Of a DNA stretch of 64,000 nucleotides, positions 1-64,000 are shown piece by piece (within the stretch, counting starts at the first letter, position 1; each line of letters opens with the position of its first letter). Made by a program: the position numbers and the translations under genes. The notes under the pieces are model-generated. The model worked only from the letters and a program-made list of their open reading frames with translations. It ran no database searches and was not told where the DNA came from. Source of the DNA: Cryobacterium ruanii (GTDB lineage Bacteria > Actinomycetota > Actinomycetes > Actinomycetales > Microbacteriaceae); contig NZ_SOHK01000015.1 of the NCBI RefSeq assembly GCF_004404055.1, positions 310,001 to 374,000 of the forward strand, read 5' to 3'.

Positions 1-2565
1 CGCCACACCGATATTGGGGTCGGGCCAGCGGCCCTGGTAGCTCTCGAAGATACCGATCATGGTCGCGCGATCGCGGGCGGCGAGGCCCCGATCCTGCGCC
101 GACTGGGCAATGAGCCGCTCCCGCAATCGTTTCAGGCCACCGGCAAAGCCAGCGAGATCGTTCTGATCGGTGACCAAGGCGAACTGCGCACTCAGGTGTG
201 CGGCATGCTCGGCTGACAGGGTCAGGGCCTCACTCCGTGCGATCTGGTCGAGTCGATCGTTCACCGTGTCCTGGGCGTCGACGATGCTGCCCTGTTCCTC
301 ATTGAGTGCTGCCCCGGTCTGGTCGGTAACGTGCTTCACTTTCTGCGCCGCGTCGAGTTCGAGGGTGAGCCTGGCCTCTTCATCACTCAGGCCTCGCAGA
401 ATATCGCTGCCGGCCAGCATCCGCTCTTGTTCGGTTTTTTTGCCCTGAATGCGCGTCGCGGTCGCGTCGACGTCGATGGCCGCCCAGGTGGTATCGAGAA
501 TGTGCTGGTGAGCGCCCTGCTGGGCGCGCAGTTGGGCGAGTTGCTCTGCAACAGAGAATGCCCGCCCAGCGACAGCGTCAGCCGCCAGCCCCTGCACGGC
601 CAGCTCCGCCGCTATGTCATCGAGCCGGGCCCGACTGGAGAACCCGATGATCGATTTCTGGCCCAGGTTCACGCCGTGGGCTCCGCGGGAACCGTTGCGG
701 GTCTGGCCGCCCGGGGTCACCCGTGCGGCTGTGCGTCCCGATTCGGACGGCCCCCCCAGCTCGGACGGGCTGGCCACACACAACGCGTCCAGGTTCGATG
801 ACCTGAGGCGTGCCTGCACCCAGCCACTGAACGGTGATTTCTTAACGTCGAGCTTGCCCGACACGTAGCGGGAGTCACCGGCGAGATCCTGGTGCGGCTG
901 CAGCGCCACACCCTCGAAGTGGATGCGCAGCGGCAGCTGCAGCGGATCGATCGCCGCGCTCAGGTGCGCGAGCCGGGTCTCGTCGACGAGCAGAACCTTA
1001 ACGACCGACGCGAGCGTCACCTCGGCGGCCTGCCGCCACTGTTCTTCACCGGCAGCGAGGTCGATGAGTTCGGCCACGAACGGCAATTCCTCCACCGGAA
1101 TGCCCGCGGCCTCGGCAATCAGCAGCCGAGCCTTGTGCAGGGCCTGCGGCACCAGACTCTCACGCCCGGTCAGGAACGCGCGTTCCTGCTTGAGCGAGCG
1201 GATGCCTTCCTCCACCGGGTATACCTCGCGCTGCAGTGCCGAGCGGGTCGTCTCCAGAGCGGTCTCCGCGGCGGCGAACCCGGCGGCAAACAGGTCGGCA
1301 CCCTGCTGGGCGACCGCAAACGCGGCGGCCGAGTCGATCGGCGTGGCCAGAGAGCGCACCCGGTCGTCGAAACCGGCGCGCTCACGAGCCACGTTGTCGT
1401 GCTGGTCGCCGAGTTGCACGAGTTCGGTCTGCAGCCGTTCGAGCACGTCCCCGCCGTTGTCGCGCTGCTGTTGTTGCAACTGCACGACCCGGGTCTTTAG
1501 CGCGGTTTCCCCGTCGCGGGCCTGCGCCTGCGCGGTCTGGTTGACTCGACGTGCGGCCCGGTTGGTGTCGGCGGCGTTCTCGAGCAGGGTCTGTTCGGTG
1601 AGCAGCTGCCAGAGTACGAACGGGGTGTCCCCTGTCCGGTGCACCCCGAAGGTGTCGACCAGGTCAGCCGTGGCGGTCGCGGCCATGTAGGACTTGTGCA
1701 GTTCAGGCAGGCGTTCAAGCACCTGGGCCTTCTGCGCCTCGGTGACCATGGCGCCGTAGGAGCGTTCTAGGTCTTCGAAGTGGTCGACCGCCTTGTCAGC
1801 GGCGGCAAAGGTCGCGGGCTCTTCAAGCACCATCGACTTGTATAGTCCGTCGACCGTTTTCACCTGTTGGCCAGCCTGGATGCGAGCGAGCAGGCGCAGG
1901 GCCTTGCCGCCCTCACCGTTGGCGCCGATGCCGAGGCGGGTGTACAGCGTTTGGGAGAACGCCGCGTAAGTGTCGAACACCTCGAGGCCCTCGAAACGGG
2001 CCTTGAGGGCACGCTTGTCGAACCGATTCTCGGCAAGCGAGGCGAGGTCGCGCAGGTCAAGGCTCCCGTCTGTCGTGGCCATTTTCATCGTGACATCGGC
2101 GAATTTGTGGGCGCCACGCGGCACGAAATAGGCCCGCAGCACGGTGAACCGTCGCTGGTTGTCGTCGATGAAGGTCATGGCGATACCGCCCCAGGTGGCT
2201 GCGTTTGCGCCGCGCAGCACCTGGTCGGTCAGCTCGTCGGTGCCGGCTTCCCGGTTGGCGTCGGTCTTGCCGCGCAGGTAGGTCATCAGGTTGCGCTGGT
2301 CGACGCTTCGCGCACGACCGGAGCCGGCATCGTTGGAAGCGCCGTTGAACGGGGTGTCGGAGGGCATCATGAGGGCGAGATAGGCGTCGAGCAAGCTGCT
2401 CTTGCCGGTACCCGACGCGCCGGAGACGAGCGTGGCCTGCCGCGCGAAGTCCATCTCGTGGTGGCCGTGGAAGCCGCCCCAGTTGACCAGCTGCATCGAT
2501 TCAGCTCGCCACTGGGTGGTGCCCTCGGTGGCGCCGTCGATGTAGAAAAGCGGGGAATCGTTCAT
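1..2565 (-). CDS. jetC: Wadjet JetC, SMC-like ATPase (C-terminus beyond window edge)
   Basis: SMC/MukB-like ATPase subunit of a type I Wadjet system, which recognises and helps cleave small circular plasmids. The minus-strand frame is open for 855 codons to the window edge, so the C-terminal part is missing. The N-terminus carries a P-loop at about residues 40-60 ([15 protein letters not shown]), followed by conserved text around [12 protein letters not shown]. The later visible part, such as [16 protein letters not shown] near residues 730-745, is rich in Glu, Arg, Ala and Leu as expected of a long coiled coil. The start ATG overlaps the jetB stop (ATGA), so the two are translationally coupled. 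Family assignment rests on gene order and motifs. jetD is expected immediately to the left of the window. Confidence 0.88.
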
Positions 2566-3218
2566 TCGAGGGGCTCCAAAAGCGGTTCGTTGTTTTCGTC
2601 GCGCAGCCAGTCGAGCAGTTCGCCGAGGCGCTCTACCGACAGGAGCACTTCGATCACGGCCGAAATGCGAAACCGGTCTGGGTCGCTGGTTTTCAGCAAC
2701 ACCCGTGCCTTGGCGAGGCTGTCAACCGCGGCCGACGCCTTACGGGCGTCGCCGGAGAGGTCGGTGGCGTGCTCCGGACGAAAGTGGCCGACGTTCTCGA
2801 CCAGGTTGTCGCGGTCGACGAGCACGATCTCCTGGCCATTGGCCCGCTCGCTGCGAAAGCGTTGACGCAGCAGTACGAGCAGAACGGTCTCTTCGCGCGT
2901 GTAGGCGATGTCGTGCAGAAGGGTGGGAAACCGCTCGCCGCCCTCGGCGAAAGCCTGCCGTTTGAACGCGACCTCGTGGTGCAGGTCGACGTGCAGGTCA
3001 AGGAAGACGTCGTTGAGGCGCGACTTGAGCAGGCTCTGCGACTTCAGCAGGGTCTGCCATTCTGCGGGCTGCAGGGCTGCCGAGATGTATCGGTGCTTCA
3101 GCAGCAGCACGAGGGTGCGGCGCTGCTCAACGCTCAGCCCGCCCTCGTCGCCCTCGAACAGCGAGAGGCTCGCCGGGGCGCTGTCGATACCGAAATCATC
3201 GGTCATGTCATCGGTCAT
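2562..3218 (-). CDS. jetB: Wadjet JetB (DUF4194 family)
   Basis: A protein of about 218 residues matching the DUF4194 family, the MukE-like accessory subunit that bridges JetA and the JetC ATPase in Wadjet complexes. Recognisable segments are LLKHRYISA near the N-terminus and [12 protein letters not shown] followed by [11 protein letters not shown] in the middle. I chose the ATG at 3218 ([10 protein letters not shown]). It overlaps the 3' end of jetA by 11 nt, whereas the longer frame starting at 3260 would run further into jetA. No strong Shine-Dalgarno is visible, which fits translational coupling. The 3' end overlaps jetC by 4 nt. Confidence 0.88.
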
Positions 3219-4770
3219 GCTGGGAACCCAAATTCTGGGCGGCCAGGGCCGCCGTGTCATCGTCGGTCAGTGTGCGGCGCGGCACGTCGAAGAACCGCAC
3301 CGAGCCATCCGGTCGCACCGTTTCGAAGCTTTCCAAGCCGACCACGCCGGTCGGCGTCGACAGTTGGGCAGCCAGCTGCAGCAGTCCGAGAATCTCGACC
3401 GGTCGGCGCAGGCTCGCGTCGAACCCATTGAACGCGCTGCCAACGGATGCCGCCGGACCCGCCGTGGGATTCGCGCCGGATCCCGCGCCGGATCCCACGC
3501 TGAAGGCCGCGACGAGGGCGTTGCGCAACTCGTCCAGCAGCGGCCCACCCTGCCGGCGCAGGTCGCTGAGGCTCGGCGCTGCGGGTGCCGCGTCGGAGAC
3601 ATCGGCCAGCGCCGGCGGCCCCCGGTGGGCCACCGGATCGTAGAAACGCTCGCGCAAATGCTCGACCTCGAGGGTGCCGGGCATGAGCTCGGCGGTGACC
3701 GTGGAGCGGGGCCCGGCGGTCTGCATCCAAGTGGCGAGTTCACGGTTGATGTCGCGCAGTATCCGCTCCAGCTCACGGTCTTTCACGACGTCGTGGTTGA
3801 CGATGTGCTCGCGCAGGGTGGTCGTGAGCCCCTTGCGCTGGGTGAGCACATTTTCGATGCCCGTGCGCAGCAGGGTCACCGTGCTCATGAAGCTGCGACG
3901 TTCGTTCAGGCTCAGTTCGAGGGCGAACGGATGCAACAGGATCGTCTCAAGATCGGCCTTGAGCCCCTGCATGAGTTCGTCGTTGCGCAGCAGGATGAAC
4001 GCGCCCTCGAAGGCGCGACCCTCAGCGGTCGACGACATGAGGGTATCCGTTTTGGCGAGGTAGTCGTCGAGGACCTCGCTGATCGGGCGTTCCTCCCCCC
4101 GAAAATCGTTCACGATCTGCCGGTGCATGGCCGCGACCGACTCTTCGACCCGTTTGAAATCGCTCGGCAACTGCTGGATCAGGTCGATGAGGTTGGCGTA
4201 GCCCTCGTGCATCTGGTCATTCGAGGCGGCTGCAATGTCGCCTCCGCCGGCGAGCCGGTCGCGTTCGCTGGTCAGTTCTTCGATCTGCTGTTCGAGGCGG
4301 CGCAGGCGGTCTTCACGGTCGGGATTGGCCTCGGTGGCCCGGTGGCGCACGGTGTCGACGATCGTCGCGAGCCGGGATTCGCTGATCAGCGCCCTCGTGC
4401 CGGCCAGACCGTCGACGAGCAACAGGGCTTCGAGCGCGTGGCTCGTAAGCGAGTAGTGCTCTACCCGTGCTTCACCGTCGGCGTCACCGCCGCCACGGAT
4501 CTCCCGGTAGAGCCACAGGTCGTTCATCCACTGCACGCAGAGGGCACGACCGGTTTTCTCGGGGGCGTCGATGCCGGTGCTGCGGAGGTCGGCGAGGTAG
4601 GCATCCACTTGAGTGTGCAGCAGCTCGCAGGAAACGCTGCGGCGCTCACGGCTGAACGAGGTCTTGAACACCGCGAGCACGAACGGCGCCCATTTGCGGT
4701 CGAGCAGGCGCAGGGTGGGTTTGTCGAAAGCTTCGCGTACGCGCGCCAATTCGCCGGCAATGTCACTCAA
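3208..4770 (-). CDS. jetA: Wadjet JetA (DUF3375 family)
   Basis: 520-residue protein of the DUF3375 family, the MukF/kleisin-like subunit of Wadjet. Typical N-terminal text is seen ([18 protein letters not shown], then VDAYLADLR). A coiled-coil region follows near residues 155-185 ([19 protein letters not shown]), and [16 protein letters not shown] sits before the middle domain. Residues about 430-455 form a Gly/Ala-rich linker ([15 protein letters not shown]), which may be variable. Translation starts at TTG, supported by GAGAGGAA about seven bases upstream; no ATG lies near. First gene of the jetA-jetB-jetC(-jetD) operon, each overlapping the next. The order matches type I Wadjet loci. Confidence 0.9.
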
Positions 4771-4834
4771 TAGCTGGTTCCTCTCCAGCTCCCCACTTTA
4801 ACCGATCGGCTGGCTCGCGCCTGACCCTGGGACC

Positions 4835-7054
4835 CTAACCGAGCAGGCGTGGTCGCTTCCAGTCGGCGCCGTGTACGTGCTGGTCGAGAAAGGCGAACAC
4901 TGTCTCGTACCAGACCACGGCGTGCTGCGGCTTGAGCACCCAGTGGTTCTCGTCGGGAAAGAACAGGAACTTGTGCTGGGTGCTGCCGTCGGCATTTGCG
5001 TGGTGTTCGGCGAGCTCCGACCAGAGCCGCAGGCTTTCGCCGATCGGCACCCGGTAGTCGTGGTCACCGTGGATGACGAGCATCGGCGTGACGATGTCGC
5101 GCACGGACAGGTGCGGCGAATTGTCGATCAGGCCCTGCCTGGAGAAGATGCTCTGCCAGTACTGCGAGTCGTCGGTGGTTCCGTTGAACTGGTCGAGCGA
5201 CCACAGGCTCGCGTGGCTGACGATGGCACGGAACCGGTCGGTGTGCCCCGCAACCCAGTTGGCCATGTAGCCACCGAACGATCCGCCCATCGCCGCGGTG
5301 TGGGTCTCGTCGATCTCCGGCAGTGCTTTGGCGGCATCAACGATCGCGAGCAGGTCGGTGTAGGGCTTGGCTCCCCAGGAATTCCAGCCACGTGCGATGA
5401 ATTCCAGGCCATACCCAGTCGAGAGCGCCGGGTCGGGCAGCAGCACCGCGTAGCCGCGGGCCACGGCCAACAGCGGGTTCCACCGCCAGCTCCAGGAATT
5501 CCAGCTGTTCAGCGGACCGCCATGGATCCACAGCAACAGCGGGGCCGGATGCTGCGCCGACACTCCCGCAGGCAGCAGCAGCCAGGCGCGCACCCGCGCA
5601 CCGTCCTCGGCTCGGGTCTCTACCTCGGTGATCGTGCCGGGCACGTCAGGCAGGGCCGCCGGTGTGGCGAGCATCGTGACGGCGCCGGAACGGCCGATGC
5701 GAACCGGATGGGCCGGTGCGATCCAGGAGGAGCGCAACGCCGCAAGGTCGCCGGTCGCTGCGTCGACGCAGATGTTGGTGTAGCTGAAGTCGTCGGTCGT
5801 GAGCTGTTCGGGGGGCCCGCCGTCGAGCGGCACGCGAAAAATCGGTCCGCGGCCGTCATGGTCGGCGGTGACGATGAGCGCGGTCGTAGTGCCGTCTCGT
5901 GGCGCGTCGAAAGTCAGGCTGGTCGGCCAGCGGTCCCACACGGCGGCGAGGCGACGGGGGTTGCCGCCGTCGAGGTCGGCGACCCAGATCTCCTGGTCGG
6001 CCGGCCCATCCGGTGTGCTGACGGCGGATCGCACGAAGGCGATCTGTCGACCATCGAGGCTCACCGCCGGGGATTCGAAATCGACTTTCACTTCGTCGAA
6101 CAGGGTGGTCTGCGTGCCGGTGGCGACGTCGATCGACACCAGGACGTAACGGCCGGAACGTTGCTCGGCCACCCGTGCGGCCACGATGAGCGTGCCTCCG
6201 TCGGGGGTCAGGGCCTGGCCGGCTGTGTCCATGGTGCGGGCGGGGATGGGCGTGAGGTCTCGAGGACGGGGGAGGTCGGCGGGGTAGGGAGCGGGGGCAC
6301 CCGCATCGCTGGTGCTGTCACTGTCACTGTCACTGTCACTGTCACTGTCACTGTCGGGGCTGTCGGGGCTGTCGGGGCTGTCGGGGCTGTCGGGGCTGTC
6401 GGGGCTGACGGGGCTGACGGGGCGTGCGATCGTGTCGTGCAGGTCGGCAAGGTCGAGCGCGAGCAGATGCGGCTGTGCCGGGCCGAGGTCGTGGTCCCAG
6501 AATCGCACCGGGTAGCTCTCGTGCAGAATGGCCGCGACCTTCTTCTCGGTGCGTTTCTTGCGGGCGAGGCTTTCCGCTTCGAGGCCGACGGGGCTGGGCA
6601 GCAGGTCGGCGGCGATCACGAGGGAGTTGGCTCCGGTGGCCACGGCGGCGATACTCGTCACTCCCCCGGCCAGGCGGGTGATCAACCGGGCCTCGCCACC
6701 GCCGGCGGGCAGCAGCCAGAGCTGGGTGGCCTCACCGTCTTTCCCAGCACCTTTCTCAGCACCCTCCTCAGCAGCTGTATCGGGCCGGCCGGAGACGAAC
6801 AGCACGTCGCCCGCGGCGGTGAAGGCCGCCCCGGATTCGCCCGCGGCCGACCGGGTCAGGCGGGTCGGAACGCCGGTACCGTCGGCCGGCACCGACCAGA
6901 GCGCCCGTTCATAGCTCGTGCAATCACGGGTGAGGGTGGCCACGGTGAGCACAACCCGGCTCCCGTCGGGTGAGAGCGCGAGGCCTTCCACTCTGGGCAG
7001 CGCGATGTAATCGTTCAGGCTGGAAAAGGGCGTGGAGTGAGACTTCGCTGTCAT
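4835..7054 (-). CDS. S9 family serine peptidase (acylaminoacyl/prolyl oligopeptidase type)
   Basis: 739-residue S9 peptidase with an N-terminal beta-propeller (WD40-like PD40 repeats such as EIWVADLDGGNPRRL) and a C-terminal alpha/beta-hydrolase domain from about residue 480. The catalytic serine lies in GGSFGGYMANW, the aspartate in HGDHDYRVP and the histidine in DENHWVLK. No signal peptide is seen, so it is probably cytosolic and releases N-terminal residues or dipeptides from short peptides. The unusual part is an insert of Pro-Asp-Ser repeats followed by Asp-Ser repeats at about residues 211-247, between propeller blades. It is encoded by the tandem DNA repeat at 6315-6423. Start is ATG at 7054. 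Confidence 0.9.
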   Translation of the reverse strand: MTAKSHSTPFSSLNDYIALPRVEGLALSPDGSRVVLTVATLTRDCTSYERALWSVPADGTGVPTRLTRSAAGESGAAFTAAGDVLFVSGRPDTAAEEGAEKGAGKDGEATQLWLLPAGGGEARLITRLAGGVTSIAAVATGANSLVIAADLLPSPVGLEAESLARKKRTEKKVAAILHESYPVRFWDHDLGPAQPHLLALDLADLHDTIARPVSPVSPDSPDSPDSPDSPDSPDSDSDSDSDSDSDSTSDAGAPAPYPADLPRPRDLTPIPARTMDTAGQALTPDGGTLIVAARVAEQRSGRYVLVSIDVATGTQTTLFDEVKVDFESPAVSLDGRQIAFVRSAVSTPDGPADQEIWVADLDGGNPRRLAAVWDRWPTSLTFDAPRDGTTTALIVTADHDGRGPIFRVPLDGGPPEQLTTDDFSYTNICVDAATGDLAALRSSWIAPAHPVRIGRSGAVTMLATPAALPDVPGTITEVETRAEDGARVRAWLLLPAGVSAQHPAPLLLWIHGGPLNSWNSWSWRWNPLLAVARGYAVLLPDPALSTGYGLEFIARGWNSWGAKPYTDLLAIVDAAKALPEIDETHTAAMGGSFGGYMANWVAGHTDRFRAIVSHASLWSLDQFNGTTDDSQYWQSIFSRQGLIDNSPHLSVRDIVTPMLVIHGDHDYRVPIGESLRLWSELAEHHANADGSTQHKFLFFPDENHWVLKPQHAVVWYETVFAFLDQHVHGADWKRPRLLG
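6315..6423. repeat. Compound in-frame tandem repeat inside S9 peptidase gene
   Basis: Six perfect copies of the 6-mer CTGTCA (6315-6350) run directly into six copies of the 9-mer TGTCGGGGC (6352-6405) and two diverged copies, TGACGGGGC (6406-6423). On the coding (minus) strand this makes (Ser-Pro-Asp)n followed by (Asp-Ser)n. Both units are multiples of three, so copy-number change keeps the frame. Confidence 0.97.
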
Positions 7055-7278
7055 GGTTCCACGCTAGCGGCCGCCCGCGGCCAATTCAGGAGATTCGGCC
7101 GGTGCGCAACCGAGGGCCACACTGGTCCGTGGTCCGGAAACGCCGCAATGGAGGCTTTTCCTGATTACGCCACGCCCCCCCGGACGAAACTGCGGACATC
7201 TGACCTGAGTCGGGTCAAATCCGGGGTGTTCCGACCGATTTTGGCCGACTCTCCGCATTTCTGCTCGCTCCCGAAGAG

Positions 7279-9510
7279 TCAGGCGGCTGCATCCCCGAGA
7301 GGCGCGTCGCCCACCAAATACAGCCTCTGCGTGGCCCGGGTCATCGCGACGTACAGCGCTCCGGCACCACGCTCGGAGGCCGCGAGGATGGCCGTCGGGT
7401 CGACGACGATGACCGCGTCGAACTCGAGCCCCTTGGCGTCCTGCGGAGTGAGCAGAGCTATCTCCCGGCTCAGGCCAAAGGCACCGACGCCGAGTAGGTC
7501 GCCGAATTCGGTCCGGAGCACGGTTTCGAGGTCGTCCAGGCCGGCATCGACGACGATCACGGCGAGGGTACCGCCAGCCTTGAGCGCGCGGTCGCGGCGC
7601 ACCGCCGCTGCGGCATCCGCTACCGTTTCGACCGGCCATTCGCTCGACCGCACCGTGCGCGAGGGAGTGATCGCCAAGCGGTGCGAGATCGCCACCGTCT
7701 CGGCCGCGATGGCGATCTGGCTGGGCGTGCGGTAGTTCACGGTTAGCTCTTCGAGTCGCCAGCGGTCGGCTTCGGGCGAGCCCTCGAGCACCGGCTGCAA
7801 CGCCTCTTTCCAGCTGGCGGATGCCGCGGCGCTCGCTGCCTGCGCAATGTCACCGACGATCGTGAACGAGCGACGCGGGCCGCGCCGCAGTACGAGCCGC
7901 CACTGCATCGGGGAGAGTTCCTGCGCTTCATCGATGACGACGTGACCGTAGGTCCAACTGCGATCCCGCGCGGCACGCTCGGACGTGGTGGCTCGATCAT
8001 CGAGTTCGGCAGCACGAGCGGCAAGATCTTTCGCGTTGACCAGACCCTTCACCCGCATGTTCTCGATCGCCGTCTCGGCGTTCTCCACATCACGCTTGCG
8101 CTGTTCCTTGAGCGCGCGCTTCCTGGCCTGGTCGACCGCGTTGTACTCCCCGAGCAGCTCGGCCGCCTCATCGAGCAGGGGAATGTCCGCGATCGTGAAC
8201 TCGGCGTCGCGCGCACGGGCCAACAGCTTGCGCTGGGCGAACCGCCAACGCGGGGTCAGTTCGGCCAGCCACTCCGGCCGCGCGTACAGATCTTGCAGCA
8301 GTTTCTGAGGGGTCAGCGGCAGCCAGGCGGTGTTCAGCGCGACCCGCACATCGTCGGCCAGGCGCAGGTCCTCGCGCAGCATCGGAAGGTCGGTGTCGTC
8401 CATCGACCGGCCCTGCTTCTGCAACTGCTCGAGCCACACCCGGGAGAGCGCGTTGATGGCGGCCTTCACGAACGTGACCCTGGCCTCATTGTGGGTTTTA
8501 CCGGTGCCGCGGGCGCGCGCGATCGCGTGCGCCACGAGTTCGGGCTGCAAAACGATGCGGTCACCGTTGACGACGAGCACCTGCCCGGCGGCAGGGGTGC
8601 GCTGCCGGGAATGCACGGCCCGGGCCATGAGGTCGGCCATGAAGGCTTGCCCCTTGAGGGCCGCGACGGCGGGGGCATCCTCCCTGGTCGCCTCGACACC
8701 AGGAAACAGCTGCCCGACGGAGGCGAGCACGACGCCGGTCTCGCCGAGGGAGGGCAGCACTGCCTCGATGTACTGCAGAAACGAGCGCGATGGGCCGATG
8801 ATGAGCACACCGCTGTCGCGCAGACGATCCCGGTGAGTGTAGAGCAGGTAGGCGGCGCGGTGCAGCGCCACGGCGGTCTTTCCGGTGCCGGGGCCGCCCT
8901 GCACGACGAGAATGCCGGACAGATCAGAGCGGATGATGCGGTCCTGTTCCGCCTGGATGGTCGAGACGATGTCGGACATGTGCCCGGTTCGCTGCGCCGT
9001 GAGCGCCGCGAGCAGCGCGCCTTCACCCTGGTGCGTGGTGGCCGAAGGGTCGGAGAGCAGGGTGGCGTCGAGGATCTCATCCTCGATACGGATGATGCTG
9101 CGCCCCTTGGACAGCAGGTGGCGGCGGGCCCGCGCGCCGAGCGGCGTGGCTGCGGTGGCCTGGTAGAAGGCGCTCGCCTGCGGCACCCGCCAATCCAGCA
9201 ATAGGGGTTTGTGGTCGGTGTCACGCAGTCCGACCCGGCCGATGTAGCGGTAGACGGAGTCGCCCGAGTCGTCCGGCATGGTTTCGAGCCGGCCGAAGGC
9301 CAGCCGGTCGTCGACCTCCCGCAACTGCACGATGCGGTCCTCGTAGAGGCGCGCGAAAGTGTCGCGTTCACTGCGGGACTGGTGGTTGCCGCCGACGTCG
9401 AGGCGGCGCACCGCTGTGAGCTGACCTTCCGCTTCCCGGGCCAGCGCGTCCAGCCGCGCGTACAGCGCCCGGACATAGTTCTGTTCCCGAACAAGCTCCT
9501 GGTCGATCAC
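7279..9510 (-). CDS. helR: HelD/HelR-family RNA polymerase-recycling ATPase
   Basis: A UvrD/Rep-like superfamily 1 ATPase of about 743 residues, of the HelD type, which releases stalled RNA polymerase from nucleic acid. Actinobacterial HelR members also displace rifamycins. The N-terminal arm has coiled-coil character (YARLDALAREAEGQL). The Walker A motif is GGPGTGKTAVALHRAAY at about residue 210, the DEAQELSP box is at about 535, and a C-terminal helicase segment follows (AKGLEFDAVIVVDP, then ALYVAMTRATQRLYLVG). I prefer the GTG at 9510, because AAGGGG lies five bases upstream of it; the in-frame GTG at 9516 abuts that sequence. HelR rather than HelD rests on the phylum and overall layout, without an alignment. 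Confidence 0.85.
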   Translation of the reverse strand: MIDQELVREQNYVRALYARLDALAREAEGQLTAVRRLDVGGNHQSRSERDTFARLYEDRIVQLREVDDRLAFGRLETMPDDSGDSVYRYIGRVGLRDTDHKPLLLDWRVPQASAFYQATAATPLGARARRHLLSKGRSIIRIEDEILDATLLSDPSATTHQGEGALLAALTAQRTGHMSDIVSTIQAEQDRIIRSDLSGILVVQGGPGTGKTAVALHRAAYLLYTHRDRLRDSGVLIIGPSRSFLQYIEAVLPSLGETGVVLASVGQLFPGVEATREDAPAVAALKGQAFMADLMARAVHSRQRTPAAGQVLVVNGDRIVLQPELVAHAIARARGTGKTHNEARVTFVKAAINALSRVWLEQLQKQGRSMDDTDLPMLREDLRLADDVRVALNTAWLPLTPQKLLQDLYARPEWLAELTPRWRFAQRKLLARARDAEFTIADIPLLDEAAELLGEYNAVDQARKRALKEQRKRDVENAETAIENMRVKGLVNAKDLAARAAELDDRATTSERAARDRSWTYGHVVIDEAQELSPMQWRLVLRRGPRRSFTIVGDIAQAASAAASASWKEALQPVLEGSPEADRWRLEELTVNYRTPSQIAIAAETVAISHRLAITPSRTVRSSEWPVETVADAAAAVRRDRALKAGGTLAVIVVDAGLDDLETVLRTEFGDLLGVGAFGLSREIALLTPQDAKGLEFDAVIVVDPTAILAASERGAGALYVAMTRATQRLYLVGDAPLGDAAA

Positions 9511-9516
9511 GAACAC

Positions 9517-9536
9517 CCCTTAGACGAAGCCCTTAG
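9517..9536 (-). promoter_or_regulatory. Direct repeat CTAAGGG in helR leader
   Basis: Two CTAAGGG heptamers (read on the minus strand) lie 13 bp apart at 9517-9523 and 9530-9536. The proximal copy overlaps the likely Shine-Dalgarno of helR. Such spacing could be an operator or a translational control site; this is only a sequence observation. I see no palindromic rifamycin-associated element here. Confidence 0.3.
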
Positions 9537-9697
9537 TTTAGTCGCGGTCAGTCTGGGCCATGCTGTGCGTTCACGCGTCGGATTTAGCTGCCCGCGAACG
9601 GTGACGGGCTCATACCTGCGCGGCGGGGCATCCGCTCATGTGTCGAATGTTTACGTGCCTGTTCGCTTATTCCCGGCGGCGGGAACAAGCTGTGTTC

Positions 9698-10876
9698 ATG
9701 TCAGTCATCAAGGTCGCACCGCTGGAGCGTATCCGGCGCGAGCGCAGCAGCATCAAGTGGACTCGGTTTCCCGCCGACGTACTTCCCTTGTTCGTTGCCG
9801 AGATGGACTACCCCCTCGCTCCCGCCATCGTCGCCACCCTGGTCGAGCGGGTGCAGGCCTCCGACACCGGATACCTCGACGGTCCCGGGCCGCTCGCTCC
9901 GGCCTTCGCCGCGTTCGCCCTGAATCGCTGGGGCTGGACCGTCGACCCGAGCCACGTGCACCTCGCGACCGACGTGAGCGTCGGCATCGTCGAGGCGCTC
10001 CGACTGGCCGTGCCGGCCGGCGGCCGGGTCGCGATCACCCCGCCGGTCTACCCGCCGTTCTACGAACTCGTCGAAGAGGCCCTCGCGAACGTCGTCGAGA
10101 CCCCCCTGATCGAGCACGGTGACACCTGGCTGTTTGACTTCGCGGCGCTAGAGCGCAGTTTCGCCGCCGGTATCGATGCCTTTCTCCTGTGCAACCCGCA
10201 CAACCCGCACGGCATCGTCTGGGCCAGAGCCACACTCGAAGAACTCGCCCGGCTCGCGGCTCAGTATGACGTCTTCGTGATCTCCGACGAGATCCACGGC
10301 CCGCTCACCTACCCCGGCGCCACCTTCACTCCGTTTGCCCCGCTTGCCGCGGCCGTCGGCGTGCGCGCGGTGACCGTGACGTCGGCGAGCAAGGGCTGGA
10401 ACGTCGCCGGGCTCAAGTGCGCCATAGTCGTCGCTGCCGATGACGCCACGAATGAATTGCTCAACACGCTGCCCGAGGAAGTAGCCTGTCGCACCAGTAT
10501 TCTCGGCCTGCACGCCAACATCGCCGCATTCTCCTGTATCGACTGGCTCGACAACGCCATCGATCAAATTGTCGCCAACGATTCTTTACTTGATGAACTC
10601 CTTCGCGAACACCTGCCCGCCGTGATCTATCACCGGCCGCGCGCCAGCTATCTTGCCTGGCTGGATCTTCGCCAGATCGGGCTCGGGGACAACCCGTACC
10701 AGCGAATTCTCGATGATGCCCGCGTCGCCCTCAACAGCGGTGAGTCTTTCGGGCTCGGCGGCCAAGGCTTTGCCCGCCTCAACCTGGCCTGCTCGCCCGA
10801 CACGCTGCGCGAGGCCGTCGCCCGCATCGCGGCGCTCGTCGCGCGGGCCGCCGACGGCACACCGACGGCCGCCTGA
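9698..10876 (+). CDS. MalY/PatB-family PLP-dependent C-S lyase (cystathionine beta-lyase type)
   Basis: Fold-type I aminotransferase-like enzyme of about 392 residues, of the MalY/PatB group, which typically cleaves cystathionine or cysteine conjugates. Visible are the N-terminal PLFVAEMDYP block, the CNPHNPHGIVW segment, the DEIHGPLTYPG block (Asp contacts the PLP nitrogen) and the PLP lysine in TSASKGWNVAG. The frame is open upstream to 9638. I chose ATG at 9698 (MSVIKVAPLERI) because homologues begin near there and the 20 upstream residues look random (MCRMFTCLFAYSRRR). The stop overlaps the start of the next gene (ATGA), so the two form a sulfur amino acid unit. Confidence 0.85.
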   Translation: MSVIKVAPLERIRRERSSIKWTRFPADVLPLFVAEMDYPLAPAIVATLVERVQASDTGYLDGPGPLAPAFAAFALNRWGWTVDPSHVHLATDVSVGIVEALRLAVPAGGRVAITPPVYPPFYELVEEALANVVETPLIEHGDTWLFDFAALERSFAAGIDAFLLCNPHNPHGIVWARATLEELARLAAQYDVFVISDEIHGPLTYPGATFTPFAPLAAAVGVRAVTVTSASKGWNVAGLKCAIVVAADDATNELLNTLPEEVACRTSILGLHANIAAFSCIDWLDNAIDQIVANDSLLDELLREHLPAVIYHRPRASYLAWLDLRQIGLGDNPYQRILDDARVALNSGESFGLGGQGFARLNLACSPDTLREAVARIAALVARAADGTPTAA

Positions 10877-12318
10877 TGACCACGCGCACACAAACGAATG
10901 TCCCGCTCCAGTCCCAGAGCTACTCGAAGCCCGACACAACAGGAAGTTCCATGGCCACGCCAGCACCAGCACCCGCTACTCTCCTGAACTCTGACGCCAC
11001 CGAGGTCGTGACGCCGATCACCGACTGGGACGGCTTCAGCTTCGACACCCGCCAGGTGCACGTGGGCGAATACGCCGACGAGAACCGCGGAGCGCGCATT
11101 CCGCCGCTCACCCTCAGCGCCGGCTACGTCTTCGACTCGTTCGATGACGGGGCCGCCCGCTTCAACGGCGGGTCACGTGAACCCATCTACTCCCGGCAGG
11201 GCAACCCCACCAACGCGGTCGCCGAGCAGCGGCTGGCGTCACTGGAGGGTGGCACCGCCTGTGTCGCCGTGTCGAGCGGGCAGGCCGCGATCAGCGCCGC
11301 TCTGTTCGCCCTGGCCGAGTCAGGCGAGCACATCGTCTCGACCGCAAGCATCTACGGCGGCACCCGCATTCTGCTCGGCCGCAGCTTTCGCCGCATGGGC
11401 ATCGAGGTCGACTACGTCTGGGATACCGACTCCGATGCCGCCTGGGACGCGGTGATCCGACCCGAAACCAAGGCGATCTTCACCGAGACCATTCCCAACC
11501 CGCGCAACGACGTCGTCGACATTGCGCGCATCGCCGCCGTCGCCCGCCGCCACGGAATTCCGCTCGTCGTCGACAACACCATCGCCACGCCGTACCTGAT
11601 TCGCCCGTTCGAACACGGCGCCGACATCGTCGTGCACTCCACCACCAAGTTTCTCAGCGGCCACGGCGCCGGGGTGTCGGGCGCTGTCGTCGACGGTGGC
11701 ACCTTCGACTGGGCGGCAAGCTCTCGCCGCTACCCGCTGCTGACCGACTCGCTGCGTGCCGGCCTGCCCTCGCTGCTCGAGCGGTTCGGCCCGGCCGCCT
11801 ACGCCCAATACGTGCGCGAGGCCGTCGTCAACGACGTGGGCCCCTCGCTCTCACCGTTCAACGGATTTCTGTTGCACCAGGGCATCGAAACCCTGTCGCT
11901 GCGCATGGAACGCCACGTCGACAACTCCATCGCGATCGCGCACTGGCTCGAAGAACAGCCCGAGGTCGCGATCGTCGACTACGCCGGCCTGCCGAGCAGC
12001 CCGCTGCACGAGATCGCGCAGAAGTACTACCAGGGCCGCACCGGATCGGTGTTCGCCGTCACCGTCAAGGGCGGCACCGAGGGTGCCCGCGCCTTCACCA
12101 ACGGCCTGCGCGTGTTCAGCCGCATGACCGGAATCGGCGACACCCGCTCGATGGTGCTGCATCCGCTCACCACCACCCACGCGTCGTTTGCCCCCGACCT
12201 CAACGCACGCCTCGGCATCACCGCCGGAATGCTGCGCCTGTCGATCGGCATCGAAGCGCTTGACGACCTCCTGCTCGACCTCCGCGGGGGGCTCGACCGA
12301 GTCGCCGGCATCCTCTAA
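10876..12318 (+). CDS. O-acetylhomoserine sulfhydrylase / Cys-Met metabolism PLP enzyme
   Basis: 480-residue member of the Cys/Met metabolism PLP family, most like O-acetylhomoserine (thiol)-lyases, which make homocysteine from O-acetylhomoserine and sulfide. Key blocks are YSRQGNPTNAVAEQRLASLEGG, VSSGQAAISAALFAL, TIPNPRNDVVDI and the PLP lysine in HSTTKFLSGHGAGVSG. The first 45 or so residues are Thr/Ser/Pro/Ala-rich, longer than usual. The ATG at 10950 (MATPAPAPATLL), preceded by ACAGGAAGTTCC, is an attractive alternative start. The listed start overlaps the preceding lyase by four bases. Paired with the C-S lyase and with metH 8 kb away, it points to homocysteine/methionine supply. Confidence 0.82.
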   Translation: MTTRTQTNVPLQSQSYSKPDTTGSSMATPAPAPATLLNSDATEVVTPITDWDGFSFDTRQVHVGEYADENRGARIPPLTLSAGYVFDSFDDGAARFNGGSREPIYSRQGNPTNAVAEQRLASLEGGTACVAVSSGQAAISAALFALAESGEHIVSTASIYGGTRILLGRSFRRMGIEVDYVWDTDSDAAWDAVIRPETKAIFTETIPNPRNDVVDIARIAAVARRHGIPLVVDNTIATPYLIRPFEHGADIVVHSTTKFLSGHGAGVSGAVVDGGTFDWAASSRRYPLLTDSLRAGLPSLLERFGPAAYAQYVREAVVNDVGPSLSPFNGFLLHQGIETLSLRMERHVDNSIAIAHWLEEQPEVAIVDYAGLPSSPLHEIAQKYYQGRTGSVFAVTVKGGTEGARAFTNGLRVFSRMTGIGDTRSMVLHPLTTTHASFAPDLNARLGITAGMLRLSIGIEALDDLLLDLRGGLDRVAGIL

Positions 12319-12338
12319 ACGCAAGGTACTCTGAATTC

Positions 12339-12974
12339 ATGAACCTCACCGCGCCAATTTTCACCGCGCCCACTTTCTCCCGCACCTCGGCAGCACGCAC
12401 CACGGCAGCACGCACCACGGCAGCACGCACCCCGGCAGCACGCACCTCGGCCATATTGGGCGCGTTCGTGCTGCTCGCCGCGCTGAGCGGATGCGCCGCC
12501 ACCGATTCCGGAACCGGCTCGCCGGCATCCGCTGCCGCCACCGCCACGGCTGAAGCGGATGCTGCGGCCGTCGACTGCGCCGGCGTCAACGTCGTCGTCG
12601 ACTTCGGTACGCTCGGCGCCGACCCGGTCACCGAGTGCGTCGATGCGACCGAGGCGATTGCCGCGAGCGAGACCCTTGCGTCTACCGGCGTCACAACCGA
12701 GGGAAGCGTGGAATACGGCGACCAGATCGTCTGCCGCGTCAACGACCGCCCGGCCGCCGACGAAACCGTCGTGGTCGAGGGCCAGGAATCGTTCACCGAA
12801 ACCTGCGCGTCAATGCCGCCGGCGTACGCTTACTGGGCCCTCTGGGTGAAGGCGTCCCCCGACGCCAACTGGGACTACGCCCAGGAAGGCCTCGGCACCC
12901 TCGAGGTCGAACCCGGCCAGTCAGTGGGCCTCGTCTACACGACCGGCACCGAAACACCCACGCCCGGCAGCTAA
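12339..12974 (+). CDS. Putative lipoprotein associated with ECF transporter
   Basis: 211-residue secreted lipoprotein. Residues 8-32 hold a repeated Ala-Ala-Arg-Thr-(Thr/Pro/Ser) block. A hydrophobic segment and the lipobox LAALSGCA (Cys about 52) follow. The mature part contains AYWALWVKASPDANWDY and ends in a Gly/Thr tail (TTGTETPTPGS). The Tyr-Trp/Trp-Asp pattern recalls the small exported proteins with DUF4430/transcobalamin-like folds found next to actinobacterial CbiQ-type ECF genes; that link is from memory of the family and is inference. Its stop TAA directly abuts the GTG of the ECF gene, implying one operon. It may help capture the substrate outside the membrane. Confidence 0.65.
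   Translation: MNLTAPIFTAPTFSRTSAARTTAARTTAARTPAARTSAILGAFVLLAALSGCAATDSGTGSPASAAATATAEADAAAVDCAGVNVVVDFGTLGADPVTECVDATEAIAASETLASTGVTTEGSVEYGDQIVCRVNDRPAADETVVVEGQESFTETCASMPPAYAYWALWVKASPDANWDYAQEGLGTLEVEPGQSVGLVYTTGTETPTPGS
12388..12447 (+). repeat. 15-bp tandem repeat x4 in lipoprotein signal region
   Basis: Four copies of a 15-mer of the form CGGCAGCACGCACCN, encoding Ala-Ala-Arg-Thr-X repeats just before the hydrophobic core of the signal peptide. The copies differ only at the last base or two. Confidence 0.95.
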
Positions 12975-15047
12975 GTGTTTCGCCTGCGCCTGGCCCCGCT
13001 GCGCGCGGCAGTCGTGCTCGCAGTCAGCTTCGTGCTGCTGCGGGTCGTCTACCGCGTGGTGTTCGGCGGCGCCGGAGCAGGCCTGGGGCCGGTACTTTTG
13101 GATCTTCCAAAGCTGCGACTCGACGGACCGTTCAGCCACATCACTCTCCTGGGCCCGGTCACCTTGGCCGGGCTCGGCAACGCGGCGCAAAGCGCCCTGC
13201 CGGTCGCCGCCGTCATCGTCTTCTTTGGCCTGCTCAACGCTGTCATCAACGTGCAGGCCCTGTTCGCACGCGGTGCCGGTCGCGGGCCGCTGCGCGCCAT
13301 CTCCCGTTCGCTCGTGATCGCCTGGGCGACCTTTCCGGCACTCCTGGAATCCGTGCGCCGCGTGCGGGTCGCCCGCTCCCTGCGCGGAGAACGTTCGATC
13401 GCGTCGCTGCTCGTGCCCATCTTCGAGCAGACGATCGAGCGCGCGCTCGCGCTGGCCGCGTCGATGGAAACTCGCGGATTCGCGGCCACCCGCGTCGTGA
13501 CCGGCGTGTGCGAGGCACCGGTGGTGCTCCGGAATGCCGGTTTGAAATTTGGTGCTGCGCCCGACAAGACGGGCTGGCACCTCGACGGGCTCAACGTCAC
13601 CCTCAAGCCAGCCACCCTCACCGTGATCGTCGGCGCGACCGGGTCGGGCAAAACCAGCCTGCTCCACAGCATGAGCGGCCTGTTCCAGCACTTCTACGAC
13701 GGCACCCAGCAGGGACACATCGACGTTGCCGGCGCCGACCGGGCCTGCACTCCCCCGCGCGACACCGCCGGATTCGTCGGGCTCGTCGCGCAGAACGTGC
13801 GCCTCGGCTTCGCGGCCGAAACGGTGCACGACGAGATCGGCTTCGCCCTGGCCGTGCGCAATGTCGCCGCGCCGATCGTGCACGCCCGAGTTCTTGAGGT
13901 GGCCGCCCGGCTGAAAATCGAGCACCTGGTCGACCGTCCGATCGAGCAGCTCTCGGCCGGTGAAGCCAGCCTCGTTGCGATCGCCGCCGCCCTCGTGAAC
14001 CATCCCATTCTGTTGCTCGTCGACGAGCCGCTTGCCGACCTCGATACGGCCGCCCGCGACCGGGTCTGCACCGTGCTCGGCCAGCTCGCCCACGAGGCCG
14101 GCGTCTGCGTCGTCATCGCCGAACACAACACGCGTGAGTTCGCCACGATAGCGGATGCCTGGCTGCAGATTCGAGGCAGCCGCCTGCACCAGTTCTCCGC
14201 CGAATTCAGCACGACGATGACACCGGGCAGTGACGCAGACTCGTGGGGTACCACACTGCCATCATCCGGGAGCGGTCCGGGCATCGCAGCGGCGGCGCAG
14301 GGCGCTACGCGGGATATCGGCGCTGTGCCTGCGGTTGCGCTCGCGAGCATCCGTCGACTGAGTGTTCGGCACAAAACCAATCTGGTCGTCAACGACGTGT
14401 CCTTCGAAGTTCAGGCGGGCGAGCTCGTAGCCCTGCGCGGTAGCAACGGTGCCGGCAAGTCCAGCCTGCTGCGGGCGATCGCGCTGCCGACCGCTGCCGA
14501 CACCGTCATCGTCGGTGGGCACGATGCTCGATCCCTCAAGCGGCGTACGCGCCGGCACGCCGTGGCGCTCGTGCCCGAGAACTTCGACGACCTGCTGTTT
14601 GCGATCACCGTGGCCGAGGAATGTCGCCGCGCTGATCGAACGCTGCGCGAACCGAATTTTAGGCACGCTTCCCCCGCCGCTACCGACACCGACACCGAAC
14701 GCAACACCGCAGCCCTTTTTGCTCATTTGCTCGGCTTCAATGCCCCAGCGGATGCCGCGCGCCTGTTGCAGCGCCACCCGCGCGACCTCTCCGCCGGCGA
14801 ACGGCTCTGCCTCGTTATGGCCATTCAGCTCGCCGCCCGGCCTGCCCTGCTCCTCGTCGACGAACCCACCCGCGGCCTCGACCAGGTTGCGCGCGCGCTC
14901 GTGAGTGCGGCGCTGCTTACGGCCGCCGGTGCGGCCTCAGCGGTCATCTTCGCCACCCACGACGACGACTTCGCGCAGGACCTGGCCACGCGCACCCTGC
15001 GCATGCAGGCCGGGCGGCTCGCCGCCCCGATCGAGGTGCGCTCATGA
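12975..15047 (+). CDS. ECF importer: EcfT permease fused to two EcfA ATPases
   Basis: A single 690-residue chain carries the energising module of an ECF vitamin/metal importer. Residues 1-190 are the permease part, with the two coupling helices ending in RSLRGER and SMETRGF (Ala-Arg-Gly type motifs). The first ATPase has Walker A GATGSGKTSLL (about 218), Q-loop GLVAQNVRLGF, signature LSAGEASLVAIAAAL and Walker B LLLVDEPLADLD. The second has Walker A GSNGAGKSSLL (about 492), signature LSAGERLCLVMAI and Walker B LLLVDEPTRGLD. The permease begins at a GTG abutting the upstream stop. Compared with CbiQ-type proteins it seems to lack the first two membrane helices. Substrate unknown. Confidence 0.85.
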   Translation: MFRLRLAPLRAAVVLAVSFVLLRVVYRVVFGGAGAGLGPVLLDLPKLRLDGPFSHITLLGPVTLAGLGNAAQSALPVAAVIVFFGLLNAVINVQALFARGAGRGPLRAISRSLVIAWATFPALLESVRRVRVARSLRGERSIASLLVPIFEQTIERALALAASMETRGFAATRVVTGVCEAPVVLRNAGLKFGAAPDKTGWHLDGLNVTLKPATLTVIVGATGSGKTSLLHSMSGLFQHFYDGTQQGHIDVAGADRACTPPRDTAGFVGLVAQNVRLGFAAETVHDEIGFALAVRNVAAPIVHARVLEVAARLKIEHLVDRPIEQLSAGEASLVAIAAALVNHPILLLVDEPLADLDTAARDRVCTVLGQLAHEAGVCVVIAEHNTREFATIADAWLQIRGSRLHQFSAEFSTTMTPGSDADSWGTTLPSSGSGPGIAAAAQGATRDIGAVPAVALASIRRLSVRHKTNLVVNDVSFEVQAGELVALRGSNGAGKSSLLRAIALPTAADTVIVGGHDARSLKRRTRRHAVALVPENFDDLLFAITVAEECRRADRTLREPNFRHASPAATDTDTERNTAALFAHLLGFNAPADAARLLQRHPRDLSAGERLCLVMAIQLAARPALLLVDEPTRGLDQVARALVSAALLTAAGAASAVIFATHDDDFAQDLATRTLRMQAGRLAAPIEVRS

Positions 15048-16024
15048 CCGACGAATCAACCACGGCCCGCGAGAATGCAACCGCCGCCGGCGACGTCGAC
15101 GTCGACGTCGACGTCGCCGTCGCCGTCGTCTTTGGTACGTTCGCCGATGAAGCTCCAGGTGCCCAGAGCACCCCCGACGCAGTGTTCACACTCAGCGACC
15201 GCCCCCGAGACCGCGCGGATCAGGCGCGGCCGCGCCGCAGCATCCGCTGGACGGAGTGGATTCTCGGTGCCGGCAGCCTGCTGGCCGTCGCCGCGTTCGC
15301 CTGGCCGTTCTTCGTCGGGGCCGTGCCGGCAGACGCGCAGGTCGCGGTTCCGATCGTGGCGTTCGCTCTCATCCCGGCGCTCATCGTGGCCCTCGCGCTC
15401 ATCCTCGACCGCGAGATGTACACGGCGAAAACCGTCGCGCTGCTCGGCGTGCTCTCGGCCGTCGGTGCCGCAGTGCGCATCGCCGGCGCCGGCGCCGGCG
15501 GAGTCGAGGCGGTGTTCGTGCTGCTCATCCTAGCCGGACGCGTCTACGGCGCGCGCTTTGGTTTTTTGCTCGGCCTGCTCACCATCTCGGTGTCGTCGAT
15601 GCTCTGGGGCGGCTTTGGCCCGTGGACCCCGTTCCAGATGTTCGCCTGCGGCTGGGTCGGCGCCGGTGCCGGGCTGCTCCCCCGCTGGCAGAACGCCGCG
15701 CAGCGAAATTCTTCCGGCCAGCGGCTGCGCGCCAACCTCGAAATCGCCCTGCTCGCCGCCTACGGCGTGGTCGCGTCCTACCTGTTCGGTCTAATTATGA
15801 ACCTCTGGTTCTGGCCTTTCGCGGTGGGCAGCGGCACGGGCATCTCCTACGAAGCCACCGCCGACCCCGGCACGAACCTCGCCTCGTTCGCGCTCTACTC
15901 ACTCTTCACGTCGACCCTCACCTGGGATACGGTACGAGCCATCACGACCGTGGTCGGTATCGTCTTGGTCGGCCCGGCCGTGCTCGCGGCTCTGCGGCGA
16001 ACGAAAATTTCTCCCCGCAGTTGA
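15044..16024 (+). CDS. ECF transporter S component (substrate-binding membrane subunit)
   Basis: 326-residue membrane protein overlapping the ECF ATPase gene by four bases (ATGA). Six or so hydrophobic segments are visible after residue 70, including ILGAGSLLAVAAFAWPFFV and FGFLLGLLTISVSSMLWGG followed by GPWTPFQMFACGWVGAGAG. That last block, a long loop with Gly-Pro-Trp-Thr-Pro, is typical of EcfS proteins linked to CbiQ-like permeases. The first 65 residues are hydrophilic and include an Asp-Val repeat (DVDVDVDVAVAVV) encoded by tandem GACGTC. The substrate cannot be deduced; a vitamin or corrin-type ligand is plausible from the family but not shown. Confidence 0.78.
   Translation: MTDESTTARENATAAGDVDVDVDVAVAVVFGTFADEAPGAQSTPDAVFTLSDRPRDRADQARPRRSIRWTEWILGAGSLLAVAAFAWPFFVGAVPADAQVAVPIVAFALIPALIVALALILDREMYTAKTVALLGVLSAVGAAVRIAGAGAGGVEAVFVLLILAGRVYGARFGFLLGLLTISVSSMLWGGFGPWTPFQMFACGWVGAGAGLLPRWQNAAQRNSSGQRLRANLEIALLAAYGVVASYLFGLIMNLWFWPFAVGSGTGISYEATADPGTNLASFALYSLFTSTLTWDTVRAITTVVGIVLVGPAVLAALRRTKISPRS
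15092..15127 (+). repeat. Hexanucleotide GACGTC/GCCGTC tandem repeat
   Basis: Four perfect GACGTC units followed by GCCGTC variants inside the EcfS gene, giving Asp-Val then Ala-Val repeats near its N-terminus. Confidence 0.93.
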
Positions 16025-16474
16025 CCGGGCGGCCGCTGTCTTGTACGTGCAACCCCCTACGGGACGCCGAGTCTCAGGCATGCCGTCCTAGGCGTAACAG
16101 TCGATGCCTACCAGGCCCAGTCCTTCGGGCGGGCTATCGAATCCGAACTCGAATGACGAAGTCTCAAAAGAAGCCGTTCCGCGCGGAGTCGTACCCTATT
16201 CATTTGTACAAGCTGCTATCGGTTGGCCGAGTTGCCGCGTCAATCACCGGTCCGGAAGGGTCACTGCGGTGTACCTCAGGCAGGCTGCTGCCCTCGAGCT
16301 GACGATTTCGATAGAATGCGAACAGGCTGGTGTCGCTGGGGGGCACCAGTGTGTGGGCTCTTCCGACCCCGGCGGCGAGCGTAGTTGCAGTGTTTCCGGA
16401 GGTTAGGACTAAGACTTGTTGTACTCGCTCGTAGCCACCGATTCGGCGCCGCTTCATACGTTTGGTTGATCGTG
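16025..16474. other. Gene-poor stretch after the ECF operon
   Basis: About 450 bases with no convincing reading frame on either strand. Frames present are low in coding character and match nothing I recognise. It marks the left edge of a patchier segment (to about 20.7 kb) with shortened and decayed genes. Confidence 0.5.
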
Positions 16475-16687
16475 ATGATCGGTTGTCTCATCGCATTCCT
16501 CGTGCTCGTTGTGTCAGCCTTCATCGCGCTGAACGTGATGGGGTACGCGCCTCCAGGCGTGATGCTCGGGCTCATTGGCGGAGGGCTTCTCGCTCTGATA
16601 ACGATCGGTCCTCTCGCTTTCGTCCTAAGACCGGTCCAAGAGCGCTGCACGATTCGCAGTACGGATCCGGTTTTCGCATTTCGTTGA
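16475..16687 (+). CDS. Small two-helix membrane protein, hypothetical
   Basis: A frame of about 70 residues almost entirely made of two hydrophobic helices (MIGCLIAFLVLVVSAFIAL, then a glycine-rich VMLGLIGGGLLALITIG) and a short charged tail (RPVQERCTIRS). The frame is open upstream to 16385, but that part looks non-coding, so I chose the ATG at 16475; no clear Shine-Dalgarno is visible. It could be a genuine small membrane protein or a fragment of a larger lost gene. I do not recognise a family. Confidence 0.35.
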   Translation: MIGCLIAFLVLVVSAFIALNVMGYAPPGVMLGLIGGGLLALITIGPLAFVLRPVQERCTIRSTDPVFAFR

Positions 16688-16796
16688 CCGGAACCACTCT
16701 CCGGGACGGCCATCCCGCTCACGTAGCCGCGTGCAACATTAGCGTTTGAGGACGATGCTTGATCGGCGTGGATGCGGTGGCAAGGAGCGGCCGCGT

Positions 16797-17582
16797 TCAG
16801 GCCGTGGTTACACAAGGTGCAGATTTCGGTTGACGACGAGGAATAGCTCGGGGTCTCACTAAACGTTTCAGGCCGAGGGCCGGGGCTTCGAGATGATGCC
16901 AGGAGAGAGTCGCGACCGCCAGGGTGAAAAGGATCGTCAGTGCCACCGAGTACACGACCGGAAGATCTGGATTCACTTGGAGAACAAGCTGCTGGATTGG
17001 ATATCCCCACAAGTAGACGCCATAGGACAAATCAACCCCGGAGCGGGTGTTCTTGGAGCGCAGTGCAATGGTAAGGACGGCCGCGGGCACGACCGCCCAG
17101 GCGCAAATCGTTGCTATCGGTGCGATGAATTCGCCGAGCAGAAGCCACCCGACGACGAGGCACGCCATGAGCAAGGCCGGGAAATGCCGACGATCCACGC
17201 GGAGGTGGCAAGCGAGGGCGCCAAGCGCGAAGTAGGAGCACACCAGCAGTACACCGGACAGATAGAGCCACGTTTGCGGGGTGTTTAGGTATTCGCTGAG
17301 GGTGAGCTCGGTAGCGAGCGGTCCAATGACGACCACGGTGAGGAGCACCACTGCCGCGAGGGCGGGCAGGATGCGTAAAGCGCGATTGCGCACGAAGGAG
17401 GGGAGGTTGGGCCAGCGGTTCCAACTCGACGTGATGAGGTAGCCGCTGATCGTGAAAAAGACATACAGCCCGAGGGTGTGGAGCGGTATTCCGCCCACGC
17501 GTGGTGCCGGTGTTTCTCCGTTGAGGACGTACCCGTGCCCGACGACCACGGCAACAGCCGCGAGAAGTCTTAGCTGCCGCAT
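16797..17582 (-). pseudogene. Acyltransferase 3 family protein with internal deletion
   Basis: 261 residues resembling membrane acyltransferases of the OatA/NodX family, which modify cell-envelope sugars and normally have 340-400 residues. The N-terminal motif is present (RLLAAVAVVVGHGYVLNG, then VFFTISGYLITSSW and FVRNRALRILP), as is the C-terminal part (LSYGVYLWGYPIQQL, then SWHHLEAPALGLKR). After NTPQTWLYLSG the chain jumps to late helices. The middle region of about 80-100 residues that normally carries the NGSLWTLP-type motif is missing, without a frame break. It is probably inactive. It overlaps the upstream membrane-protein gene by 13 nt and seems to be the third gene of the PadR operon. 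Confidence 0.6.
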
Positions 17583-19036
17583 GAGGCGAGCCAGTCGTTC
17601 ACTGTGGTGCGCGCTTCTGCGATGTTGTGGACGCCGATGAGGTCGCGGACCTCGGCGGGCGTATAGGCGATTGAGGTGAGACGCTCCTCCACGGAGTGCT
17701 CCATGTGTGGAAGTGCAGCGGCCGGTTCCGCACCCAGGAGCAGGGCTATGGCGTACTGCACGCCCACCTCCCGCCCAGACACGGGGCCGTCAACGGAATC
17801 GGGCACTGCGCAGCTCTCGGAGGCATAGACCGCTTGGCCATAGCTGGCGAGGATCGCCGCATCCGAGTCCCCTAAACGTATGGAAACCTTGTTGATCGGG
17901 GACCCGTGCTCCTGCCCGTCGCTCAGGCCGCCGACATAGGGGGTGACTGCAGCTCGCATCGGGAGACCGGCAGCGACTCCACGTTGGAACGCCTGGGTCA
18001 CCACGGGACGGATCGCTGTTATGAACTCTGCTTCCTGCTCGGGCCAGAGGCACACTTGCGGGGATGTGCCCTGGCACTGCAATTCGGTGAGGTCTCGTCC
18101 GATCTGACTGGCTTGACCGAGCGCAGGGACAGACGGCGCAACGGCCACGAGTATCGCCACAATCGACAATGCCACGCCCACGAACGACACCGATCTCAGC
18201 ATGCCGGGACGTACGGCGACGAGCAGCAGGGTGATTACGGCGAGCGCCGCGCCACTGGCAATGGCGATGAGCTGAGCCTGCGGATGCGGGACGACATCGA
18301 CCCAGAGGCAGCACTGCGTCAGGCCGGCGCCGGTCACATTGCGCCACGCGAGCACAGCACCATCGAAGGGCATCGAATACCACGCGCAGAGCAGCGCACC
18401 CGCGACAGGAACAGCCACCACGGGGGGCAACACAGTGCCAAGGGCGAAACCTATGGCCACCGCTCCGAGTGCAAGACCGGCAAACGATAGCGGAACGATA
18501 AGCGCGCTCGGCGATCCCGTCGCGGGGAGGCCAGAAACGAGAAGGCTCAGAAGAACAACCACCAGGTAACCGAGCAGCAGACTGGCCAGCACCGGCGCCA
18601 TCGACCATGCAGCCCTGGCTACGCGCTTCCGCGACCCATCACTTGAAGCGGCTCTCCGGCCGTGCCGGTGGCCTTGCACGGCGGCGATCACCGCAGCCAG
18701 CGGGAGGGCCAACGGCGCCGCCGATCCGCCCGCCGTTAGTAGCGCTGGCCAGTAGCGCTGCACCAAGAACGGATTGGGCACCTGCCCCGACGCCCACAGC
18801 ATCACGATCAGCAGGAACATCCCACCCCAAAAAGCCGGCGACGTTCGTGCTCGCAACCAGATGCCACGGCTGGCGAGATGAAAATCCTCCATTAGATCCC
18901 CGTGCCGCCGCTGGCGCAGCTCGACGAGCGTGTCAATGACCTCAGCTCCGTACTGCTCCCGCCACCACTCGGGAAAAAGTCGAATCGCCAATCGGGTCGT
19001 TGGCCCGAGTGACTCCACCGACGCCAGGGAGCTCAT
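17570..19036 (-). CDS. PadR-linked integral membrane protein, function unknown
   Basis: 488 residues. A cytosolic N-terminus of about 60 residues (RLFPEWWREQYGAEVIDTLVEL) resembles the helical prefix of PadR-associated permease-like proteins. Six or seven hydrophobic helices follow up to about residue 300 (FWGGMFLLIVMLWASG, LLLGYLVVVLLSLLVSG and others). A long extracytosolic C-terminal part of about 185 residues holds several cysteines (ELQCQGTSPQVCLWPEQE, ASESCAVPDS, WLASCGS). The start overlaps the PadR stop (ATGA). I do not recognise a biochemical function; the context suggests a regulated envelope protein. Confidence 0.6.
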   Translation of the reverse strand: MSSLASVESLGPTTRLAIRLFPEWWREQYGAEVIDTLVELRQRRHGDLMEDFHLASRGIWLRARTSPAFWGGMFLLIVMLWASGQVPNPFLVQRYWPALLTAGGSAAPLALPLAAVIAAVQGHRHGRRAASSDGSRKRVARAAWSMAPVLASLLLGYLVVVLLSLLVSGLPATGSPSALIVPLSFAGLALGAVAIGFALGTVLPPVVAVPVAGALLCAWYSMPFDGAVLAWRNVTGAGLTQCCLWVDVVPHPQAQLIAIASGAALAVITLLLVAVRPGMLRSVSFVGVALSIVAILVAVAPSVPALGQASQIGRDLTELQCQGTSPQVCLWPEQEAEFITAIRPVVTQAFQRGVAAGLPMRAAVTPYVGGLSDGQEHGSPINKVSIRLGDSDAAILASYGQAVYASESCAVPDSVDGPVSGREVGVQYAIALLLGAEPAAALPHMEHSVEERLTSIAYTPAEVRDLIGVHNIAEARTTVNDWLASCGS

Positions 19037-19392
19037 GCCCAGGCTCCGCTACTCCAGCCGAAGGCGAAGCCGGGGCGGTGCGCAAGGCGGACGGTCGCCC
19101 GCGCTGCAAGCTGCTCCATGCGAGCGATCTCCTGAGCGAGGGTCGCAGCGCCGTTATCTGTCAGTTCGTAATATCGACGAAGTCGACCATCAATGATTTC
19201 CTCCCCCGCGGGAGAGATGAGTCCTTCCTTCCGCAGCCGATCCAATGCTGTGTACAGCGTCGCCACGCGAAGAGTTACTCGACCGTCCGAGAGCGTCTCA
19301 GCTTCAGCGATGAGGCCGTAACCATGTTTCCGTCCCTCGGCCAAGGCCGCAAGGATCAAAAAGGTTGGCTCATGCAGGGCGCTGGAAGACAT
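19033..19392 (-). CDS. PadR-family transcriptional regulator
   Basis: 119-residue winged-helix repressor. The PadR core is clear: FLILAALAEGRKHGYGLI (helix 1-2 and wing start), VATLYTALDRLRKEGLI (recognition helix) and RRYYELTDNGAATLAQE (wing), then a C-terminal dimerisation helix. I chose the ATG at 19392 (MSSSALHEPTF); the longer frame adds only six residues. It overlaps the downstream membrane-protein start by four bases. An imperfect dyad 10-32 bases upstream is a likely self-operator. Confidence 0.88.
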   Translation of the reverse strand: MSSSALHEPTFLILAALAEGRKHGYGLIAEAETLSDGRVTLRVATLYTALDRLRKEGLISPAGEEIIDGRLRRYYELTDNGAATLAQEIARMEQLAARATVRLAHRPGFAFGWSSGAWA

Positions 19393-19401
19393 GGCACCAA
19401 C

Positions 19402-19424
19402 ATACATCACTCATTGATACATAT
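19402..19424 (-). promoter_or_regulatory. Candidate PadR operator (imperfect dyad)
   Basis: Minus-strand sequence ATGTATCA, then ATGAG, then TGATGTAT forms an imperfect inverted repeat (6 of 8 positions pair) immediately upstream of padR. PadR proteins commonly bind AT-rich ATGT/ACAT dyads over their own promoter. Confidence 0.45.
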
Positions 19425-19540
19425 CGACGCTTGAGCGTTCAGTGTTGACTTTCGTGGCAGCTCACCTGACAGTCGCTAGCCAGCACCAGATGCAGATGTA
19501 CTGTGCTTCGAACTTAGGCTCGACCTCCGCAAGGGGAACC

Positions 19541-19580
19541 CTCTACGGGTCAGCTCTCTACGGGTCAGCCCTCTACGGGG
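19541..19580. repeat. 15-bp tandem repeat CTCTACGGGTCAGCY
   Basis: Two full copies and a partial third copy of a 15-mer starting CTCTACGGG lie in the gene-free stretch 19425-19816. Apart from this repeat and some shadow frames I see nothing in that stretch. Confidence 0.85.
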
Positions 19581-19816
19581 CGGTGGACGTGGAACAGGGG
19601 CGCTAAGCCGCGCTTGCCCACCCGCTCGAAAGTCGATCGCGGTGCGCACTGTTGCCTTCACGCGATCGATCAATCTTGGTAGCGACGTTGTGCGGCAGGC
19701 TGCTCATCGCATGGTTTTGTTTCAGGCCGTTTCGACGGCTCTGTGCACTTCTGCGCGGGCTACTTGGTCGCGGGGAATCGTTCTTACGAGAGCCAGAACT
19801 TGGGGCGACGCCGCCC

Positions 19817-20677
19817 CTAAACCGGCGGTCCAGTCTTGTTTGCCGGATCGGTCCGTGTTGTTCGCCGAACTCGCCCTGTTCGGGATCGGGTCGGGCGAGT
19901 TATGGTCGGTGACATGAGCGTCCCTACCGCTGCGAAGCGACGTGTTCTGGTGCTGGTGGTCGACAACGTGAATCTGCTTGACCTTGCCGGTCCTGTCCAG
20001 TCTTTGATGCTGCGAACTTTTTGGGTGCACAGTACGAAATCGAATATGCGGGCGAGAGGGGCACTGTCTGGTCCGCGCAGAATTTGCAGCTCAAAGATGA
20101 TCGGACGGCCGCGCGCCGTCGGCCAGAGAGTTGAGTCCGTGACCTGCACGTGCACGTGAGGTTGCGTGCTATTACCCGAATTCCCGCACGAACCAATGGT
20201 CTCGCCCACCTCGACTACCGATCCCACTGCGACGTTCACCGTTCCACTCCGCAGATGGGCCATGAGTACGAAGGGCCCGGAAGAAGCCATCGCGATAACC
20301 ACATGATTGCCGGCGATCGCGCCGACGCCCTTCCGAACACGGCAAGCTTGAGAAAGCGCGTAAGGAATTAGCGCCAATTGTGAGCGGCGGGCCTCGTGAT
20401 CAAGCTCACCGTCGATCGCGGCAACCACCGTGCCCGATGCCGGCGCGAGGATTGGTGCACCGAATCCGATAAAGACCTCAGGGGACTCTGTTGCCAGCAC
20501 CGAGCGCCAGCCGCGCTTTCCCGAATGACCGCGTTCGTTGACAGCGACGAAGTCGATCGCGAATGTCGTGCCGAAAAGATGAGTGCCATGGCTAGGAACG
20601 CGGTTCGCCGGGCTGTTCCCCGCGACCCACCGGCCCCGGAACGGTAACCGGAGCACAACTGGAGAAGTTTCCAACAT
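19817..20677 (-). CDS. M23 (LytM-type) metallopeptidase, C-terminus probably truncated
   Basis: About 286 residues. The peptidase core runs from residue 25 to about 185: HGTHLFGTTFAIDFV (first zinc histidine and aspartate region), FGAPILAPASGTVVAAIDGE, GNHVVIAM, FVLMAHLRSGTVNVAVGSVV and the HxH motif HVHVQV. M23 enzymes cut glycine-containing peptide bonds in peptidoglycan, but no export signal is obvious here. The ATG at 20677 has a strong GGAGGAG eight bases upstream. After PTARGRPIIFEL the sequence becomes low-complexity Arg/Thr/Ser and is antisense to a GlxA-like gene remnant, so the genuine 3' end is probably lost at a recombination junction near 20.08-20.11 kb. Confidence 0.7.
   Translation of the reverse strand: MLETSPVVLRLPFRGRWVAGNSPANRVPSHGTHLFGTTFAIDFVAVNERGHSGKRGWRSVLATESPEVFIGFGAPILAPASGTVVAAIDGELDHEARRSQLALIPYALSQACRVRKGVGAIAGNHVVIAMASSGPFVLMAHLRSGTVNVAVGSVVEVGETIGSCGNSGNSTQPHVHVQVTDSTLWPTARGRPIIFELQILRGPDSAPLARIFDFVLCTQKVRSIKDWTGPARSSRFTLSTTSTRTRRFAAVGTLMSPTITRPTRSRTGRVRRTTRTDPANKTGPPV
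19914..20134 (+). pseudogene. GlxA/DJ-1-PfpI-type regulator remnant (frameshifted N-terminus)
   Basis: From the ATG at 19914 the frame reads RRVLVLVVDNVNLLDLAGPVQ, the start of a DJ-1/PfpI domain as in GlxA-type AraC regulators. One base later in frame it continues VFDAANFLGAQYEIEYAGE, the expected next block. So a single-base deletion lies at about 20000. The match fades by about 20070-20100 and the frame stops at 20134, inside the antisense of the M23 gene. Only about 50 of the usual 300 or more residues survive. Confidence 0.6.
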
Positions 20678-20865
20678 CCCAGCATCTCCTCCGGCCGCGC
20701 AAATGGTGTCGCCCATACAAGCGACAGGCTCAGTGTAACGAGAAGCACAAGTCTTGCCCGTGAGCCGGACGTCCACCCAATCAAGGCGGCACCGTGCAAG
20801 AATGCCCTTGCCTTCAAGCGATCTAGGGCACCAGCCGCCGCGCCGTTCAACTCGCCGCCGTTCAC

Positions 20866-23800
20866 CTAAACCGAGAAGTACTTCGCCTCCGGGTGGTGGA
20901 AGACGAACGCGTCGGTTGACTGCTCGGGGTGCAGCTGCAGTTCCTCCGACAAGACCACGCCCATCCGCTCGGGTCTCAGCAGCTCGACCACCTTGCGGCG
21001 GTCCTCCATCTCGGGGCAGGCCGGGTAGCCGAGCGAGAACCGGGCACCGCGATACTCCAGCTTGAACATTCCCGCAATGTCGCGCGGGTCTTCGCCACCC
21101 ACGCCAAATTCCGAGCGGATACGGGAGTGCCAGTACTCGGCGAGCGCCTCGGTCAACTGCATGGTGAGTCCGTTGAGTTCCATGTAGTCGCGGTACTGGT
21201 TCGCGGCGAACATTTTGGCCGTGACCTCGTCGACGTGGGCGCCGGCGGTGACCAGCTGGAGGGCGACGACATCCGTTTGTCCAGACTGGCGCCCGCGCAC
21301 GAAGTCCGCCAGGCACAGATGTTTGTCGCGGCGCTGCCGGGGAAAGTTGAAGCGCAGGCGGTCGGTGCCGAGTTGGCCGCCGGAACCGCCATCCGGCGCG
21401 AGCAGGCCGGCCTGACCGAGGCGCCCGGTGGGGTCGTCACCGTGGTGCAGCACGATCATGTCGTCGCCCTCGGCGACGACGGGAAAATAGCCGTAGGCAA
21501 CCGAGGCGTCGAGCATACCCTCGCCCAGGATACGGTCTAGCCAGTAGCGCAAGCGCGGCCGTCCGACGGTGTCGACCAGTTCCTGGTAGCTGGCGCCGTC
21601 TTCGGCGCGGCTGGGCTTGAGCCCCCACTGCCCCATGAAGGTGGCGCGTTCGTCGAGGAAGGCCGAGAAGTCGGCGAGGGCCACACCCTTGACGATGCGG
21701 GTGCCCCAGAACGGCGGCACCGGGATGGGGTTCTCGCTCGCGACCTCGGAGCGCACCGGCATCTCCTCGGGCTCGGTGAGGGTTAGCAGGGTCTTTTTGT
21801 GAATGCGCTTCTTGAGCGCCGGCAGACCCACCGAAAGAGGATCGGCGCCGCGGGCGATGGCCACGAGCGGTTCCATCAGGGCGAGTCCCTCGAAGGCGTC
21901 ACGGGCGTACCGCACCTGCCCGGCGAAGACGCTGTCGAGGTCGTCCTCGACGTACGAGCGGGTGAGGGCGGCCCCGCCGAGCAGAACGGGCCATCTACCG
22001 GCGAGTCCGCGCGACTCGAGTTCGAGCAGGTTTTCTTTCATGACCACGGTCGATTTCACGAGCAGCCCGCTCATGCCGATGACGTCGGCGTCGTTCTCTT
22101 CGGCGACGCGGATAAACTCAGCGATCGGCTGTTTAATGCCGATGTTGATCACGTCATAGCCGTTGTTGGTGAGGATGATGTCGACGAGGTTTTTGCCGAT
22201 GTCGTGCACGTCGCCGCGCACGGTGCCGAGCACGATCGTGCCCTTGCCTGCCGCTTCGGATTTCTCCATGTGCGGCTCCAGCAACGCGACGGCGGCTTTC
22301 ATGACCTCGGCGGACTGCAGCACGAACGGCAGTTGCATTTCACCGCTGCCGAAGCGGGCGCCGACGACCTGCATGCCCACAAGCAGGTGCACGTTGACGA
22401 TGTCGAGAGCGCTCAAGCCCCCAGCCCGGGCAAGGTCGAGGTCGGCTTCGAGGCCCTTGGCTTCTCCGTCGATGATGCGACGTTCCAGCCGTTCGCCTAC
22501 CGGCAGCGCCGCGAGTTCGGCGGCGCGTTCGTCTTTCAGTGCGGCGGAGTCGACGCCGGCGAACAGGTCGAGCAGAGCAACGAGCGGGTCGTAGGTGAGG
22601 GTTCCCTCGGCGTCATACTCGCGGCGGTCCCAGACCAGGTCCAGGGCCACCTTGCGGCGGTCGTCGGGTACCGAGGCGAGCGGCACGATCTTGGCGGAGT
22701 TGACGATGGCGGAGTCGAGGCCAGCTTCGGTGGCCTCATGCAGAAAGACCGAGTTCAGCACCGAGCGGGCGGCGGGGTTGAGCCCGAACGACACGTTCGA
22801 CACGCCGAGCGTGGTGTGAATACCCGGGTACTTCGCCTTGATCTGCCGAATCGCCTCGATGGTTTCGATGCCGTCGCGGCGGGTTTCTTCCTGGCCGGTC
22901 GCGATAGGAAAGGTCAGGGCGTCGACGATGATGTCCTCGACCCGCATACCCCACACGTTCACGAGGGTATCGACTAGGCGGGTGGCGATGCGCACCTTAT
23001 GCTCGGCGGTGCGCGCCTGGCCCTCTTCGTCGATGGTGAGGGCGATGACGGCGGCGCCGTGCTCCTTCACGAGCGGCATGATTCGGCCGAACCGCGACGT
23101 GGGGCCTTCGCCGTCTTCGAAGTTGACCGAGTTCACGACCGGCCGGCCACCGATGAGTTCCATGCCGGCCTGCAGTACGGCCGGTTCGGTGGAGTCAACG
23201 ACGAGAGGCAGCGTCGAGGCGCTCGCGAGGCGGGAGACGACCTGTTTCATGTCGGCGACGCCGTCACGGCCCACGTAGTCGATGCAGACGTCGAGCAGGT
23301 GGGCGCCGTCGCGCACCTGGCTCCGGGCGATGTCGACGCAGTCGTCCCAGTTCTCGGCGAGCATGGCATCGCGAAATGCGCGCGAGCCGTTGGCGTTGGT
23401 GCGCTCCCCGATGGCGAGAAAGGCGCTGTCCTGGTCGAAACTGACGTGCTGGTACAGGCTCGCGACGCCGGGATCCGCTTCGAGCGTGCGCGGTTTCACG
23501 GTGACCCCGCGCAAGCGTTCGACCACCGCGGTCATGTGTGCGGGAGTCGTGCCGCAGCATCCGCCCACGAGCCCCAGCCCGAACTCCTTCACGAACTGCT
23601 CATGCGCCGTCGCCAGCTGGTCGGGGGTGAGGGGGTAGCTCGCGCCGGTCTTCGTCAGCTGCGGTAGGCCGGCGTTGGGCATACAGATCACGGGCACGCG
23701 CGAAAACTTGGAGAGGTGGCGCAGGTGCTCGCTCATCTCGGTCGGTCCGGTGGCACAGTTCAGGCCGATCGCGTCGATGCCGAGCGGCTCGAGCGCGGTG

Positions 23801-24483
23801 AGGGCGGCGCCGATCTCACTGCCCATCAGCATTGTTCCGGTGGTCTCCACAGTCACCTCGACGAAAATCGGCAAGCGGATGCCGGTTTCGGTAATGGCCT
23901 GCTTGCATCCGTTCACCGCGCTCTTGGTCTGCAGCAGGTCCTGCGAGGTCTCGATGAGGAAGGCGTCGGCGCCGCCGCGGATGAGGCCGAGCGCCTGCTC
24001 AGCGAAGGTGGACTTGAGGTTGGCATAGGTGGTGTGGCCCAAGCTCGGCAGCTTTGTGCCTGGACCCATCGACCCGAGCACCCAGCGCACGCGGCCGTCT
24101 TTCGCTTGGAAGCTCTCGGCACTGGTGCGGGCGATCTCGGCGCCGAGCCGGGCGAGCTCTTCGATGCGGTCTTCGATGCCGTAATCGGAGAGGTTGGACC
24201 AGTTCGCGCCGAAGGTGTTGGTCTCGATGGCGTCGATGCCGGTCTCGAGGTAGACGTTGTGGATGGCTGCGATGATGTCGGGGCGGCTCACATTGAGGAT
24301 CTCGTTGCAGCCCTCGAGCTGCTGGTAGTCCTCGAGCGTGGGATTGTGCTCTTGCAGCATGGTGCCCATCGCGCCGTCGGCGATGACGACGGAGTTGGTG
24401 ACGGCATCCAGCAGCGCCTGGGATCGAGCCGGGCGAGCCGCATCGACAGTTGTTTCGGCGGCAGTCCTTGGCACAGTGCTCAT
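20866..24483 (-). CDS. metH: Cobalamin-dependent methionine synthase
   Basis: 1205 residues, full length for MetH, which transfers the methyl group of methyltetrahydrofolate via cobalamin to homocysteine. Domains in order: homocysteine-binding (residues about 30-325, zinc cysteines in GLNCATGP and GGCCGTTPAH); pterin-binding (about 350-610, with AIGERTNANGSRAF); cap and cobalamin-binding (about 640-870, with GDVHDIGKNLVDIIL, whose His coordinates cobalt); and the C-terminal AdoMet reactivation domain (about 890-1200, with RFSLGYPACPEMEDR). Start is the ATG at 24483. It stands alone, in line with the homocysteine-forming enzymes at 10-12 kb. I could not match a cobalamin riboswitch upstream, but see the inverted repeat at 24577-24618. 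Confidence 0.97.
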   Translation of the reverse strand: MSTVPRTAAETTVDAARPARSQALLDAVTNSVVIADGAMGTMLQEHNPTLEDYQQLEGCNEILNVSRPDIIAAIHNVYLETGIDAIETNTFGANWSNLSDYGIEDRIEELARLGAEIARTSAESFQAKDGRVRWVLGSMGPGTKLPSLGHTTYANLKSTFAEQALGLIRGGADAFLIETSQDLLQTKSAVNGCKQAITETGIRLPIFVEVTVETTGTMLMGSEIGAALTALEPLGIDAIGLNCATGPTEMSEHLRHLSKFSRVPVICMPNAGLPQLTKTGASYPLTPDQLATAHEQFVKEFGLGLVGGCCGTTPAHMTAVVERLRGVTVKPRTLEADPGVASLYQHVSFDQDSAFLAIGERTNANGSRAFRDAMLAENWDDCVDIARSQVRDGAHLLDVCIDYVGRDGVADMKQVVSRLASASTLPLVVDSTEPAVLQAGMELIGGRPVVNSVNFEDGEGPTSRFGRIMPLVKEHGAAVIALTIDEEGQARTAEHKVRIATRLVDTLVNVWGMRVEDIIVDALTFPIATGQEETRRDGIETIEAIRQIKAKYPGIHTTLGVSNVSFGLNPAARSVLNSVFLHEATEAGLDSAIVNSAKIVPLASVPDDRRKVALDLVWDRREYDAEGTLTYDPLVALLDLFAGVDSAALKDERAAELAALPVGERLERRIIDGEAKGLEADLDLARAGGLSALDIVNVHLLVGMQVVGARFGSGEMQLPFVLQSAEVMKAAVALLEPHMEKSEAAGKGTIVLGTVRGDVHDIGKNLVDIILTNNGYDVINIGIKQPIAEFIRVAEENDADVIGMSGLLVKSTVVMKENLLELESRGLAGRWPVLLGGAALTRSYVEDDLDSVFAGQVRYARDAFEGLALMEPLVAIARGADPLSVGLPALKKRIHKKTLLTLTEPEEMPVRSEVASENPIPVPPFWGTRIVKGVALADFSAFLDERATFMGQWGLKPSRAEDGASYQELVDTVGRPRLRYWLDRILGEGMLDASVAYGYFPVVAEGDDMIVLHHGDDPTGRLGQAGLLAPDGGSGGQLGTDRLRFNFPRQRRDKHLCLADFVRGRQSGQTDVVALQLVTAGAHVDEVTAKMFAANQYRDYMELNGLTMQLTEALAEYWHSRIRSEFGVGGEDPRDIAGMFKLEYRGARFSLGYPACPEMEDRRKVVELLRPERMGVVLSEELQLHPEQSTDAFVFHHPEAKYFSV

Positions 24484-24576
24484 TAGCCCAGCTTAACAGC
24501 GGGTCCGAACGGTTGGCCGCGCCGAAGTAACGTTTCTTAGCCTGAGCGGATGCGCGCGGCTGGCCGCTGAGAGTGC

Positions 24577-24618
24577 GCCCGACACTCGGCAGCCCATTGC
24601 GGGCGCCGAGTGTCGGGC
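24577..24618. promoter_or_regulatory. Perfect 14-bp inverted repeat upstream of metH
   Basis: Arms GCCCGACACTCGGC (24577-24590) and GCCGAGTGTCGGGC (24605-24618) pair perfectly around a 14-base loop, about 95-135 bases upstream of metH. There is no T-tract on either side, so it is not a standard terminator. It may be a leader-RNA hairpin or protein-binding site. A second, imperfect 16-bp dyad (GAGTGACGAAAGAT paired with a near-complement) lies at about 24650-24710. Confidence 0.6.
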
Positions 24619-24765
24619 AAGCCGCGTGGCACGCGGCGACGCCTTCGGAGAGTGACGAAAGATCCCGTGCTAGGCACAGAGATCAGAGCCCCGCATTTTT
24701 CGCCACTCACGAGCGTCGCCACAACCGCTTTCCCCCGGAAGCCACGTTAGACACGTTCAGCGTAG

Positions 24766-25085
24766 CCCATTGGATGACCGGTGCAACAACCGCCGTGGTC
24801 GCTCCCGGCGGAAGGACTGGGGGTGCTCGCCTACCTGGGGTGCTCGCCTACGCCGTCATCAGCCTCACCAGCGCCGCGCTCGCCGTTGTCTACCCTGACT
24901 TCTTGCTGGTTGGCTGGGCGCACCGCCTACACCCTGACACTGCTCTTTTTCCCGATCAACCGCGTTCTCGGCCTCGGGCTCCCAGCAGCCGTCGACGGCA
25001 TGGCCGCCGCCAGAAAAAACTACCGCGACCGCGTGCTGCTTTGCAAGATCACACCGCTGCAACTGCTTACGGCACGTCGAAATTC
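24766..25085 (+). pseudogene. Frameshifted small membrane protein remnant
   Basis: One frame reads GVLAYAVISLTSAALAVVYP then DFLLVGW, a clear hydrophobic pair. A second frame continues as GRTAYTLTLLFFPINRVLG and AVDGMAAARKNYRDRVLLC. Joined by a frame change near 24915, they give a plausible small membrane protein, but no single frame carries both parts. A 17-bp duplication at its 5' end has one G more in one copy. I do not recognise the family. The rest of 24484-25179 holds only the inverted repeats described above. Confidence 0.4.
24818..24851. repeat. 17-bp tandem duplication (TGGGG-TGCTCGCCTAC)
   Basis: Two adjacent copies of TGGGGTGCTCGCCTAC differing by one G in the G-run, at the 5' end of a frameshifted membrane-protein remnant. 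Duplication plus G-run slippage could account for the frame damage. Confidence 0.85.
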
Positions 25086-25179
25086 GGGACAGCCTGCTTC
25101 TGCTCGAGGACACGGCCGCCCCGGAGGCCGACGCGCCCGTCTGAGCCGTGATCACCGGGCGGCGATGGAATCGCCCCTG

Positions 25180-25506
25180 TCAGTGCCCGGTTCCACCGGC
25201 GATCGTGTACGACCACAGTTCGCTGTTCACTCCGACGGGGCGCGCGGCCGGTTCGCCCTCCTTGGGCGCCTCGCTGCGGTGGCCGTGAGCGAAGGACGGG
25301 GAGCTGAGCCAGGCCTGGAACGATTCCTCATCGGCCCAGCGAGTCACGACGAGCCAGGTCAGGCGGTCATCGGTCGGTTTGAGCAGCTCGAAGCCTTCGA
25401 AACCGGGGCGGTCGTCGACGGCACCGGCACGGGCAGCGAAGCGCTGGGCGAGTTCGTCGCCGCCATCGCTCGGCACGGTGATGGCATTGATCTTGATGAT
25501 GGTCAT
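25180..25506 (-). CDS. Antibiotic biosynthesis monooxygenase (ABM) domain protein
   Basis: 108-residue dimeric alpha-beta barrel protein of the ABM family: MTIIKINAITVP strand, AGAVDDRPGFEGFELLKP, WLVVTRWADEESFQAWLSS, then a Lys/Glu/Pro-rich tail segment (RSEAPKEGEPAARP). Small ABM proteins act as heme-degrading or quinone-forming monooxygenases, or have no known activity; nothing here decides. Frames extend upstream to 25668, but only from the ATG at 25506 does the sequence fit the family. Divergent from a second ABM-like gene 255 bp away. Confidence 0.8.
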   Translation of the reverse strand: MTIIKINAITVPSDGGDELAQRFAARAGAVDDRPGFEGFELLKPTDDRLTWLVVTRWADEESFQAWLSSPSFAHGHRSEAPKEGEPAARPVGVNSELWSYTIAGGTGH

Positions 25507-25761
25507 GGGACTGCTTTCTGTTTGAACGCGCGTGGGTAGTTCTTCCATGCTGCCACCCTCCGCTGCCAGGCCGCGCCGGGGACCCATTGCGGCCAGACAA
25601 AGCCGGTGCGGTCGGCGCATCCCTCTTCCCCGCCACACCGCGTTCCCTATGCTGGACCTGCGCGACATTTTTCCTGATCCGTCAGGGCTTGCAGGAATGC
25701 CGACGTGATCAAGCGCTCGTAACCGATTTTGCCCCGTGACCTCAACCTGTTTGGAGCTGTT

Positions 25762-26055
25762 GTGCCTATCACCGCTTTTCTCGATATTTATGTAAAGCCC
25801 GAGTCCCTCGCCGAGGCTCCCGCGGTGTTACACGACACTCTCCTTGCTACCCGCGCCTTCGACGGATGCCTCGGTGTCGATGTGCTCGTCGACACCGAGG
25901 ACTCCACGCACTTTGTTCTCGTGGAAAAATGGGTCTCGCTGGAGCACGACACCGCGTATCGCACCTATCGTGCGGGACCGGGTAAATCGTCTTTGGGAAC
26001 GATACTCTCCGGCGCGCCCGTGCTCACCAAGTTCGAGATCGCCACGGACATCTGA
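25762..26055 (+). CDS. ABM-type monooxygenase domain protein
   Basis: 97 residues with the same small ferredoxin-like fold: TAFLDIYVKPESLAEAPAVL, RAFDGCLGVDVLVDTEDSTHFVLVEKW and ending KFEIATDI. I chose GTG at 25762 because GGAG lies seven bases upstream; the ATG-less extension to 25729 adds residues not expected in the family. Function is unassigned. It pairs divergently with the ABM gene at 25180-25506. Confidence 0.75.
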   Translation: MPITAFLDIYVKPESLAEAPAVLHDTLLATRAFDGCLGVDVLVDTEDSTHFVLVEKWVSLEHDTAYRTYRAGPGKSSLGTILSGAPVLTKFEIATDI

Positions 26056-26151
26056 CGCAACTGCCGGGGCTGAAACTCGAAACCCTCAACGCTGCGGCCG
26101 TCGGCGCACGCGTCTTCTATTGGCCAGTCGCGTTGCCTATGCTGGAGGTAA

Positions 26152-26835
26152 ATGAGACTTCTCCTGATTCGCCATGGCCAGACTCCCGGCAATGTTCTCG
26201 GTCGGCTCGACACCGAGCATCCCGGACCGGGTTTGACCAATCTTGGCCTGAGGCAGGCCGCCGCAATTCCTGATGCCCTGCGCTCCGACCCGATCGACGC
26301 CATTTTCGTGTCGACGCTGCTGCGCACCCGGCTGACGGCGCATCCACTCGCCGCCCACCGCGGCCTCGAGCTTCAGGTTGCGACCGGGTTGCACGAGATC
26401 GAAGCCGGGGCGCTCGAGGGGCTGCGCGATCGGGTATCCGTTCGCACCTATTTGGAGACAGCGGTGGCGTGGGGCTCCGGCGACCTCGACAAGCGTATGC
26501 CGGGCGCTCACGACGGTCACCACTTCTTCCGTCGATTCGATGCCGACATCGCTGTTGCGGCGGACGGTTCCGACGTGGCCGCGGTGTTCAGTCACGGCGC
26601 GGCCATTCGGGTGTGGACCGCGGCCCGCGCTCAGAACGTGCCGGCGACCTTCGCGGGCGAGAACGAACTCGACAACACCGGTGTGGTCGAGCTGACCGGC
26701 TCACCCGAGGAGGGCTGGACGCTGCTGTCGTGGGCCGGCCTGCCGGTGGGCGGCATGGCCCTCGCTGATCGCAGCGCTGCTGATCCGTTGGGCGAGCCGA
26801 TCCCCGAGGCCGGAGGCACGACATCCGCTCGCTGA
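26152..26835 (+). CDS. Histidine phosphatase family protein
   Basis: 227 residues beginning with the catalytic motif LLLIRHGQTPGN (phosphohistidine). The STLLRTRLTAHPLA arginine block, LHEIEAGALEG and the second catalytic histidine in VFSHGAAIRVW are present. Members dephosphorylate sugar phosphates, nucleotides or other small molecules; the substrate is not predictable. GGAGGT lies five bases upstream of the ATG. A second, distantly related histidine phosphatase lies at 59030-59728. Confidence 0.9.
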   Translation: MRLLLIRHGQTPGNVLGRLDTEHPGPGLTNLGLRQAAAIPDALRSDPIDAIFVSTLLRTRLTAHPLAAHRGLELQVATGLHEIEAGALEGLRDRVSVRTYLETAVAWGSGDLDKRMPGAHDGHHFFRRFDADIAVAADGSDVAAVFSHGAAIRVWTAARAQNVPATFAGENELDNTGVVELTGSPEEGWTLLSWAGLPVGGMALADRSAADPLGEPIPEAGGTTSAR

Positions 26836-26940
26836 CCCGTGAGTTTCGTACGTCGACCCGTGAGTTTCGATTCGATTTAAACGACTCAACGGTGTGAGAC
26901 TCACGTCGCGGCTAGGTTGGGGCCTGAAGCTCACGGCTCG
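26834..26940. repeat. Short direct and inverted repeats after the phosphatase gene
   Basis: GACCCGTGAGTTTCG occurs at 26834-26848 and again at 26855-26869. The perfect palindrome GTGAG-A-CTCAC is at 26894-26904, and a reverse copy of CCGTGAG lies near 26932. The CCGTGAG core thus occurs three times within 110 bp of gene-free DNA. Nothing else is visible between 26836 and 27000. Confidence 0.65.
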
Positions 26941-27000
26941 GCGACTACCCCTATGGCAGGTCGAAACCGCCGTAGATGAATGCGAGCGTTTTCGATAAAA

Positions 27001-27351
27001 CTAGCTTGGATTAGCGCGAGTCGCGCGGGGCCGCACGAGTGCATGGCTGTCGCGCAACAGCTGTTCGACGAGCTCAGCGGGTACGTTGCCGTTGAGCACG
27101 ATCGTGATCCAGTGCTTCTTGTTCAGGTGATAGCCCGGCGTAATCCAGACGGAAAATTCTTCGCGGAGGGCACGACCTTCTTCGGGATCACACTTGAGCG
27201 ACACCGTGAGCGGCTCGCTGGCCAGGGCCGCGAGGGCGAAGATCTTGCCGTTGCCGCTGGTCTTGAACACGCTCGTCTCCTCGCCGAACGGAAACGTTTC
27301 CACCGCCTGGGGCAGGCTCAGGAAGAGGTCGACGAGCGCGTCCGGGGTCAT
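27001..27351 (-). CDS. MmcQ/YjbR family DNA-binding protein
   Basis: 116 residues of the YjbR double-wing family: FLSLPQAVETFPFGEETSVFK, KIFALAAL, LTVSLKCDPEEGRALREEF and PGYHLNKKHWITIVLNG. The family is thought to bind DNA but has no defined cellular role. Start is the ATG at 27351. It lies 23 bases downstream of the luciferase-like oxidoreductase on the same strand. Confidence 0.87.
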   Translation of the reverse strand: MTPDALVDLFLSLPQAVETFPFGEETSVFKTSGNGKIFALAALASEPLTVSLKCDPEEGRALREEFSVWITPGYHLNKKHWITIVLNGNVPAELVEQLLRDSHALVRPRATRANPS

Positions 27352-27374
27352 GCTGCCAACCTAGTGGCCCTGAG

Positions 27375-28373
27375 CTAGGCAGCGACGAGACTCATGACAT
27401 CGGCGGTCAGTTCGACCGACCGCAGGCGACCGTCGATGAACGGTGACTGGTGGGCCAGGATGAGTTCGTCAGCCCCGGTTCCCTCGACAAAATCCTCGAG
27501 GTAGGCACGCACGTCGTCGGCCGTGCCGACCGCGGAATACCGCATCATATTGGCGATATTGCGACCCTCCGGCGTGGTCAGGAAGACGTCGATCTGGTCG
27601 TCGCTGTACTCCGGGGTCGCCGGCCCGCGGGAGAGCATGCCGCGCACCCGGGTGCGGCGGGTCGTCTCAAACTGGTGCATGGCATCCGCTTTGTCGTCGG
27701 CCGCGATCACGTTCGCCGCAACGATGAGGTGCGGCGCTGCGAGCTGCTCCGACGGCGCGAAGTCGCGGCGGTAGAGCGCGATGGCGTCGTGCAGTGCGTC
27801 GGGCGCGAAGTGGGAGGCGAAGGCGTAGGGCAGGCCCAGCGCGGCGGCGAGCCCGGCACCGAACAACGACGACCCCAGGATATACAGCGGCACATTGGTG
27901 CCGGCGCCGGGTACGGCCTGCACGCCCGGCACGACGGACTGACCGCGCAGGTAGGCCTGCAATTCCATGACGTCCTGGGGAAACTGGTCGGACGCGCGCG
28001 GGTCGCGGCGCATCGCCCGGGCGGTGTTCTGGTCGCTGCCGGGCGCCCGGCCGAGGCCCAGGTCGATGCGGTCGGGGTAGAGCTCGGCGAGGGTGCCAAA
28101 CTGCTCGGCGATCACGAGCGGGGAGTGGTTGGGCAGCATGACGCCGCCGGATCCGAGCCGGATCGTGCTGGTCTGCCCGGCGACATGGCCGATCAGAATG
28201 CTGGTCGCCGACGATCCGATGGTCGGCATGTTGTGGTGCTCGGCGTACCAGACGCGCTCGTACCCGTGTTTTTCGGCCGCCTGCGCGAGTGCGACGCTCG
28301 CCGCGAAGCTCTCCCGAACGGTCTGCCCGGGGGCAATCGGAGCGAGGTCAAGAATGGAGAGCGGAATAGTCAT
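27375..28373 (-). CDS. LLM class flavin-dependent oxidoreductase
   Basis: 332-residue luciferase-like (LLM) TIM-barrel monooxygenase/oxidoreductase of the YhbW/MsnO8 type: [44 protein letters not shown] and [20 protein letters not shown] are classic blocks. It uses reduced flavin; the substrate is unknown. I chose the ATG at 28373 ([13 protein letters not shown]) because the family starts with PLSVLDL-type text; the frame also has an upstream start at 28397. Confidence 0.9.
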
Positions 28374-28458
28374 ACTGGTGGCAACACCGCCGCGCACAAA
28401 TCGTTACCCGGCTCCCGAAAGGTGCCCGCAATCGCTGGGTCTGGTCAATCGCGCGGCG

Positions 28459-28929
28459 TCACTCGCCCGCAGCAAGCCGGCCGATACCGGGCACGAATCG
28501 CCCGACCCGCGCACCGTAGCTGCGGTAATCGGGGTGCTCGGCTAAGAGCATCCGCTCTTCCCACCGGGTCTTCATCGAGAGCAGCCCGACTAGCGCGACC
28601 CAGGCCACCACGTGCCAAGCGGATGCCCCCACCAGCACGAGCGCGACACCGCCGGTCATGAGTCCCGCATAGATCGGGCTGCGCATGAGCCCGTATACCC
28701 CCGTAGTGACCAGCTGGGCCTTCTCGCGTGGAATCGGACTCGCTGTCAACGCCGACCCCAGTTTGATGACGCCGAGAACCACGAGCACGGCGCCGACCAA
28801 ACCCAACGAAATCGCTGCCACGATCACTCCGACGTTTGTGAACCAGAGTGTGCCGTGCGGTATGAAGGCCAGGGCTGCCAGCAGAAGAAATTGCCCGGTC
28901 ACCAGGCTGAGTGCGAGTGCACGTTTCAT
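28459..28929 (-). CDS. Isoprenylcysteine carboxylmethyltransferase-like membrane protein
   Basis: 156 residues with four hydrophobic helices and the ICMT/PEMT-like C-terminal half: LVTTGVYGLMRSPIYAGLM, then KTRWEERMLLAEHPDYRSYGARVGRFVP. This is the AdoMet-binding region of small bacterial methyltransferase-like membrane proteins. Acceptor unknown. The ATG at 28929 precedes the first helix; the longer frame to 29043 adds an unlikely cysteine-rich leader. Confidence 0.8.
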   Translation of the reverse strand: MKRALALSLVTGQFLLLAALAFIPHGTLWFTNVGVIVAAISLGLVGAVLVVLGVIKLGSALTASPIPREKAQLVTTGVYGLMRSPIYAGLMTGGVALVLVGASAWHVVAWVALVGLLSMKTRWEERMLLAEHPDYRSYGARVGRFVPGIGRLAAGE

Positions 28930-29217
28930 GGCTTGAGGGTACGCCCGGGTGGGACTCGCACCCATGCAGGTCAACGACGGATCTTCACCGCGTAACGAAA
29001 TGAAACATTTTCGCTTTTGGGCAGACAAACCACACGACGACAACTTACCCTCGTACGAACAGACCAGCTCCGCCGAGGCCGCCGGAGAGTGACATCGGGC
29101 TTCGATTCCGATCGCGTGCCGACTTATCGTGCGCGATCAATTCGAGGCACGCGCCTGCTGCGGCAGGTGCATTCGCCCGGCACCTCAGACGAGATGCCCC
29201 GCTGAAGTGGAGCCACT

Positions 29218-29412
29218 ATGACCGACGACGAACTCCTTCTTGAAATCGACTACACCGGCTACGACAGCTCCTGCCGCGACCCGCACATCACACCGGCCGA
29301 GGACCTTGTCGAGTGCCGACGCCTGCGCGGCCACGGTGACGAACCACACGGCACCCGGGCCGGCATGCGCGCCATCCGCTGGCAGGCCGGCGCCGCTCCC
29401 CTCGCCGCGTAG
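29218..29412 (+). CDS. Small hypothetical protein
   Basis: 64 residues, acidic at the start (MTDDELLLEIDYTGYDSSC) and basic at the end. GGAG is well placed upstream of the ATG. No family recognised. It could also be the surviving start of a longer gene. Confidence 0.35.
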   Translation: MTDDELLLEIDYTGYDSSCRDPHITPAEDLVECRRLRGHGDEPHGTRAGMRAIRWQAGAAPLAA

Positions 29413-29586
29413 ATACCCGACTGCCGGCTCCACTTCGACCGCACCCGAACCTGGCGCCCCGCCAGCTAAAATCGCGCCGTCACCACCGCCGAAAAGCCCA
29501 ATTGGGATAAGTAGGGACCCCCGGGAGACACCTAGATGTTTGAACGGGGAGCGGATGATTCACTGACTCCGCGAGCCCTCGCCCCC

Positions 29587-29814
29587 ATGTCCTACCAGCC
29601 TCTCACCGACGACGAGGTCTTCGGCCTCTACCGAGCGGTCACGGCCGAGTCGACGATTCTGCTCGTCGTCTACGACAATCCGGGCACCACCCATGTCACG
29701 TTCAGTGACGAGTTGCACGGCCGCATTGCCGTGCTGCCGAACATCGGCTCGATCAAGATTCCGGGTGTACCTGCCGCTGCTGCGCCGGCAAGAATCGCCG
29801 CCCTCCGCCCGTGA
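29587..29814 (+). CDS. Small hypothetical protein
   Basis: 75 residues from MSYQPLTDDEVFGLYRAV; beta-rich middle (STILLVVYDNPGTTHVTF) and an Ala-rich end. The frame is open from 29536, so a 92-residue version is possible. I do not recognise it. The stretch 29815-30085 that follows shows nothing except a short TCCTCGG repeat near 30000-30020. Confidence 0.4.
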   Translation: MSYQPLTDDEVFGLYRAVTAESTILLVVYDNPGTTHVTFSDELHGRIAVLPNIGSIKIPGVPAAAAPARIAALRP

Positions 29815-30085
29815 TTCCCGCGCGCGTCACGGTCGGCGTCGGCCTCGATTCTGCGGCCCGCAGCGAACTCGAGCCGACCCTGCGCCGGCTGGGCCTGGGC
29901 GGCTGATTCCGGTCAGCTGAGTCCGGGCGTCACGGTTGCAGCCACCATGCTGATCCGGTCGAGACTCAGGGAACAGCTTCATCCAGGCCGGTTGTCGTCG
30001 CTCGGTCCTCGGTCCTCGGTCGGCTGCCACGTTGCGCGGGTATCCTCAATGGGTGTACCCAACTGACCAGACCCGGGTGCTCGGG

Positions 30086-30970
30086 ATGACCGAGTGGCGG
30101 GGCCTCGAGCAAGCCCACGAAGAACGCGCCGACGCGTTTACCCGTGGCCGCCGCGAGCGCGCGGCAACCGGCAAGACGCATCCGGTCGACGATTTTCTGT
30201 TCACCTACTACCCGTTCCGTCCCGGCTTGTTGCGCCGCTGGCATCCCGGAGCGGGCGTGCTGCTGCAGGGCGCCGCCGCCGAGCCTCGCGCGAACTGGAA
30301 GTGGTACCGTCGCGAAGGTAGCGACAGCCAAGTGGATGCCGCCGCCTTCTCCGAGAAGAACGAGCGCGTCATCCGCTTCATCGGTTCACTGCTCAGTGCG
30401 ACTCGGCAACGCCCCGCCCATTTCGGCTGTTTCGGACTGCACGAGTGGGCCATGGTTTACCGCCAGGGTGAACACCGGCATGTTGCGCCGCTGCGCCTCG
30501 GCCAGGGCGACACCGACGCCGTCGTCGACGGCAACCGCGTGGCCTGCAGCCACTTCGACGCGTTCCGATTTTTCACTCCCGCAGCGATCCCCTTGAACCA
30601 GCTCTCGCCCTCTCGGGAGAACCAGCCGGTTCTGGAGCAGCCCGGCTGCCTGCACGCCGGAATGGACATTTACAAATGGGTGATCAAGCTCGGCCCACTC
30701 GTTCCCGGCGAGGTGTTGCTCGACTCCTTCGAACTCGCGCGCGACATTCGCCAGCTCGACATGGAGGCCTCGCCCTACGACCTCGCCGATTGGGGCTATG
30801 CGCCGGTCGCGGTTGAGACTGCCGCCGGTAAGGCGGAGTATGTGCGTCGCCAGCGCGGTTTCACCGAGCGCAGCAACGCGTTGCGTGAGCGTGTCGTCAG
30901 CCTACTCGCCGGCCCCTCGATTGAGATCGAGCGCGATTTGCCAGATTGTTCTCAGGTTTCACCGCGGTGA
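30086..30970 (+). CDS. Conserved protein, often labelled 3-methyladenine DNA glycosylase
   Basis: About 294 residues. Conserved-looking blocks are HPVDDFLFTYYPFRPGLLRRWHPG, FGLHEWAMVYRQ, HFDAFRFFTPAAIPLNQL, QPGCLHAGMDIYKWVIKLGP and MEASPYDLADWGY. I recall actinobacterial proteins with this pattern being auto-annotated as 3-methyladenine DNA glycosylases, but I see no helix-hairpin-helix or known glycosylase motif, so activity is unproven. The invariant His, Trp and Asp residues suggest an enzyme. Start uncertain: TTG 30032, GTG 30077 and ATG 30086 are in frame, and I chose the ATG nearest the conserved text. Confidence 0.6.
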   Translation: MTEWRGLEQAHEERADAFTRGRRERAATGKTHPVDDFLFTYYPFRPGLLRRWHPGAGVLLQGAAAEPRANWKWYRREGSDSQVDAAAFSEKNERVIRFIGSLLSATRQRPAHFGCFGLHEWAMVYRQGEHRHVAPLRLGQGDTDAVVDGNRVACSHFDAFRFFTPAAIPLNQLSPSRENQPVLEQPGCLHAGMDIYKWVIKLGPLVPGEVLLDSFELARDIRQLDMEASPYDLADWGYAPVAVETAAGKAEYVRRQRGFTERSNALRERVVSLLAGPSIEIERDLPDCSQVSPR

Positions 30971-31150
30971 CGAGCGGATGCCGCTCGTAGCGGCGATCCG
31001 CGCCCGTGGCGTCGACCGAGTTGCTCGTTCAGAACGATCAACGACACCCATTTGGGGCACAGTAACCAAACCGGTTGGGCCGGGGCTCCGGACCATCTGT
31101 GCGGCCCGAGAAATGATCGGGCCGGAACAGAACAACGAATAGGAGCTCTC

Positions 31151-31720
31151 ATGAACACGATCACGAAGCACACGAACGTTCGCAAGATCACCGCGCTGGG
31201 AATCACCGGCGCCGCAGCATCGGCTCTCATCATCGGCGGTTTCGTCGCCCCAGCCCAGGCCCTGGACGGCGACAGCACCAGCACCAGCACCAGCACCAGC
31301 ACCAGCACCGACAGCTCGTCCGAGCAGAATCGCCTGGACATCATCGGCGACCTGTTCAACTTCTCGGGCAACGACTCGACCGGCAACGGCGTGCTCGGCA
31401 ACGACACCTCGCTCGGCGGAGTCGGCAACGGCGGCCTCGTGAACGGCGGAGTGGTAGATGGCCCGCTCGTGAACGATTCCCTCAACAGCGACATCGGTGA
31501 TGTCGCCTCCGGCAACGAGGTCGGCAACGACGCGTCCGTCGCCAACGGCAACGACGTGGTCGCTCCGATCGACGCTCCCGTCACCGCTCCGGTTGACGCC
31601 GGCAACGGCACCGATGTCGACTCCGACGTCGGCAGTGTCGACGTCGAAGACATCGACGGCTCGGTCGACGCGATCGTCAACGACGTTCTCGGCGAAGTCG
31701 GTCTCGGCCTCGGCCGCTAA
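31151..31720 (+). CDS. Secreted Asn/Gly/Asp-rich repeat protein
   Basis: 189 residues with a clear signal peptide (KITALGITGAAASALIIGG, cleavage after PAQA). An (Ser-Thr)n stretch follows, then irregular repeats rich in Asn, Gly, Asp and Val (GNDSTGNGVLGNDTSLGG, VNGGVVDGPLVNDS). AGGAG lies ahead of the ATG. No catalytic motif or cell-wall anchor is visible. It ends in a strong hairpin at 31733. Probably a surface or exported structural protein; function unknown. Confidence 0.75.
   Translation: MNTITKHTNVRKITALGITGAAASALIIGGFVAPAQALDGDSTSTSTSTSTSTDSSSEQNRLDIIGDLFNFSGNDSTGNGVLGNDTSLGGVGNGGLVNGGVVDGPLVNDSLNSDIGDVASGNEVGNDASVANGNDVVAPIDAPVTAPVDAGNGTDVDSDVGSVDVEDIDGSVDAIVNDVLGEVGLGLGR
31274..31309 (+). 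repeat. AGCACC hexanucleotide repeat x6
   Basis: Six perfect copies encode Ser-Thr repeats directly after the signal-peptide cleavage region of the secreted protein. Confidence 0.96.
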
Positions 31721-31732
31721 CCAGATTGTGTT

Positions 31733-31768
31733 AACGAGGGCGTTTCCCCCGCGGGTGACGCCCTCGTT
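31733..31768. terminator. Bidirectional hairpin terminator
   Basis: Perfect 11-bp stem AACGAGGGCGT / ACGCCCTCGTT with a 14-base loop, placed between the convergent secreted-protein and ankyrin genes. There is little of a U-run, but the location between converging stops supports a terminator for both. Confidence 0.75.
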
Positions 31769-31773
31769 GTGCG

Positions 31774-32175
31774 TCAGGCGCGCGGGTACGACTCGATGAC
31801 CTCCCGCATACGCGGCAGACCGAACTGGTCGGCGATGGCCACGCCACTGTGCGTGCCGAGGCTTGGGTCAGCATCCGCTTCGAGCAGCAACCGCAGAATG
31901 ACCTCGTTGTTTCGAAAAATCGCGCAGGAGATGGCGGTCTGGCCCATCGCATTAATAGCGGATGCGTCCGCCCCGCGTCGAAGCAGCTCCGCGACGGTCT
32001 CGGCGTGCTGCTGGTAGGCAGCGACGATCAGCAGTGTGTCTCCGCGCGGGTTGACGACGTCGAGGCCGACTCCGGCATCGATCATTTCGCCCAGCGGGCC
32101 GGTCAGGCCGTCGCGGGCGAGGTCGAAGATGCCCTCGATGACCTCGGGACTGAGCCCGGATGTGTTCTCGTTCAC
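31774..32175 (-). CDS. Ankyrin repeat protein
   Basis: 133 residues made of three to four ankyrin repeats: VVNPRGDTLLIVAAYQQHAETV, AINAMGQTAISCAIFRNNEVIL and LGTHSGVAIADQFGLPRM. Ankyrin repeats mediate protein-protein contacts; partner unknown. GTG at 32175 is chosen because GGGAG is six bases upstream; the frame extends to 32298 without family features. Confidence 0.82.
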   Translation of the reverse strand: MNENTSGLSPEVIEGIFDLARDGLTGPLGEMIDAGVGLDVVNPRGDTLLIVAAYQQHAETVAELLRRGADASAINAMGQTAISCAIFRNNEVILRLLLEADADPSLGTHSGVAIADQFGLPRMREVIESYPRA

Positions 32176-32305
32176 TGATTGCTCCCGCTCGATAAACCGT
32201 GGGACCAGCTTAACCGGCGCGGGCCCGCAAGCGTCTGATGACACGATTCGGCGACCAACACCGACCGCGTTGACGACGCTTGCGGGTCGGTGCCACACTC
32301 AGAGC

Positions 32306-32938
32306 ATGAAACCTCGACCGTTCCTATTCGCGGCGTTGGTCGCGACCGGTCTGCTCGCCCTCACCGCGTGCGCGGGCGACGCGGTTCCCGGCGCAGACGT
32401 GCCGAGGATGCTGCCGCCGTACGTCGCATTTCCGCAGCCGTTGCTGTCGGGCGACGAACTGGTCGGCCAGGGCACGGTCCTGCAGCAGGGCGACGCCGAG
32501 CCACAACTCTGCCTGGGCCCCATTATGGAGTCCTACCCACCGCAGTGCAGCGGCCCGACGATTCTCGGCTGGGACTGGTCGCAGGCACAGTATTCCGAAA
32601 CCGCGGGCGCGGTGACGTGGGGCCCCTACGCGGTGTTCGGCACCTGGGATGACACCGCCTTCACCCAGACCCAGCCGCCAATTCCGCTGTCCCTGTATTC
32701 GCCGATCGGCTCTCCCGATCCGCGCCAGGACCCGGCAAACGCGGGAGCGAGCGACGACGCCACTCTGCAGGCCATTCAGGACGGACTCAACCAGCCGCAG
32801 GTGCTGACCTCGATGCCGATGAACGGCTACCTGTGGGTGTCCGTGCTCTACGACGATGGCACCATCCAGAAATTCGTCGACGAGCAGTACGGCCAGGACG
32901 TCGTCATCGTGCAGTCAGCTCTGGTTACGGCGAGCTGA
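32306..32938 (+). CDS. Putative lipoprotein, function unknown
   Basis: 210 residues with a lipoprotein signal (LVATGLLALTACAG, lipid-modified Cys about 22). The mature part is Pro/Gly/Gln-rich, with a Cys pair (LCLGPIMESYPPQCSGP) and the block WGPYAVFGTWDDTAF. I do not recognise a domain. It is transcribed toward the alpha/beta hydrolase about 100 bases downstream. Confidence 0.7.
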   Translation: MKPRPFLFAALVATGLLALTACAGDAVPGADVPRMLPPYVAFPQPLLSGDELVGQGTVLQQGDAEPQLCLGPIMESYPPQCSGPTILGWDWSQAQYSETAGAVTWGPYAVFGTWDDTAFTQTQPPIPLSLYSPIGSPDPRQDPANAGASDDATLQAIQDGLNQPQVLTSMPMNGYLWVSVLYDDGTIQKFVDEQYGQDVVIVQSALVTAS

Positions 32939-33042
32939 CCGCCGCCGCAAGCACGGCCACCGCCGTGACGTCGGTCACGAGGGACGGCGGTGGTGAGTGA
33001 ATCGGGCGAACCGGCGGGCAGCATCCGTGGTGCAATAGGGAG

Positions 33043-33819
33043 ATGTTGCATCGAAACGCCCCCGAACACCGTTTTGTTCCGTCCCTCGATGGCGTGCAAC
33101 TGGCCACCTATGAGCTTGGTGACCCGGAGCATCCGACCGTGTTCGTGGTACACGGCTTCGCCTCGAGTGCGATCGCCAACTGGCACGCGACCGGGTGGAC
33201 TCGCGACCTGACCCGCGCCGGCTTTCACGTGATCGGCATCGACCAGCGCGGCCACGGAGCGAGCGACAAACCGCACTCGACCGATGCCTACTCGATGGAG
33301 TTGCTCGTCGGCGACGTCGAGGCGGTACTCGACGCCTACCTGCTCACCGAGGTGCGCTACGTCGGTTATTCCCTCGGCGCACGGGTGGGCTGGCAGGCCG
33401 CCCGTGAGCTGGGCGGCCGCATCACGCAAGCCGTGCTCGGCGGCATCCCCGACGGCGATCCGCTCAAGCGTTTTCAGATAGCGGATGCCCGCGCCCACCT
33501 CGAACACGGCACCGAACTCACCGATCACCTCACGGGCACTTATCTCACGATGGCGAAGGCTCTGCCGGGCAACGATCTGGCGGCCCTCGTCGCCTTGGTC
33601 GAAGGCATGCGCGGCGGCCCGCAGCCCGTCGCCGCAAACGCGCCCAGTCAGCCGCTGCTGTTTGCCACCGGCAGCGAGGACAGCATTCTCGCTGCCTCCC
33701 GGGCCCTGGCCGCGGCCACGCCGAACGGTGCCTTCTTCGAGATTCCCGGCCGCAACCACTTCAATGCGCCGCCGTCGCGGCCGTTCCGCGAGGCGGCGAT
33801 CGACTTCCTCCAGCACTGA
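33043..33819 (+). CDS. Alpha/beta hydrolase
   Basis: 258-residue alpha/beta-hydrolase: oxyanion region VFVVHGFASS, then GIDQRGHGASDKP, nucleophile serine in YVGYSLGARVG, acid near ATGSEDSI, and histidine in GRNHFNAPP. Substrate unknown. ATG start; no signal peptide. Confidence 0.9.
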   Translation: MLHRNAPEHRFVPSLDGVQLATYELGDPEHPTVFVVHGFASSAIANWHATGWTRDLTRAGFHVIGIDQRGHGASDKPHSTDAYSMELLVGDVEAVLDAYLLTEVRYVGYSLGARVGWQAARELGGRITQAVLGGIPDGDPLKRFQIADARAHLEHGTELTDHLTGTYLTMAKALPGNDLAALVALVEGMRGGPQPVAANAPSQPLLFATGSEDSILAASRALAAATPNGAFFEIPGRNHFNAPPSRPFREAAIDFLQH

Positions 33820-33905
33820 TGCTCAGCCGAGCGAGACGGTTCTTTCGTCATCTATGAGATCAGTCTTGCAGAGCTGCCCGTGCTTCACGGGGGCGAAGCG
33901 ACAGA

Positions 33906-35186
33906 CTAAACCCGGGGAGTGACCGCCGTCGACCGTTTCCCGTCCGGTCCGATACCGACCCTATTGGCCGCCGCCACATCAAAGGTGTACGCGGTGCCGT
34001 TTCTCAGCCCGGTCACGACCGCCGATTGTGCCCGCCCGACCACGAGTTTCGTGGTCACGAGTTTTCCGTCCGCGTAGGCTCGCACCCGATAGCCGAGTAT
34101 TGCCGCACCGCCGTTGGATGGCGCCGTCCAGCGCACCGTAGCGGATGCCTTTCCCGCTATGGGCGTTCTAATCGTCGGTGCCCCCGGGACAGTCCGAACG
34201 GGGATGTGCACGGCGACGTAGTCGGCGTCTTCCACGCCGCCGAAGAGGAGGCCAGTCATCATGGTCATTGTGATCAATGGTGCTGCCCCTGGCTGCACGA
34301 ATTCTGATGTCGATGAGGAACCGTCGCGAACGGTGACCGCGATTTTACTCCCGTCAGCAGACACCACAGAGGGCAGCGGAAGGTTGTCCAGTGAGTCCTC
34401 GTTGAGGTCGGATCCGAGAGTGACCTGCCGTGACACGAACGGTGCAGTGGTGCCCGTCCAGAATCCCCGGGGGCCCGCCACTCTGACCAGGTCGCCGCTT
34501 CGCACCGTCAAAGTGGACGTTACCCAATGCTGCTTGATGGAATACACCGTATCAACATCTCCTCGAGCGAGGCTGAGGGCCGGGGTACGCTCGCCGGTAC
34601 TCGTACCACGCTCCAGAATCAGGTTGGCCTCCAGGCTGTCCCCGGAGGGAAAGCCCACCTGCGGCGGTTGCGCTGATGCTCCGGTCCCCGAAAACGTCAC
34701 CCCGTAGTAACCGGCGGCATGAATTGGACCACTGTCGTCCGACGGACCGATCAAGGGCCGATGATCTGGCGTCACGGCGAAGAACCCGGCCGGCAAGGGG
34801 ATCGTGACGCTGCGTTTCTGAGCGTCGAGCGATGCGGTGCCACCCACGGTGAAGTTTTCTCCATACAAGCTAAAGCGCACGGTGTTGACATTCAGTGCGG
34901 CGACGTCGGCCGGCAAGATAAAACGGATGCTTGTGCTCGATGTGGGCAGGCTCATGCGGTGATCGAGAAAACCGGCGTCGTTGTTGATGAACACCGAGTG
35001 TGAGTAGGGTGCCGGCAGCGTCACTGAATGAGTCACCGTCCCGATCGCCGTGGCACTGGCACTGGCACTGGCACTGGCACTGGCTCCGACTGTGGCAAGG
35101 CCCAGCACCGTTGCCAGCGCGGCAGCCAGAACTGCACGCCAGCGGATTGATGCTTTCTGGTTCTGACGAGAACTTTGCGCGAACAT
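33906..35186 (-). CDS. Secreted protein with C-terminal fibronectin type III domain
   Basis: 426 residues. Signal peptide with helix VLAAALATVLGLATVG, followed by an Ser-Ala repeat (encoded by five TGGCAC units at 35051-35080). The central 270 residues are beta-rich without a known motif. One fibronectin type III domain occupies about residues 335-425 (PGAPTIRTPIAGKASATVRW, GGAAILGYRVRAYADG, GLRNGTAYTFDVAAANRVG). Probably a surface or secreted adhesion or polysaccharide-binding protein; no catalytic residues were recognised. Confidence 0.78.
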   Translation of the reverse strand: MFAQSSRQNQKASIRWRAVLAAALATVLGLATVGASASASASASATAIGTVTHSVTLPAPYSHSVFINNDAGFLDHRMSLPTSSTSIRFILPADVAALNVNTVRFSLYGENFTVGGTASLDAQKRSVTIPLPAGFFAVTPDHRPLIGPSDDSGPIHAAGYYGVTFSGTGASAQPPQVGFPSGDSLEANLILERGTSTGERTPALSLARGDVDTVYSIKQHWVTSTLTVRSGDLVRVAGPRGFWTGTTAPFVSRQVTLGSDLNEDSLDNLPLPSVVSADGSKIAVTVRDGSSSTSEFVQPGAAPLITMTMMTGLLFGGVEDADYVAVHIPVRTVPGAPTIRTPIAGKASATVRWTAPSNGGAAILGYRVRAYADGKLVTTKLVVGRAQSAVVTGLRNGTAYTFDVAAANRVGIGPDGKRSTAVTPRV

Positions 35187-35409
35187 TGGCGGTGCCTTTC
35201 ACCCAGCAATGAGCCCCCTCCGAGCGACGCTGCCCGGAACTCAACGAATATAGCGCGATCACGCCACCAAAAGGGGTGTTCAACTCCACCTGTGCCGGCG
35301 CTACCTGCATGCGCGCCGTTGAGCGGATGCCGCGGCCGCGGGCATCCGCTTTGCCACGCGCCGGACGAGCCTTTACACGGGGAGCGGCGGCGTCGACTAC
35401 CGTTGTAGT

Positions 35410-37275
35410 ATGACCGCACCAGACACCACTGCGCAGAACGAGGCAGACGCTGCCACTGCAACCAAGACCTTTGCCGATCTCGGGCTCAACGACGCCATGC
35501 TCAAGGCGCTCAAAGCCGTCGGCTACGAAACCCCCTCGGCCATTCAGGCCGCCACCATTCCCCCGCTGCTGGAGGGTCGCGACGTTGTCGGACTCGCCCA
35601 GACCGGCACCGGTAAGACGGCCGCGTTCGCGCTGCCGATTCTGAACCGGCTCGACCTGTCGCAGAAGAACCCGCAAGCCCTCGTGCTCGCGCCCACGCGT
35701 GAGCTCGCACTGCAGGTGTGTGAGGCATTCGAGAAGTACGCCGCCCATATGCGCGGCGTGCACGTGCTGCCGGTCTACGGCGGACAGGGCTACGGTCAGC
35801 AGCTGTCTGCCTTGCGTCGTGGGGTGCACATCGTTGTCGGTACTCCGGGCCGCATTATGGACCACCTCGCCAAGGGCACCCTCGACCTCTCGGAGCTGAA
35901 GTTCCTCGTACTCGATGAGGCCGATGAGATGCTGAACATGGGCTTCGTGGAGGACATCGAGACGATTCTCGCGGACACCCCCGACGACAAGCAGGTTGCG
36001 CTGTTCTCGGCTACGATGCCGGCGCAGATTCGCCGCATCTCCAAGAAGTACCTGCACGATCCCGAAGAAATCACGGTCAAGAGCAAGACCACGACCAGCG
36101 CGAACACCACCCAGCGCTACCTGATGGTGTCGTACCCGCAAAAGCTTGATGCGCTCACCCGAATTCTCGAGGTCGAGAACTTCGAGGGCATGATCATCTT
36201 CGCCCGTACCAAGAACGAAACCGAGTTGCTGGCCGAGAAGCTGCGTGCGCGCGGCTACTCCGCCATGGCGATCAACGGTGACGTGCAGCAGGTGCAGCGC
36301 GAACGTACGATCAACCAGCTCAAGAGCGGCAAGCTCGACATTCTCGTCGCAACGGATGTCGCCGCTCGCGGCCTCGACGTGGAACGCATCAGCCACGTCG
36401 TCAACTACGACATTCCGATCGACACCGAGTCCTACGTGCACCGCATCGGCCGCACCGGCCGCGCCGGTCGCTCGGGCGCAGCGATCAGCTTCGTCACACC
36501 GCGCGAGCGTCGCCTGCTCTCTGCGATCGAGAAGGCGACCCGCCAGCCGCTGACCCAGATGCAGCTGCCGAGCGTGGAGGACGTCAACGTGACGCGCTTG
36601 ACGCGTTTCGACGACGCCATCACGTCGGCACTCGACGAGACGGACCGCATCAGCAAGTTCCGCGACATCATCGCGCACTACGTGTCCCACCACGATGTGC
36701 CCGAGGTCGACGTGGCCGCTGCCCTCGCGGTGGTGTCCCAAGGCGAGACTCCCCTTCTGCTCTCGGCCGAGGACGTTCGGGCGCAGCAGCGCGTCGAACG
36801 CGACGAGCGGGTCGAACGCTCGGAGCAGCGCGGCGATCGCCCGGACCGCGGCGGCCGTTCAGATCGGCCCGATCGCTTCGGCCGCGACGACCGGGGCGGC
36901 CGCGACGACCGGGGCAGCTACGCTCCGCGCGAAGACCGTGCGGTACGCAGCGAACGCCCGGTGCGTTCCAGCGGCAAGCCGATGGCGCAGTACCGCATCG
37001 AGGTCGGCAAGCGGCACAAGGTGGAACCGCGCCAGATTGTTGGCGCCCTCGCCAACGAGGGCGGGCTGAGCCGCGACGACTTCGGGCACATCAAGATTCT
37101 GCCCGAGTTCTCGCTGGTCGAGTTGCCCGCTGACCTGTCGGGCGATGTGTTCTCCAAGCTGGAAAACACCCGCATCAGCGGCAAGCTCATCGAGCTGCGC
37201 GCCGATAAGGGCGGCGCGTCCCGTTCCGCCGATCAGGGTGATCGCCCGCCGCGCGCTCCGCGCCGCGAGTACTAA
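35410..37275 (+). CDS. DEAD-box ATP-dependent RNA helicase (DeaD/CsdA type)
   Basis: 621 residues. Motifs in order: Q motif (TPSAIQAATIPPLL), Walker A AQTGTGKTAAF, APTRELALQV, TPGRIMDHL, DEAD box (VLDEADEMLNMGF), SAT, then ARTKNETE, VATDVAARGLDVE and HRIGRTGRAGR. An Arg/Asp/Gly-rich linker (RDDRGGRDDRG, about 490-520) precedes a C-terminal DbpA-type RNA-binding domain (QYRIEVGKRHKVEPRQIVGA). DeaD-type helicases remodel rRNA and mRNA, often in the cold. A strong terminator follows at 37290. Confidence 0.95.
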   Translation: MTAPDTTAQNEADAATATKTFADLGLNDAMLKALKAVGYETPSAIQAATIPPLLEGRDVVGLAQTGTGKTAAFALPILNRLDLSQKNPQALVLAPTRELALQVCEAFEKYAAHMRGVHVLPVYGGQGYGQQLSALRRGVHIVVGTPGRIMDHLAKGTLDLSELKFLVLDEADEMLNMGFVEDIETILADTPDDKQVALFSATMPAQIRRISKKYLHDPEEITVKSKTTTSANTTQRYLMVSYPQKLDALTRILEVENFEGMIIFARTKNETELLAEKLRARGYSAMAINGDVQQVQRERTINQLKSGKLDILVATDVAARGLDVERISHVVNYDIPIDTESYVHRIGRTGRAGRSGAAISFVTPRERRLLSAIEKATRQPLTQMQLPSVEDVNVTRLTRFDDAITSALDETDRISKFRDIIAHYVSHHDVPEVDVAAALAVVSQGETPLLLSAEDVRAQQRVERDERVERSEQRGDRPDRGGRSDRPDRFGRDDRGGRDDRGSYAPREDRAVRSERPVRSSGKPMAQYRIEVGKRHKVEPRQIVGALANEGGLSRDDFGHIKILPEFSLVELPADLSGDVFSKLENTRISGKLIELRADKGGASRSADQGDRPPRAPRREY

Positions 37276-37289
37276 AGTCTGAGCTCAGG

Positions 37290-37322
37290 AGCCCCCTCAC
37301 CGTTCGCGGTCAGGGGGCTTTT
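37290..37322 (+). terminator. Intrinsic terminator of DEAD-box helicase
   Basis: AGCCCCCT at 37290-37297 pairs with AGGGGGCT at 37312-37319, loop 14 bases, then TTTT. It lies 15 bases after the helicase stop. Confidence 0.88.
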
Positions 37323-37466
37323 GCACGTTTTGACGACCGTCCCCGGGGCTAGTCCAGAAAATACGTGCCAGGGGGATCCTCGGCGAGCATGACCACGCGG
37401 AACTCCGTCGCCACCCGGCAGGCCAAGGCCCACACCGGCGTGATTTCCTGATTTGGCCACCGCGGG

Positions 37467-38498
37467 TCAGCCTACTGAGACGTCGATGAGCACCTTACCC
37501 GTGACGCCGCTCTCGACGAGGGCGTGGGCATCCGCTGTGTGGGCAAGGTCGAAGCGATGCAATTGCAACCCGGCCTCGACCCCAATGGAGAGCGCACCGT
37601 CCATCAATGCTTCGTTGATGCTGGCAGCGGCCTGCTGCACGACCTCGAGGCCGACCGTGTACAGCAACACGAACTGGTATCGCACGTTCAGGCTGAAGTG
37701 CTTGCGCACATCGAGGGTTATCTGGTCGCCTCCGTTGTTGGCATAGACCGCGATCGATCCGCGGTTGCGAATGACCTCGAGGTCGAGTGCGGAGTTTTGG
37801 GCGGGGGCCACCTCGACGATGAGGTCGACGCCATCGGGCGCAATGCTTCGAATTTCGGTTGCCACGTCGGAGTCGGTGTAAATGACCACGTGGTGTGCCC
37901 CGGCAGCCGTCGCGAGGGCGGCTTTGGCTGACCCACTCACGGTCGTGATCACGGTCGCGCCCGCCCAGCGAGCGAGTTGGATAGTGGCGTGGCCGACAGC
38001 GCCGGCACCTCCCGCGACGAGCACGATCTTGCCGTCGAGCGCCCCCGGATGCAGCCGCCGGGGTCCGTCCTCAGCCACTGTGAGGGCCCGGTAGGCGGTG
38101 ATGGCTGGCACGCCGAGGCTGGCTCCCTGCTCGAAACTGGCCGGTGACGGCAAGAGAAAGACGCGTTCCGCCGGGAGCACCGCGAATTCCTGGGCTGTTC
38201 CGCTGTTTGCCCGCTGGTAGGCGGCGAGGGCGAGCCAGACGCGGTCGCCGACGGACACGTTCGAGACACCGGCTCCGACCGCATCGACGAACCCGGAGCC
38301 GTCCTGATTGGGAACCACGTCGGCGAACGCGAGCGCTTCCCCCGGGGCCGACCCGCGCCGCGATTTCCAGTCGGTGGGGTTCACCCCGCTCACCACTATG
38401 CGCACGCGCACCTCGCCGGCACCGGGATCGATCACCGGCCGCTCGACAAGGTGGAGCACGGACGGGTCACCGGTTTCGCTATACACAATGGTCTTCAT
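37467..38498 (-). CDS. NAD(P)H:quinone oxidoreductase-like MDR protein
   Basis: 343-residue zinc-free medium-chain dehydrogenase/reductase of the quinone oxidoreductase branch: VVSGVNPTDWKSRRG, PNQDGSGFVDAVGAGV and the Rossmann motif AGGAGAVGHATIQLARWAG. No zinc-binding Cys cluster. Likely reduces quinones or enals with NADPH. ATG start at 38498. Confidence 0.88.
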   Translation of the reverse strand: MKTIVYSETGDPSVLHLVERPVIDPGAGEVRVRIVVSGVNPTDWKSRRGSAPGEALAFADVVPNQDGSGFVDAVGAGVSNVSVGDRVWLALAAYQRANSGTAQEFAVLPAERVFLLPSPASFEQGASLGVPAITAYRALTVAEDGPRRLHPGALDGKIVLVAGGAGAVGHATIQLARWAGATVITTVSGSAKAALATAAGAHHVVIYTDSDVATEIRSIAPDGVDLIVEVAPAQNSALDLEVIRNRGSIAVYANNGGDQITLDVRKHFSLNVRYQFVLLYTVGLEVVQQAAASINEALMDGALSIGVEAGLQLHRFDLAHTADAHALVESGVTGKVLIDVSVG

Positions 38499-38719
38499 GT
38501 GGAACCCAACGCTCGAGGCGCCGGAATGTTTCCTTAGTGAGCGGTTCGCTCAACAGTGGCCCCCGGATTGGCGCGAATGGTGGTCATGGTCTCGCTGAAT
38601 GCCCGATCGATATCGATGTCGAGCTTGCCGCGGGTTGCGCGGCGGGGTACTGCTCTGCGGTAGCAGCAGGAACATGCGGCACGTGAGCGGCGGACCGCCG
38701 ACGGGTAAGCGTGAGAGTT

Positions 38720-39373
38720 TCAGGCCTCGACGTCGACCCACTCGTGGCCGATCGGTTCGAGCTCAGCGCCTCCGGCCGTCACTCCCGCCACAACGGCGGC
38801 GAGCCGACCGGCGTCCTCATCGGCCAGTCGCAGCACGGCATCGCGTCCGTAATCCGTGCCGAGCACGAGTACGCCCCGCTGGCGCAGCTCGGCCTCGATG
38901 CGGCCGGCATCCGCATGGGACAGGGCGAGCGTGAAGAGTTCGCGGCGTTCGCGCCCCACGACCAGCCCGCGAAACTGCGCTGCGTCGATCGTGGTCAGCA
39001 CGGCATCAGAGTAGGCACGCACGAGGCCGCCGGCGCCGAGAAGGGTACCCCCGAAGTAGCGCGTGACAACGGCCACACAGTCGACGAAGCCGCGCCCGGC
39101 CAGTGCCTCGAGCATGGGCCGGCCCGCCGTTCCCGACGGCTCACCGTCGTCATTCGAGCGTCGTACCTGATCGGGGGCGCCGCTCGGACCGAGCACGAAC
39201 GCCGAGCAGTGGTGGCGCGCCTTCCAGTGCTCCGTGCGGGCTGCGTCGACGGCAGCGTGCGCGGCATCCTCTGTTTGGATTCGCACCAGGCGGCAAAGGA
39301 ACCGGGACCGTTTGACCTCGATCTCGGTGTCAACGCGGGTGCCAACGCCGCCGCGCAGGGTGAGATCCAACAT
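38720..39373 (-). CDS. YigZ/IMPACT family protein
   Basis: 217 residues with the YigZ/UPF0029 N-terminal domain: EIEVKRSRFLCRLVR, HWKARHHCSAFVLG, NDDGEPSGTAGRPMLEAL and TRYFGGTLLGAGGLVRAY. A smaller ferredoxin-like C-terminal domain follows. Members are linked to translation or general stress control, with unproven chemistry. ATG start at 39373. Confidence 0.92.
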   Translation of the reverse strand: MLDLTLRGGVGTRVDTEIEVKRSRFLCRLVRIQTEDAAHAAVDAARTEHWKARHHCSAFVLGPSGAPDQVRRSNDDGEPSGTAGRPMLEALAGRGFVDCVAVVTRYFGGTLLGAGGLVRAYSDAVLTTIDAAQFRGLVVGRERRELFTLALSHADAGRIEAELRQRGVLVLGTDYGRDAVLRLADEDAGRLAAVVAGVTAGGAELEPIGHEWVDVEA

Positions 39374-39456
39374 GAATCAAGTCTCCCGCATCGACCGGTA
39401 GCTGAGTCGCGAGTCCAGCACACAGCGCCACCTCGTAGCGTTCGGCGGCTGATTTC

Positions 39457-40458
39457 TCAGTGAGCGGATGCCGCGGCCGTCGTCTCCCCCGAGGCGCTCG
39501 CAGCGGCATCGTGCTGAAGCGACTCGTCCGGTAACAGTGACTCAGCCGCCAGTTCCACGCGCTCCTCTCGCACGGCCGCAATGCCACCAAGAATAAGCAG
39601 GCCACCGAGCAGCTGCACCGGGGTGAGTTGTTCCCCGAGCAGCAACCAGGCGAACAGCGACGCGAAGATCACCTCGAGCAGGCCGACGAACGACGCCAGC
39701 CTCGACCCGAGCCGTCCGGCGGCGGTGATGCCGGCCGCGTAGGCGACCGCCGTACTGATGACGGCGAGCACGAGCAGCGGCACCCACCAGGGCACCACCG
39801 ACTCAAGCAGTGACAGGTCGGTGAAAGAAGCCGTGAACGGCAGCACACCGAGAACACCGAGAACACCGAGCACCGCGCCGCCGACCAGCAGTCCAAACGC
39901 GGCCAGCGCGATCGGCGGCAGCCCGTCGGCCGGGCGCGCGGCGACGACGAAGAACACCGCACACGCGATCGCGGCTCCGAACGCGAACAACACTCCCACC
40001 GGATCGACGGCCCGAATCGCGCCGGGTCCGATCACGAGCACCAACCCGGCCACGGCGAGGGCCGAGCCGAGAAGAACCGTGCGCCGCGGCATCCGTTTCG
40101 TCGAGACCCATACAAAACCGACCAGGATCAGCGGGGCGAGAAATTCAATCAGCAGTGCGGTGGAGACCGGAATGGTCTGCAGGGCAGCGAAATAGGCGAG
40201 CTGGGTGGCGGCCACACCCACGATCCCCATGCCGAGCACCCGCCAGCGTCCCAGCCATAGCGCCGCCCAGCGCCCACGCAGCGAGTAGAGCGCGAGGGGT
40301 AGCAACACGACCCCCGCGGTGAGGGCGCGGGCGGTGACGGCCGCGGTCGGCGACCAGCCGGCCTCCAGCATCGGCTTGACCAGTGCGCCGGACGTACCGA
40401 AGGAGAGAGCGGCGACGGCAGCGATGATCAGGCCGCCGGGTAGTGAAGACAGCTTCAT
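39457..40458 (-). CDS. EamA-family (DMT) transporter
   Basis: 333-residue inner-membrane transporter with ten hydrophobic helices arranged as two EamA repeats (ALSFGTSGALVKPMLEAG; ALLIEFLAPLILVGFVW; LASFVGLLEVIFASLFAWLL followed by GEQLTPVQLLGGLLILGG). These export metabolites such as amino acids. A 9-bp repeat (CACCGAGAA, 39846-39872) encodes Val-Leu-Gly repeats in one helix. I chose the ATG at 40458 with GAAGGA upstream. Divergent from the CGNR regulator, 81 bases apart. Confidence 0.88.
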   Translation of the reverse strand: MKLSSLPGGLIIAAVAALSFGTSGALVKPMLEAGWSPTAAVTARALTAGVVLLPLALYSLRGRWAALWLGRWRVLGMGIVGVAATQLAYFAALQTIPVSTALLIEFLAPLILVGFVWVSTKRMPRRTVLLGSALAVAGLVLVIGPGAIRAVDPVGVLFAFGAAIACAVFFVVAARPADGLPPIALAAFGLLVGGAVLGVLGVLGVLPFTASFTDLSLLESVVPWWVPLLVLAVISTAVAYAAGITAAGRLGSRLASFVGLLEVIFASLFAWLLLGEQLTPVQLLGGLLILGGIAAVREERVELAAESLLPDESLQHDAAASASGETTAAASAH

Positions 40459-40539
40459 GGAAAATCCTTCGATCGAGCCCGTCATGGTCTAAAGTTGCCG
40501 ATGCCACTGACAGTACGACCGAACCGAAAAGGAGTCAAC

Positions 40540-41109
40540 TTGCATTTTGCCCCTGACACCGAAGATGCGCTCGAATTCGTGGTCCTGCTCGGCGACACCG
40601 ATCCAGGGGCTTCCCGCAGCGGCCGCGACGAACTCGAAACACTCGCCGACCTCGCCACGCTACTCGCCCCGATTGCGTTCACCGGCCGCATCGACGGGGA
40701 CGCCGCCGAATTGGCCGACGTTCGGCAGACCCGTGCTCTGCTGCGCCGGGTATGGACCCTCAAACGCGACGACGCCGTGCTCGAAGTCAATCGCATGCTC
40801 CGCGAGGCGAAGGCACTCCCCCAGCTCGCGCGGCACGACGTGTTGGACTGGCACCTGCACGCGACCGTGCCCGAGGCGCCGCTCGGCGAGCGGATGCGGG
40901 TCGAGGCGGCCCTGGCACTGATCGACGTGATTCGCAGCGACGAAATGGGTCGCCTGCGCATCTGCGAAGCGGATGCCTGCACCGGCCTGCTGCTCGACCT
41001 CTCCCGCAATGGGTCCAAGCGGTTCTGCAGCGTGCGCTGCGGCAACCGCATGAACATGATCGCCTTCCGCGAGCGGCGGGCTACGGCATCTCCGCCTGGA
41101 CGCGAATGA
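40540..41109 (+). CDS. CGNR zinc-finger transcriptional regulator
   Basis: 189 residues with the ABATE-type N-terminal domain and a C-terminal CGNR zinc finger: RICEADACTGLLLDLSRNGSKRFCS, then VRCGNRMNM. The likely start is TTG at 40540, because AAAAGGAG sits six bases upstream and family members start with MxF-type text; an ATG at 40501 is in frame but has no ribosome-binding site. Divergent from the EamA exporter, which it probably controls. Its 3' end overlaps the convergent MDR gene by 29 bases. Confidence 0.85.
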   Translation: MHFAPDTEDALEFVVLLGDTDPGASRSGRDELETLADLATLLAPIAFTGRIDGDAAELADVRQTRALLRRVWTLKRDDAVLEVNRMLREAKALPQLARHDVLDWHLHATVPEAPLGERMRVEAALALIDVIRSDEMGRLRICEADACTGLLLDLSRNGSKRFCSVRCGNRMNMIAFRERRATASPPGRE

Positions 41110-42055
41110 CGACGTTGCCGATCTTCTGGCCGGCTGCCACGTACTCGTGGGCCTCGCGAATCTGCTCGAGCGAATAGGCTCGGTCGATCACCGGTCGAAA
41201 CTCCCCCGATTCGACCAGACCCTTCAGAAACAGCACGTCTTCCCGGGTGTCTTTGGGAATGGGAAACAACACCCGCTTCCGGCGCACCAGGGGCGTGGTC
41301 AGTGCAAGAACCGGGTTCTGGCAGAAGGCCCCGAATTCAGAAGACACATAGATTCCCCTGGGCTCGAGCAGGCGACGACAGCGCCCGAAACTGCTCTTGC
41401 CAACCGCATCGAGCACCACGTCGAACTCGTCATCGAGCGCCGTGAAGTCCTCGCGGGTATAGTCGACAACCCGCTCGGCGCCGAGGGATTCAACCAGAGT
41501 CAGGTGCGCGGTGGCGCAGACCGCGGTGACGCGGGCGCCCAGGTGCACGAGCAACTGCACGGCAGCTGAGCCGATTCCCCCGGTTCCGCCATTGACCAGC
41601 ACGTTCTGCCCGGCCGTGATCTTGGCCGCGCGAATCATGTTGAGCGCATAGTGGGCGCCCTCGACGATCGGTGCGGCTTCGTCGTACGACAATCCCGCCG
41701 GAATCTCGGCGACGAGGCCGGTTTCAGCGATGGCCAGGTAGTCGGCGTGTCCGCCGAATTTTACGGCGTCATAGCCGAACACCCTCTGGCCGACCGTGAA
41801 CGACCGCACGCCGGAACCGACCGCCGCGACTTCGCCGGCGAACTCGCAGCCGAGAATCGTCGCACGCGGCGCTCGCAGCCCACTGAACAACCGCACCAGG
41901 CGAGGCTTGCCGCTCAGAAACCCACAGTCCGTGCGGTTCACCGTGCTGGCAAAGACGCGCACGAGCAATTCGCCGGCCCGGGGCGTCGGAGGCGACGCAT
42001 CCTCGACGTGCACGAAGCTCGGTGGTCCGTAGCGGCGGTACACGGCAGCTCTCAT
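41081..42055 (-). CDS. NAD(P)-dependent MDR oxidoreductase
   Basis: About 324 residues. MDR fold: STVNRTDCGFLSGKP, LGCEFAGEVAAVGSGV, GQRVFGYD, Rossmann segment NGGTGGIGSAAVQLLVHLGA and a C-terminal REAHEYVAAGQKIGNVVI. Resembles quinone oxidoreductase/reticulon-4-interacting type reductases; substrate unknown. ATG at 42055 chosen; the frame reaches a GTG at 42085. Confidence 0.87.
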   Translation of the reverse strand: MRAAVYRRYGPPSFVHVEDASPPTPRAGELLVRVFASTVNRTDCGFLSGKPRLVRLFSGLRAPRATILGCEFAGEVAAVGSGVRSFTVGQRVFGYDAVKFGGHADYLAIAETGLVAEIPAGLSYDEAAPIVEGAHYALNMIRAAKITAGQNVLVNGGTGGIGSAAVQLLVHLGARVTAVCATAHLTLVESLGAERVVDYTREDFTALDDEFDVVLDAVGKSSFGRCRRLLEPRGIYVSSEFGAFCQNPVLALTTPLVRRKRVLFPIPKDTREDVLFLKGLVESGEFRPVIDRAYSLEQIREAHEYVAAGQKIGNVVIRVQAEMP

Positions 42056-42256
42056 GCGGCACAGCGTACCCTTCCTGCCACGCACACCAGTGAACCGTAC
42101 GACAAGCGGATGCCCAGGGAGGGACTATCAGTGCCCCCGCCAGTTCTGACAATGTCAGCCCCTTAGCGTAGCGTTGAAGCAGCGGATGTCACCGTCGACA
42201 CGTGCCACGGCACGGGGTTCCCCCGCATTCCATCACCCGAACTGGAAGAGTTTCTT

Positions 42257-43324
42257 ATGACGACCACCGTTCCCGCCCTCGCCGCCCCCGCGGCCGGCCA
42301 GCCTCTCGTACGCACCACGATCGAGGTACGCACTCCCGGCGCCCACGACGTGGCCATCGACATCAAGTTTTCTGGCATCTGCCACTCCGACATTCACCAA
42401 GCCCGCGACGAGTGGGGCGTGGGACTGTTCCCGATGGTTCCCGGCCACGAGATCGCCGGCATCGTTTCAGCCGTCGGCAGCGACGTCACCCGCTACAGCG
42501 TGGGCGACCGCGTCGGCGTCGGCTGCTTCGTGGACTCCTGCCGGGAGTGCGCCAATTGCCTCGCCGGCGAAGAGCAGTACTGCCTTAAGGGCGAGGTCGG
42601 CACCTACAACGACCGCTACTACGACGGCACGGCAACCAACGGCGGTTACAGCACCGCCGTCGTCGTCGACGAGAACTACGTACTCGGCATTCCCGAGGGC
42701 ATCGAGCTCTCCGAGGCTGCTCCCCTGCTCTGCGCCGGCATCACCCTCTACTCGCCGCTCAAGAACTGGGAGGCCGGCCCCGGCAAGAAGGTCGCCATCC
42801 TCGGCATGGGCGGCCTCGGGCACATGGGCGTGAAGATCGCCCACGCGCTCGGCGCCGAGGTCACCGTACTCAGCCAGACGCTGAGCAAGCAGGAAGACGG
42901 CCTGCGTTTCGGTGCAGACCACTACTACGCCACGAGCGACCCGACCACGTTCACCGAGCTGGAGAACCACTTCGACCTCATCGTGAACACCGTGGCCGCG
43001 AACCTCGATATGGATCGGTACCTGCAGCTGCTTGCACTGGACGGCACGCTCGTGCACGTTGGTATTCCCACGGAACCCGACAGCGTGAAGATGGTCTGGC
43101 TCGCCTCGCAGCGTCGCTCCATCGCGGGCTCGAAGATCGGCGGCATCCGCCAGACCCAAGAGATGCTCGACTTCTGTGCCGCCCACGGGATCGGCGCCGA
43201 CATCGAGGTCATCACGGTTGATCAGGTGAACGAGGCATACGAGCGGGTCATCCGCAGCGACGTGCGCTACCGTTTCGTTATCGACGTTGCCTCGTTCGCC
43301 AACGAGACCCGCCTCAACGCGTAA
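42257..43324 (+). CDS. Zinc-dependent NADP alcohol dehydrogenase (AdhC/YahK type)
   Basis: 355 residues of the cinnamyl-alcohol dehydrogenase branch. Catalytic zinc ligands are Cys in [17 protein letters not shown] and His-Glu in [10 protein letters not shown]. The structural zinc loop is [11 protein letters not shown] followed by QYC. The coenzyme motif is [20 protein letters not shown]. It reduces aldehydes with NADPH. A hairpin follows before the aldo/keto reductase gene. Confidence 0.94.
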
Positions 43325-43381
43325 GCGCTCCGATCCGCACGGCAGACGCCTCACGGATCGATAAAGCCCCCGGCACGAACC

Positions 43382-43415
43382 GCCCCGGGCCGCAGAATTT
43401 AAGGCGGCCCGGGGC
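43382..43415 (+). terminator. GC-rich hairpin between adh and aldo/keto reductase
   Basis: Perfect 12-bp stem GCCCCGGGCCGC / GCGGCCCGGGGC around a 10-base loop, starting 58 bases after the dehydrogenase stop. No U-run follows, and the next gene starts 22 bases later. It may be a terminator or attenuator for the downstream gene. Confidence 0.6.
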
Positions 43416-43436
43416 ATCCGTCATTAAAGGAGTCCC

Positions 43437-44414
43437 ATGAAGTACGTGAAGTTCGGCAGCACAGGCCTGGATGTCTCCCCGGTCGCCTTGGGGTGCATGA
43501 GTTATGGCGAGCCGGAACGCGGCAACCACGCCTGGACGCTGACCGAGGAAACTAGCCGACCGTTCATCCGTCAGGCAGTTGAGGCCGGCATCAACTTCTT
43601 TGACACCGCGAACGGGTACTCGGCCGGGTCGAGCGAAGAAATCCTCGGGCGCGCACTCAAGGAGTACGCCAACCGGGACGAGATCGTCGTAGCGACCAAG
43701 GTGTACGCGCCCGTCGGCGACGGCCCCAACCAACGCGGCCTGTCACGCAAAGCGGTGCTGCAGGAAATCGATAACAGCCTGCGCCGGCTCGACCTGGACT
43801 ACGTTGACCTGTACATCGTTCACCGCTTCGACCCCTTCACCCCCCTCGAGGAGACGCTCGAAGCCCTGCACGACGTGGTGCGCTCGGGTAAGGCACGCTA
43901 CCTGGGGGCCTCGTCGATGTTCGCCTGGCAATTCGCGAAGGCGCTGCGCCTGCAGCAGGTGAATGGCTGGACCCCGTTCGCGTCGATGCAGAGCCAGTAC
44001 AACCTGATCAACCGAGAAGAGGAGCGGGAGATGTTCCCCCTCGCAGTGGATGCCGGTATCGGCCTCACCCCGTGGAGCCCGCTTGCGCGTGGAAAGCTCA
44101 CTCGGGACTGGGACGAAACGACGGCCCGCACCGAGACGGATCTGTTCGGCCAGACCCTCTACGCGCAGGCGGAGGAGGGCGATCGTGCTGTTGCATCGGT
44201 CGTCGCCGACATCGCCGCCGAGCGCGGCGTGCCGCGAGCGCAGGTCGCTCTGGCCTGGGTGTCGGGCAACCCCGCTGTGACAGCGCCGATTGTGGGCGCC
44301 ACCAAGCAGCAGCACCTCGACGATGCCATCGCCTCGCTCGACCTCGAGCTCAGCGCCTCAGAGCGCGCCCGACTGGAGACACCGTACCTGCCACGTCTGC
44401 CCGAAGGGTTTTGA
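43437..44414 (+). CDS. Aldo/keto reductase
   Basis: 325-residue (beta/alpha)8 NADPH reductase. Catalytic tetrad context is seen: FFDTANGYSAGSSEEILG (Asp, Tyr), VVATKVYAP (Lys) and LYIVHRFDP (His). The C-terminal coenzyme loop is VGATKQQHLDDAIA. GGAG seven bases upstream of ATG. Aldehyde/ketone reductase, substrate unknown. Confidence 0.93.
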   Translation: MKYVKFGSTGLDVSPVALGCMSYGEPERGNHAWTLTEETSRPFIRQAVEAGINFFDTANGYSAGSSEEILGRALKEYANRDEIVVATKVYAPVGDGPNQRGLSRKAVLQEIDNSLRRLDLDYVDLYIVHRFDPFTPLEETLEALHDVVRSGKARYLGASSMFAWQFAKALRLQQVNGWTPFASMQSQYNLINREEEREMFPLAVDAGIGLTPWSPLARGKLTRDWDETTARTETDLFGQTLYAQAEEGDRAVASVVADIAAERGVPRAQVALAWVSGNPAVTAPIVGATKQQHLDDAIASLDLELSASERARLETPYLPRLPEGF

Positions 44415-44542
44415 CGCTTCAGCGAACGGACTTGAACGCGGCGTCATCCGTCTGGTCTGTGCGCCGGGAGGCCAGAATGCGCAGGGTCAGTTCCGCCCCG
44501 CGGCGAGCAGGCTGACGATCTGCCCCCACCCCCTCACCCGCA

Positions 44543-44566
44543 CCCACGCCCACGCCCACGCCCACG
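44543..44566. repeat. CCCACG hexanucleotide repeat x4
   Basis: Four copies in the 284-base gap between two convergent genes (44415-44698). It is the one clearly non-coding member of the window's many hexamer repeats. Nothing else is seen in that gap. Confidence 0.88.
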
Positions 44567-44698
44567 CGCATTTTGATGGACGCGCTACCGCCACGCTTCG
44601 GTCACGCGAGGGCCTCCTATACGCTTCAGCTCCTACTCGACCGGTGTTCCCCACCGTACGCCGGGCAGCATCAGCGCCGGTCGGCGCCAGCCCGCGGG

Positions 44699-45664
44699 CT
44701 AGGACCAGATTCTGGCGGCGCGGGCCGAGTAGTCGTGCCGAGCATCAAGAGCCTGATCCATCGTCACGGCCACGAAGCGGGTCTTCGTGCCCGGAGAACA
44801 GCGCGCCACCAGGTCCATATCCGCGGAGATGACCGTCGCGACCATGGCATATCCTCCGCCGGAGACGGCGTCACGGTGCAGAATGATGGGCTGGGTGCCG
44901 CCGGGAATCTGAATAGAGCCGACGGCGTACCCGGCGTCGACAATATTCGAGGGATCCTGACCGGCGCCGAATGGTTGCTCGCGGTCTTTCCATCCCACTC
45001 CGGGCCCGCTGTAACGCAGTCCCATCCGGTCGGCGACGGGAGTGAGGACCCATTCGCTCGTGAGCAGGCTCTCCAGACCTTCAGCGGAGAGGTGATGGTC
45101 ATACAAGCCCAGCATGACCCGAACGTTCACGTCCCTGGAAAAGACCGGACGGTCAACGACGTCAATGGACTGCAGTGCGGGCAAGCCGTTGTCGATCGCG
45201 GCACCGACGGGAACCAGGTCACCCGCGGCCAGTGCACGCCCCTCGACTCCGCCGATTGCTCCGATGGGATAGGTCGAACGAGAACCGAGCACCTCGGGCA
45301 CATCGATTCCGCCGTGCACGGCGATGAAATACTTTGTGCCGCCCTTGATCACACCGAACTTCAGTTCATCTCCCGCCACGAGCGTGATCCGTTCGTATTC
45401 GGCACGGATCTCGCCGTTGACGAAGACGTCAACGGGCGCCCCGGTCACCGCGATGACGGCATCGGCCCGGGTCACGAGCTTGGGACCGATGTAGGTGCAC
45501 TCGAGCACGGCCTCAGCGGCGGTGTTTCCCACGAGACGGTTGGCCAGCGTTGCCGAATATTGGTCCATCGAGCCACCCTGCGGGATCCCAAAGCGGTAGT
45601 AGCCGATTCGTCCCTGATCTTGAACGGTAGTGGAGAGTCCCGCTTCAAGAATGTCAAATGCCAT
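44699..45664 (-). CDS. pxpC: 5-oxoprolinase subunit PxpC (biotin-dependent carboxyltransferase family)
   Basis: 321 residues. Typical N-terminus (MAFDILEAGLSTTVQDQGR, then GIPQGGSMDQYSATLANRLVGN), followed by SRSTYPIGAIGG, ADRMGLRYSGP and the C-terminal GGTQPIILHRDAVSGGGY block. PxpA, PxpB and PxpC together hydrolyse 5-oxoproline to glutamate using ATP. The ATG at 45664 overlaps the pxpB end by 11 bases. Last gene of the operon pxpA-accB-accC-pxpB-pxpC. Confidence 0.9.
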   Translation of the reverse strand: MAFDILEAGLSTTVQDQGRIGYYRFGIPQGGSMDQYSATLANRLVGNTAAEAVLECTYIGPKLVTRADAVIAVTGAPVDVFVNGEIRAEYERITLVAGDELKFGVIKGGTKYFIAVHGGIDVPEVLGSRSTYPIGAIGGVEGRALAAGDLVPVGAAIDNGLPALQSIDVVDRPVFSRDVNVRVMLGLYDHHLSAEGLESLLTSEWVLTPVADRMGLRYSGPGVGWKDREQPFGAGQDPSNIVDAGYAVGSIQIPGGTQPIILHRDAVSGGGYAMVATVISADMDLVARCSPGTKTRFVAVTMDQALDARHDYSARAARIWS

Positions 45665-46547
45665 TGAGTGCCTCCAGGAGTGACAACGTGTAACCGTCGG
45701 GATCGGCCAAAGCCGTTTGCAGGTGGAAATCGATCGGCGTCTGGCGGTAGCGGAACGTTCCTGCTTCGACCTCCGCACGGATTCTTCGGTATTCCGCCTC
45801 GTCGACGGGCTTGAATTTCACGATGTCCCCTGGTTTGAAGAAGATCATGAAGTCCGCGAAGTCTTCCAGCGCCTGCGACGGATCAAAAATGGGCGCGGCC
45901 GCGATTCCGAACATCTGATAGCCGCCGGCACCCCGCACAGAATATACGCAGCTGAAGCAGCCGCCATAGCCGACAGTTAGCGCGGGAGTGTCCGTACGAG
46001 GGCTCAGATATTTCGGAACTTCAAGCTGTTTCTCGCGTTCCACCAATTGAAAGAGGAACGGCAGGCCAGCAACAAAGCCCACCATCGACACCAGCCAGGG
46101 CGACTCGTGATGCCGTTTGATGAATTCTTCGGCGTCGGCCAGGCCGTTGACTTCGGCAGCAAAGTCAAGGTCGTTGCCCTCGGGCCGCTGGTGATATCCC
46201 TCCCGAAATCGAGCTCCGGTTTCGTTTGTGTACGGGTCGTTATACCAGACCGGAATTTCGATGATGCGTGTTTCGAGTACCTTGTTGGTCGATGCCCGCA
46301 CCTCGTCCTCGAGCACGTGCACCACCTGCTCGAGCTCTTGCCAGGGCAGAATGTCTGGGTCGAAGCGCACCAGTAACGACGCATTGGCCGGGCAGATGTC
46401 GACGATACCCGCGAGATCGCGCGCCTCCAGGGCGTTCGCGATGCTGTTCGAGATGAAGTTGGCTTCCAGGGACATGCCCTCGGCGATTTCAACGAAGAGA
46501 AACTCATCGCCCCCCCAGGTATATCGGGCTGTGGTCTGCTGCGTCAT
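45654..46547 (-). CDS. pxpB: 5-oxoprolinase subunit PxpB (carboxyltransferase domain)
   Basis: 297 residues of the KipI/allophanate hydrolase subunit 1 family: YTWGGDEFLFVEIAEG, SLLVRFDPDIL, IPVWYNDPY, VGFVAGLPFLF, PRTDTPALTVGYGGCFSCVY and GGYQMFGIAAAPIF. Longer than the usual 210-230-residue PxpB because of extra segments in the middle (about 110-150) and C-terminus. ATG at 46547 overlaps the biotin carboxylase stop (ATGA). Confidence 0.88.
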   Translation of the reverse strand: MTQQTTARYTWGGDEFLFVEIAEGMSLEANFISNSIANALEARDLAGIVDICPANASLLVRFDPDILPWQELEQVVHVLEDEVRASTNKVLETRIIEIPVWYNDPYTNETGARFREGYHQRPEGNDLDFAAEVNGLADAEEFIKRHHESPWLVSMVGFVAGLPFLFQLVEREKQLEVPKYLSPRTDTPALTVGYGGCFSCVYSVRGAGGYQMFGIAAAPIFDPSQALEDFADFMIFFKPGDIVKFKPVDEAEYRRIRAEVEAGTFRYRQTPIDFHLQTALADPDGYTLSLLEALNGI

Positions 46548-47899
46548 CCTGCATCTCCCATTGAGTCCAGAAACGATTCGATGTACTTCGTGTGGTGATT
46601 GACGTGGGCGAAGTCGGGCAGGGCGACGAGAGAACTGAGCAGACCAATCGTCGATTTGACTCCGTCGATTCGAGCTTCCTCCAAGGCGCGCGCCGCCCGG
46701 GCGATGGCCAGTTCCCGCGTGGGGGCCCACACGATGATCTTGCCCAGCAGCGAGTCGTAGAACGGTGCTACCGTCTTGCCGGCAATGAAGCCGAAATCCG
46801 AGCGCACGCCGGCTCCCCCGGGAAGGTTCATCGTCTTGATCGTGCCTGGGCTCGGCATGAAGTTGTTGTCGGGATCTTCCGCGTTGATGCGAAATTCCAA
46901 GGCATGCCCGTAAAAGCTAACGTCCTCCTGGGTGATCGAGAGCTTCTCGCCCGCAGCAATCCGCAGTTGTTCACGAACCAGGTCCATGCCCGTGATGGCC
47001 TCAGTAATGGTGTGTTCAACCTGGATTCGGGTGTTCATCTCAATGAATGCAACTTCGTGACTGATCGGGTCGTAAAGAAACTCAACGGTGCCCACTCCGA
47101 CATAGTTCGCCTTGCGCGCAAGCTCCACGGAGGAATCGCGCATCCGCTCGCGAACGTCATCGGGCAGCCCGGGAGCCGGAGCTTCCTCGAGAATCTTTTG
47201 TTGCCGGCGTTGCATCGAGCAGTCGCGATCGCCGAGGTGAAGGTAGGTCGAACCATCGCCGAGGATCTGCACCTCGACGTGGCGCGCCCGGGTCACGAAC
47301 TTCTCGAAGTACACGTCCGACGAGTGGAAGGCAGCGAGGGCCTCGGCCTGCGCGATGTCAACGGTGCCGCGCAACTGCGCCGGGTCTTCCACCAAACGGA
47401 TTCCTCGCCCCCCGCCTCCCGCAGATGCCTTGACGACGAGCGGGAATCCGATCTTGGCAGCGATGGCATCGATGTCGTCGCCGGCCTGCAGCGCGGTTTC
47501 GGTACCGGGCAGGGTCGGCACACCGGCGTCGATCGCGGCTCGGCGCGCTCTCGACTTGTCGCCCATGAGTTCGATCGATTCTGGAGAGGGACCAACCCAC
47601 GTCAACCCGGCGGCAATCACCTTGCGCGCGAACTCGGCGTTCTCCGAAAGAAATCCGTAGCCAGGGTGCACGGCATCCGCTCCGCTGTCGAGCGCGGCTC
47701 TCAGCACAGCAGCATGATTGAGATAGCTCAGTCCCGCCGGAGCAGGACCGACGATGATGACCTCATCAGCAAGGTCGGCAGCGTAGGACGTCTTGTCCGC
47801 TTCGCTGACGACAGCGACGGTCACGATGCCCATTTCTCGGGCGGTGCGAATGATTCGAACGGCGATTTCGCCGCGATTGGCTATGAGGAGTTTGTGCAT
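46544..47899 (-). CDS. accC: Biotin carboxylase (AccC-type) in 5-oxoprolinase operon
   Basis: 451 residues, an ATP-grasp biotin carboxylase: HKLLIANRGEIAVRIIRTARE, YLNHAAVLRAALDSGADAVHPGYGFLSENAEFA, KASAGGGGRGIRLV, RDCSMQRRQQKILEEAPAPG, EVAFIEMNTRIQVEHTITE. Full length and all catalytic blocks present. It sits between the biotin carrier gene and pxpB, not with acyl-CoA carboxylase beta chains, so it likely serves this operon. ATG at 47899. Confidence 0.93.
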   Translation of the reverse strand: MHKLLIANRGEIAVRIIRTAREMGIVTVAVVSEADKTSYAADLADEVIIVGPAPAGLSYLNHAAVLRAALDSGADAVHPGYGFLSENAEFARKVIAAGLTWVGPSPESIELMGDKSRARRAAIDAGVPTLPGTETALQAGDDIDAIAAKIGFPLVVKASAGGGGRGIRLVEDPAQLRGTVDIAQAEALAAFHSSDVYFEKFVTRARHVEVQILGDGSTYLHLGDRDCSMQRRQQKILEEAPAPGLPDDVRERMRDSSVELARKANYVGVGTVEFLYDPISHEVAFIEMNTRIQVEHTITEAITGMDLVREQLRIAAGEKLSITQEDVSFYGHALEFRINAEDPDNNFMPSPGTIKTMNLPGGAGVRSDFGFIAGKTVAPFYDSLLGKIIVWAPTRELAIARAARALEEARIDGVKSTIGLLSSLVALPDFAHVNHHTKYIESFLDSMGDAG

Positions 47900-47969
47900 T
47901 GAGTCTTCCAGTGAGTCGAGTGAAACGTTGGAAAGGCATGGCGGGCGCCCAGGGGACACCTCGAATCAA

Positions 47970-48206
47970 TCAGGACGTGATGGCGATCACATCGCCGGGG
48001 TTGACGATTCCAAAGTCGTCGATTTCAAACTTCTCGAGGACGCCGTCGAATTCGGCGCGAACCTCGCTGAACTGCTTCATGATTTCGACGAGGCCGATCG
48101 TCTGCCCGGCCGAGATCGTTTCGCCTTCATTCACGTACGGCTCTTTGCCCGGGCCGGGTTTGCGATAGAAGATGCCGGGAAGGGGAGAGATGATCTGGTG
48201 GCTCAT
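47970..48206 (-). CDS. accB: Biotin carboxyl carrier domain protein (short)
   Basis: 78 residues: just a biotinyl domain, without the usual N-terminal AccB extension. Structure PLPGIFYRKPGPGKEPYV, then GQTIGLVEIMKQFSEVRAEFDG; the lysine of EIMKQF is the expected biotin site, although the normal MKM context is altered. ATG at 48206. It should be charged by the adjacent carboxylase. Confidence 0.88.
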   Translation of the reverse strand: MSHQIISPLPGIFYRKPGPGKEPYVNEGETISAGQTIGLVEIMKQFSEVRAEFDGVLEKFEIDDFGIVNPGDVIAITS

Positions 48207-48275
48207 GCGTTCACTTTCATCGGACTGGTCAGCGTGAATCCACGCCATCGGGTGAGTGTTGTACGGCGTCGCGAA

Positions 48276-49013
48276 CTACCGGCCAAGGGCTTGGCGGACG
48301 GCTCGGGCGACGGCCGGAGAATTCGGTGCGTCGGAGTGCACGCAGATGGTCGCGAAGGGAATGCCGAGAACGGTGTCGTCGGTGGCGAGAACCTTGCCGT
48401 CCTGCAGTACGCGGCGTACGCGAGCTGCGGCCTTCTCGGGGTCCGTGTCTTCCGGGCGCCGCAGAATGATGAGACCGCCCTGGGCGTTGTAGTTGAGATC
48501 TACGTACAGCTCGCCGACGAATTCCACGCCGTTGCGTTCGGCCACCGTTTGGTGGGCGCTTCCGGCGAGGCCGAAAATGGGCACGCCGTACGACTTGGCA
48601 ACGTTGACCGCGCCCTGCATGAGTGCCTCGTCGCGCGCGAGCATCCCGAAGAGTGAGCCGTGCGGTTTGATGTGGTTCAGCGGCAGGTCGTACTTATTCA
48701 GGAACCCGACCAGCGCGCCCACCTGATAGCGAATGATGGACTCCGTCTCGGAGGGAGTGAGTTTCATCTCGCGACGCCCAAAGCCAACCAGGTCAGGCAA
48801 TCCCGGGTGAGCTCCGACCCGCACTCCGTGCTCCCTGGCGAGCGCGACGGTGGTGTCCATCGCATCGGGGTCCCCAGAATGAAAGCCGCAGGCAACGTTG
48901 GCGACGTCGATCAGCGACATCAGAGCCTCGTCGTTGCCGAAGCTGTGTATGCCGAGGGACTCGCCCAGGTCGGAATTTATTGTGATGTTCGAGTTTCTAT
49001 TCCCATCGTCCAT
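48276..49013 (-). CDS. pxpA: 5-oxoprolinase subunit PxpA (LamB/YcsF family)
   Basis: 245 residues: ITINSDLGESLGIHSFGND, LIDVANVACGFHSGDP, GVRVGAHPGLPDLVGFGRRE, LNHIKPHGSLFGML and GIPFATICVHSDAPN. Conserved metal/active-site histidines and aspartates are in place. First gene of the operon, divergent from the PucR regulator with a 98-base intergenic region. Confidence 0.94.
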   Translation of the reverse strand: MDDGNRNSNITINSDLGESLGIHSFGNDEALMSLIDVANVACGFHSGDPDAMDTTVALAREHGVRVGAHPGLPDLVGFGRREMKLTPSETESIIRYQVGALVGFLNKYDLPLNHIKPHGSLFGMLARDEALMQGAVNVAKSYGVPIFGLAGSAHQTVAERNGVEFVGELYVDLNYNAQGGLIILRRPEDTDPEKAAARVRRVLQDGKVLATDDTVLGIPFATICVHSDAPNSPAVARAVRQALGR

Positions 49014-49067
49014 GCCTCTACGCTACGGTGCCATCGGGCATGGGCCCAGTGGGCAAATGCACTAACC

Positions 49068-49087
49068 TTGCAACGATATTTGTGCAA
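49068..49087. promoter_or_regulatory. TTGCA-N10-TGCAA inverted repeat between pxpA and pucR-like gene
   Basis: Perfect 5-bp arms at 49068-49072 and 49083-49087 in the divergent promoter region. The short arms make this only a candidate operator for the PucR-type regulator. Confidence 0.35.
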
Positions 49088-49111
49088 CTCACCCGAAAAG
49101 ACAGGATTCGC

Positions 49112-50578
49112 ATGCGAGTAGTCGATCTACTCTTGGAACGTTCGTTGCAGCTCTTGCTACAGACACCGTCATCCGAGACGCGGCTGGCGACCGAACTCAG
49201 CGGATGCGCCCCCACGGAGCTGATGGATCCGACCCCATTTCTGGATCCCGCTGCACTCCTGTTGACGAGTGGCATTGGAATGAATTTCTCCGACGAACGC
49301 ACCTGGGATGCTTTCGTGGAACGCCTGGTCGACGTTCCTGTTTCAGCGATCGTCTTTGCGACGGGTATGGCTCACCACGTACTCCCGCCCGGCCTCATTG
49401 CCGCGTGCACACGGCGCGACGTCCCCCTGCTGGAGGTGCCGGCGGCTGTTCCACCGCTGCAGGTGGATCGTTTTATCGAAAGTGTCATGCAAGCCGAGCG
49501 ACTCGCTGTCGTCAATCGTGGCTGGTCCCTCGCCGACGAGTGCGCTCGCCTGGCAAATCAGGATGCAGAGATCGTCACCCTGCTGGCCACCGTCTACAAC
49601 GTCGTTCAGTCGCCACTCGCGGTTTACGACGCCTACGGCACGGTCATCGCGCAGTATCCCGCCCTGGCCACGTGGACCTCAGGAATCAGGACGAAACCGC
49701 AAGCCGGCGTGTTGAGCATTCCCCTGCCGATGGGGCTCAATAACCCGTGTCGCCTCGCCATCAGGGATAGGGACAGCGACAACCCCCTCGCCTCACTGCT
49801 CGGCCCGGTCGCCTCGATCATCGCGCTGCAATTGAACCGCTCGGTCAGTGTTGATGCCAGCTGGCAGCAGGAGATCAAGAGCTTTGTCCTGGCCTGCGAG
49901 TCGTGGGAAGAGGCGACACATCTTGATGTACGTCGTGCATTTCAGGACATCGGGCTGGATCCGCGGGTAGCGGCATCCGTTCTGGTTGCCGATATGAGTG
50001 GGGAATTCGCGTCGACGTCGTGGCAGCTGCGGGTGGCGCTCCACGAGAAGTTTCATACCGTTCGGGTGACCGAATTCGCCGATCGTCTCGTGGCGTTCAC
50101 GCAGAATTCGCGCGAAGATTTCGACGCCGTGGCCGAGCGCCTCCTGCAGATCCACGATCGGCAACCCCTCGTGCTGACGACCGCGACGCTGAGCCTGTTC
50201 GAGCTCCGCTTGTCCGTGGTGCACTCCCTGCAACTGGTCCAGCGCATCGACCGCCCCCAGCTCGCTCCCGCGCTGGGCCTCAGCGCGGTGGTCAGCGCGA
50301 CCGCCGGACGCGGAGCGAAAGAAGCGGCTCGGAAGTTGTTGGCGCCGCTTCGGGAACATGATTCGAAACGCGATGGCCCGCTGCTGCAGACACTACGCAC
50401 GTATCTCGACAACGACGCGCAGCCGTCGAAGACCTGCAGCGCCCTGTTCATCCACCGGAACTCGCTCAACTATCGGCTGCGCAAAATTGAGACACTACTG
50501 CGGCTCAACCTCAATTCGGTCGAGGGCCAGGCCACCTGTCTGTTCGCCCTGCGACTGGTCGATGTCGCAGACCAATAG
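49112..50578 (+). CDS. PucR-type transcriptional regulator
   Basis: 488 residues. N-terminal purine catabolism regulator (PucR) domain (residues 1-130: VDLLLERSLQLLLQTP, LLTSGIGMNFSDERTW), a central GAF-like part (LLATVYNVVQSPLAVYDAYG) and a C-terminal helix-turn-helix (LLQTLRTYLDNDAQPSK, then FIHRNSLNYRLRKIETLL). I chose ATG at 49112 with AGGA upstream over the track-length start at 49028. Divergent from pxpA, it is the likely local activator of the 5-oxoproline operon, sensing a metabolite. Confidence 0.87.
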   Translation: MRVVDLLLERSLQLLLQTPSSETRLATELSGCAPTELMDPTPFLDPAALLLTSGIGMNFSDERTWDAFVERLVDVPVSAIVFATGMAHHVLPPGLIAACTRRDVPLLEVPAAVPPLQVDRFIESVMQAERLAVVNRGWSLADECARLANQDAEIVTLLATVYNVVQSPLAVYDAYGTVIAQYPALATWTSGIRTKPQAGVLSIPLPMGLNNPCRLAIRDRDSDNPLASLLGPVASIIALQLNRSVSVDASWQQEIKSFVLACESWEEATHLDVRRAFQDIGLDPRVAASVLVADMSGEFASTSWQLRVALHEKFHTVRVTEFADRLVAFTQNSREDFDAVAERLLQIHDRQPLVLTTATLSLFELRLSVVHSLQLVQRIDRPQLAPALGLSAVVSATAGRGAKEAARKLLAPLREHDSKRDGPLLQTLRTYLDNDAQPSKTCSALFIHRNSLNYRLRKIETLLRLNLNSVEGQATCLFALRLVDVADQ

Positions 50579-50837
50579 GCCGACGCAGAACGGCGTGGCA
50601 ACGCCCTGAAGCATCCATACGCGGGGTCAGCACCGGTCGAATTGGTGCCGTGCTCGTCGGCCTCAGGCGGCCGTGGCCACGAGGGCGGCAGCTGGGGGAC
50701 AAACTGCGCAAATGCAGGGAGTCGCTGCGCGCGCCGGTCAGCAGCACCGCCATCATCGCCAATCTCTTCTTAGCGTTCCAGGACGAGGTGTTGGTCTTGC
50801 ACGACCAGATTGAATACCAGACCGAGTGGGTGGGTTG

Positions 50838-51116
50838 TCAGGCAAGTCTTTCAACCTCAACGAATTCGATGGTGCGTGACCCACGATTCTCGACGGTGTG
50901 TTCGGCACCGGATGGCCGTGTGTAGCTCTGACCGTTACGAATTTTCGCGACGACCTCTGAGCCGTCGGCGTTGATCACGTGCATGGTTTCAGTGACGAGG
51001 GGCACGACCGCATATTCAAATTCATGAACGTGCATGGGAATGGCATCTCCGGGTGCAATCGTCCACTTCGTGACGCGAAAAATTCCATTGTCGATTTGCG
51101 TCTCACCGGTGGCCAT
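50838..51116 (-). CDS. Cupin domain protein
   Basis: 92 residues, a single cupin barrel: KWTIAPGDAIPMHVHEFEYAVVPL carries the first metal motif (His-X-His, then Glu), and RPSGAEHTVENRG the second histidine. Function open; such proteins are often small dioxygenase-like or sugar-binding. The preceding gap (50579-50837) shows nothing coding. Confidence 0.82.
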   Translation of the reverse strand: MATGETQIDNGIFRVTKWTIAPGDAIPMHVHEFEYAVVPLVTETMHVINADGSEVVAKIRNGQSYTRPSGAEHTVENRGSRTIEFVEVERLA

Positions 51117-51211
51117 GAGTTTCCCTTGCTCGGATAGCGGACAGTGAAATGATCCTACTCAGGGCAAGATCGGAGCGAAGCGTTCTACGCGGCGGGAGCG
51201 GTGGCATCCGC

Positions 51212-52450
51212 TCATACGGTGTTGGTATCGGCGCGGTCCTTCTGGCGGCGGCTCGCCAGCAGAAACGGCACACCGATGAGTTCGACGACGGCCCCGATAA
51301 CAAGCGAGAAGCCGTAGCCCTGCAGGTCGGCTGCACGGCCGAGGGCTGGCTGGATGAAGACCCCACCGAGGCTGCCGAACAGCGAGTCGAACGACAGCAC
51401 GGTCGCGCGCTGCTTCGACGGGATCATGTCATTGAGGTACGCCTGCCGCACTGGGCCGGCGACGGCGAAGACGAAACCCCAGACCACGAGCAGAATGACG
51501 GCGAGCCAGAACAGGCTGTTCAGGCCGAGCGCCACGAGCGTGCCGACGCTGATCAGGCCTGCGACGAGTATCATGCCCGTGCGCTTGGCGAACAGAGAGC
51601 GGATGCGCGGCGCCAGCAGCCCGCCGCCGACCTGCGCCACGGACAGCACGGCCGCAGCCAGTCCGGCGACGGAGTACGCCGTCGGGTCGCCGTAGAGTTG
51701 CAAGAGATAGGGCTGTAGCGCATAGAAGGCGTAGATACCGACTCCGCCGGCGAACGGTGCCGAGAAGATGACGTACCGCACCGAGCGCCTTTTGAGACCG
51801 TGCTCGACCGATTGCGTGAGCACGTTGCGGGTCGCTTTAAGCGGGCCAATGGAGCGATCGGGGGTGAAGCCGAGATCTTTCATGACGATGTAAGCGAAGA
51901 CGAACAGCACCACGAGCACTCCCGCGCGCACCAGGAACGGCACGCCGAGGTTCGTGACCTGGGCGATCACCCCGCCCAGCACGGAGCCGGTGAACATGGC
52001 GATTCCGGTCACCACCAGGCCCCGGCCAAACACCGCCTCGAGGCTGCCGGTGTAACCGGTATGGGCCAGGGCGTCGACCAGCCAGGCCTCCACCGCGCCG
52101 GAGAAGAAGGTGAAACCGAGGCCGAGCAGCACGGACACGAGCGCCCACCAGACGAACGGGGCGTGCCAAAGCCACAGCATCCAGTACAGGCCGGTCGTGA
52201 TCGACAGTGTGATCGTGCCGAGCAGATACGACGCCTTGCGGCCGACCGTGTCAGCGACCACCCCGGTGGGAATCTCGAAGATCACCATGCCCACCGTGAA
52301 GAACGCGTTGGCGGCGAAGGCTTCGAAGTTCGACAGCCCCGCGTCGAGCAGAAACAACGTGTTGATGCCCCAGATGAACGAGGCCGCGAGAGTATTGCCG
52401 AGCATCAGGGTGAGGTAGACGCGCTGCACCCGTCGTGCCGCCGGGTTCAC
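51212..52450 (-). CDS. MFS transporter
   Basis: 412 residues, twelve predicted membrane helices. N-terminal LMLGNTLAASFIWGINTLFLL, MFS signature-like FEIPTGVVADTVGRKASYLLG after helix 2, and a long cytosolic loop after helix 6 (MKDLGFTPDRSIGPLKATRN). Export of a drug or small metabolite is likely; substrate unknown. Confidence 0.88.
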   Translation of the reverse strand: MNPAARRVQRVYLTLMLGNTLAASFIWGINTLFLLDAGLSNFEAFAANAFFTVGMVIFEIPTGVVADTVGRKASYLLGTITLSITTGLYWMLWLWHAPFVWWALVSVLLGLGFTFFSGAVEAWLVDALAHTGYTGSLEAVFGRGLVVTGIAMFTGSVLGGVIAQVTNLGVPFLVRAGVLVVLFVFAYIVMKDLGFTPDRSIGPLKATRNVLTQSVEHGLKRRSVRYVIFSAPFAGGVGIYAFYALQPYLLQLYGDPTAYSVAGLAAAVLSVAQVGGGLLAPRIRSLFAKRTGMILVAGLISVGTLVALGLNSLFWLAVILLVVWGFVFAVAGPVRQAYLNDMIPSKQRATVLSFDSLFGSLGGVFIQPALGRAADLQGYGFSLVIGAVVELIGVPFLLASRRQKDRADTNTV

Positions 52451-52529
52451 GACCCGCTCCGCAGGCTCAATGTTTTCACAGAGTGATCATCGACCCTCTC
52501 CAAGCGAATGGCTACCGCTGGCGCCCGGC

Positions 52530-53066
52530 TCAGTTCAGGGGCCAGGTCACCACGGTGGCACCGGCATCGCGCAGGGCCGAGGCGAACGCCAAATGCACGA
52601 GGCGACCACCGATACTTTCGCCGCCGAATTCGAGATCAGGAGCCGCGCATCCGTTCTCAATGACCATCGCGCTGCGACCGGTGTCGAGCACGGCTCGCAC
52701 CGTCGCGTCCACGCACATGCTCGTCATCATGCCGACCACGACAAGATCGTCGATGTCGTTCTCGTCGAGAACGGCCTGCAGCTTTGTACCCAGGTAGGAG
52801 TTCGGCCGGGTTTTTGTGATGACTATCTCGGTCGCGAGAGGTGATACCAGCGAGTGGATGTCGGCGCCCGGCGTACCCGAGACCAGAAACCCATCAACGG
52901 AGGGTTCCGCCAGGTGCTGCACGTGGCCCACCCAGTCGCCCCGGTCGCGAGCATCGGCGAGCACCGCTTGGGCCACCAACGCCGCTGCCTCTGCTCCGAC
53001 CAGCGGGTAGGCGCCGCCGGCGAAATAATCCTGCTGAATATCGATGAGAAGTACCCCACGAGCCAT
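52530..53066 (-). CDS. Isochorismatase-family cysteine hydrolase
   Basis: 178 residues. Catalytic triad context: Asp in LLIDIQQDYFAGGAYP, Lys in VITKTRPNSYLGTKL and Cys in VVGMMTSMCVDATVRA. Members hydrolyse isochorismate, nicotinamide or other amides. ATG at 53066. Confidence 0.92.
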   Translation of the reverse strand: MARGVLLIDIQQDYFAGGAYPLVGAEAAALVAQAVLADARDRGDWVGHVQHLAEPSVDGFLVSGTPGADIHSLVSPLATEIVITKTRPNSYLGTKLQAVLDENDIDDLVVVGMMTSMCVDATVRAVLDTGRSAMVIENGCAAPDLEFGGESIGGRLVHLAFASALRDAGATVVTWPLN

Positions 53067-53160
53067 CTCGCAACCTCCGCTGCTCCGTGCGCCTCCGGCT
53101 GGTGACGACTGTTCACAGTCTGGCCTAGTTGAGTAGCCCGCCGGTCCCTATGATGAGGAT

Positions 53161-54205
53161 ATGTCGACGCGGGTTCTGGCTACGAAACTCTTCGTTCCGG
53201 CGCGTCGACCGCAAGCCGTTGCCCGGGCACGCCTGATTGAACGGCTCCGGGAGGGCCGGAGAGCCGGCCACAGACTCTCCCTCACCTCGGCCCCCGCCGG
53301 TTTCGGCAAGACCACGCTCCTGAGCGAATGGATCGCCGCGGAACAACGCGATGATCCCGCGAGCCGCGTGGCCTGGCTCTCGCTCGACGCCGGCGACAGC
53401 GACCCCGGCCGCTTTCTGACCTATCTGGCCGCCGTCTCGCTGCGGGAACGCTCCGACGCGACCGAGTTCATCGAGGCGTTCACCGGCAGCCACCGTTTCG
53501 TGCTCGATTATCTGGTCGAGGAGGTCTTGAAGGGGCTGCCCGCACCGGTGCGTGACTTTCTGCTGGAGACCGCCATCCTCGACCGACTCAGCGGACCGCT
53601 GTGCGAGGCCGTCACGGGTCAACCCGCCGGGGGCGCGATGCTCGAATCCCTGGAGCGAGCCAACCTCTTCGTCCTGCCCTTGGATGACCACCGCCAGTGG
53701 TACCGCTAGCACCACCTCTTTGCCGACATGCTCCGCGCCCGGTTCGCCGACGAGGCGGGCACCCGCCTGCTCGAGCTGCACCGACGCGCCAGCGATTGGT
53801 TCGAGCGCAATGATTTGCCCGAGGATGCGGTGCGGCACGCGCTGGCTGCGAAGGACTTCGATCGGGCGGCCGGTCTGATCGAACGGGCCGTGCCCGACGT
53901 GCGCCAGCGTCGACACGATGCCACCATGCTCGACTGGTTGCGCCAGCTGCCATCCGACATCATCGCGGAACGGCCCGTGCTGAGCATCTACCTGGCCTGG
54001 TCGATGCTCCTATCCGGTGACCTGGATGCCGTCGAGCTGCGACTGCAAGACGCCGAGCGGGCGCTGCGGGTGGCGACGGATGCTCACGGCGGGGCTTGCG
54101 CATCCGCTGTAGAGAACGAAGAATCTCGGCTACTGCCGGTCATGATCGAGGTGTACCGGGCCGCGCGCTTTCAAGCGCTCGGCGATGTGGCCGCCACCGT
54201 GGCCC
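53161..54205 (+). pseudogene. Broken LuxR/MalT-type regulator
   Basis: Starts like a MalT-family ATP-dependent LuxR regulator (TKLFVPARRPQAVARARLI; Walker A SAPAGFGKTTLL). Three defects are visible. The text jumps from RFLTYLAAVSLRERSD to the later EFIEAFTGSHRFVLDYL region, missing about 130 residues of the NTPase domain in frame. An amber TAG at 53707-53709 lies where homologues read WYRYHHLFADMLRARF. The C-terminal part, including the LuxR helix-turn-helix, is absent: the frame loses homology at about 54205 and merges into a DUF4386 gene. The frame resumes cleanly after the TAG. Confidence 0.85.
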
Positions 54206-54830
54206 GACCCTTGCGCTCTACTCGGGAGTGCACGATCCGAACTTTGTCGTCGGTGCCGGTCCCGACGCCCCCGTCGTCATCGGCACCATTTTGGAGATCA
54301 TCGTGGCCCTTGCCGGCATCGGCACCGCTATCGTGCTCCATCCGGTGGTTCGCCGGCAGAACGAAACCGTCGCCCTCGGCTTCGTCGGTGCCCGGGTGCT
54401 GGAGGCCAGCGCCATCTTCGCTGGCGTCGTCAGCCTGCTGTCGGTGGTGCGCCTGCGGCAGGCCGGTGCCGGCACCGATGCGCTCGTCACCGCCCAGGCG
54501 CTGGTCGCCCAGTACGACGGGTTCTTCCTCGGCCAGGGCCTGCTGCCGGTCGCCAACGCCCTGCTGCTCGGCTCCCTGTTGTACCGCTCGCGCCTCGTAC
54601 CGCGCATCCTTCCCGTACTCGGCTTCATCGGAGCGCCACTGCTGCTCTCGGCGCTCATCGGCACGATGTTCGGCATCAACGATTCGCAGACGGCCTGGTC
54701 CGGCCTCACCGTCATTCCGATCGCCCTGTGGGAGTTCTCCCTGGGCATCTACCTGGTCGTCAAGGGCTTCAAGCCTTCACCGATCACGGCCGGCCTGACC
54801 GCGGCGGGTCAGGGCACCGCGGCCCGATAA
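54206..54830 (+). pseudogene. DUF4386 membrane protein lacking its N-terminus
   Basis: From LALYSGVHDPNFVVGAG onward the frame matches the DUF4386 family (VIGTILEIIVALAGIGTAIV, VGARVLEASAIFAGVVSLLS, LGQGLLPVANALLLG). The family's first membrane helix (about 30 residues, including the start) is missing. Upstream residues in the frame belong to LuxR antisense-free junk, so there is no credible start codon. The loss fits a deletion joining the LuxR gene to this one; the two families are often neighbours. Confidence 0.75.
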
Positions 54831-54918
54831 GCACGGCGACCCAACGGTTGACCCCGACGGCCGGGCCTACATCGGGCCCGGCCGCTAATCACGCGCCGGA
54901 GCCAGCAGCCGTCAAGCG

Positions 54919-55197
54919 TCAGAATCCACTCCGGGGTTCCACTCCTAGAGCACGCGCGTGCAATGGAACGTGAGCCACTGCGCCGGGTCGCCGGCCGACC
55001 GCCGGCAGAGTAGCTGACGCTGCAACAGGTTGCACCTCGAATCCCTCGGTGTTCACGCGGGCCCGGGTGGCCTCCCACACCTCGGGTGAAGCGCCGACGA
55101 GGTCGCGCTCGACCCGCCAGCGCAGGGCGGGGTCGAAGTCGAGCATCCACTCGACAAGTTTCGGGTCGCTCGCCATCTGCAGCAGGTTACCCGTCAT
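54919..55197 (-). pseudogene. Squalene-cyclase-like protein remnant (N-terminus only)
   Basis: The first 50 residues (LVEWMLDFDPALRWRVERDL, then SPEVWEATRARVNTEGF) recall the start of actinobacterial proteins labelled squalene cyclase-like, which normally run 280 residues or more. After TEGFEVQP the text becomes unrelated and the frame ends at 54919. Probably a truncated and frameshifted gene. Confidence 0.55.
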
Positions 55198-55246
55198 CGA
55201 CGCCTTGCAAATCCTGCACGGTCATATATGATTCAGAAAATGATAA

Positions 55247-55263
55247 TAGAACATACTGTTCTA
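55247..55263. promoter_or_regulatory. Palindromic operator TAGAACA-TAC-TGTTCTA
   Basis: Perfect 7-bp arms with a 3-bp spacer, 50 bases upstream of the FAD monooxygenase start and inside an AT-rich, promoter-like stretch (55222-55266) unlike its surroundings. A partial extra GAACA follows at 55270-55274. A repressor of the MarR or TetR type would fit; no such gene lies next to it. Confidence 0.6.
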
Positions 55264-55312
55264 ATATCGAACAGCCACAGCGCAAGAGACCACACAGAGA
55301 AGTGAGGAAGCC

Positions 55313-57202
55313 GTGCAGTTTCACCACCACGGATACGTGTCCACCGATCCCCGCCAACAGGATGCAGCCGGGGTCGGCATCGATCGCCCCGAGGAACTGC
55401 CCGACGACGTCGACGTTCTCATCGTGGGAACGGGTCCGGCCGGCATGATCACCGCCGCCCAGCTCTCCCAGTTTCCGAACATCACGACTCGCATCGTGGA
55501 ACGGCGCGGCGAGCGCCTCGCGATCGGGCAGGCCGACGGCATCCAGGCCCGCAGCGTCGAGACCTTTCAGGCCTTCGGCTTCGCCGAGCGCATCATCGCC
55601 GAGGCGTACCGCATCACCGAAATGGCGTTCTGGAAGCCCGACCCCACCAACCCGGCCAACATCATCCGCACAGCTCGCGCCATCGACGACCCCACCGGAA
55701 TCAGCGAATTCCCGCACCTCATCGTCAACCAGGCCCGGGTGCTGGACTATTTCGCCGAGGTGATGGAAAATTCGCCCACCCGAATGACGCCGGATTTCGG
55801 CTTCGAGTTCGTCAGCCTCACGAACACCAACGAAGGCGACTATCCCGTCACCGTGACGCTCCGGCACACCACCGGAGTCGATCAGGGCCAGGAACGCTTC
55901 GTGCACGCCAAATATGTGGTCGGCGCCGACGGTGCCCGCAGCGGAGTGCGCGATTCCATCGGCTGCACGCTCGCCGGCGACGCGGCCTTCCACGCCTGGG
56001 GCGTCATGGACGTGCTCGCCGTCACCGACTTTCCCGACATTCGCACCAAGTGCGCTATCCAGTCCGGAACCGGCGGGAGCATCCTGCACATTCCGCGCGA
56101 AGGCGGCTACCTGTTTCGCATGTACGTCGACCTCGGCGAAGTGGCCGCCGATGACAACGGCGAGGTGCGCAAGACGTCGATCGACGAGATCATCGTCAAG
56201 GCGAACGAGATTCTGCACCCCTACACACTCGATGTGAAGAACGTGGCCTGGCACAGCGTGTACGAGGTCGCCCACCGGCTCACCGACCGGTTCGACGACG
56301 TGCTCCCCGCGGAAATCGGCATCCGCTCGCCCCGGGTCTTCATCATGGGTGACGCCTGCCATACCCACAGCGCCAAGGCCGGCCAGGGCATGAACGTCTC
56401 GATGCAGGACGGCTTCAACCTGGGCTGGAAGCTCGGCTACGTGCTCGACGGTCGCAGCCCGGAGGCGCTCCTCAGCACATACTCCGCCGAGCGTCAGATC
56501 ATCGCCAAGAACCTGATCGATTTCGACAAAGAGTGGTCTTCACTCATGGCGGCAAAGCCGGAAGACCTCAAGGTTCCACTCGAGGACTTCTACACCCAGA
56601 CGGCGGAGTTCCCCTCCGGCTTCATGACGCAGTACCCGCCGTCGATGTTGATCGGCGAGGCCACCCACCAGGCGCTCGCCACCGGATTCCCCATCGGCAA
56701 GCGCTTCAAGTCCACCCCGGTCGTGCGCGTCGCCGACGCCAACCCGGTGCAGCTGGGTCACCACCACCGCGCCGACGGCCGCTGGCGCGTCTACGCGTTC
56801 GCCGACACCGACAACTACGCCGTCGACGATTGGGCCGAGTGGATGCGCACCGCTGGTGACTCGCCGCTGCTCGCCCATACCCCGGCCGGCAGTGACGTCG
56901 ACAGCGTCTTCGACGTCAAGGTGATCTACCAGCAGCCGCACACGGAGGTCGATCTGGGCCGGGTTGACAGGGCGTTCCTTCCGACCACCGGCCCGTTCGG
57001 CTTGATCGACTACGAGAAGGTATACGCCGCCGATCCCGAACACGACGTCTTCGAGCAGCGCAGGATCAGCCGTGATGGCGCCGTGATCGTCGTGCGGCCC
57101 GACCAGTACGTTGCACACGTGCTGCCCCTGACCGCCACCGCCGACCTCGCCGCGTACTTTCGGCAGATGCTGCTCGTTCGGTCGTCTCTGGCCGTCCGCT
57201 AG
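55313..57202 (+). CDS. FAD-dependent aromatic hydroxylase (phenol 2-monooxygenase type)
   Basis: 629-residue class A flavoprotein monooxygenase, like phenol 2-monooxygenase and 3-hydroxybenzoate 4-hydroxylase. FAD/NADPH motifs: DVLIVGTGPAGMITAAQL, YVVGADGARSGVRDSIG and PRVFIMGDACHTHSAKAGQGMN. A thioredoxin-like C-terminal domain follows (from about residue 440). Start is GTG at 55313, with GAGGAAG upstream. It oxidises phenol-type or benzoate substrates with NADPH and O2. No ring-cleavage genes are adjacent. Confidence 0.9.
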   Translation: MQFHHHGYVSTDPRQQDAAGVGIDRPEELPDDVDVLIVGTGPAGMITAAQLSQFPNITTRIVERRGERLAIGQADGIQARSVETFQAFGFAERIIAEAYRITEMAFWKPDPTNPANIIRTARAIDDPTGISEFPHLIVNQARVLDYFAEVMENSPTRMTPDFGFEFVSLTNTNEGDYPVTVTLRHTTGVDQGQERFVHAKYVVGADGARSGVRDSIGCTLAGDAAFHAWGVMDVLAVTDFPDIRTKCAIQSGTGGSILHIPREGGYLFRMYVDLGEVAADDNGEVRKTSIDEIIVKANEILHPYTLDVKNVAWHSVYEVAHRLTDRFDDVLPAEIGIRSPRVFIMGDACHTHSAKAGQGMNVSMQDGFNLGWKLGYVLDGRSPEALLSTYSAERQIIAKNLIDFDKEWSSLMAAKPEDLKVPLEDFYTQTAEFPSGFMTQYPPSMLIGEATHQALATGFPIGKRFKSTPVVRVADANPVQLGHHHRADGRWRVYAFADTDNYAVDDWAEWMRTAGDSPLLAHTPAGSDVDSVFDVKVIYQQPHTEVDLGRVDRAFLPTTGPFGLIDYEKVYAADPEHDVFEQRRISRDGAVIVVRPDQYVAHVLPLTATADLAAYFRQMLLVRSSLAVR

Positions 57203-57621
57203 TCGGCCGCCGGACGCTGCCGGTTGCGTTTCTTGGCCGAGCGCTGCTGCTTGACGGCGAGGTGTCGCCGGGCCGAGCCCCTGGTGGGTTTGGTCGGGCG
57301 GCGCGCGGCCGATTCCGCAGCCAGGCCCGCGACCACCAGGTCGGCGAGTTTGCGCAGGGCAATCTCACGATTGCGCAGCTGGGAGCGCTGCTCGCTCGCG
57401 GCGATGGTGACCACCCCGGCGACGAGGCGGTGCCCGAGGCGGGTGAGCAGCAGCATCCGCTCGTCGTCGGAGAGCACCAGTGAGTCGGCGACGTTCCAGA
57501 ATAATTCGACGCGGCTGTCGGAGGTGTTAACGTGCTGGCCGCCGGGCCCCGACGATCGCGAGAACCGCCAGCCGAGTTCGCGGCCTGGAATGGTGAGCGC
57601 CGGTGACACCTCGAGATCCAT
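57199..57621 (-). CDS. arfB: Peptidyl-tRNA hydrolase ArfB (ribosome rescue)
   Basis: 140 residues with the class I release-factor GGQ motif (RFSRSSGPGGQHVNTSDSRVEL) and a basic C-terminal tail (RRPTKPTRGSARRH, ending KKRNRQRPAAD) that enters the mRNA channel of stalled ribosomes. Its stop overlaps the stop of the convergent hydroxylase within the sequence CTAG. Confidence 0.94.
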   Translation of the reverse strand: MDLEVSPALTIPGRELGWRFSRSSGPGGQHVNTSDSRVELFWNVADSLVLSDDERMLLLTRLGHRLVAGVVTIAASEQRSQLRNREIALRKLADLVVAGLAAESAARRPTKPTRGSARRHLAVKQQRSAKKRNRQRPAAD

Positions 57622-57665
57622 GCCTCCAGCGTGGCACAGTATCTACGTTTGTCGCAGTGACCGCG

Positions 57666-58427
57666 CTAGAACAGCGGCCACGGCACCGCGGGCATGTCGC
57701 CGCTCGGTGCCGGGAATCGTGCTGCGGAGCGCAATCGGTCGCAGCGCTCGGCAAGGGCGTCAACTTCCCCCGCGCTGAGCAGCCCGGCGAGAGTATCGCC
57801 GAGCGCACCGTTCAACTCGGCGATTACGCGGTCGACGCCGTCGAGCTCGTCGGTGGTGAGCGCGTCGCCGAGCCACCCCCACAGCACGGTGCGCAGCTTA
57901 TGATCGGTGTGAAAGGTGAGCCCGTGGTCGACGCCGTGCCGGTGCCCGTCGGGCATCGGCAGAATATGGTCGCCCTTGCGATCGGCGTTGTTCACGACGA
58001 TGTCGAACACGGCCATCCGCCGCAGCGGGGCCGTGTCTTCATGGATGAGGGTGACCATCCGTTCGTTCTCGTCCCGCCCGTCGAAAACGTGGCGCCACCC
58101 GGTGTCGGGCACGGCCTCGGCGGCGACGATATCGACGGCGGTCTGAGCCGGGTCGGCGTCCTGCCAGAGCTGCACCATTCCCTCGCCCATCGGGCCGTCG
58201 CGCAGCCAGGTGCGCGGCACCACATTCCAGCCGAAAACCTGCGAGACCAGGTACGCGGCCACCTCGCGATTGGCCAGACCGGCAAAATCCCAGAGCGGAT
58301 GCTCCCCTGCGACCGGCTTGTAAACGACCGCCACCCCGTCGATACTGGCGAGAAAAGTCGCGTTCGACGCCGTGTCGATACGGCCGGTGAGGTGCAGCTC
58401 GCCGTGCAGCAGGTCGGGGGTGGGCAT
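57666..58427 (-). CDS. SCO1664-family protein (phosphatidylinositol kinase-like)
   Basis: 253 residues: LHGELHLTGRIDTASNATF, GVAVVYKPVAGEHPLWDF, REVAAYLVSQVFGWNVVP, LRRMAVFDIVVNNADRKGDHIL (kinase-like catalytic NNADRKG block). The PI3/4-kinase-like fold is a family assignment; actual substrate unknown. The ATG at 58427 overlaps the DUF3090 stop (TGATG). Operon with DUF3090 and MSMEG_4193-type phosphatase. Confidence 0.88.
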   Translation of the reverse strand: MPTPDLLHGELHLTGRIDTASNATFLASIDGVAVVYKPVAGEHPLWDFAGLANREVAAYLVSQVFGWNVVPRTWLRDGPMGEGMVQLWQDADPAQTAVDIVAAEAVPDTGWRHVFDGRDENERMVTLIHEDTAPLRRMAVFDIVVNNADRKGDHILPMPDGHRHGVDHGLTFHTDHKLRTVLWGWLGDALTTDELDGVDRVIAELNGALGDTLAGLLSAGEVDALAERCDRLRSAARFPAPSGDMPAVPWPLF

Positions 58428-59011
58428 CAGATGTCGGGAAGGGTGCAGGTGTGTCCGTCGGCGTCCACGGGGTAGCCGCACAGGGGGCACATCGGCCGCC
58501 CGGCTCCCACGACTTCCCGGGTGCGCTTCGCGAAGGCGCGGGCGGTGCCGACGGGTATGCGCACCAGCAGCATTTCCGCTATTTCCACCAGATCGGGCGA
58601 GTCCTGGTCGTCCTCATCGTCGCCGTCCTCGCCATCGCCATCGCCATCGCCATCGCCATCGATCAGCGGGTAGGCCTCGATAACGACCTGCACGGTCGAC
58701 GGATCCCAACCGAGGCTCATGGCACCGGTGCGAAATTCTTCCGCAACGGGCTGCTCCAGTGGGTCGTTATCGACGAGTTCGACGGGTGTCGTGGTGGGGA
58801 TGCTGAAGGGGTTGCCCTCGAACGTGATCAGCTGGTCGAGAATCTCGTCGATCTTCTCGGCGAGCAGCGCCGATTGCTGTTTCTCCAGCGCGATGCTCAC
58901 GATCCGGGCGCCGGCGCGCACCTGCAGGTAGAACGTGCGCGCTCCGGGGAGGCCGACGGTGCCGACGACGACCCGATCGGGCCAGTCGAATTCATGAACG
59001 ATTGTGGGCAT
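58427..59011 (-). CDS. DUF3090 protein
   Basis: 194 residues: IVHEFDWPDRVVVGTVGLPG, RTFYLQVRAGARIVSIALEK, MSLGWDPSTVQVVIEAYPL and a C-terminal zinc-ribbon-like CPLCGYPVDADGHTC. Between them is an acidic Asp-Gly/Asp-Glu insert at about residues 118-138, encoded by five GCCATC units. Conserved actinobacterial protein of unknown role, in the trio with SCO1664 and the histidine phosphatase. Confidence 0.92.
   Translation of the reverse strand: MPTIVHEFDWPDRVVVGTVGLPGARTFYLQVRAGARIVSIALEKQQSALLAEKIDEILDQLITFEGNPFSIPTTTPVELVDNDPLEQPVAEEFRTGAMSLGWDPSTVQVVIEAYPLIDGDGDGDGDGEDGDDEDDQDSPDLVEIAEMLLVRIPVGTARAFAKRTREVVGAGRPMCPLCGYPVDADGHTCTLPDI
58631..58660. repeat. GCCATC hexanucleotide repeat x5
   Basis: Five perfect copies in the DUF3090 gene, reading Asp-Gly repeats on the coding (minus) strand. 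Confidence 0.96.
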
Positions 59012-59029
59012 ACAAATACTCTAGGCGCG

Positions 59030-59728
59030 TCAGGTGGGCGGAGCCTGCGGCCCGGCCCCGCCACCCACCGGCGCGTCGGCCGGGTGGATGCTGGTGCCTA
59101 GCCAAGACAGGTCGCCCGCATCGGTGTTCGTGGCGTGAACGCTCGGCCGGCCGGCGCCGTACCGCACGATCGACACCGACGCCGGCCCCACAGTGATGCG
59201 CTGGAACAGGTCGAGGTGCATGCCAAGCGCGTCGGCCAGAATGGACTTGATGATGTCGCCGTGACTCACCGCCACCCAGACGGCGCCGGGCCCGTGCTCT
59301 GCTTCGAAGGCAGCGTCGTGGCGTCGAATGGCGGCCACTGACCGCGCCTGCATGGCGGCCATCGATTCGCCGCCCGGAAAGACCACGGCTGACGGCTGGG
59401 TCTGCACGACGGACCAGAGCTTCTCGGCGGAGAGATCGCTCAGGGTGCGGCCCTGCCACTGGCCGTAGTCACACTCGGTGAGTTCCTCGTCGAGAGGCGT
59501 GACCGGTGCGCCGGCCTGGCGGTCGATAATCAGCTGCGCTGTTTGCCGGCAGCGCTCCAGCGGGCTCGATACCACTCCCACCAGCGGCACGGAAGCGAGC
59601 CGCTCGCCCGTGAGCGCCGCCTGTTCACGCCCCGTCTGGTCAAGACTGACGCCGACGGTTCGTCCGGCCAGCACTCCAGTAGCGTTTGCGGTGGTGCGGC
59701 CGTGCCGCACGAGAATAACTGTGGCCAT
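59030..59728 (-). CDS. MSMEG_4193-family histidine phosphatase
   Basis: 232 residues: VILVRHGRTTANATGVLAGR (phosphohistidine), SSPLERCRQTAQLI, LTECDYGQWQGRTL, VWVAVSHGDIIKSIL (second histidine). Named from the mycobacterial family that neighbours DUF3090. Substrate not known. Last helix is Gly/Pro/Ala-rich. ATG at 59728. Confidence 0.9.
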   Translation of the reverse strand: MATVILVRHGRTTANATGVLAGRTVGVSLDQTGREQAALTGERLASVPLVGVVSSPLERCRQTAQLIIDRQAGAPVTPLDEELTECDYGQWQGRTLSDLSAEKLWSVVQTQPSAVVFPGGESMAAMQARSVAAIRRHDAAFEAEHGPGAVWVAVSHGDIIKSILADALGMHLDLFQRITVGPASVSIVRYGAGRPSVHATNTDAGDLSWLGTSIHPADAPVGGGAGPQAPPT

Positions 59729-59978
59729 GTGCCCAGCCTAGACATCCGCTCGATGGGCCTCTCACCGCTCACGGGCAGATGCGGTCGGTCAGCTACAGGT
59801 TCGCGGCGGGTTCGTTGTGAATCGAGTCGCGCACGCCAGCCTTTGACTGCTGGGGCCGGCTATCACCCGCAGAGCATTGTGCCGTGGAATACCCGAGTTG
59901 CCCTCTCCCCGCCACTCGGCGCAAAATGGAGGTACCGGATCGCTACTGAGTCTTCCGCCTGCGGCTGAGGAGCTCACC

Positions 59979-60983
59979 ATGACCGAACCGAACGACGCAC
60001 GCGTCGGCCTGTACATCGACTTCGACAACATCGTCATCTCGCGCTACCAGCAGTTGCACGGGCGCAATGCCTTTCAGCGCGACGGCATTCGCGATTTCAA
60101 TAAGAAGAGTCCGGAAGCAGACCCGGAGATCGCTGCACGGCTCGCCTCGGCCACGGTTGACTTCAACGCCATCATCGACTTCGCCGCCTCATTCGGCACT
60201 TTGGTCGTCAATCGTGCCTACGCCGACTGGTCGGTGCCGGTCAATGCGAGTTACCAGCGCCAACTCATGTCCCGAGCGGTGGATCTGACCCAGCTGTTCA
60301 CCACCACCACCCGCGGAACCAAGAATGGTGCCGATATCCGTTTGGCGGTCGACGTGGTCGAAGACCTCTTCCGGCTGCCCGACCTGACCCACGTGATCAT
60401 TATCGCCGGCGATTCGGACTACATCGCCCTCGCCCAGAAGTCGAAACGTCTGGGCCGCTTCGTTGTAGGAATCGGCGTCGCGGGCTCGACGAGCACCTCG
60501 CTCGCGGCCGCGTGCGACGAGTTCGAGGACTACGACTCGCTGCCCGGAATCGGCTCTGCCAGCCCGTCCGCTACAGAGTCGCCGCGCGAGAGCCGGAAGA
60601 CCGCCGAACCGGCTCCCACCAAGGTCGACGCTGTTGCCAGTCCGGCCCGCAGGCTCACCACGATCCCCATGTTCTCGCACACCGAAGACGCGCAATACGA
60701 CGAACCAGAGCCCGGCGACGACATCGACCCGCAGATACTCGCCACCGATCTGCTGGTGCGCGCCCTGCAGATCGGTCACGCCAAGGGCGATTCCGACGAG
60801 TGGCTCAACACCGGCACGATCAAGAACCAGATGCGCCGCATGGACCCGTCGTTCAACGAAAAGCCACTCGGCTTTCGTTCCTTCACCGACTTCCTCTCCT
60901 CGCGCAGCGACCAGGCGGAGCTGAAGGAAGACGGCCCGCACCGTCTCATCCGGCTGCGTCCAAAGGCTGAACTCAAGCGCTGA
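59979..60983 (+). CDS. NYN domain ribonuclease-like protein with OST-HTH/LOTUS domain
   Basis: 334 residues. N-terminal PIN-like NYN domain (LYIDFDNIVISRYQQL; NGADIRLAVDVVED; HVIIIAGDSDYIAL carry the acidic metal ligands) and a C-terminal OST-HTH/LOTUS domain (DPQILATDLLVRALQIG, then KNQMRRMDPSFNEKPLGFRSF). A disordered linker rich in Ser/Pro/Glu lies between. Probably an RNA-processing or RNA-surveillance nuclease. ATG with GAGGAG upstream. Confidence 0.9.
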   Translation: MTEPNDARVGLYIDFDNIVISRYQQLHGRNAFQRDGIRDFNKKSPEADPEIAARLASATVDFNAIIDFAASFGTLVVNRAYADWSVPVNASYQRQLMSRAVDLTQLFTTTTRGTKNGADIRLAVDVVEDLFRLPDLTHVIIIAGDSDYIALAQKSKRLGRFVVGIGVAGSTSTSLAAACDEFEDYDSLPGIGSASPSATESPRESRKTAEPAPTKVDAVASPARRLTTIPMFSHTEDAQYDEPEPGDDIDPQILATDLLVRALQIGHAKGDSDEWLNTGTIKNQMRRMDPSFNEKPLGFRSFTDFLSSRSDQAELKEDGPHRLIRLRPKAELKR

Positions 60984-61020
60984 GTCGGCGGCGAACTGCC
61001 CAGATGCGCCTGTTTAAAAG

Positions 61021-61760
61021 TCAGTTGATTGACTCCGCTCCAGCTCGGCGCCGGAACAGCTGTTTCATCCCGGCTGCCACGAGCATCGCGATCCCCGCAG
61101 CAATCCTCGACGCGGCGACGATCGTTTCCGTGAACGGCGTCGTGTCGTGCGACTGGTAGCCCACTAGCGCCGGCGCGATCTGAAAGGTGGTCAAGAAATA
61201 GCCGGGCAGGGTCAGGCCGAGCAGTAGCAGGCACGCAGCGGATGCCGCCCACGAGTCCCGCAGCCACCGCGCCGCCAAGGCGATCAGGCCGACGAACCCG
61301 ACCAGGGTCAACGACAGTTGCACCGGTGAGAATTGCAGGGGTGACGGAGCACCGATCAGCCCGGAAATGACGGCATGCACGCCGATGAGGCCGAACGAGT
61401 CGGCGGTGGCGACAGTGGCGACGGTAAGCATGCGTTCGACGCGACCATTGTGAGCCGCATGTCCCATGGCCAGGATCCCCAGTGTCAGGAGCAGCATCCC
61501 CTCCCGCCGAAGAACTGCGCCGTCGTTCCGAGGTTCTTCCACGGGCTGGCGGGGTGGGAGTAGTCGAAGCGATTGTCTTCGATCGAAATGTCCGTGCGCG
61601 TCCAGGAGTCGCTCAAGACAACCCACCGCTCCAGCGAGGCAACGAGCTGAATCGCGGCTGAGCCGAGAAGGAGGCCGGCCGCAGCGAGTGACCAGCCGGC
61701 CGATGTGTGGCGGGCGAGAACGATCGGCGTGGAGAAACCGGTGCGGGCGATGGCTGCCAT
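61021..61760 (-). pseudogene. Frameshifted multi-helix membrane protein
   Basis: From the ATG at 61760 one frame reads AGWSLAAAGLLLGSAAIQL to KNLGTTAQFFGGRG and stops. A second frame continues from GMLLLTLGILAMGHAAHNG through five more helices (LIGVHAVISGLIGAPSPL, LTLVGFVGLIALAARWL) to the stop at 61021. So a single-base shift lies near 61500-61515, beside a GGGAGGGG run. Either a pseudogene or an assembly error. No family recognised. A GCTG repeat lies just upstream. Confidence 0.7.
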
Positions 61761-61786
61761 GCGCCCACAGTAGCAACGGCGTGCGA

Positions 61787-61844
<58 letters not shown>

Positions 61845-61858
61845 GAACAGTAGATGCG

Positions 61859-62614
61859 TTACACCGACAGACGTACGTCGTCTCCGACCGACACTGTGCC
61901 CGGGCTGACCACCTCGGCGTAGACGCCGAACATGATGTCGTTCGATCGCAGTCGGTAGCCGGCGAGGGTTTTCAGGAGGCTTGTTCCGCGAGCACCGGTA
62001 TCGGGGTCGACGTCGATGACGGCACACCGCGGAATGCCGTCATTCACGAGAAGGCGGGCTCCACCAAGCTCTAGTTCACGGCCGACCCAGGAGTCTTCGA
62101 CGTGCGCGTCGGCGTCACCGGTGTCGATCGTGAAGGTGGCGCGGAATCGGCGAGTATCGACCGCCATGCCCGATTCTCGAGCCAGCCGGGCCAGTGAACT
62201 CGTCGTGCTGATCGCGACCGAATCACCGTAGACCACCGCTCCCGCGACCGCGCTTCGGGTGAGAACGACGTTGCGCCCCAACAACCGGGAGAACTGCTGA
62301 GCCCAGGGCCCGTCGACCACCTGCATAGACGTGGTCCGACCCCAATAGTCGAGTTCGAGAACTTCACCGGTCACGGTGGGCTTCTCGGCGATCCGGCGGC
62401 CGTCGATCTTCATTGAGAGCACCCCCCCAGCCCAGTTGGCCTCACACGAAACGAGCAGCGGATACTCGACCGTCTTCAAAACCGTGCCCGTGTGCCGGTC
62501 GACGATGGCGAAGTCACGATCGCCAACGGGGCCGTCGGCCGCGAGCAGAAGGTTTTCTCGAGGCTGGTGGCGGCCGCCTTTGAGTAGTGACACACCGATA
62601 TCTCGAATTCGCAT
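61859..62614 (-). CDS. MOSC domain protein
   Basis: 251 residues with the MOSC N-terminal beta-barrel (RIRDIGVSLLKGGRHQPREN, then DFAIVDRHTGTVLKT) and MOSC core (RFRATFTIDTGDADAHVEDSW, NDGIPRCAVIDVDPDTGARG, with the cysteine that may bind the molybdenum cofactor). Related proteins use MoCo or act on sulfur transfer. ATG at 62614 chosen; frame open to 62662. Confidence 0.9.
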   Translation of the reverse strand: MRIRDIGVSLLKGGRHQPRENLLLAADGPVGDRDFAIVDRHTGTVLKTVEYPLLVSCEANWAGGVLSMKIDGRRIAEKPTVTGEVLELDYWGRTTSMQVVDGPWAQQFSRLLGRNVVLTRSAVAGAVVYGDSVAISTTSSLARLARESGMAVDTRRFRATFTIDTGDADAHVEDSWVGRELELGGARLLVNDGIPRCAVIDVDPDTGARGTSLLKTLAGYRLRSNDIMFGVYAEVVSPGTVSVGDDVRLSV

Positions 62615-62782
62615 GATGCTGTTCACACTAGCGAGCGCGTCTGCCCGACGCTCCCCCGGCATCCGCTTAGGTCATCACGGATTGTCCTGCGCCGTTGTGT
62701 TCTTGCAGCTGGTCATAAGGCGGTAAGCTCTTACAGTTGTCTTCCGCAGGTTTTGATCGTCGAAATCGCGTTGCGGAAGTGA

Positions 62783-62859
<77 letters not shown>

Positions 62860-62860
62860 A

Positions 62861-62896
62861 AAGTCCCGGAAACTCAAGGGTTTCCGGGACTTTTTA
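62861..62896 (+). terminator. Intrinsic terminator after tRNA-Pro
   Basis: AAGTCCCGGAAAC pairs with GTTTCCGGGACTT around a short loop, followed by a T-run; starts directly after the tRNA CCA. Confidence 0.9.
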
Positions 62897-63036
62897 GGTT
62901 AAAGATTTGATTAAGCCATCACTACCCCATCACTTTCAGCGTTCCAGAGCCGGTTATTCGGCCTTATCGTTCGAGTCGCCGACGTCGGTTTCGGTACCTC
63001 CCGATCGTCCGGGATCATCGTGCACACCTTCTGGGC

Positions 63037-63294
63037 ATGAGTACCCACGACGACAAGCTAACCTCCCCTCCCACCGACGACTGGGGGCTCGAACCCCTGA
63101 TGGACGTTGCCGAGCTGGCCGCCTACCTCGGCATCCCCATCTCCACCGTCTACGACTGGCGGGTGCACGGAAAAGGCCCCACGGCCTACCGGTTCGGAAA
63201 ACACCTGAAGTTCGCAATCTCCGACGTAGGAGCCTGGATCGCCCAGCAGCGCGAGTCCTCCTCCAGCGAGCCCAGGCGCACCGATCGGCGGTGA
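63037..63294 (+). CDS. Excisionase-like helix-turn-helix protein
   Basis: 85 residues: DVAELAAYLGIPISTVYDWRVHG, then AYRFGKHLKFAISDVGAWI is the MerR/Xis-type helix-turn-helix found in integrated elements, where it biases integrase toward excision. Six bases upstream of the integrase. Confidence 0.88.
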   Translation: MSTHDDKLTSPPTDDWGLEPLMDVAELAAYLGIPISTVYDWRVHGKGPTAYRFGKHLKFAISDVGAWIAQQRESSSSEPRRTDRR

Positions 63295-63300
63295 GCTGAA

Positions 63301-64000
63301 ATGGCGCGACAACGGTTGACCATCGGCACCTTCGGCGACATCACCACCCGCCAGACACCGACCGGCCGGTACGAGGCGCGAACCCGCTACCGGGACTGGG
63401 ACGGCCACGCCCGCCTAGTGCAAGCCACCGGCGCCACGGCCAGCGCCGCCGAGCGGGCACTGAAGGCCAAGCTCGCCGACCGGGACCTGTTCCACCCCGC
63501 CGACAAGGCGCTCACGCCCAACAGCCTGTTCAAAGACCTGGTGACGTACTGGCTGGAAGACATCGACCTCGAGGATCGGATCTCCCGGACCACCCGCAAC
63601 CTGTACGAGCGCAACATGCGCACCCTGGTCTCACCCGAGCTTCGACAACCTCGCGCTGCGGGAGATCGGCGTGGCCCGATGCGACAAATTCATCAAACAA
63701 CTCGCGAAGCTCTCTTACAGCCGAGCCAAACAGGCGCGGGTCGTGCTGCGGCTGGCCTTGGAACTGGCGGTGCGGCACGAGGTACTCCCCCGCAACCCAA
63801 TGGACCACGTCTCCCGCCTCCACCGCGAGCCGCACGTGCCAACTGCCCTCACCGCCCCAGAGGTGAACGTCATCCGCGCGGCAATCGCGCAATGGGAGAG
63901 CGCCGCCAACCACATCTCTGGCCCCAAACCCGATGGCCAGCTCGGCGCGATCATCGAGGTGATGCTCGGCACCTCGGCCCGGATCGGTGAGCTTCTCGCC
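63301..64000 (+). pseudogene. Tyrosine-type integrase, frameshifted and cut by window edge
   Basis: The N-terminal arm-binding and core-binding parts read normally (TPTGRYEARTRYRDWDG, SLFKDLVTYWLEDIDLED, TTRNLYERNMRTLVSPE). At about 63640 the text shifts by one base; the new frame gives FDNLALREIGVARCDKF, SYSRAKQARVVLRLALELA, RHEVLPRNPMDHVSRLHR and, at the edge, EVMLGTSARIGELLA, the start of the catalytic domain (the first catalytic Arg is in this block). A single inserted C in the GAGCTTCGA run would explain it. The C-terminal catalytic part lies outside. An assembly error is possible. Confidence 0.82.

Follow-up and report, generated by a model that had tools for sequence, protein, structure and literature searches.

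Type I Wadjet and its relatives

Type I Wadjet (JetABCD, also MksBEFG or EptABCD) joins a motor to a nuclease: the available extract of PMC12647877 portrays JetABC as a motor that extrudes loops and that activates JetD once a circle has been fully extruded. That the loss of JetD yields MksBEF is stated in the accessible part of PMC10586767, which also presents the enterobacterial MukBEF as a KITE-type SMC complex that apparently replaced Smc-ScpAB. Pseudomonas aeruginosa has both SMC and MksBEF and, according to an extract of PMC7485682, the JetD-less complex acts on the chromosome, so that for Pseudomonas this property is already known. In the actinobacterium Corynebacterium glutamicum, a role in chromosome organization could not be detected for MksB, which is accompanied by the nuclease MksG (PMC7083940, in extract), and MksBEFG acts on plasmids and not on the chromosome (extracts of PMC7083940 and PMC10123090); thus, possession of the motor is by itself no evidence of a chromosomal role. 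Loci with jetABC and no jetD, termed 'incomplete Wadjet I', are frequent within the species Stenotrophomonas maltophilia, where they were called probably inactive (extract of PMC11680222).

Among the matches listed from the open-licence PMC literature, as far as their extracts go, recurrent JetD loss in Actinobacteria was not found, and no paper of that literature was found to combine Cryobacterium and Wadjet.

The jetABC operon of Cryobacterium ruanii

The window, i.e. the whole stretch of 64,000 nucleotides that was analysed (G000:C17:310001-374000, where G000 is the C. ruanii genome), carries at its left edge jetA, jetB and jetC in this order, head to tail on the minus strand (table 1). JetA matches the Pfam DUF3375 model over profile positions 1–472 of 474 (324 bits, cut-off 28.6) and the PADLOC JetA1 profile (E = 5.6e-177), JetB matches DUF4194 (117 bits, cut-off 32.7) and JetB1 (E = 3.1e-104), and JetC matches JetC1 (E = 0) as well as SbcC_Walker_B/AAA_29 in Pfam, with intact Walker A, SGGE signature and Walker B (VFLDEG) motifs. 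No NCBIfam model matched any of the three, and DUF3375 has a single match in the genome. By profile matches, gene order and ATPase motifs, the products are homologues of the type I Wadjet proteins. The preliminary description, which had read the three signatures and the overlapping order directly from the window and had suggested HMM searches as a check, is therefore borne out on these points by the Pfam and PADLOC profiles and by the overlaps.

Table 1. Genes at the left edge of the window (window positions, unless given on the contig).
Feature	Position	Strand	Remarks
jetC (SMC/MukB-like ATPase)	1-2565	-	cut by the window; N-terminal 855 of 1150 aa inside
jetC, whole on contig	G000:C17:309113-312565 (= L001:9113-12565)	-	1150 aa
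jetC, remainder	G000:C17:309113-310000		ends 888 nt left of the window
jetB (KITE/MukE-like, DUF4194)	2562-3260 (longest ORF)	-	probable true start 3218
jetA (kleisin, DUF3375)	3208-4770	-	520 aa, TTG start
S9 prolyl-oligopeptidase, upstream of jetA	4835-7054	-	Pfam PF00326; context only
HelR/HelD-type RNA polymerase recycling ATPase	7279-9516	-	NCBIfam motor_HelR_2; context only

The TTG start of jetA has the sequence AGGAA 7 nt upstream, in keeping with the good ribosome site that had been claimed for it, and at the aligned position the 37 copies of the genus begin with TTG (13), GTG (16) or ATG (8). The overlap of jetB and jetC is 4 nt in the window; that of jetA and jetB is 8 nt in 18 of the 37 copies. 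The longest jetB frame of the window overlaps jetA by 53 nt, and the ATG at 3218, with an overlap of 11 nt, is the likelier start.

Absence of jetD and of a replacement gene

Only the end of jetC and jetD had been thought to be missing. The end of jetC was found on the contig, which fills that gap, whereas jetD was not found in the genome: the JetD_C and DUF3322 models (PF09983 and PF11795) have no match each in an assembly that is 99.98% complete, and a profile built from 13 JetDs found none in the 9 kb beyond jetC, i.e. neither within the approximately 2 kb to the left in which it had been expected nor further on. A jetD hidden by an assembly gap at the usual position was excluded, 9.1 kb having been read after jetC on a 408-kb contig. 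What follows jetC are two hydrophobic proteins with no Pfam match, of 205 aa (found only in the window's subclade) and, on the opposite strand, of 150 aa, and then an FdhF/YdeP oxidoreductase. Thus, the initial identification of a type I Wadjet anti-plasmid operon holds for the JetABC homologues and not for a complete plasmid-cutting system, since the JetD nuclease was not found. The operon shares with type I Wadjet the JetA, JetB and JetC profiles, the A-B-C order, the overlapping starts and the SMC ATPase motifs, and differs from it in having no JetD at the locus or, by the two Pfam domains, in the genome, as in most of the genus.

An unrelated fourth gene in the place of jetD was also discarded: the commonest cluster of flanking ORFs is present in only 16 of 37 core loci, and in 24 JetD-less loci from outside Cryobacterium no flanking cluster exceeds 3 of 24. 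In 14 of the 37 core loci a helical-looking protein of 185–193 aa is encoded either ahead of jetA or behind jetC; since 60 of 100 relatives have it too, and C. ruanii itself carries it on a different contig, it counts as a neighbour whose partnership is unproven. A BenE-like transporter is encoded by the next gene after jetC in three loci of Galactobacter/Arthrobacter (one by Pfam, two by homology).

Distribution in the genus

DUF3375 was found in 71 of 100 relatives, and JetD_C in 35. Of the 56 relatives of the same genus, 52 have a jetA of the score class of the window's gene (approx. 320–370 bits, the core class), an assignment that rests on 36 loci that were read and, for the other 16, on score alone; the genomes outside the class are G001, G006, G022 and G028. 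JetD_C occurs somewhere in 23 of these 56 genomes, four of which (G014, G016, G034 and G049) have it only as short frames of 104–215 aa, and 31 of the 56 combine a core-class jetA with no JetD match anywhere. In the 36 core loci that were read, jetA, jetB and jetC are approximately 62–90% identical to those of the window, and the 13-JetD profile found no JetD beside jetABC in any of them. This genus-wide pattern points to a different role rather than to a truncated window.

A sample of named genomes, consisting of the best 80 of 440 JetC matches and searched at the locus rather than in the whole genome, gave 19 loci with JetD, each directly after jetC and with E < 1e-80, and 61 loci with no JetD match, including all 37 Cryobacterium loci; L156, L163 and L204, with less than 1 kb of sequence after jetC, fall short of a full JetD test. 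The named loci and the same-genus relatives overlap, so that the counts are not additive. Full Wadjets with jetD also exist in Cryobacterium, as separate jetABC lineages; their copies in the JetC tree (L098, L112–L117 and L119) do not belong to the core clade.

Changes in JetD presence on the JetC tree

On a JetC tree of 60 rows, built by a quick method, the presence of JetD changes eight times, seven of the changes being forced by strong (starred) branches, and still eight times when L156 and L204 are left out. If JetD is assumed never to be regained, 11 losses are counted without these two loci and 13 with both. The JetD-less Cryobacterium clade adjoins JetD-bearing Glaciihabitans (JetC 68% identical in the best segment) and also a JetD-bearing Streptosporangium (57% in the best segment); the G021 copy sits with Leifsonia and Microterricola, apart from the other Cryobacterium copies. 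From the tree, we infer that jetD was lost in an ancestor rather than never gained. In Nocardioides, the alignment of L194 (with JetD) and L202 (with no JetD) runs through jetC to its end and resumes immediately behind jetD; the intervening 1147 nt of L194, which hold jetD, are matched by 4 nt in L202. The other aligned blocks are mostly 83–94% identical, and further indels occur elsewhere in the locus.

The identities of JetC and JetD are correlated (r = 0.83 for 26 operons, one of which, L171, contributes only an 82-residue piece of JetD), and an alignment of 35 JetD rows has 37 columns with at least 88% conservation, nearly all of which are kept by the nearest JetD-bearing relatives. In the pairs that were checked JetD is far more diverged than JetC (Nocardioides, 0.55 versus 0.89; Glaciihabitans comparison, 0.47 versus 0.73); thus, beside JetD-less clades, JetD may have been regained or replaced by recombination, or may have evolved fast.

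Selection and integrity of the genes

Comparison of the window's jetA, jetB and jetC with those of five relatives gave dN/dS between 0.07 and 0.17 (15 values); the ratios of neighbouring genes are between 0.07 and 0.19 (11 values), and those of jetA and jetC from JetD-bearing Wadjets, in two pairs, between 0.09 and 0.11, somewhat below the window's genes. These ratios show purifying selection on all three genes and, with the class present in 52 of 56 genomes, jetABC belongs to the genus backbone and is kept there by selection. It is also non-essential, as indicated by the four genomes without the class and by the frame-shifted jetC in two of the 37 copies read (G021 and G030, each split in two frames); a further frameshift is found in C. 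breve ERMR7:08. One of the breaks in G021 and G030 lies at a T run and the other in a GC-rich linker, which makes sequencing error possible. Of the 37 JetCs of the genus, 35 retain the Walker A, SGGE and Walker B motifs intact.

A possible parallel case in a family of the same order

A parallel case is offered by a family of the same order (f12; 47 genomes of six genera), which we take, as a guess, to be Dermabacteraceae. JetA is present in all 47 genomes, although G127 has only a piece of it and G116 a split copy together with a second full one. ScpA was found in one genome, the SMC hinge in two (in one case with a borderline score of 22.5 bits) and JetD in eight (in one as a 28-bit fragment). 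G142, the sole member with both ScpA and a clear SMC hinge, is among the genomes with JetD. G071 and G088, the two genomes that were read, have open jetA, jetB and jetC frames that lie scattered (over approx. 18 kb in G071), and the LFxGD motif of the JetB tail, discussed below, is absent from both. Their JetC is placed outside the window's clade, together with the JetD-bearing Wadjets of Cryobacterium, on an unstarred branch with a support of 90, so that the loss of JetD in this family looks independent. On the ScpA and SMC hinge markers, it looks like Smc-ScpAB was replaced there by a nuclease-free JetABC; among the matches listed from the open-licence PMC literature, as far as their extracts go, nothing was found on SMC loss in the candidate families.

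Proposed function and alternatives

The reading that we favour, with a probability of about 0.65, is that the operon encodes a JetD-less JetABC condensin of the MksBEF type, a second one beside Smc-ScpAB, and not a working Wadjet. JetC, as a MukB-like SMC ATPase, would extrude loops of chromosomal DNA together with the JetA kleisin and the JetB KITE subunit, acting beside Smc-ScpAB like the MksBEF of Pseudomonas; plasmid cutting would have gone with the loss of the JetD nuclease in an ancestor, leaving a motor that would extrude but not cut. The loop extrusion and the chromosomal role of this JetABC we infer from its family. The genome also encodes Smc, ScpA and ScpB, and the lack of Smc-ScpAB markers in nearly all of f12 gives indirect support to a chromosomal role of JetD-less JetABC. 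As in P. aeruginosa MksBEF, there are three subunits and no nuclease, beside Smc-ScpAB; differently from it, the window's lineage lies inside actinobacterial type I Wadjet, the two complexes being likened by their subunits. The apparent replacement of Smc-ScpAB makes f12 look parallel to MukBEF, which is of another sequence family (Pfam MukB gives 22.7 bits, below its cut-off of 23), and in Cryobacterium Smc-ScpAB is still present. The C. glutamicum findings, the dispensability of jetABC in the genus, the dN/dS values of the core genes, somewhat above those of the JetD-bearing pairs, and the position of the G021 copy apart from the rest of the genus count against the condensin reading.

It is unlikely that the operon is still directed against plasmids, with JetABC sensing small circles and recruiting an unlinked, non-homologous effector through the JetB tail. 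The N-terminal motif SLFEGDEG of this tail is present in all 37 aligned copies of the genus despite the high variability of the remaining tail, and a looser form of it in 58 of the 60 named loci that yielded a jetB but no JetD, as if docking persisted, which also counts against the condensin reading. In type I Wadjet, an IFDR motif at the JetB N-terminus is among the reported JetD contacts (extract of PMC10586767), and SLFEGDEG is possibly its counterpart. However, the looser motif is found in 14 of 18 JetD-bearing loci too, so that it may serve the motor itself, and the flanking ORFs, as described above, hold no common fourth gene. Occurring with and without JetD, and missing from the two f12 genomes, the motif is of doubtful value as a JetD marker.

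Nuclease-free immunity, in which JetABC would trap or silence circles by full extrusion, like Smc5/6 on viral episomes, is distinctly unlikely, and we know of no trapping or silencing activity without cutting for JetABC. It would agree with the Nocardioides loci, where jetD alone can be missing with the motor kept, and with the extrusion of plasmids by JetABC prior to JetD action (extract of PMC12647877), but in C. glutamicum null alleles of mksG by themselves led to a higher plasmid copy number (extract of PMC10123090). A dead Wadjet remnant, as proposed for the JetD-less Wadjet of Stenotrophomonas (extract of PMC11680222), is very improbable, as the missing jetD and the three jetC frameshifts that would suit it are set against low dN/dS values, motifs intact in all but two copies and a class present in nearly all relatives, selection data by which this view is already disfavoured and which, differently from the S. 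maltophilia case, argue for activity in Cryobacterium.

Returning to the condensin reading, we give even odds to its extension, namely that the actinobacterial Wadjet motor repeatedly shed its nuclease to become a chromosome condensin, which would have replaced Smc-ScpAB in nearly all of f12, with Cryobacterium as an intermediate. If so, f12 would be a second case like MukBEF, and the Cryobacterium operon would belong to a lineage that keeps both condensins. Calling 'Wadjet' from jetABC alone, and predicting plasmid restriction from it, is probably wrong for most of the genus and for several other lineages. The switch of an SMC motor between plasmid cutting and chromosome folding becomes testable in natural material: a Cryobacterium with both a JetD-less and a JetD-bearing copy, Nocardioides relatives that differ by jetD beside jetC, and a family with JetA and almost never ScpA.

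Features of JetA and of the upstream genes

The Gly/Ala linker of JetA, which the preliminary description had suggested might differ from known members, does exist; its value as a meaningful difference is weakened, as it lies on a 12-nt tandem repeat and its length varies among close relatives, being the longest of the 37 copies, with shorter Gly/Ala/Ser stretches in five relatives of the subclade. The AlphaFold model of JetA is weak (pLDDT 65, pTM 0.31) and contributes little that the HMMs do not already show; its eight PDB matches at E ≤ 0.001 all come from chains in JetABC entries, with query-normalized TM-scores of 0.25–0.29. Upstream of jetA, the S9 prolyl-oligopeptidase gene is restricted, as a neighbour of jetABC, to the window's own subclade, and for the HelR/HelD gene motor_HelR_2 is the best NCBIfam model, at 574 bits and under its curated cut-off of 1100.

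Condensin markers and JetA in a related family

In a family of the same order as Cryobacterium (f12; loci L107, L108, L212 and L213), sampled as G071, G088 and 45 further genomes (n = 47), ScpA, a marker of the main condensin Smc-ScpAB, was present in only one genome, and the SMC hinge, the second marker, was clear in one and borderline in one more, while JetA was present in 47/47. The main condensin may have been replaced in this family. Several kb separate jetA, jetB and jetC in both genomes that were read (G071 and G088).

Presence and absence of jetD in Nocardioides

In the alignment of two related Nocardioides loci, a segment of 1147 nt containing jetD (L194:12388-13534) stands opposite 4 nt (L202:12367-12370), and the alignment resumes immediately on either side of it; further indels are found at other places in the locus.

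Tandem repeats

Short in-frame tandem repeats with units of 6-18 nt are found in all three jet genes and in the adjoining S9 (prolyl-oligopeptidase) gene, their length varying between relatives for jetA and jetC.

Positions of the tandem repeats (L001, the window's jet locus)
Gene	Position	Encoded stretch
jetC	L001:9540-9610	Asn/Gly/Ser
jetB	L001:13196-13219	Asp/Met/Thr
jetA	L001:13472-13500	Gly/Ala
S9	window 6315-6423	Ser/Pro/Asp

Second jet loci and a neighbouring protein in Cryobacterium

One Cryobacterium genome (G051) holds both a JetD+ jetABC (L117, on C39) and a JetD-less one (L064, on C43), and offers a natural, ready-made comparison of the two within a single genome. Another, G009, has a core copy (L091) and additionally a decayed operon (L099, on C30): downstream of its jetA, jetB is matched only in part, and jetC is absent.

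A helical-looking protein of 185-193 aa lies beside jetABC in 14 of the 37 Cryobacterium loci (within L063-L097), immediately upstream of jetA in one locus group and downstream of jetC in another; in the window's own genome its copy is on a separate contig from jetABC (G000:C21:58769-59311).
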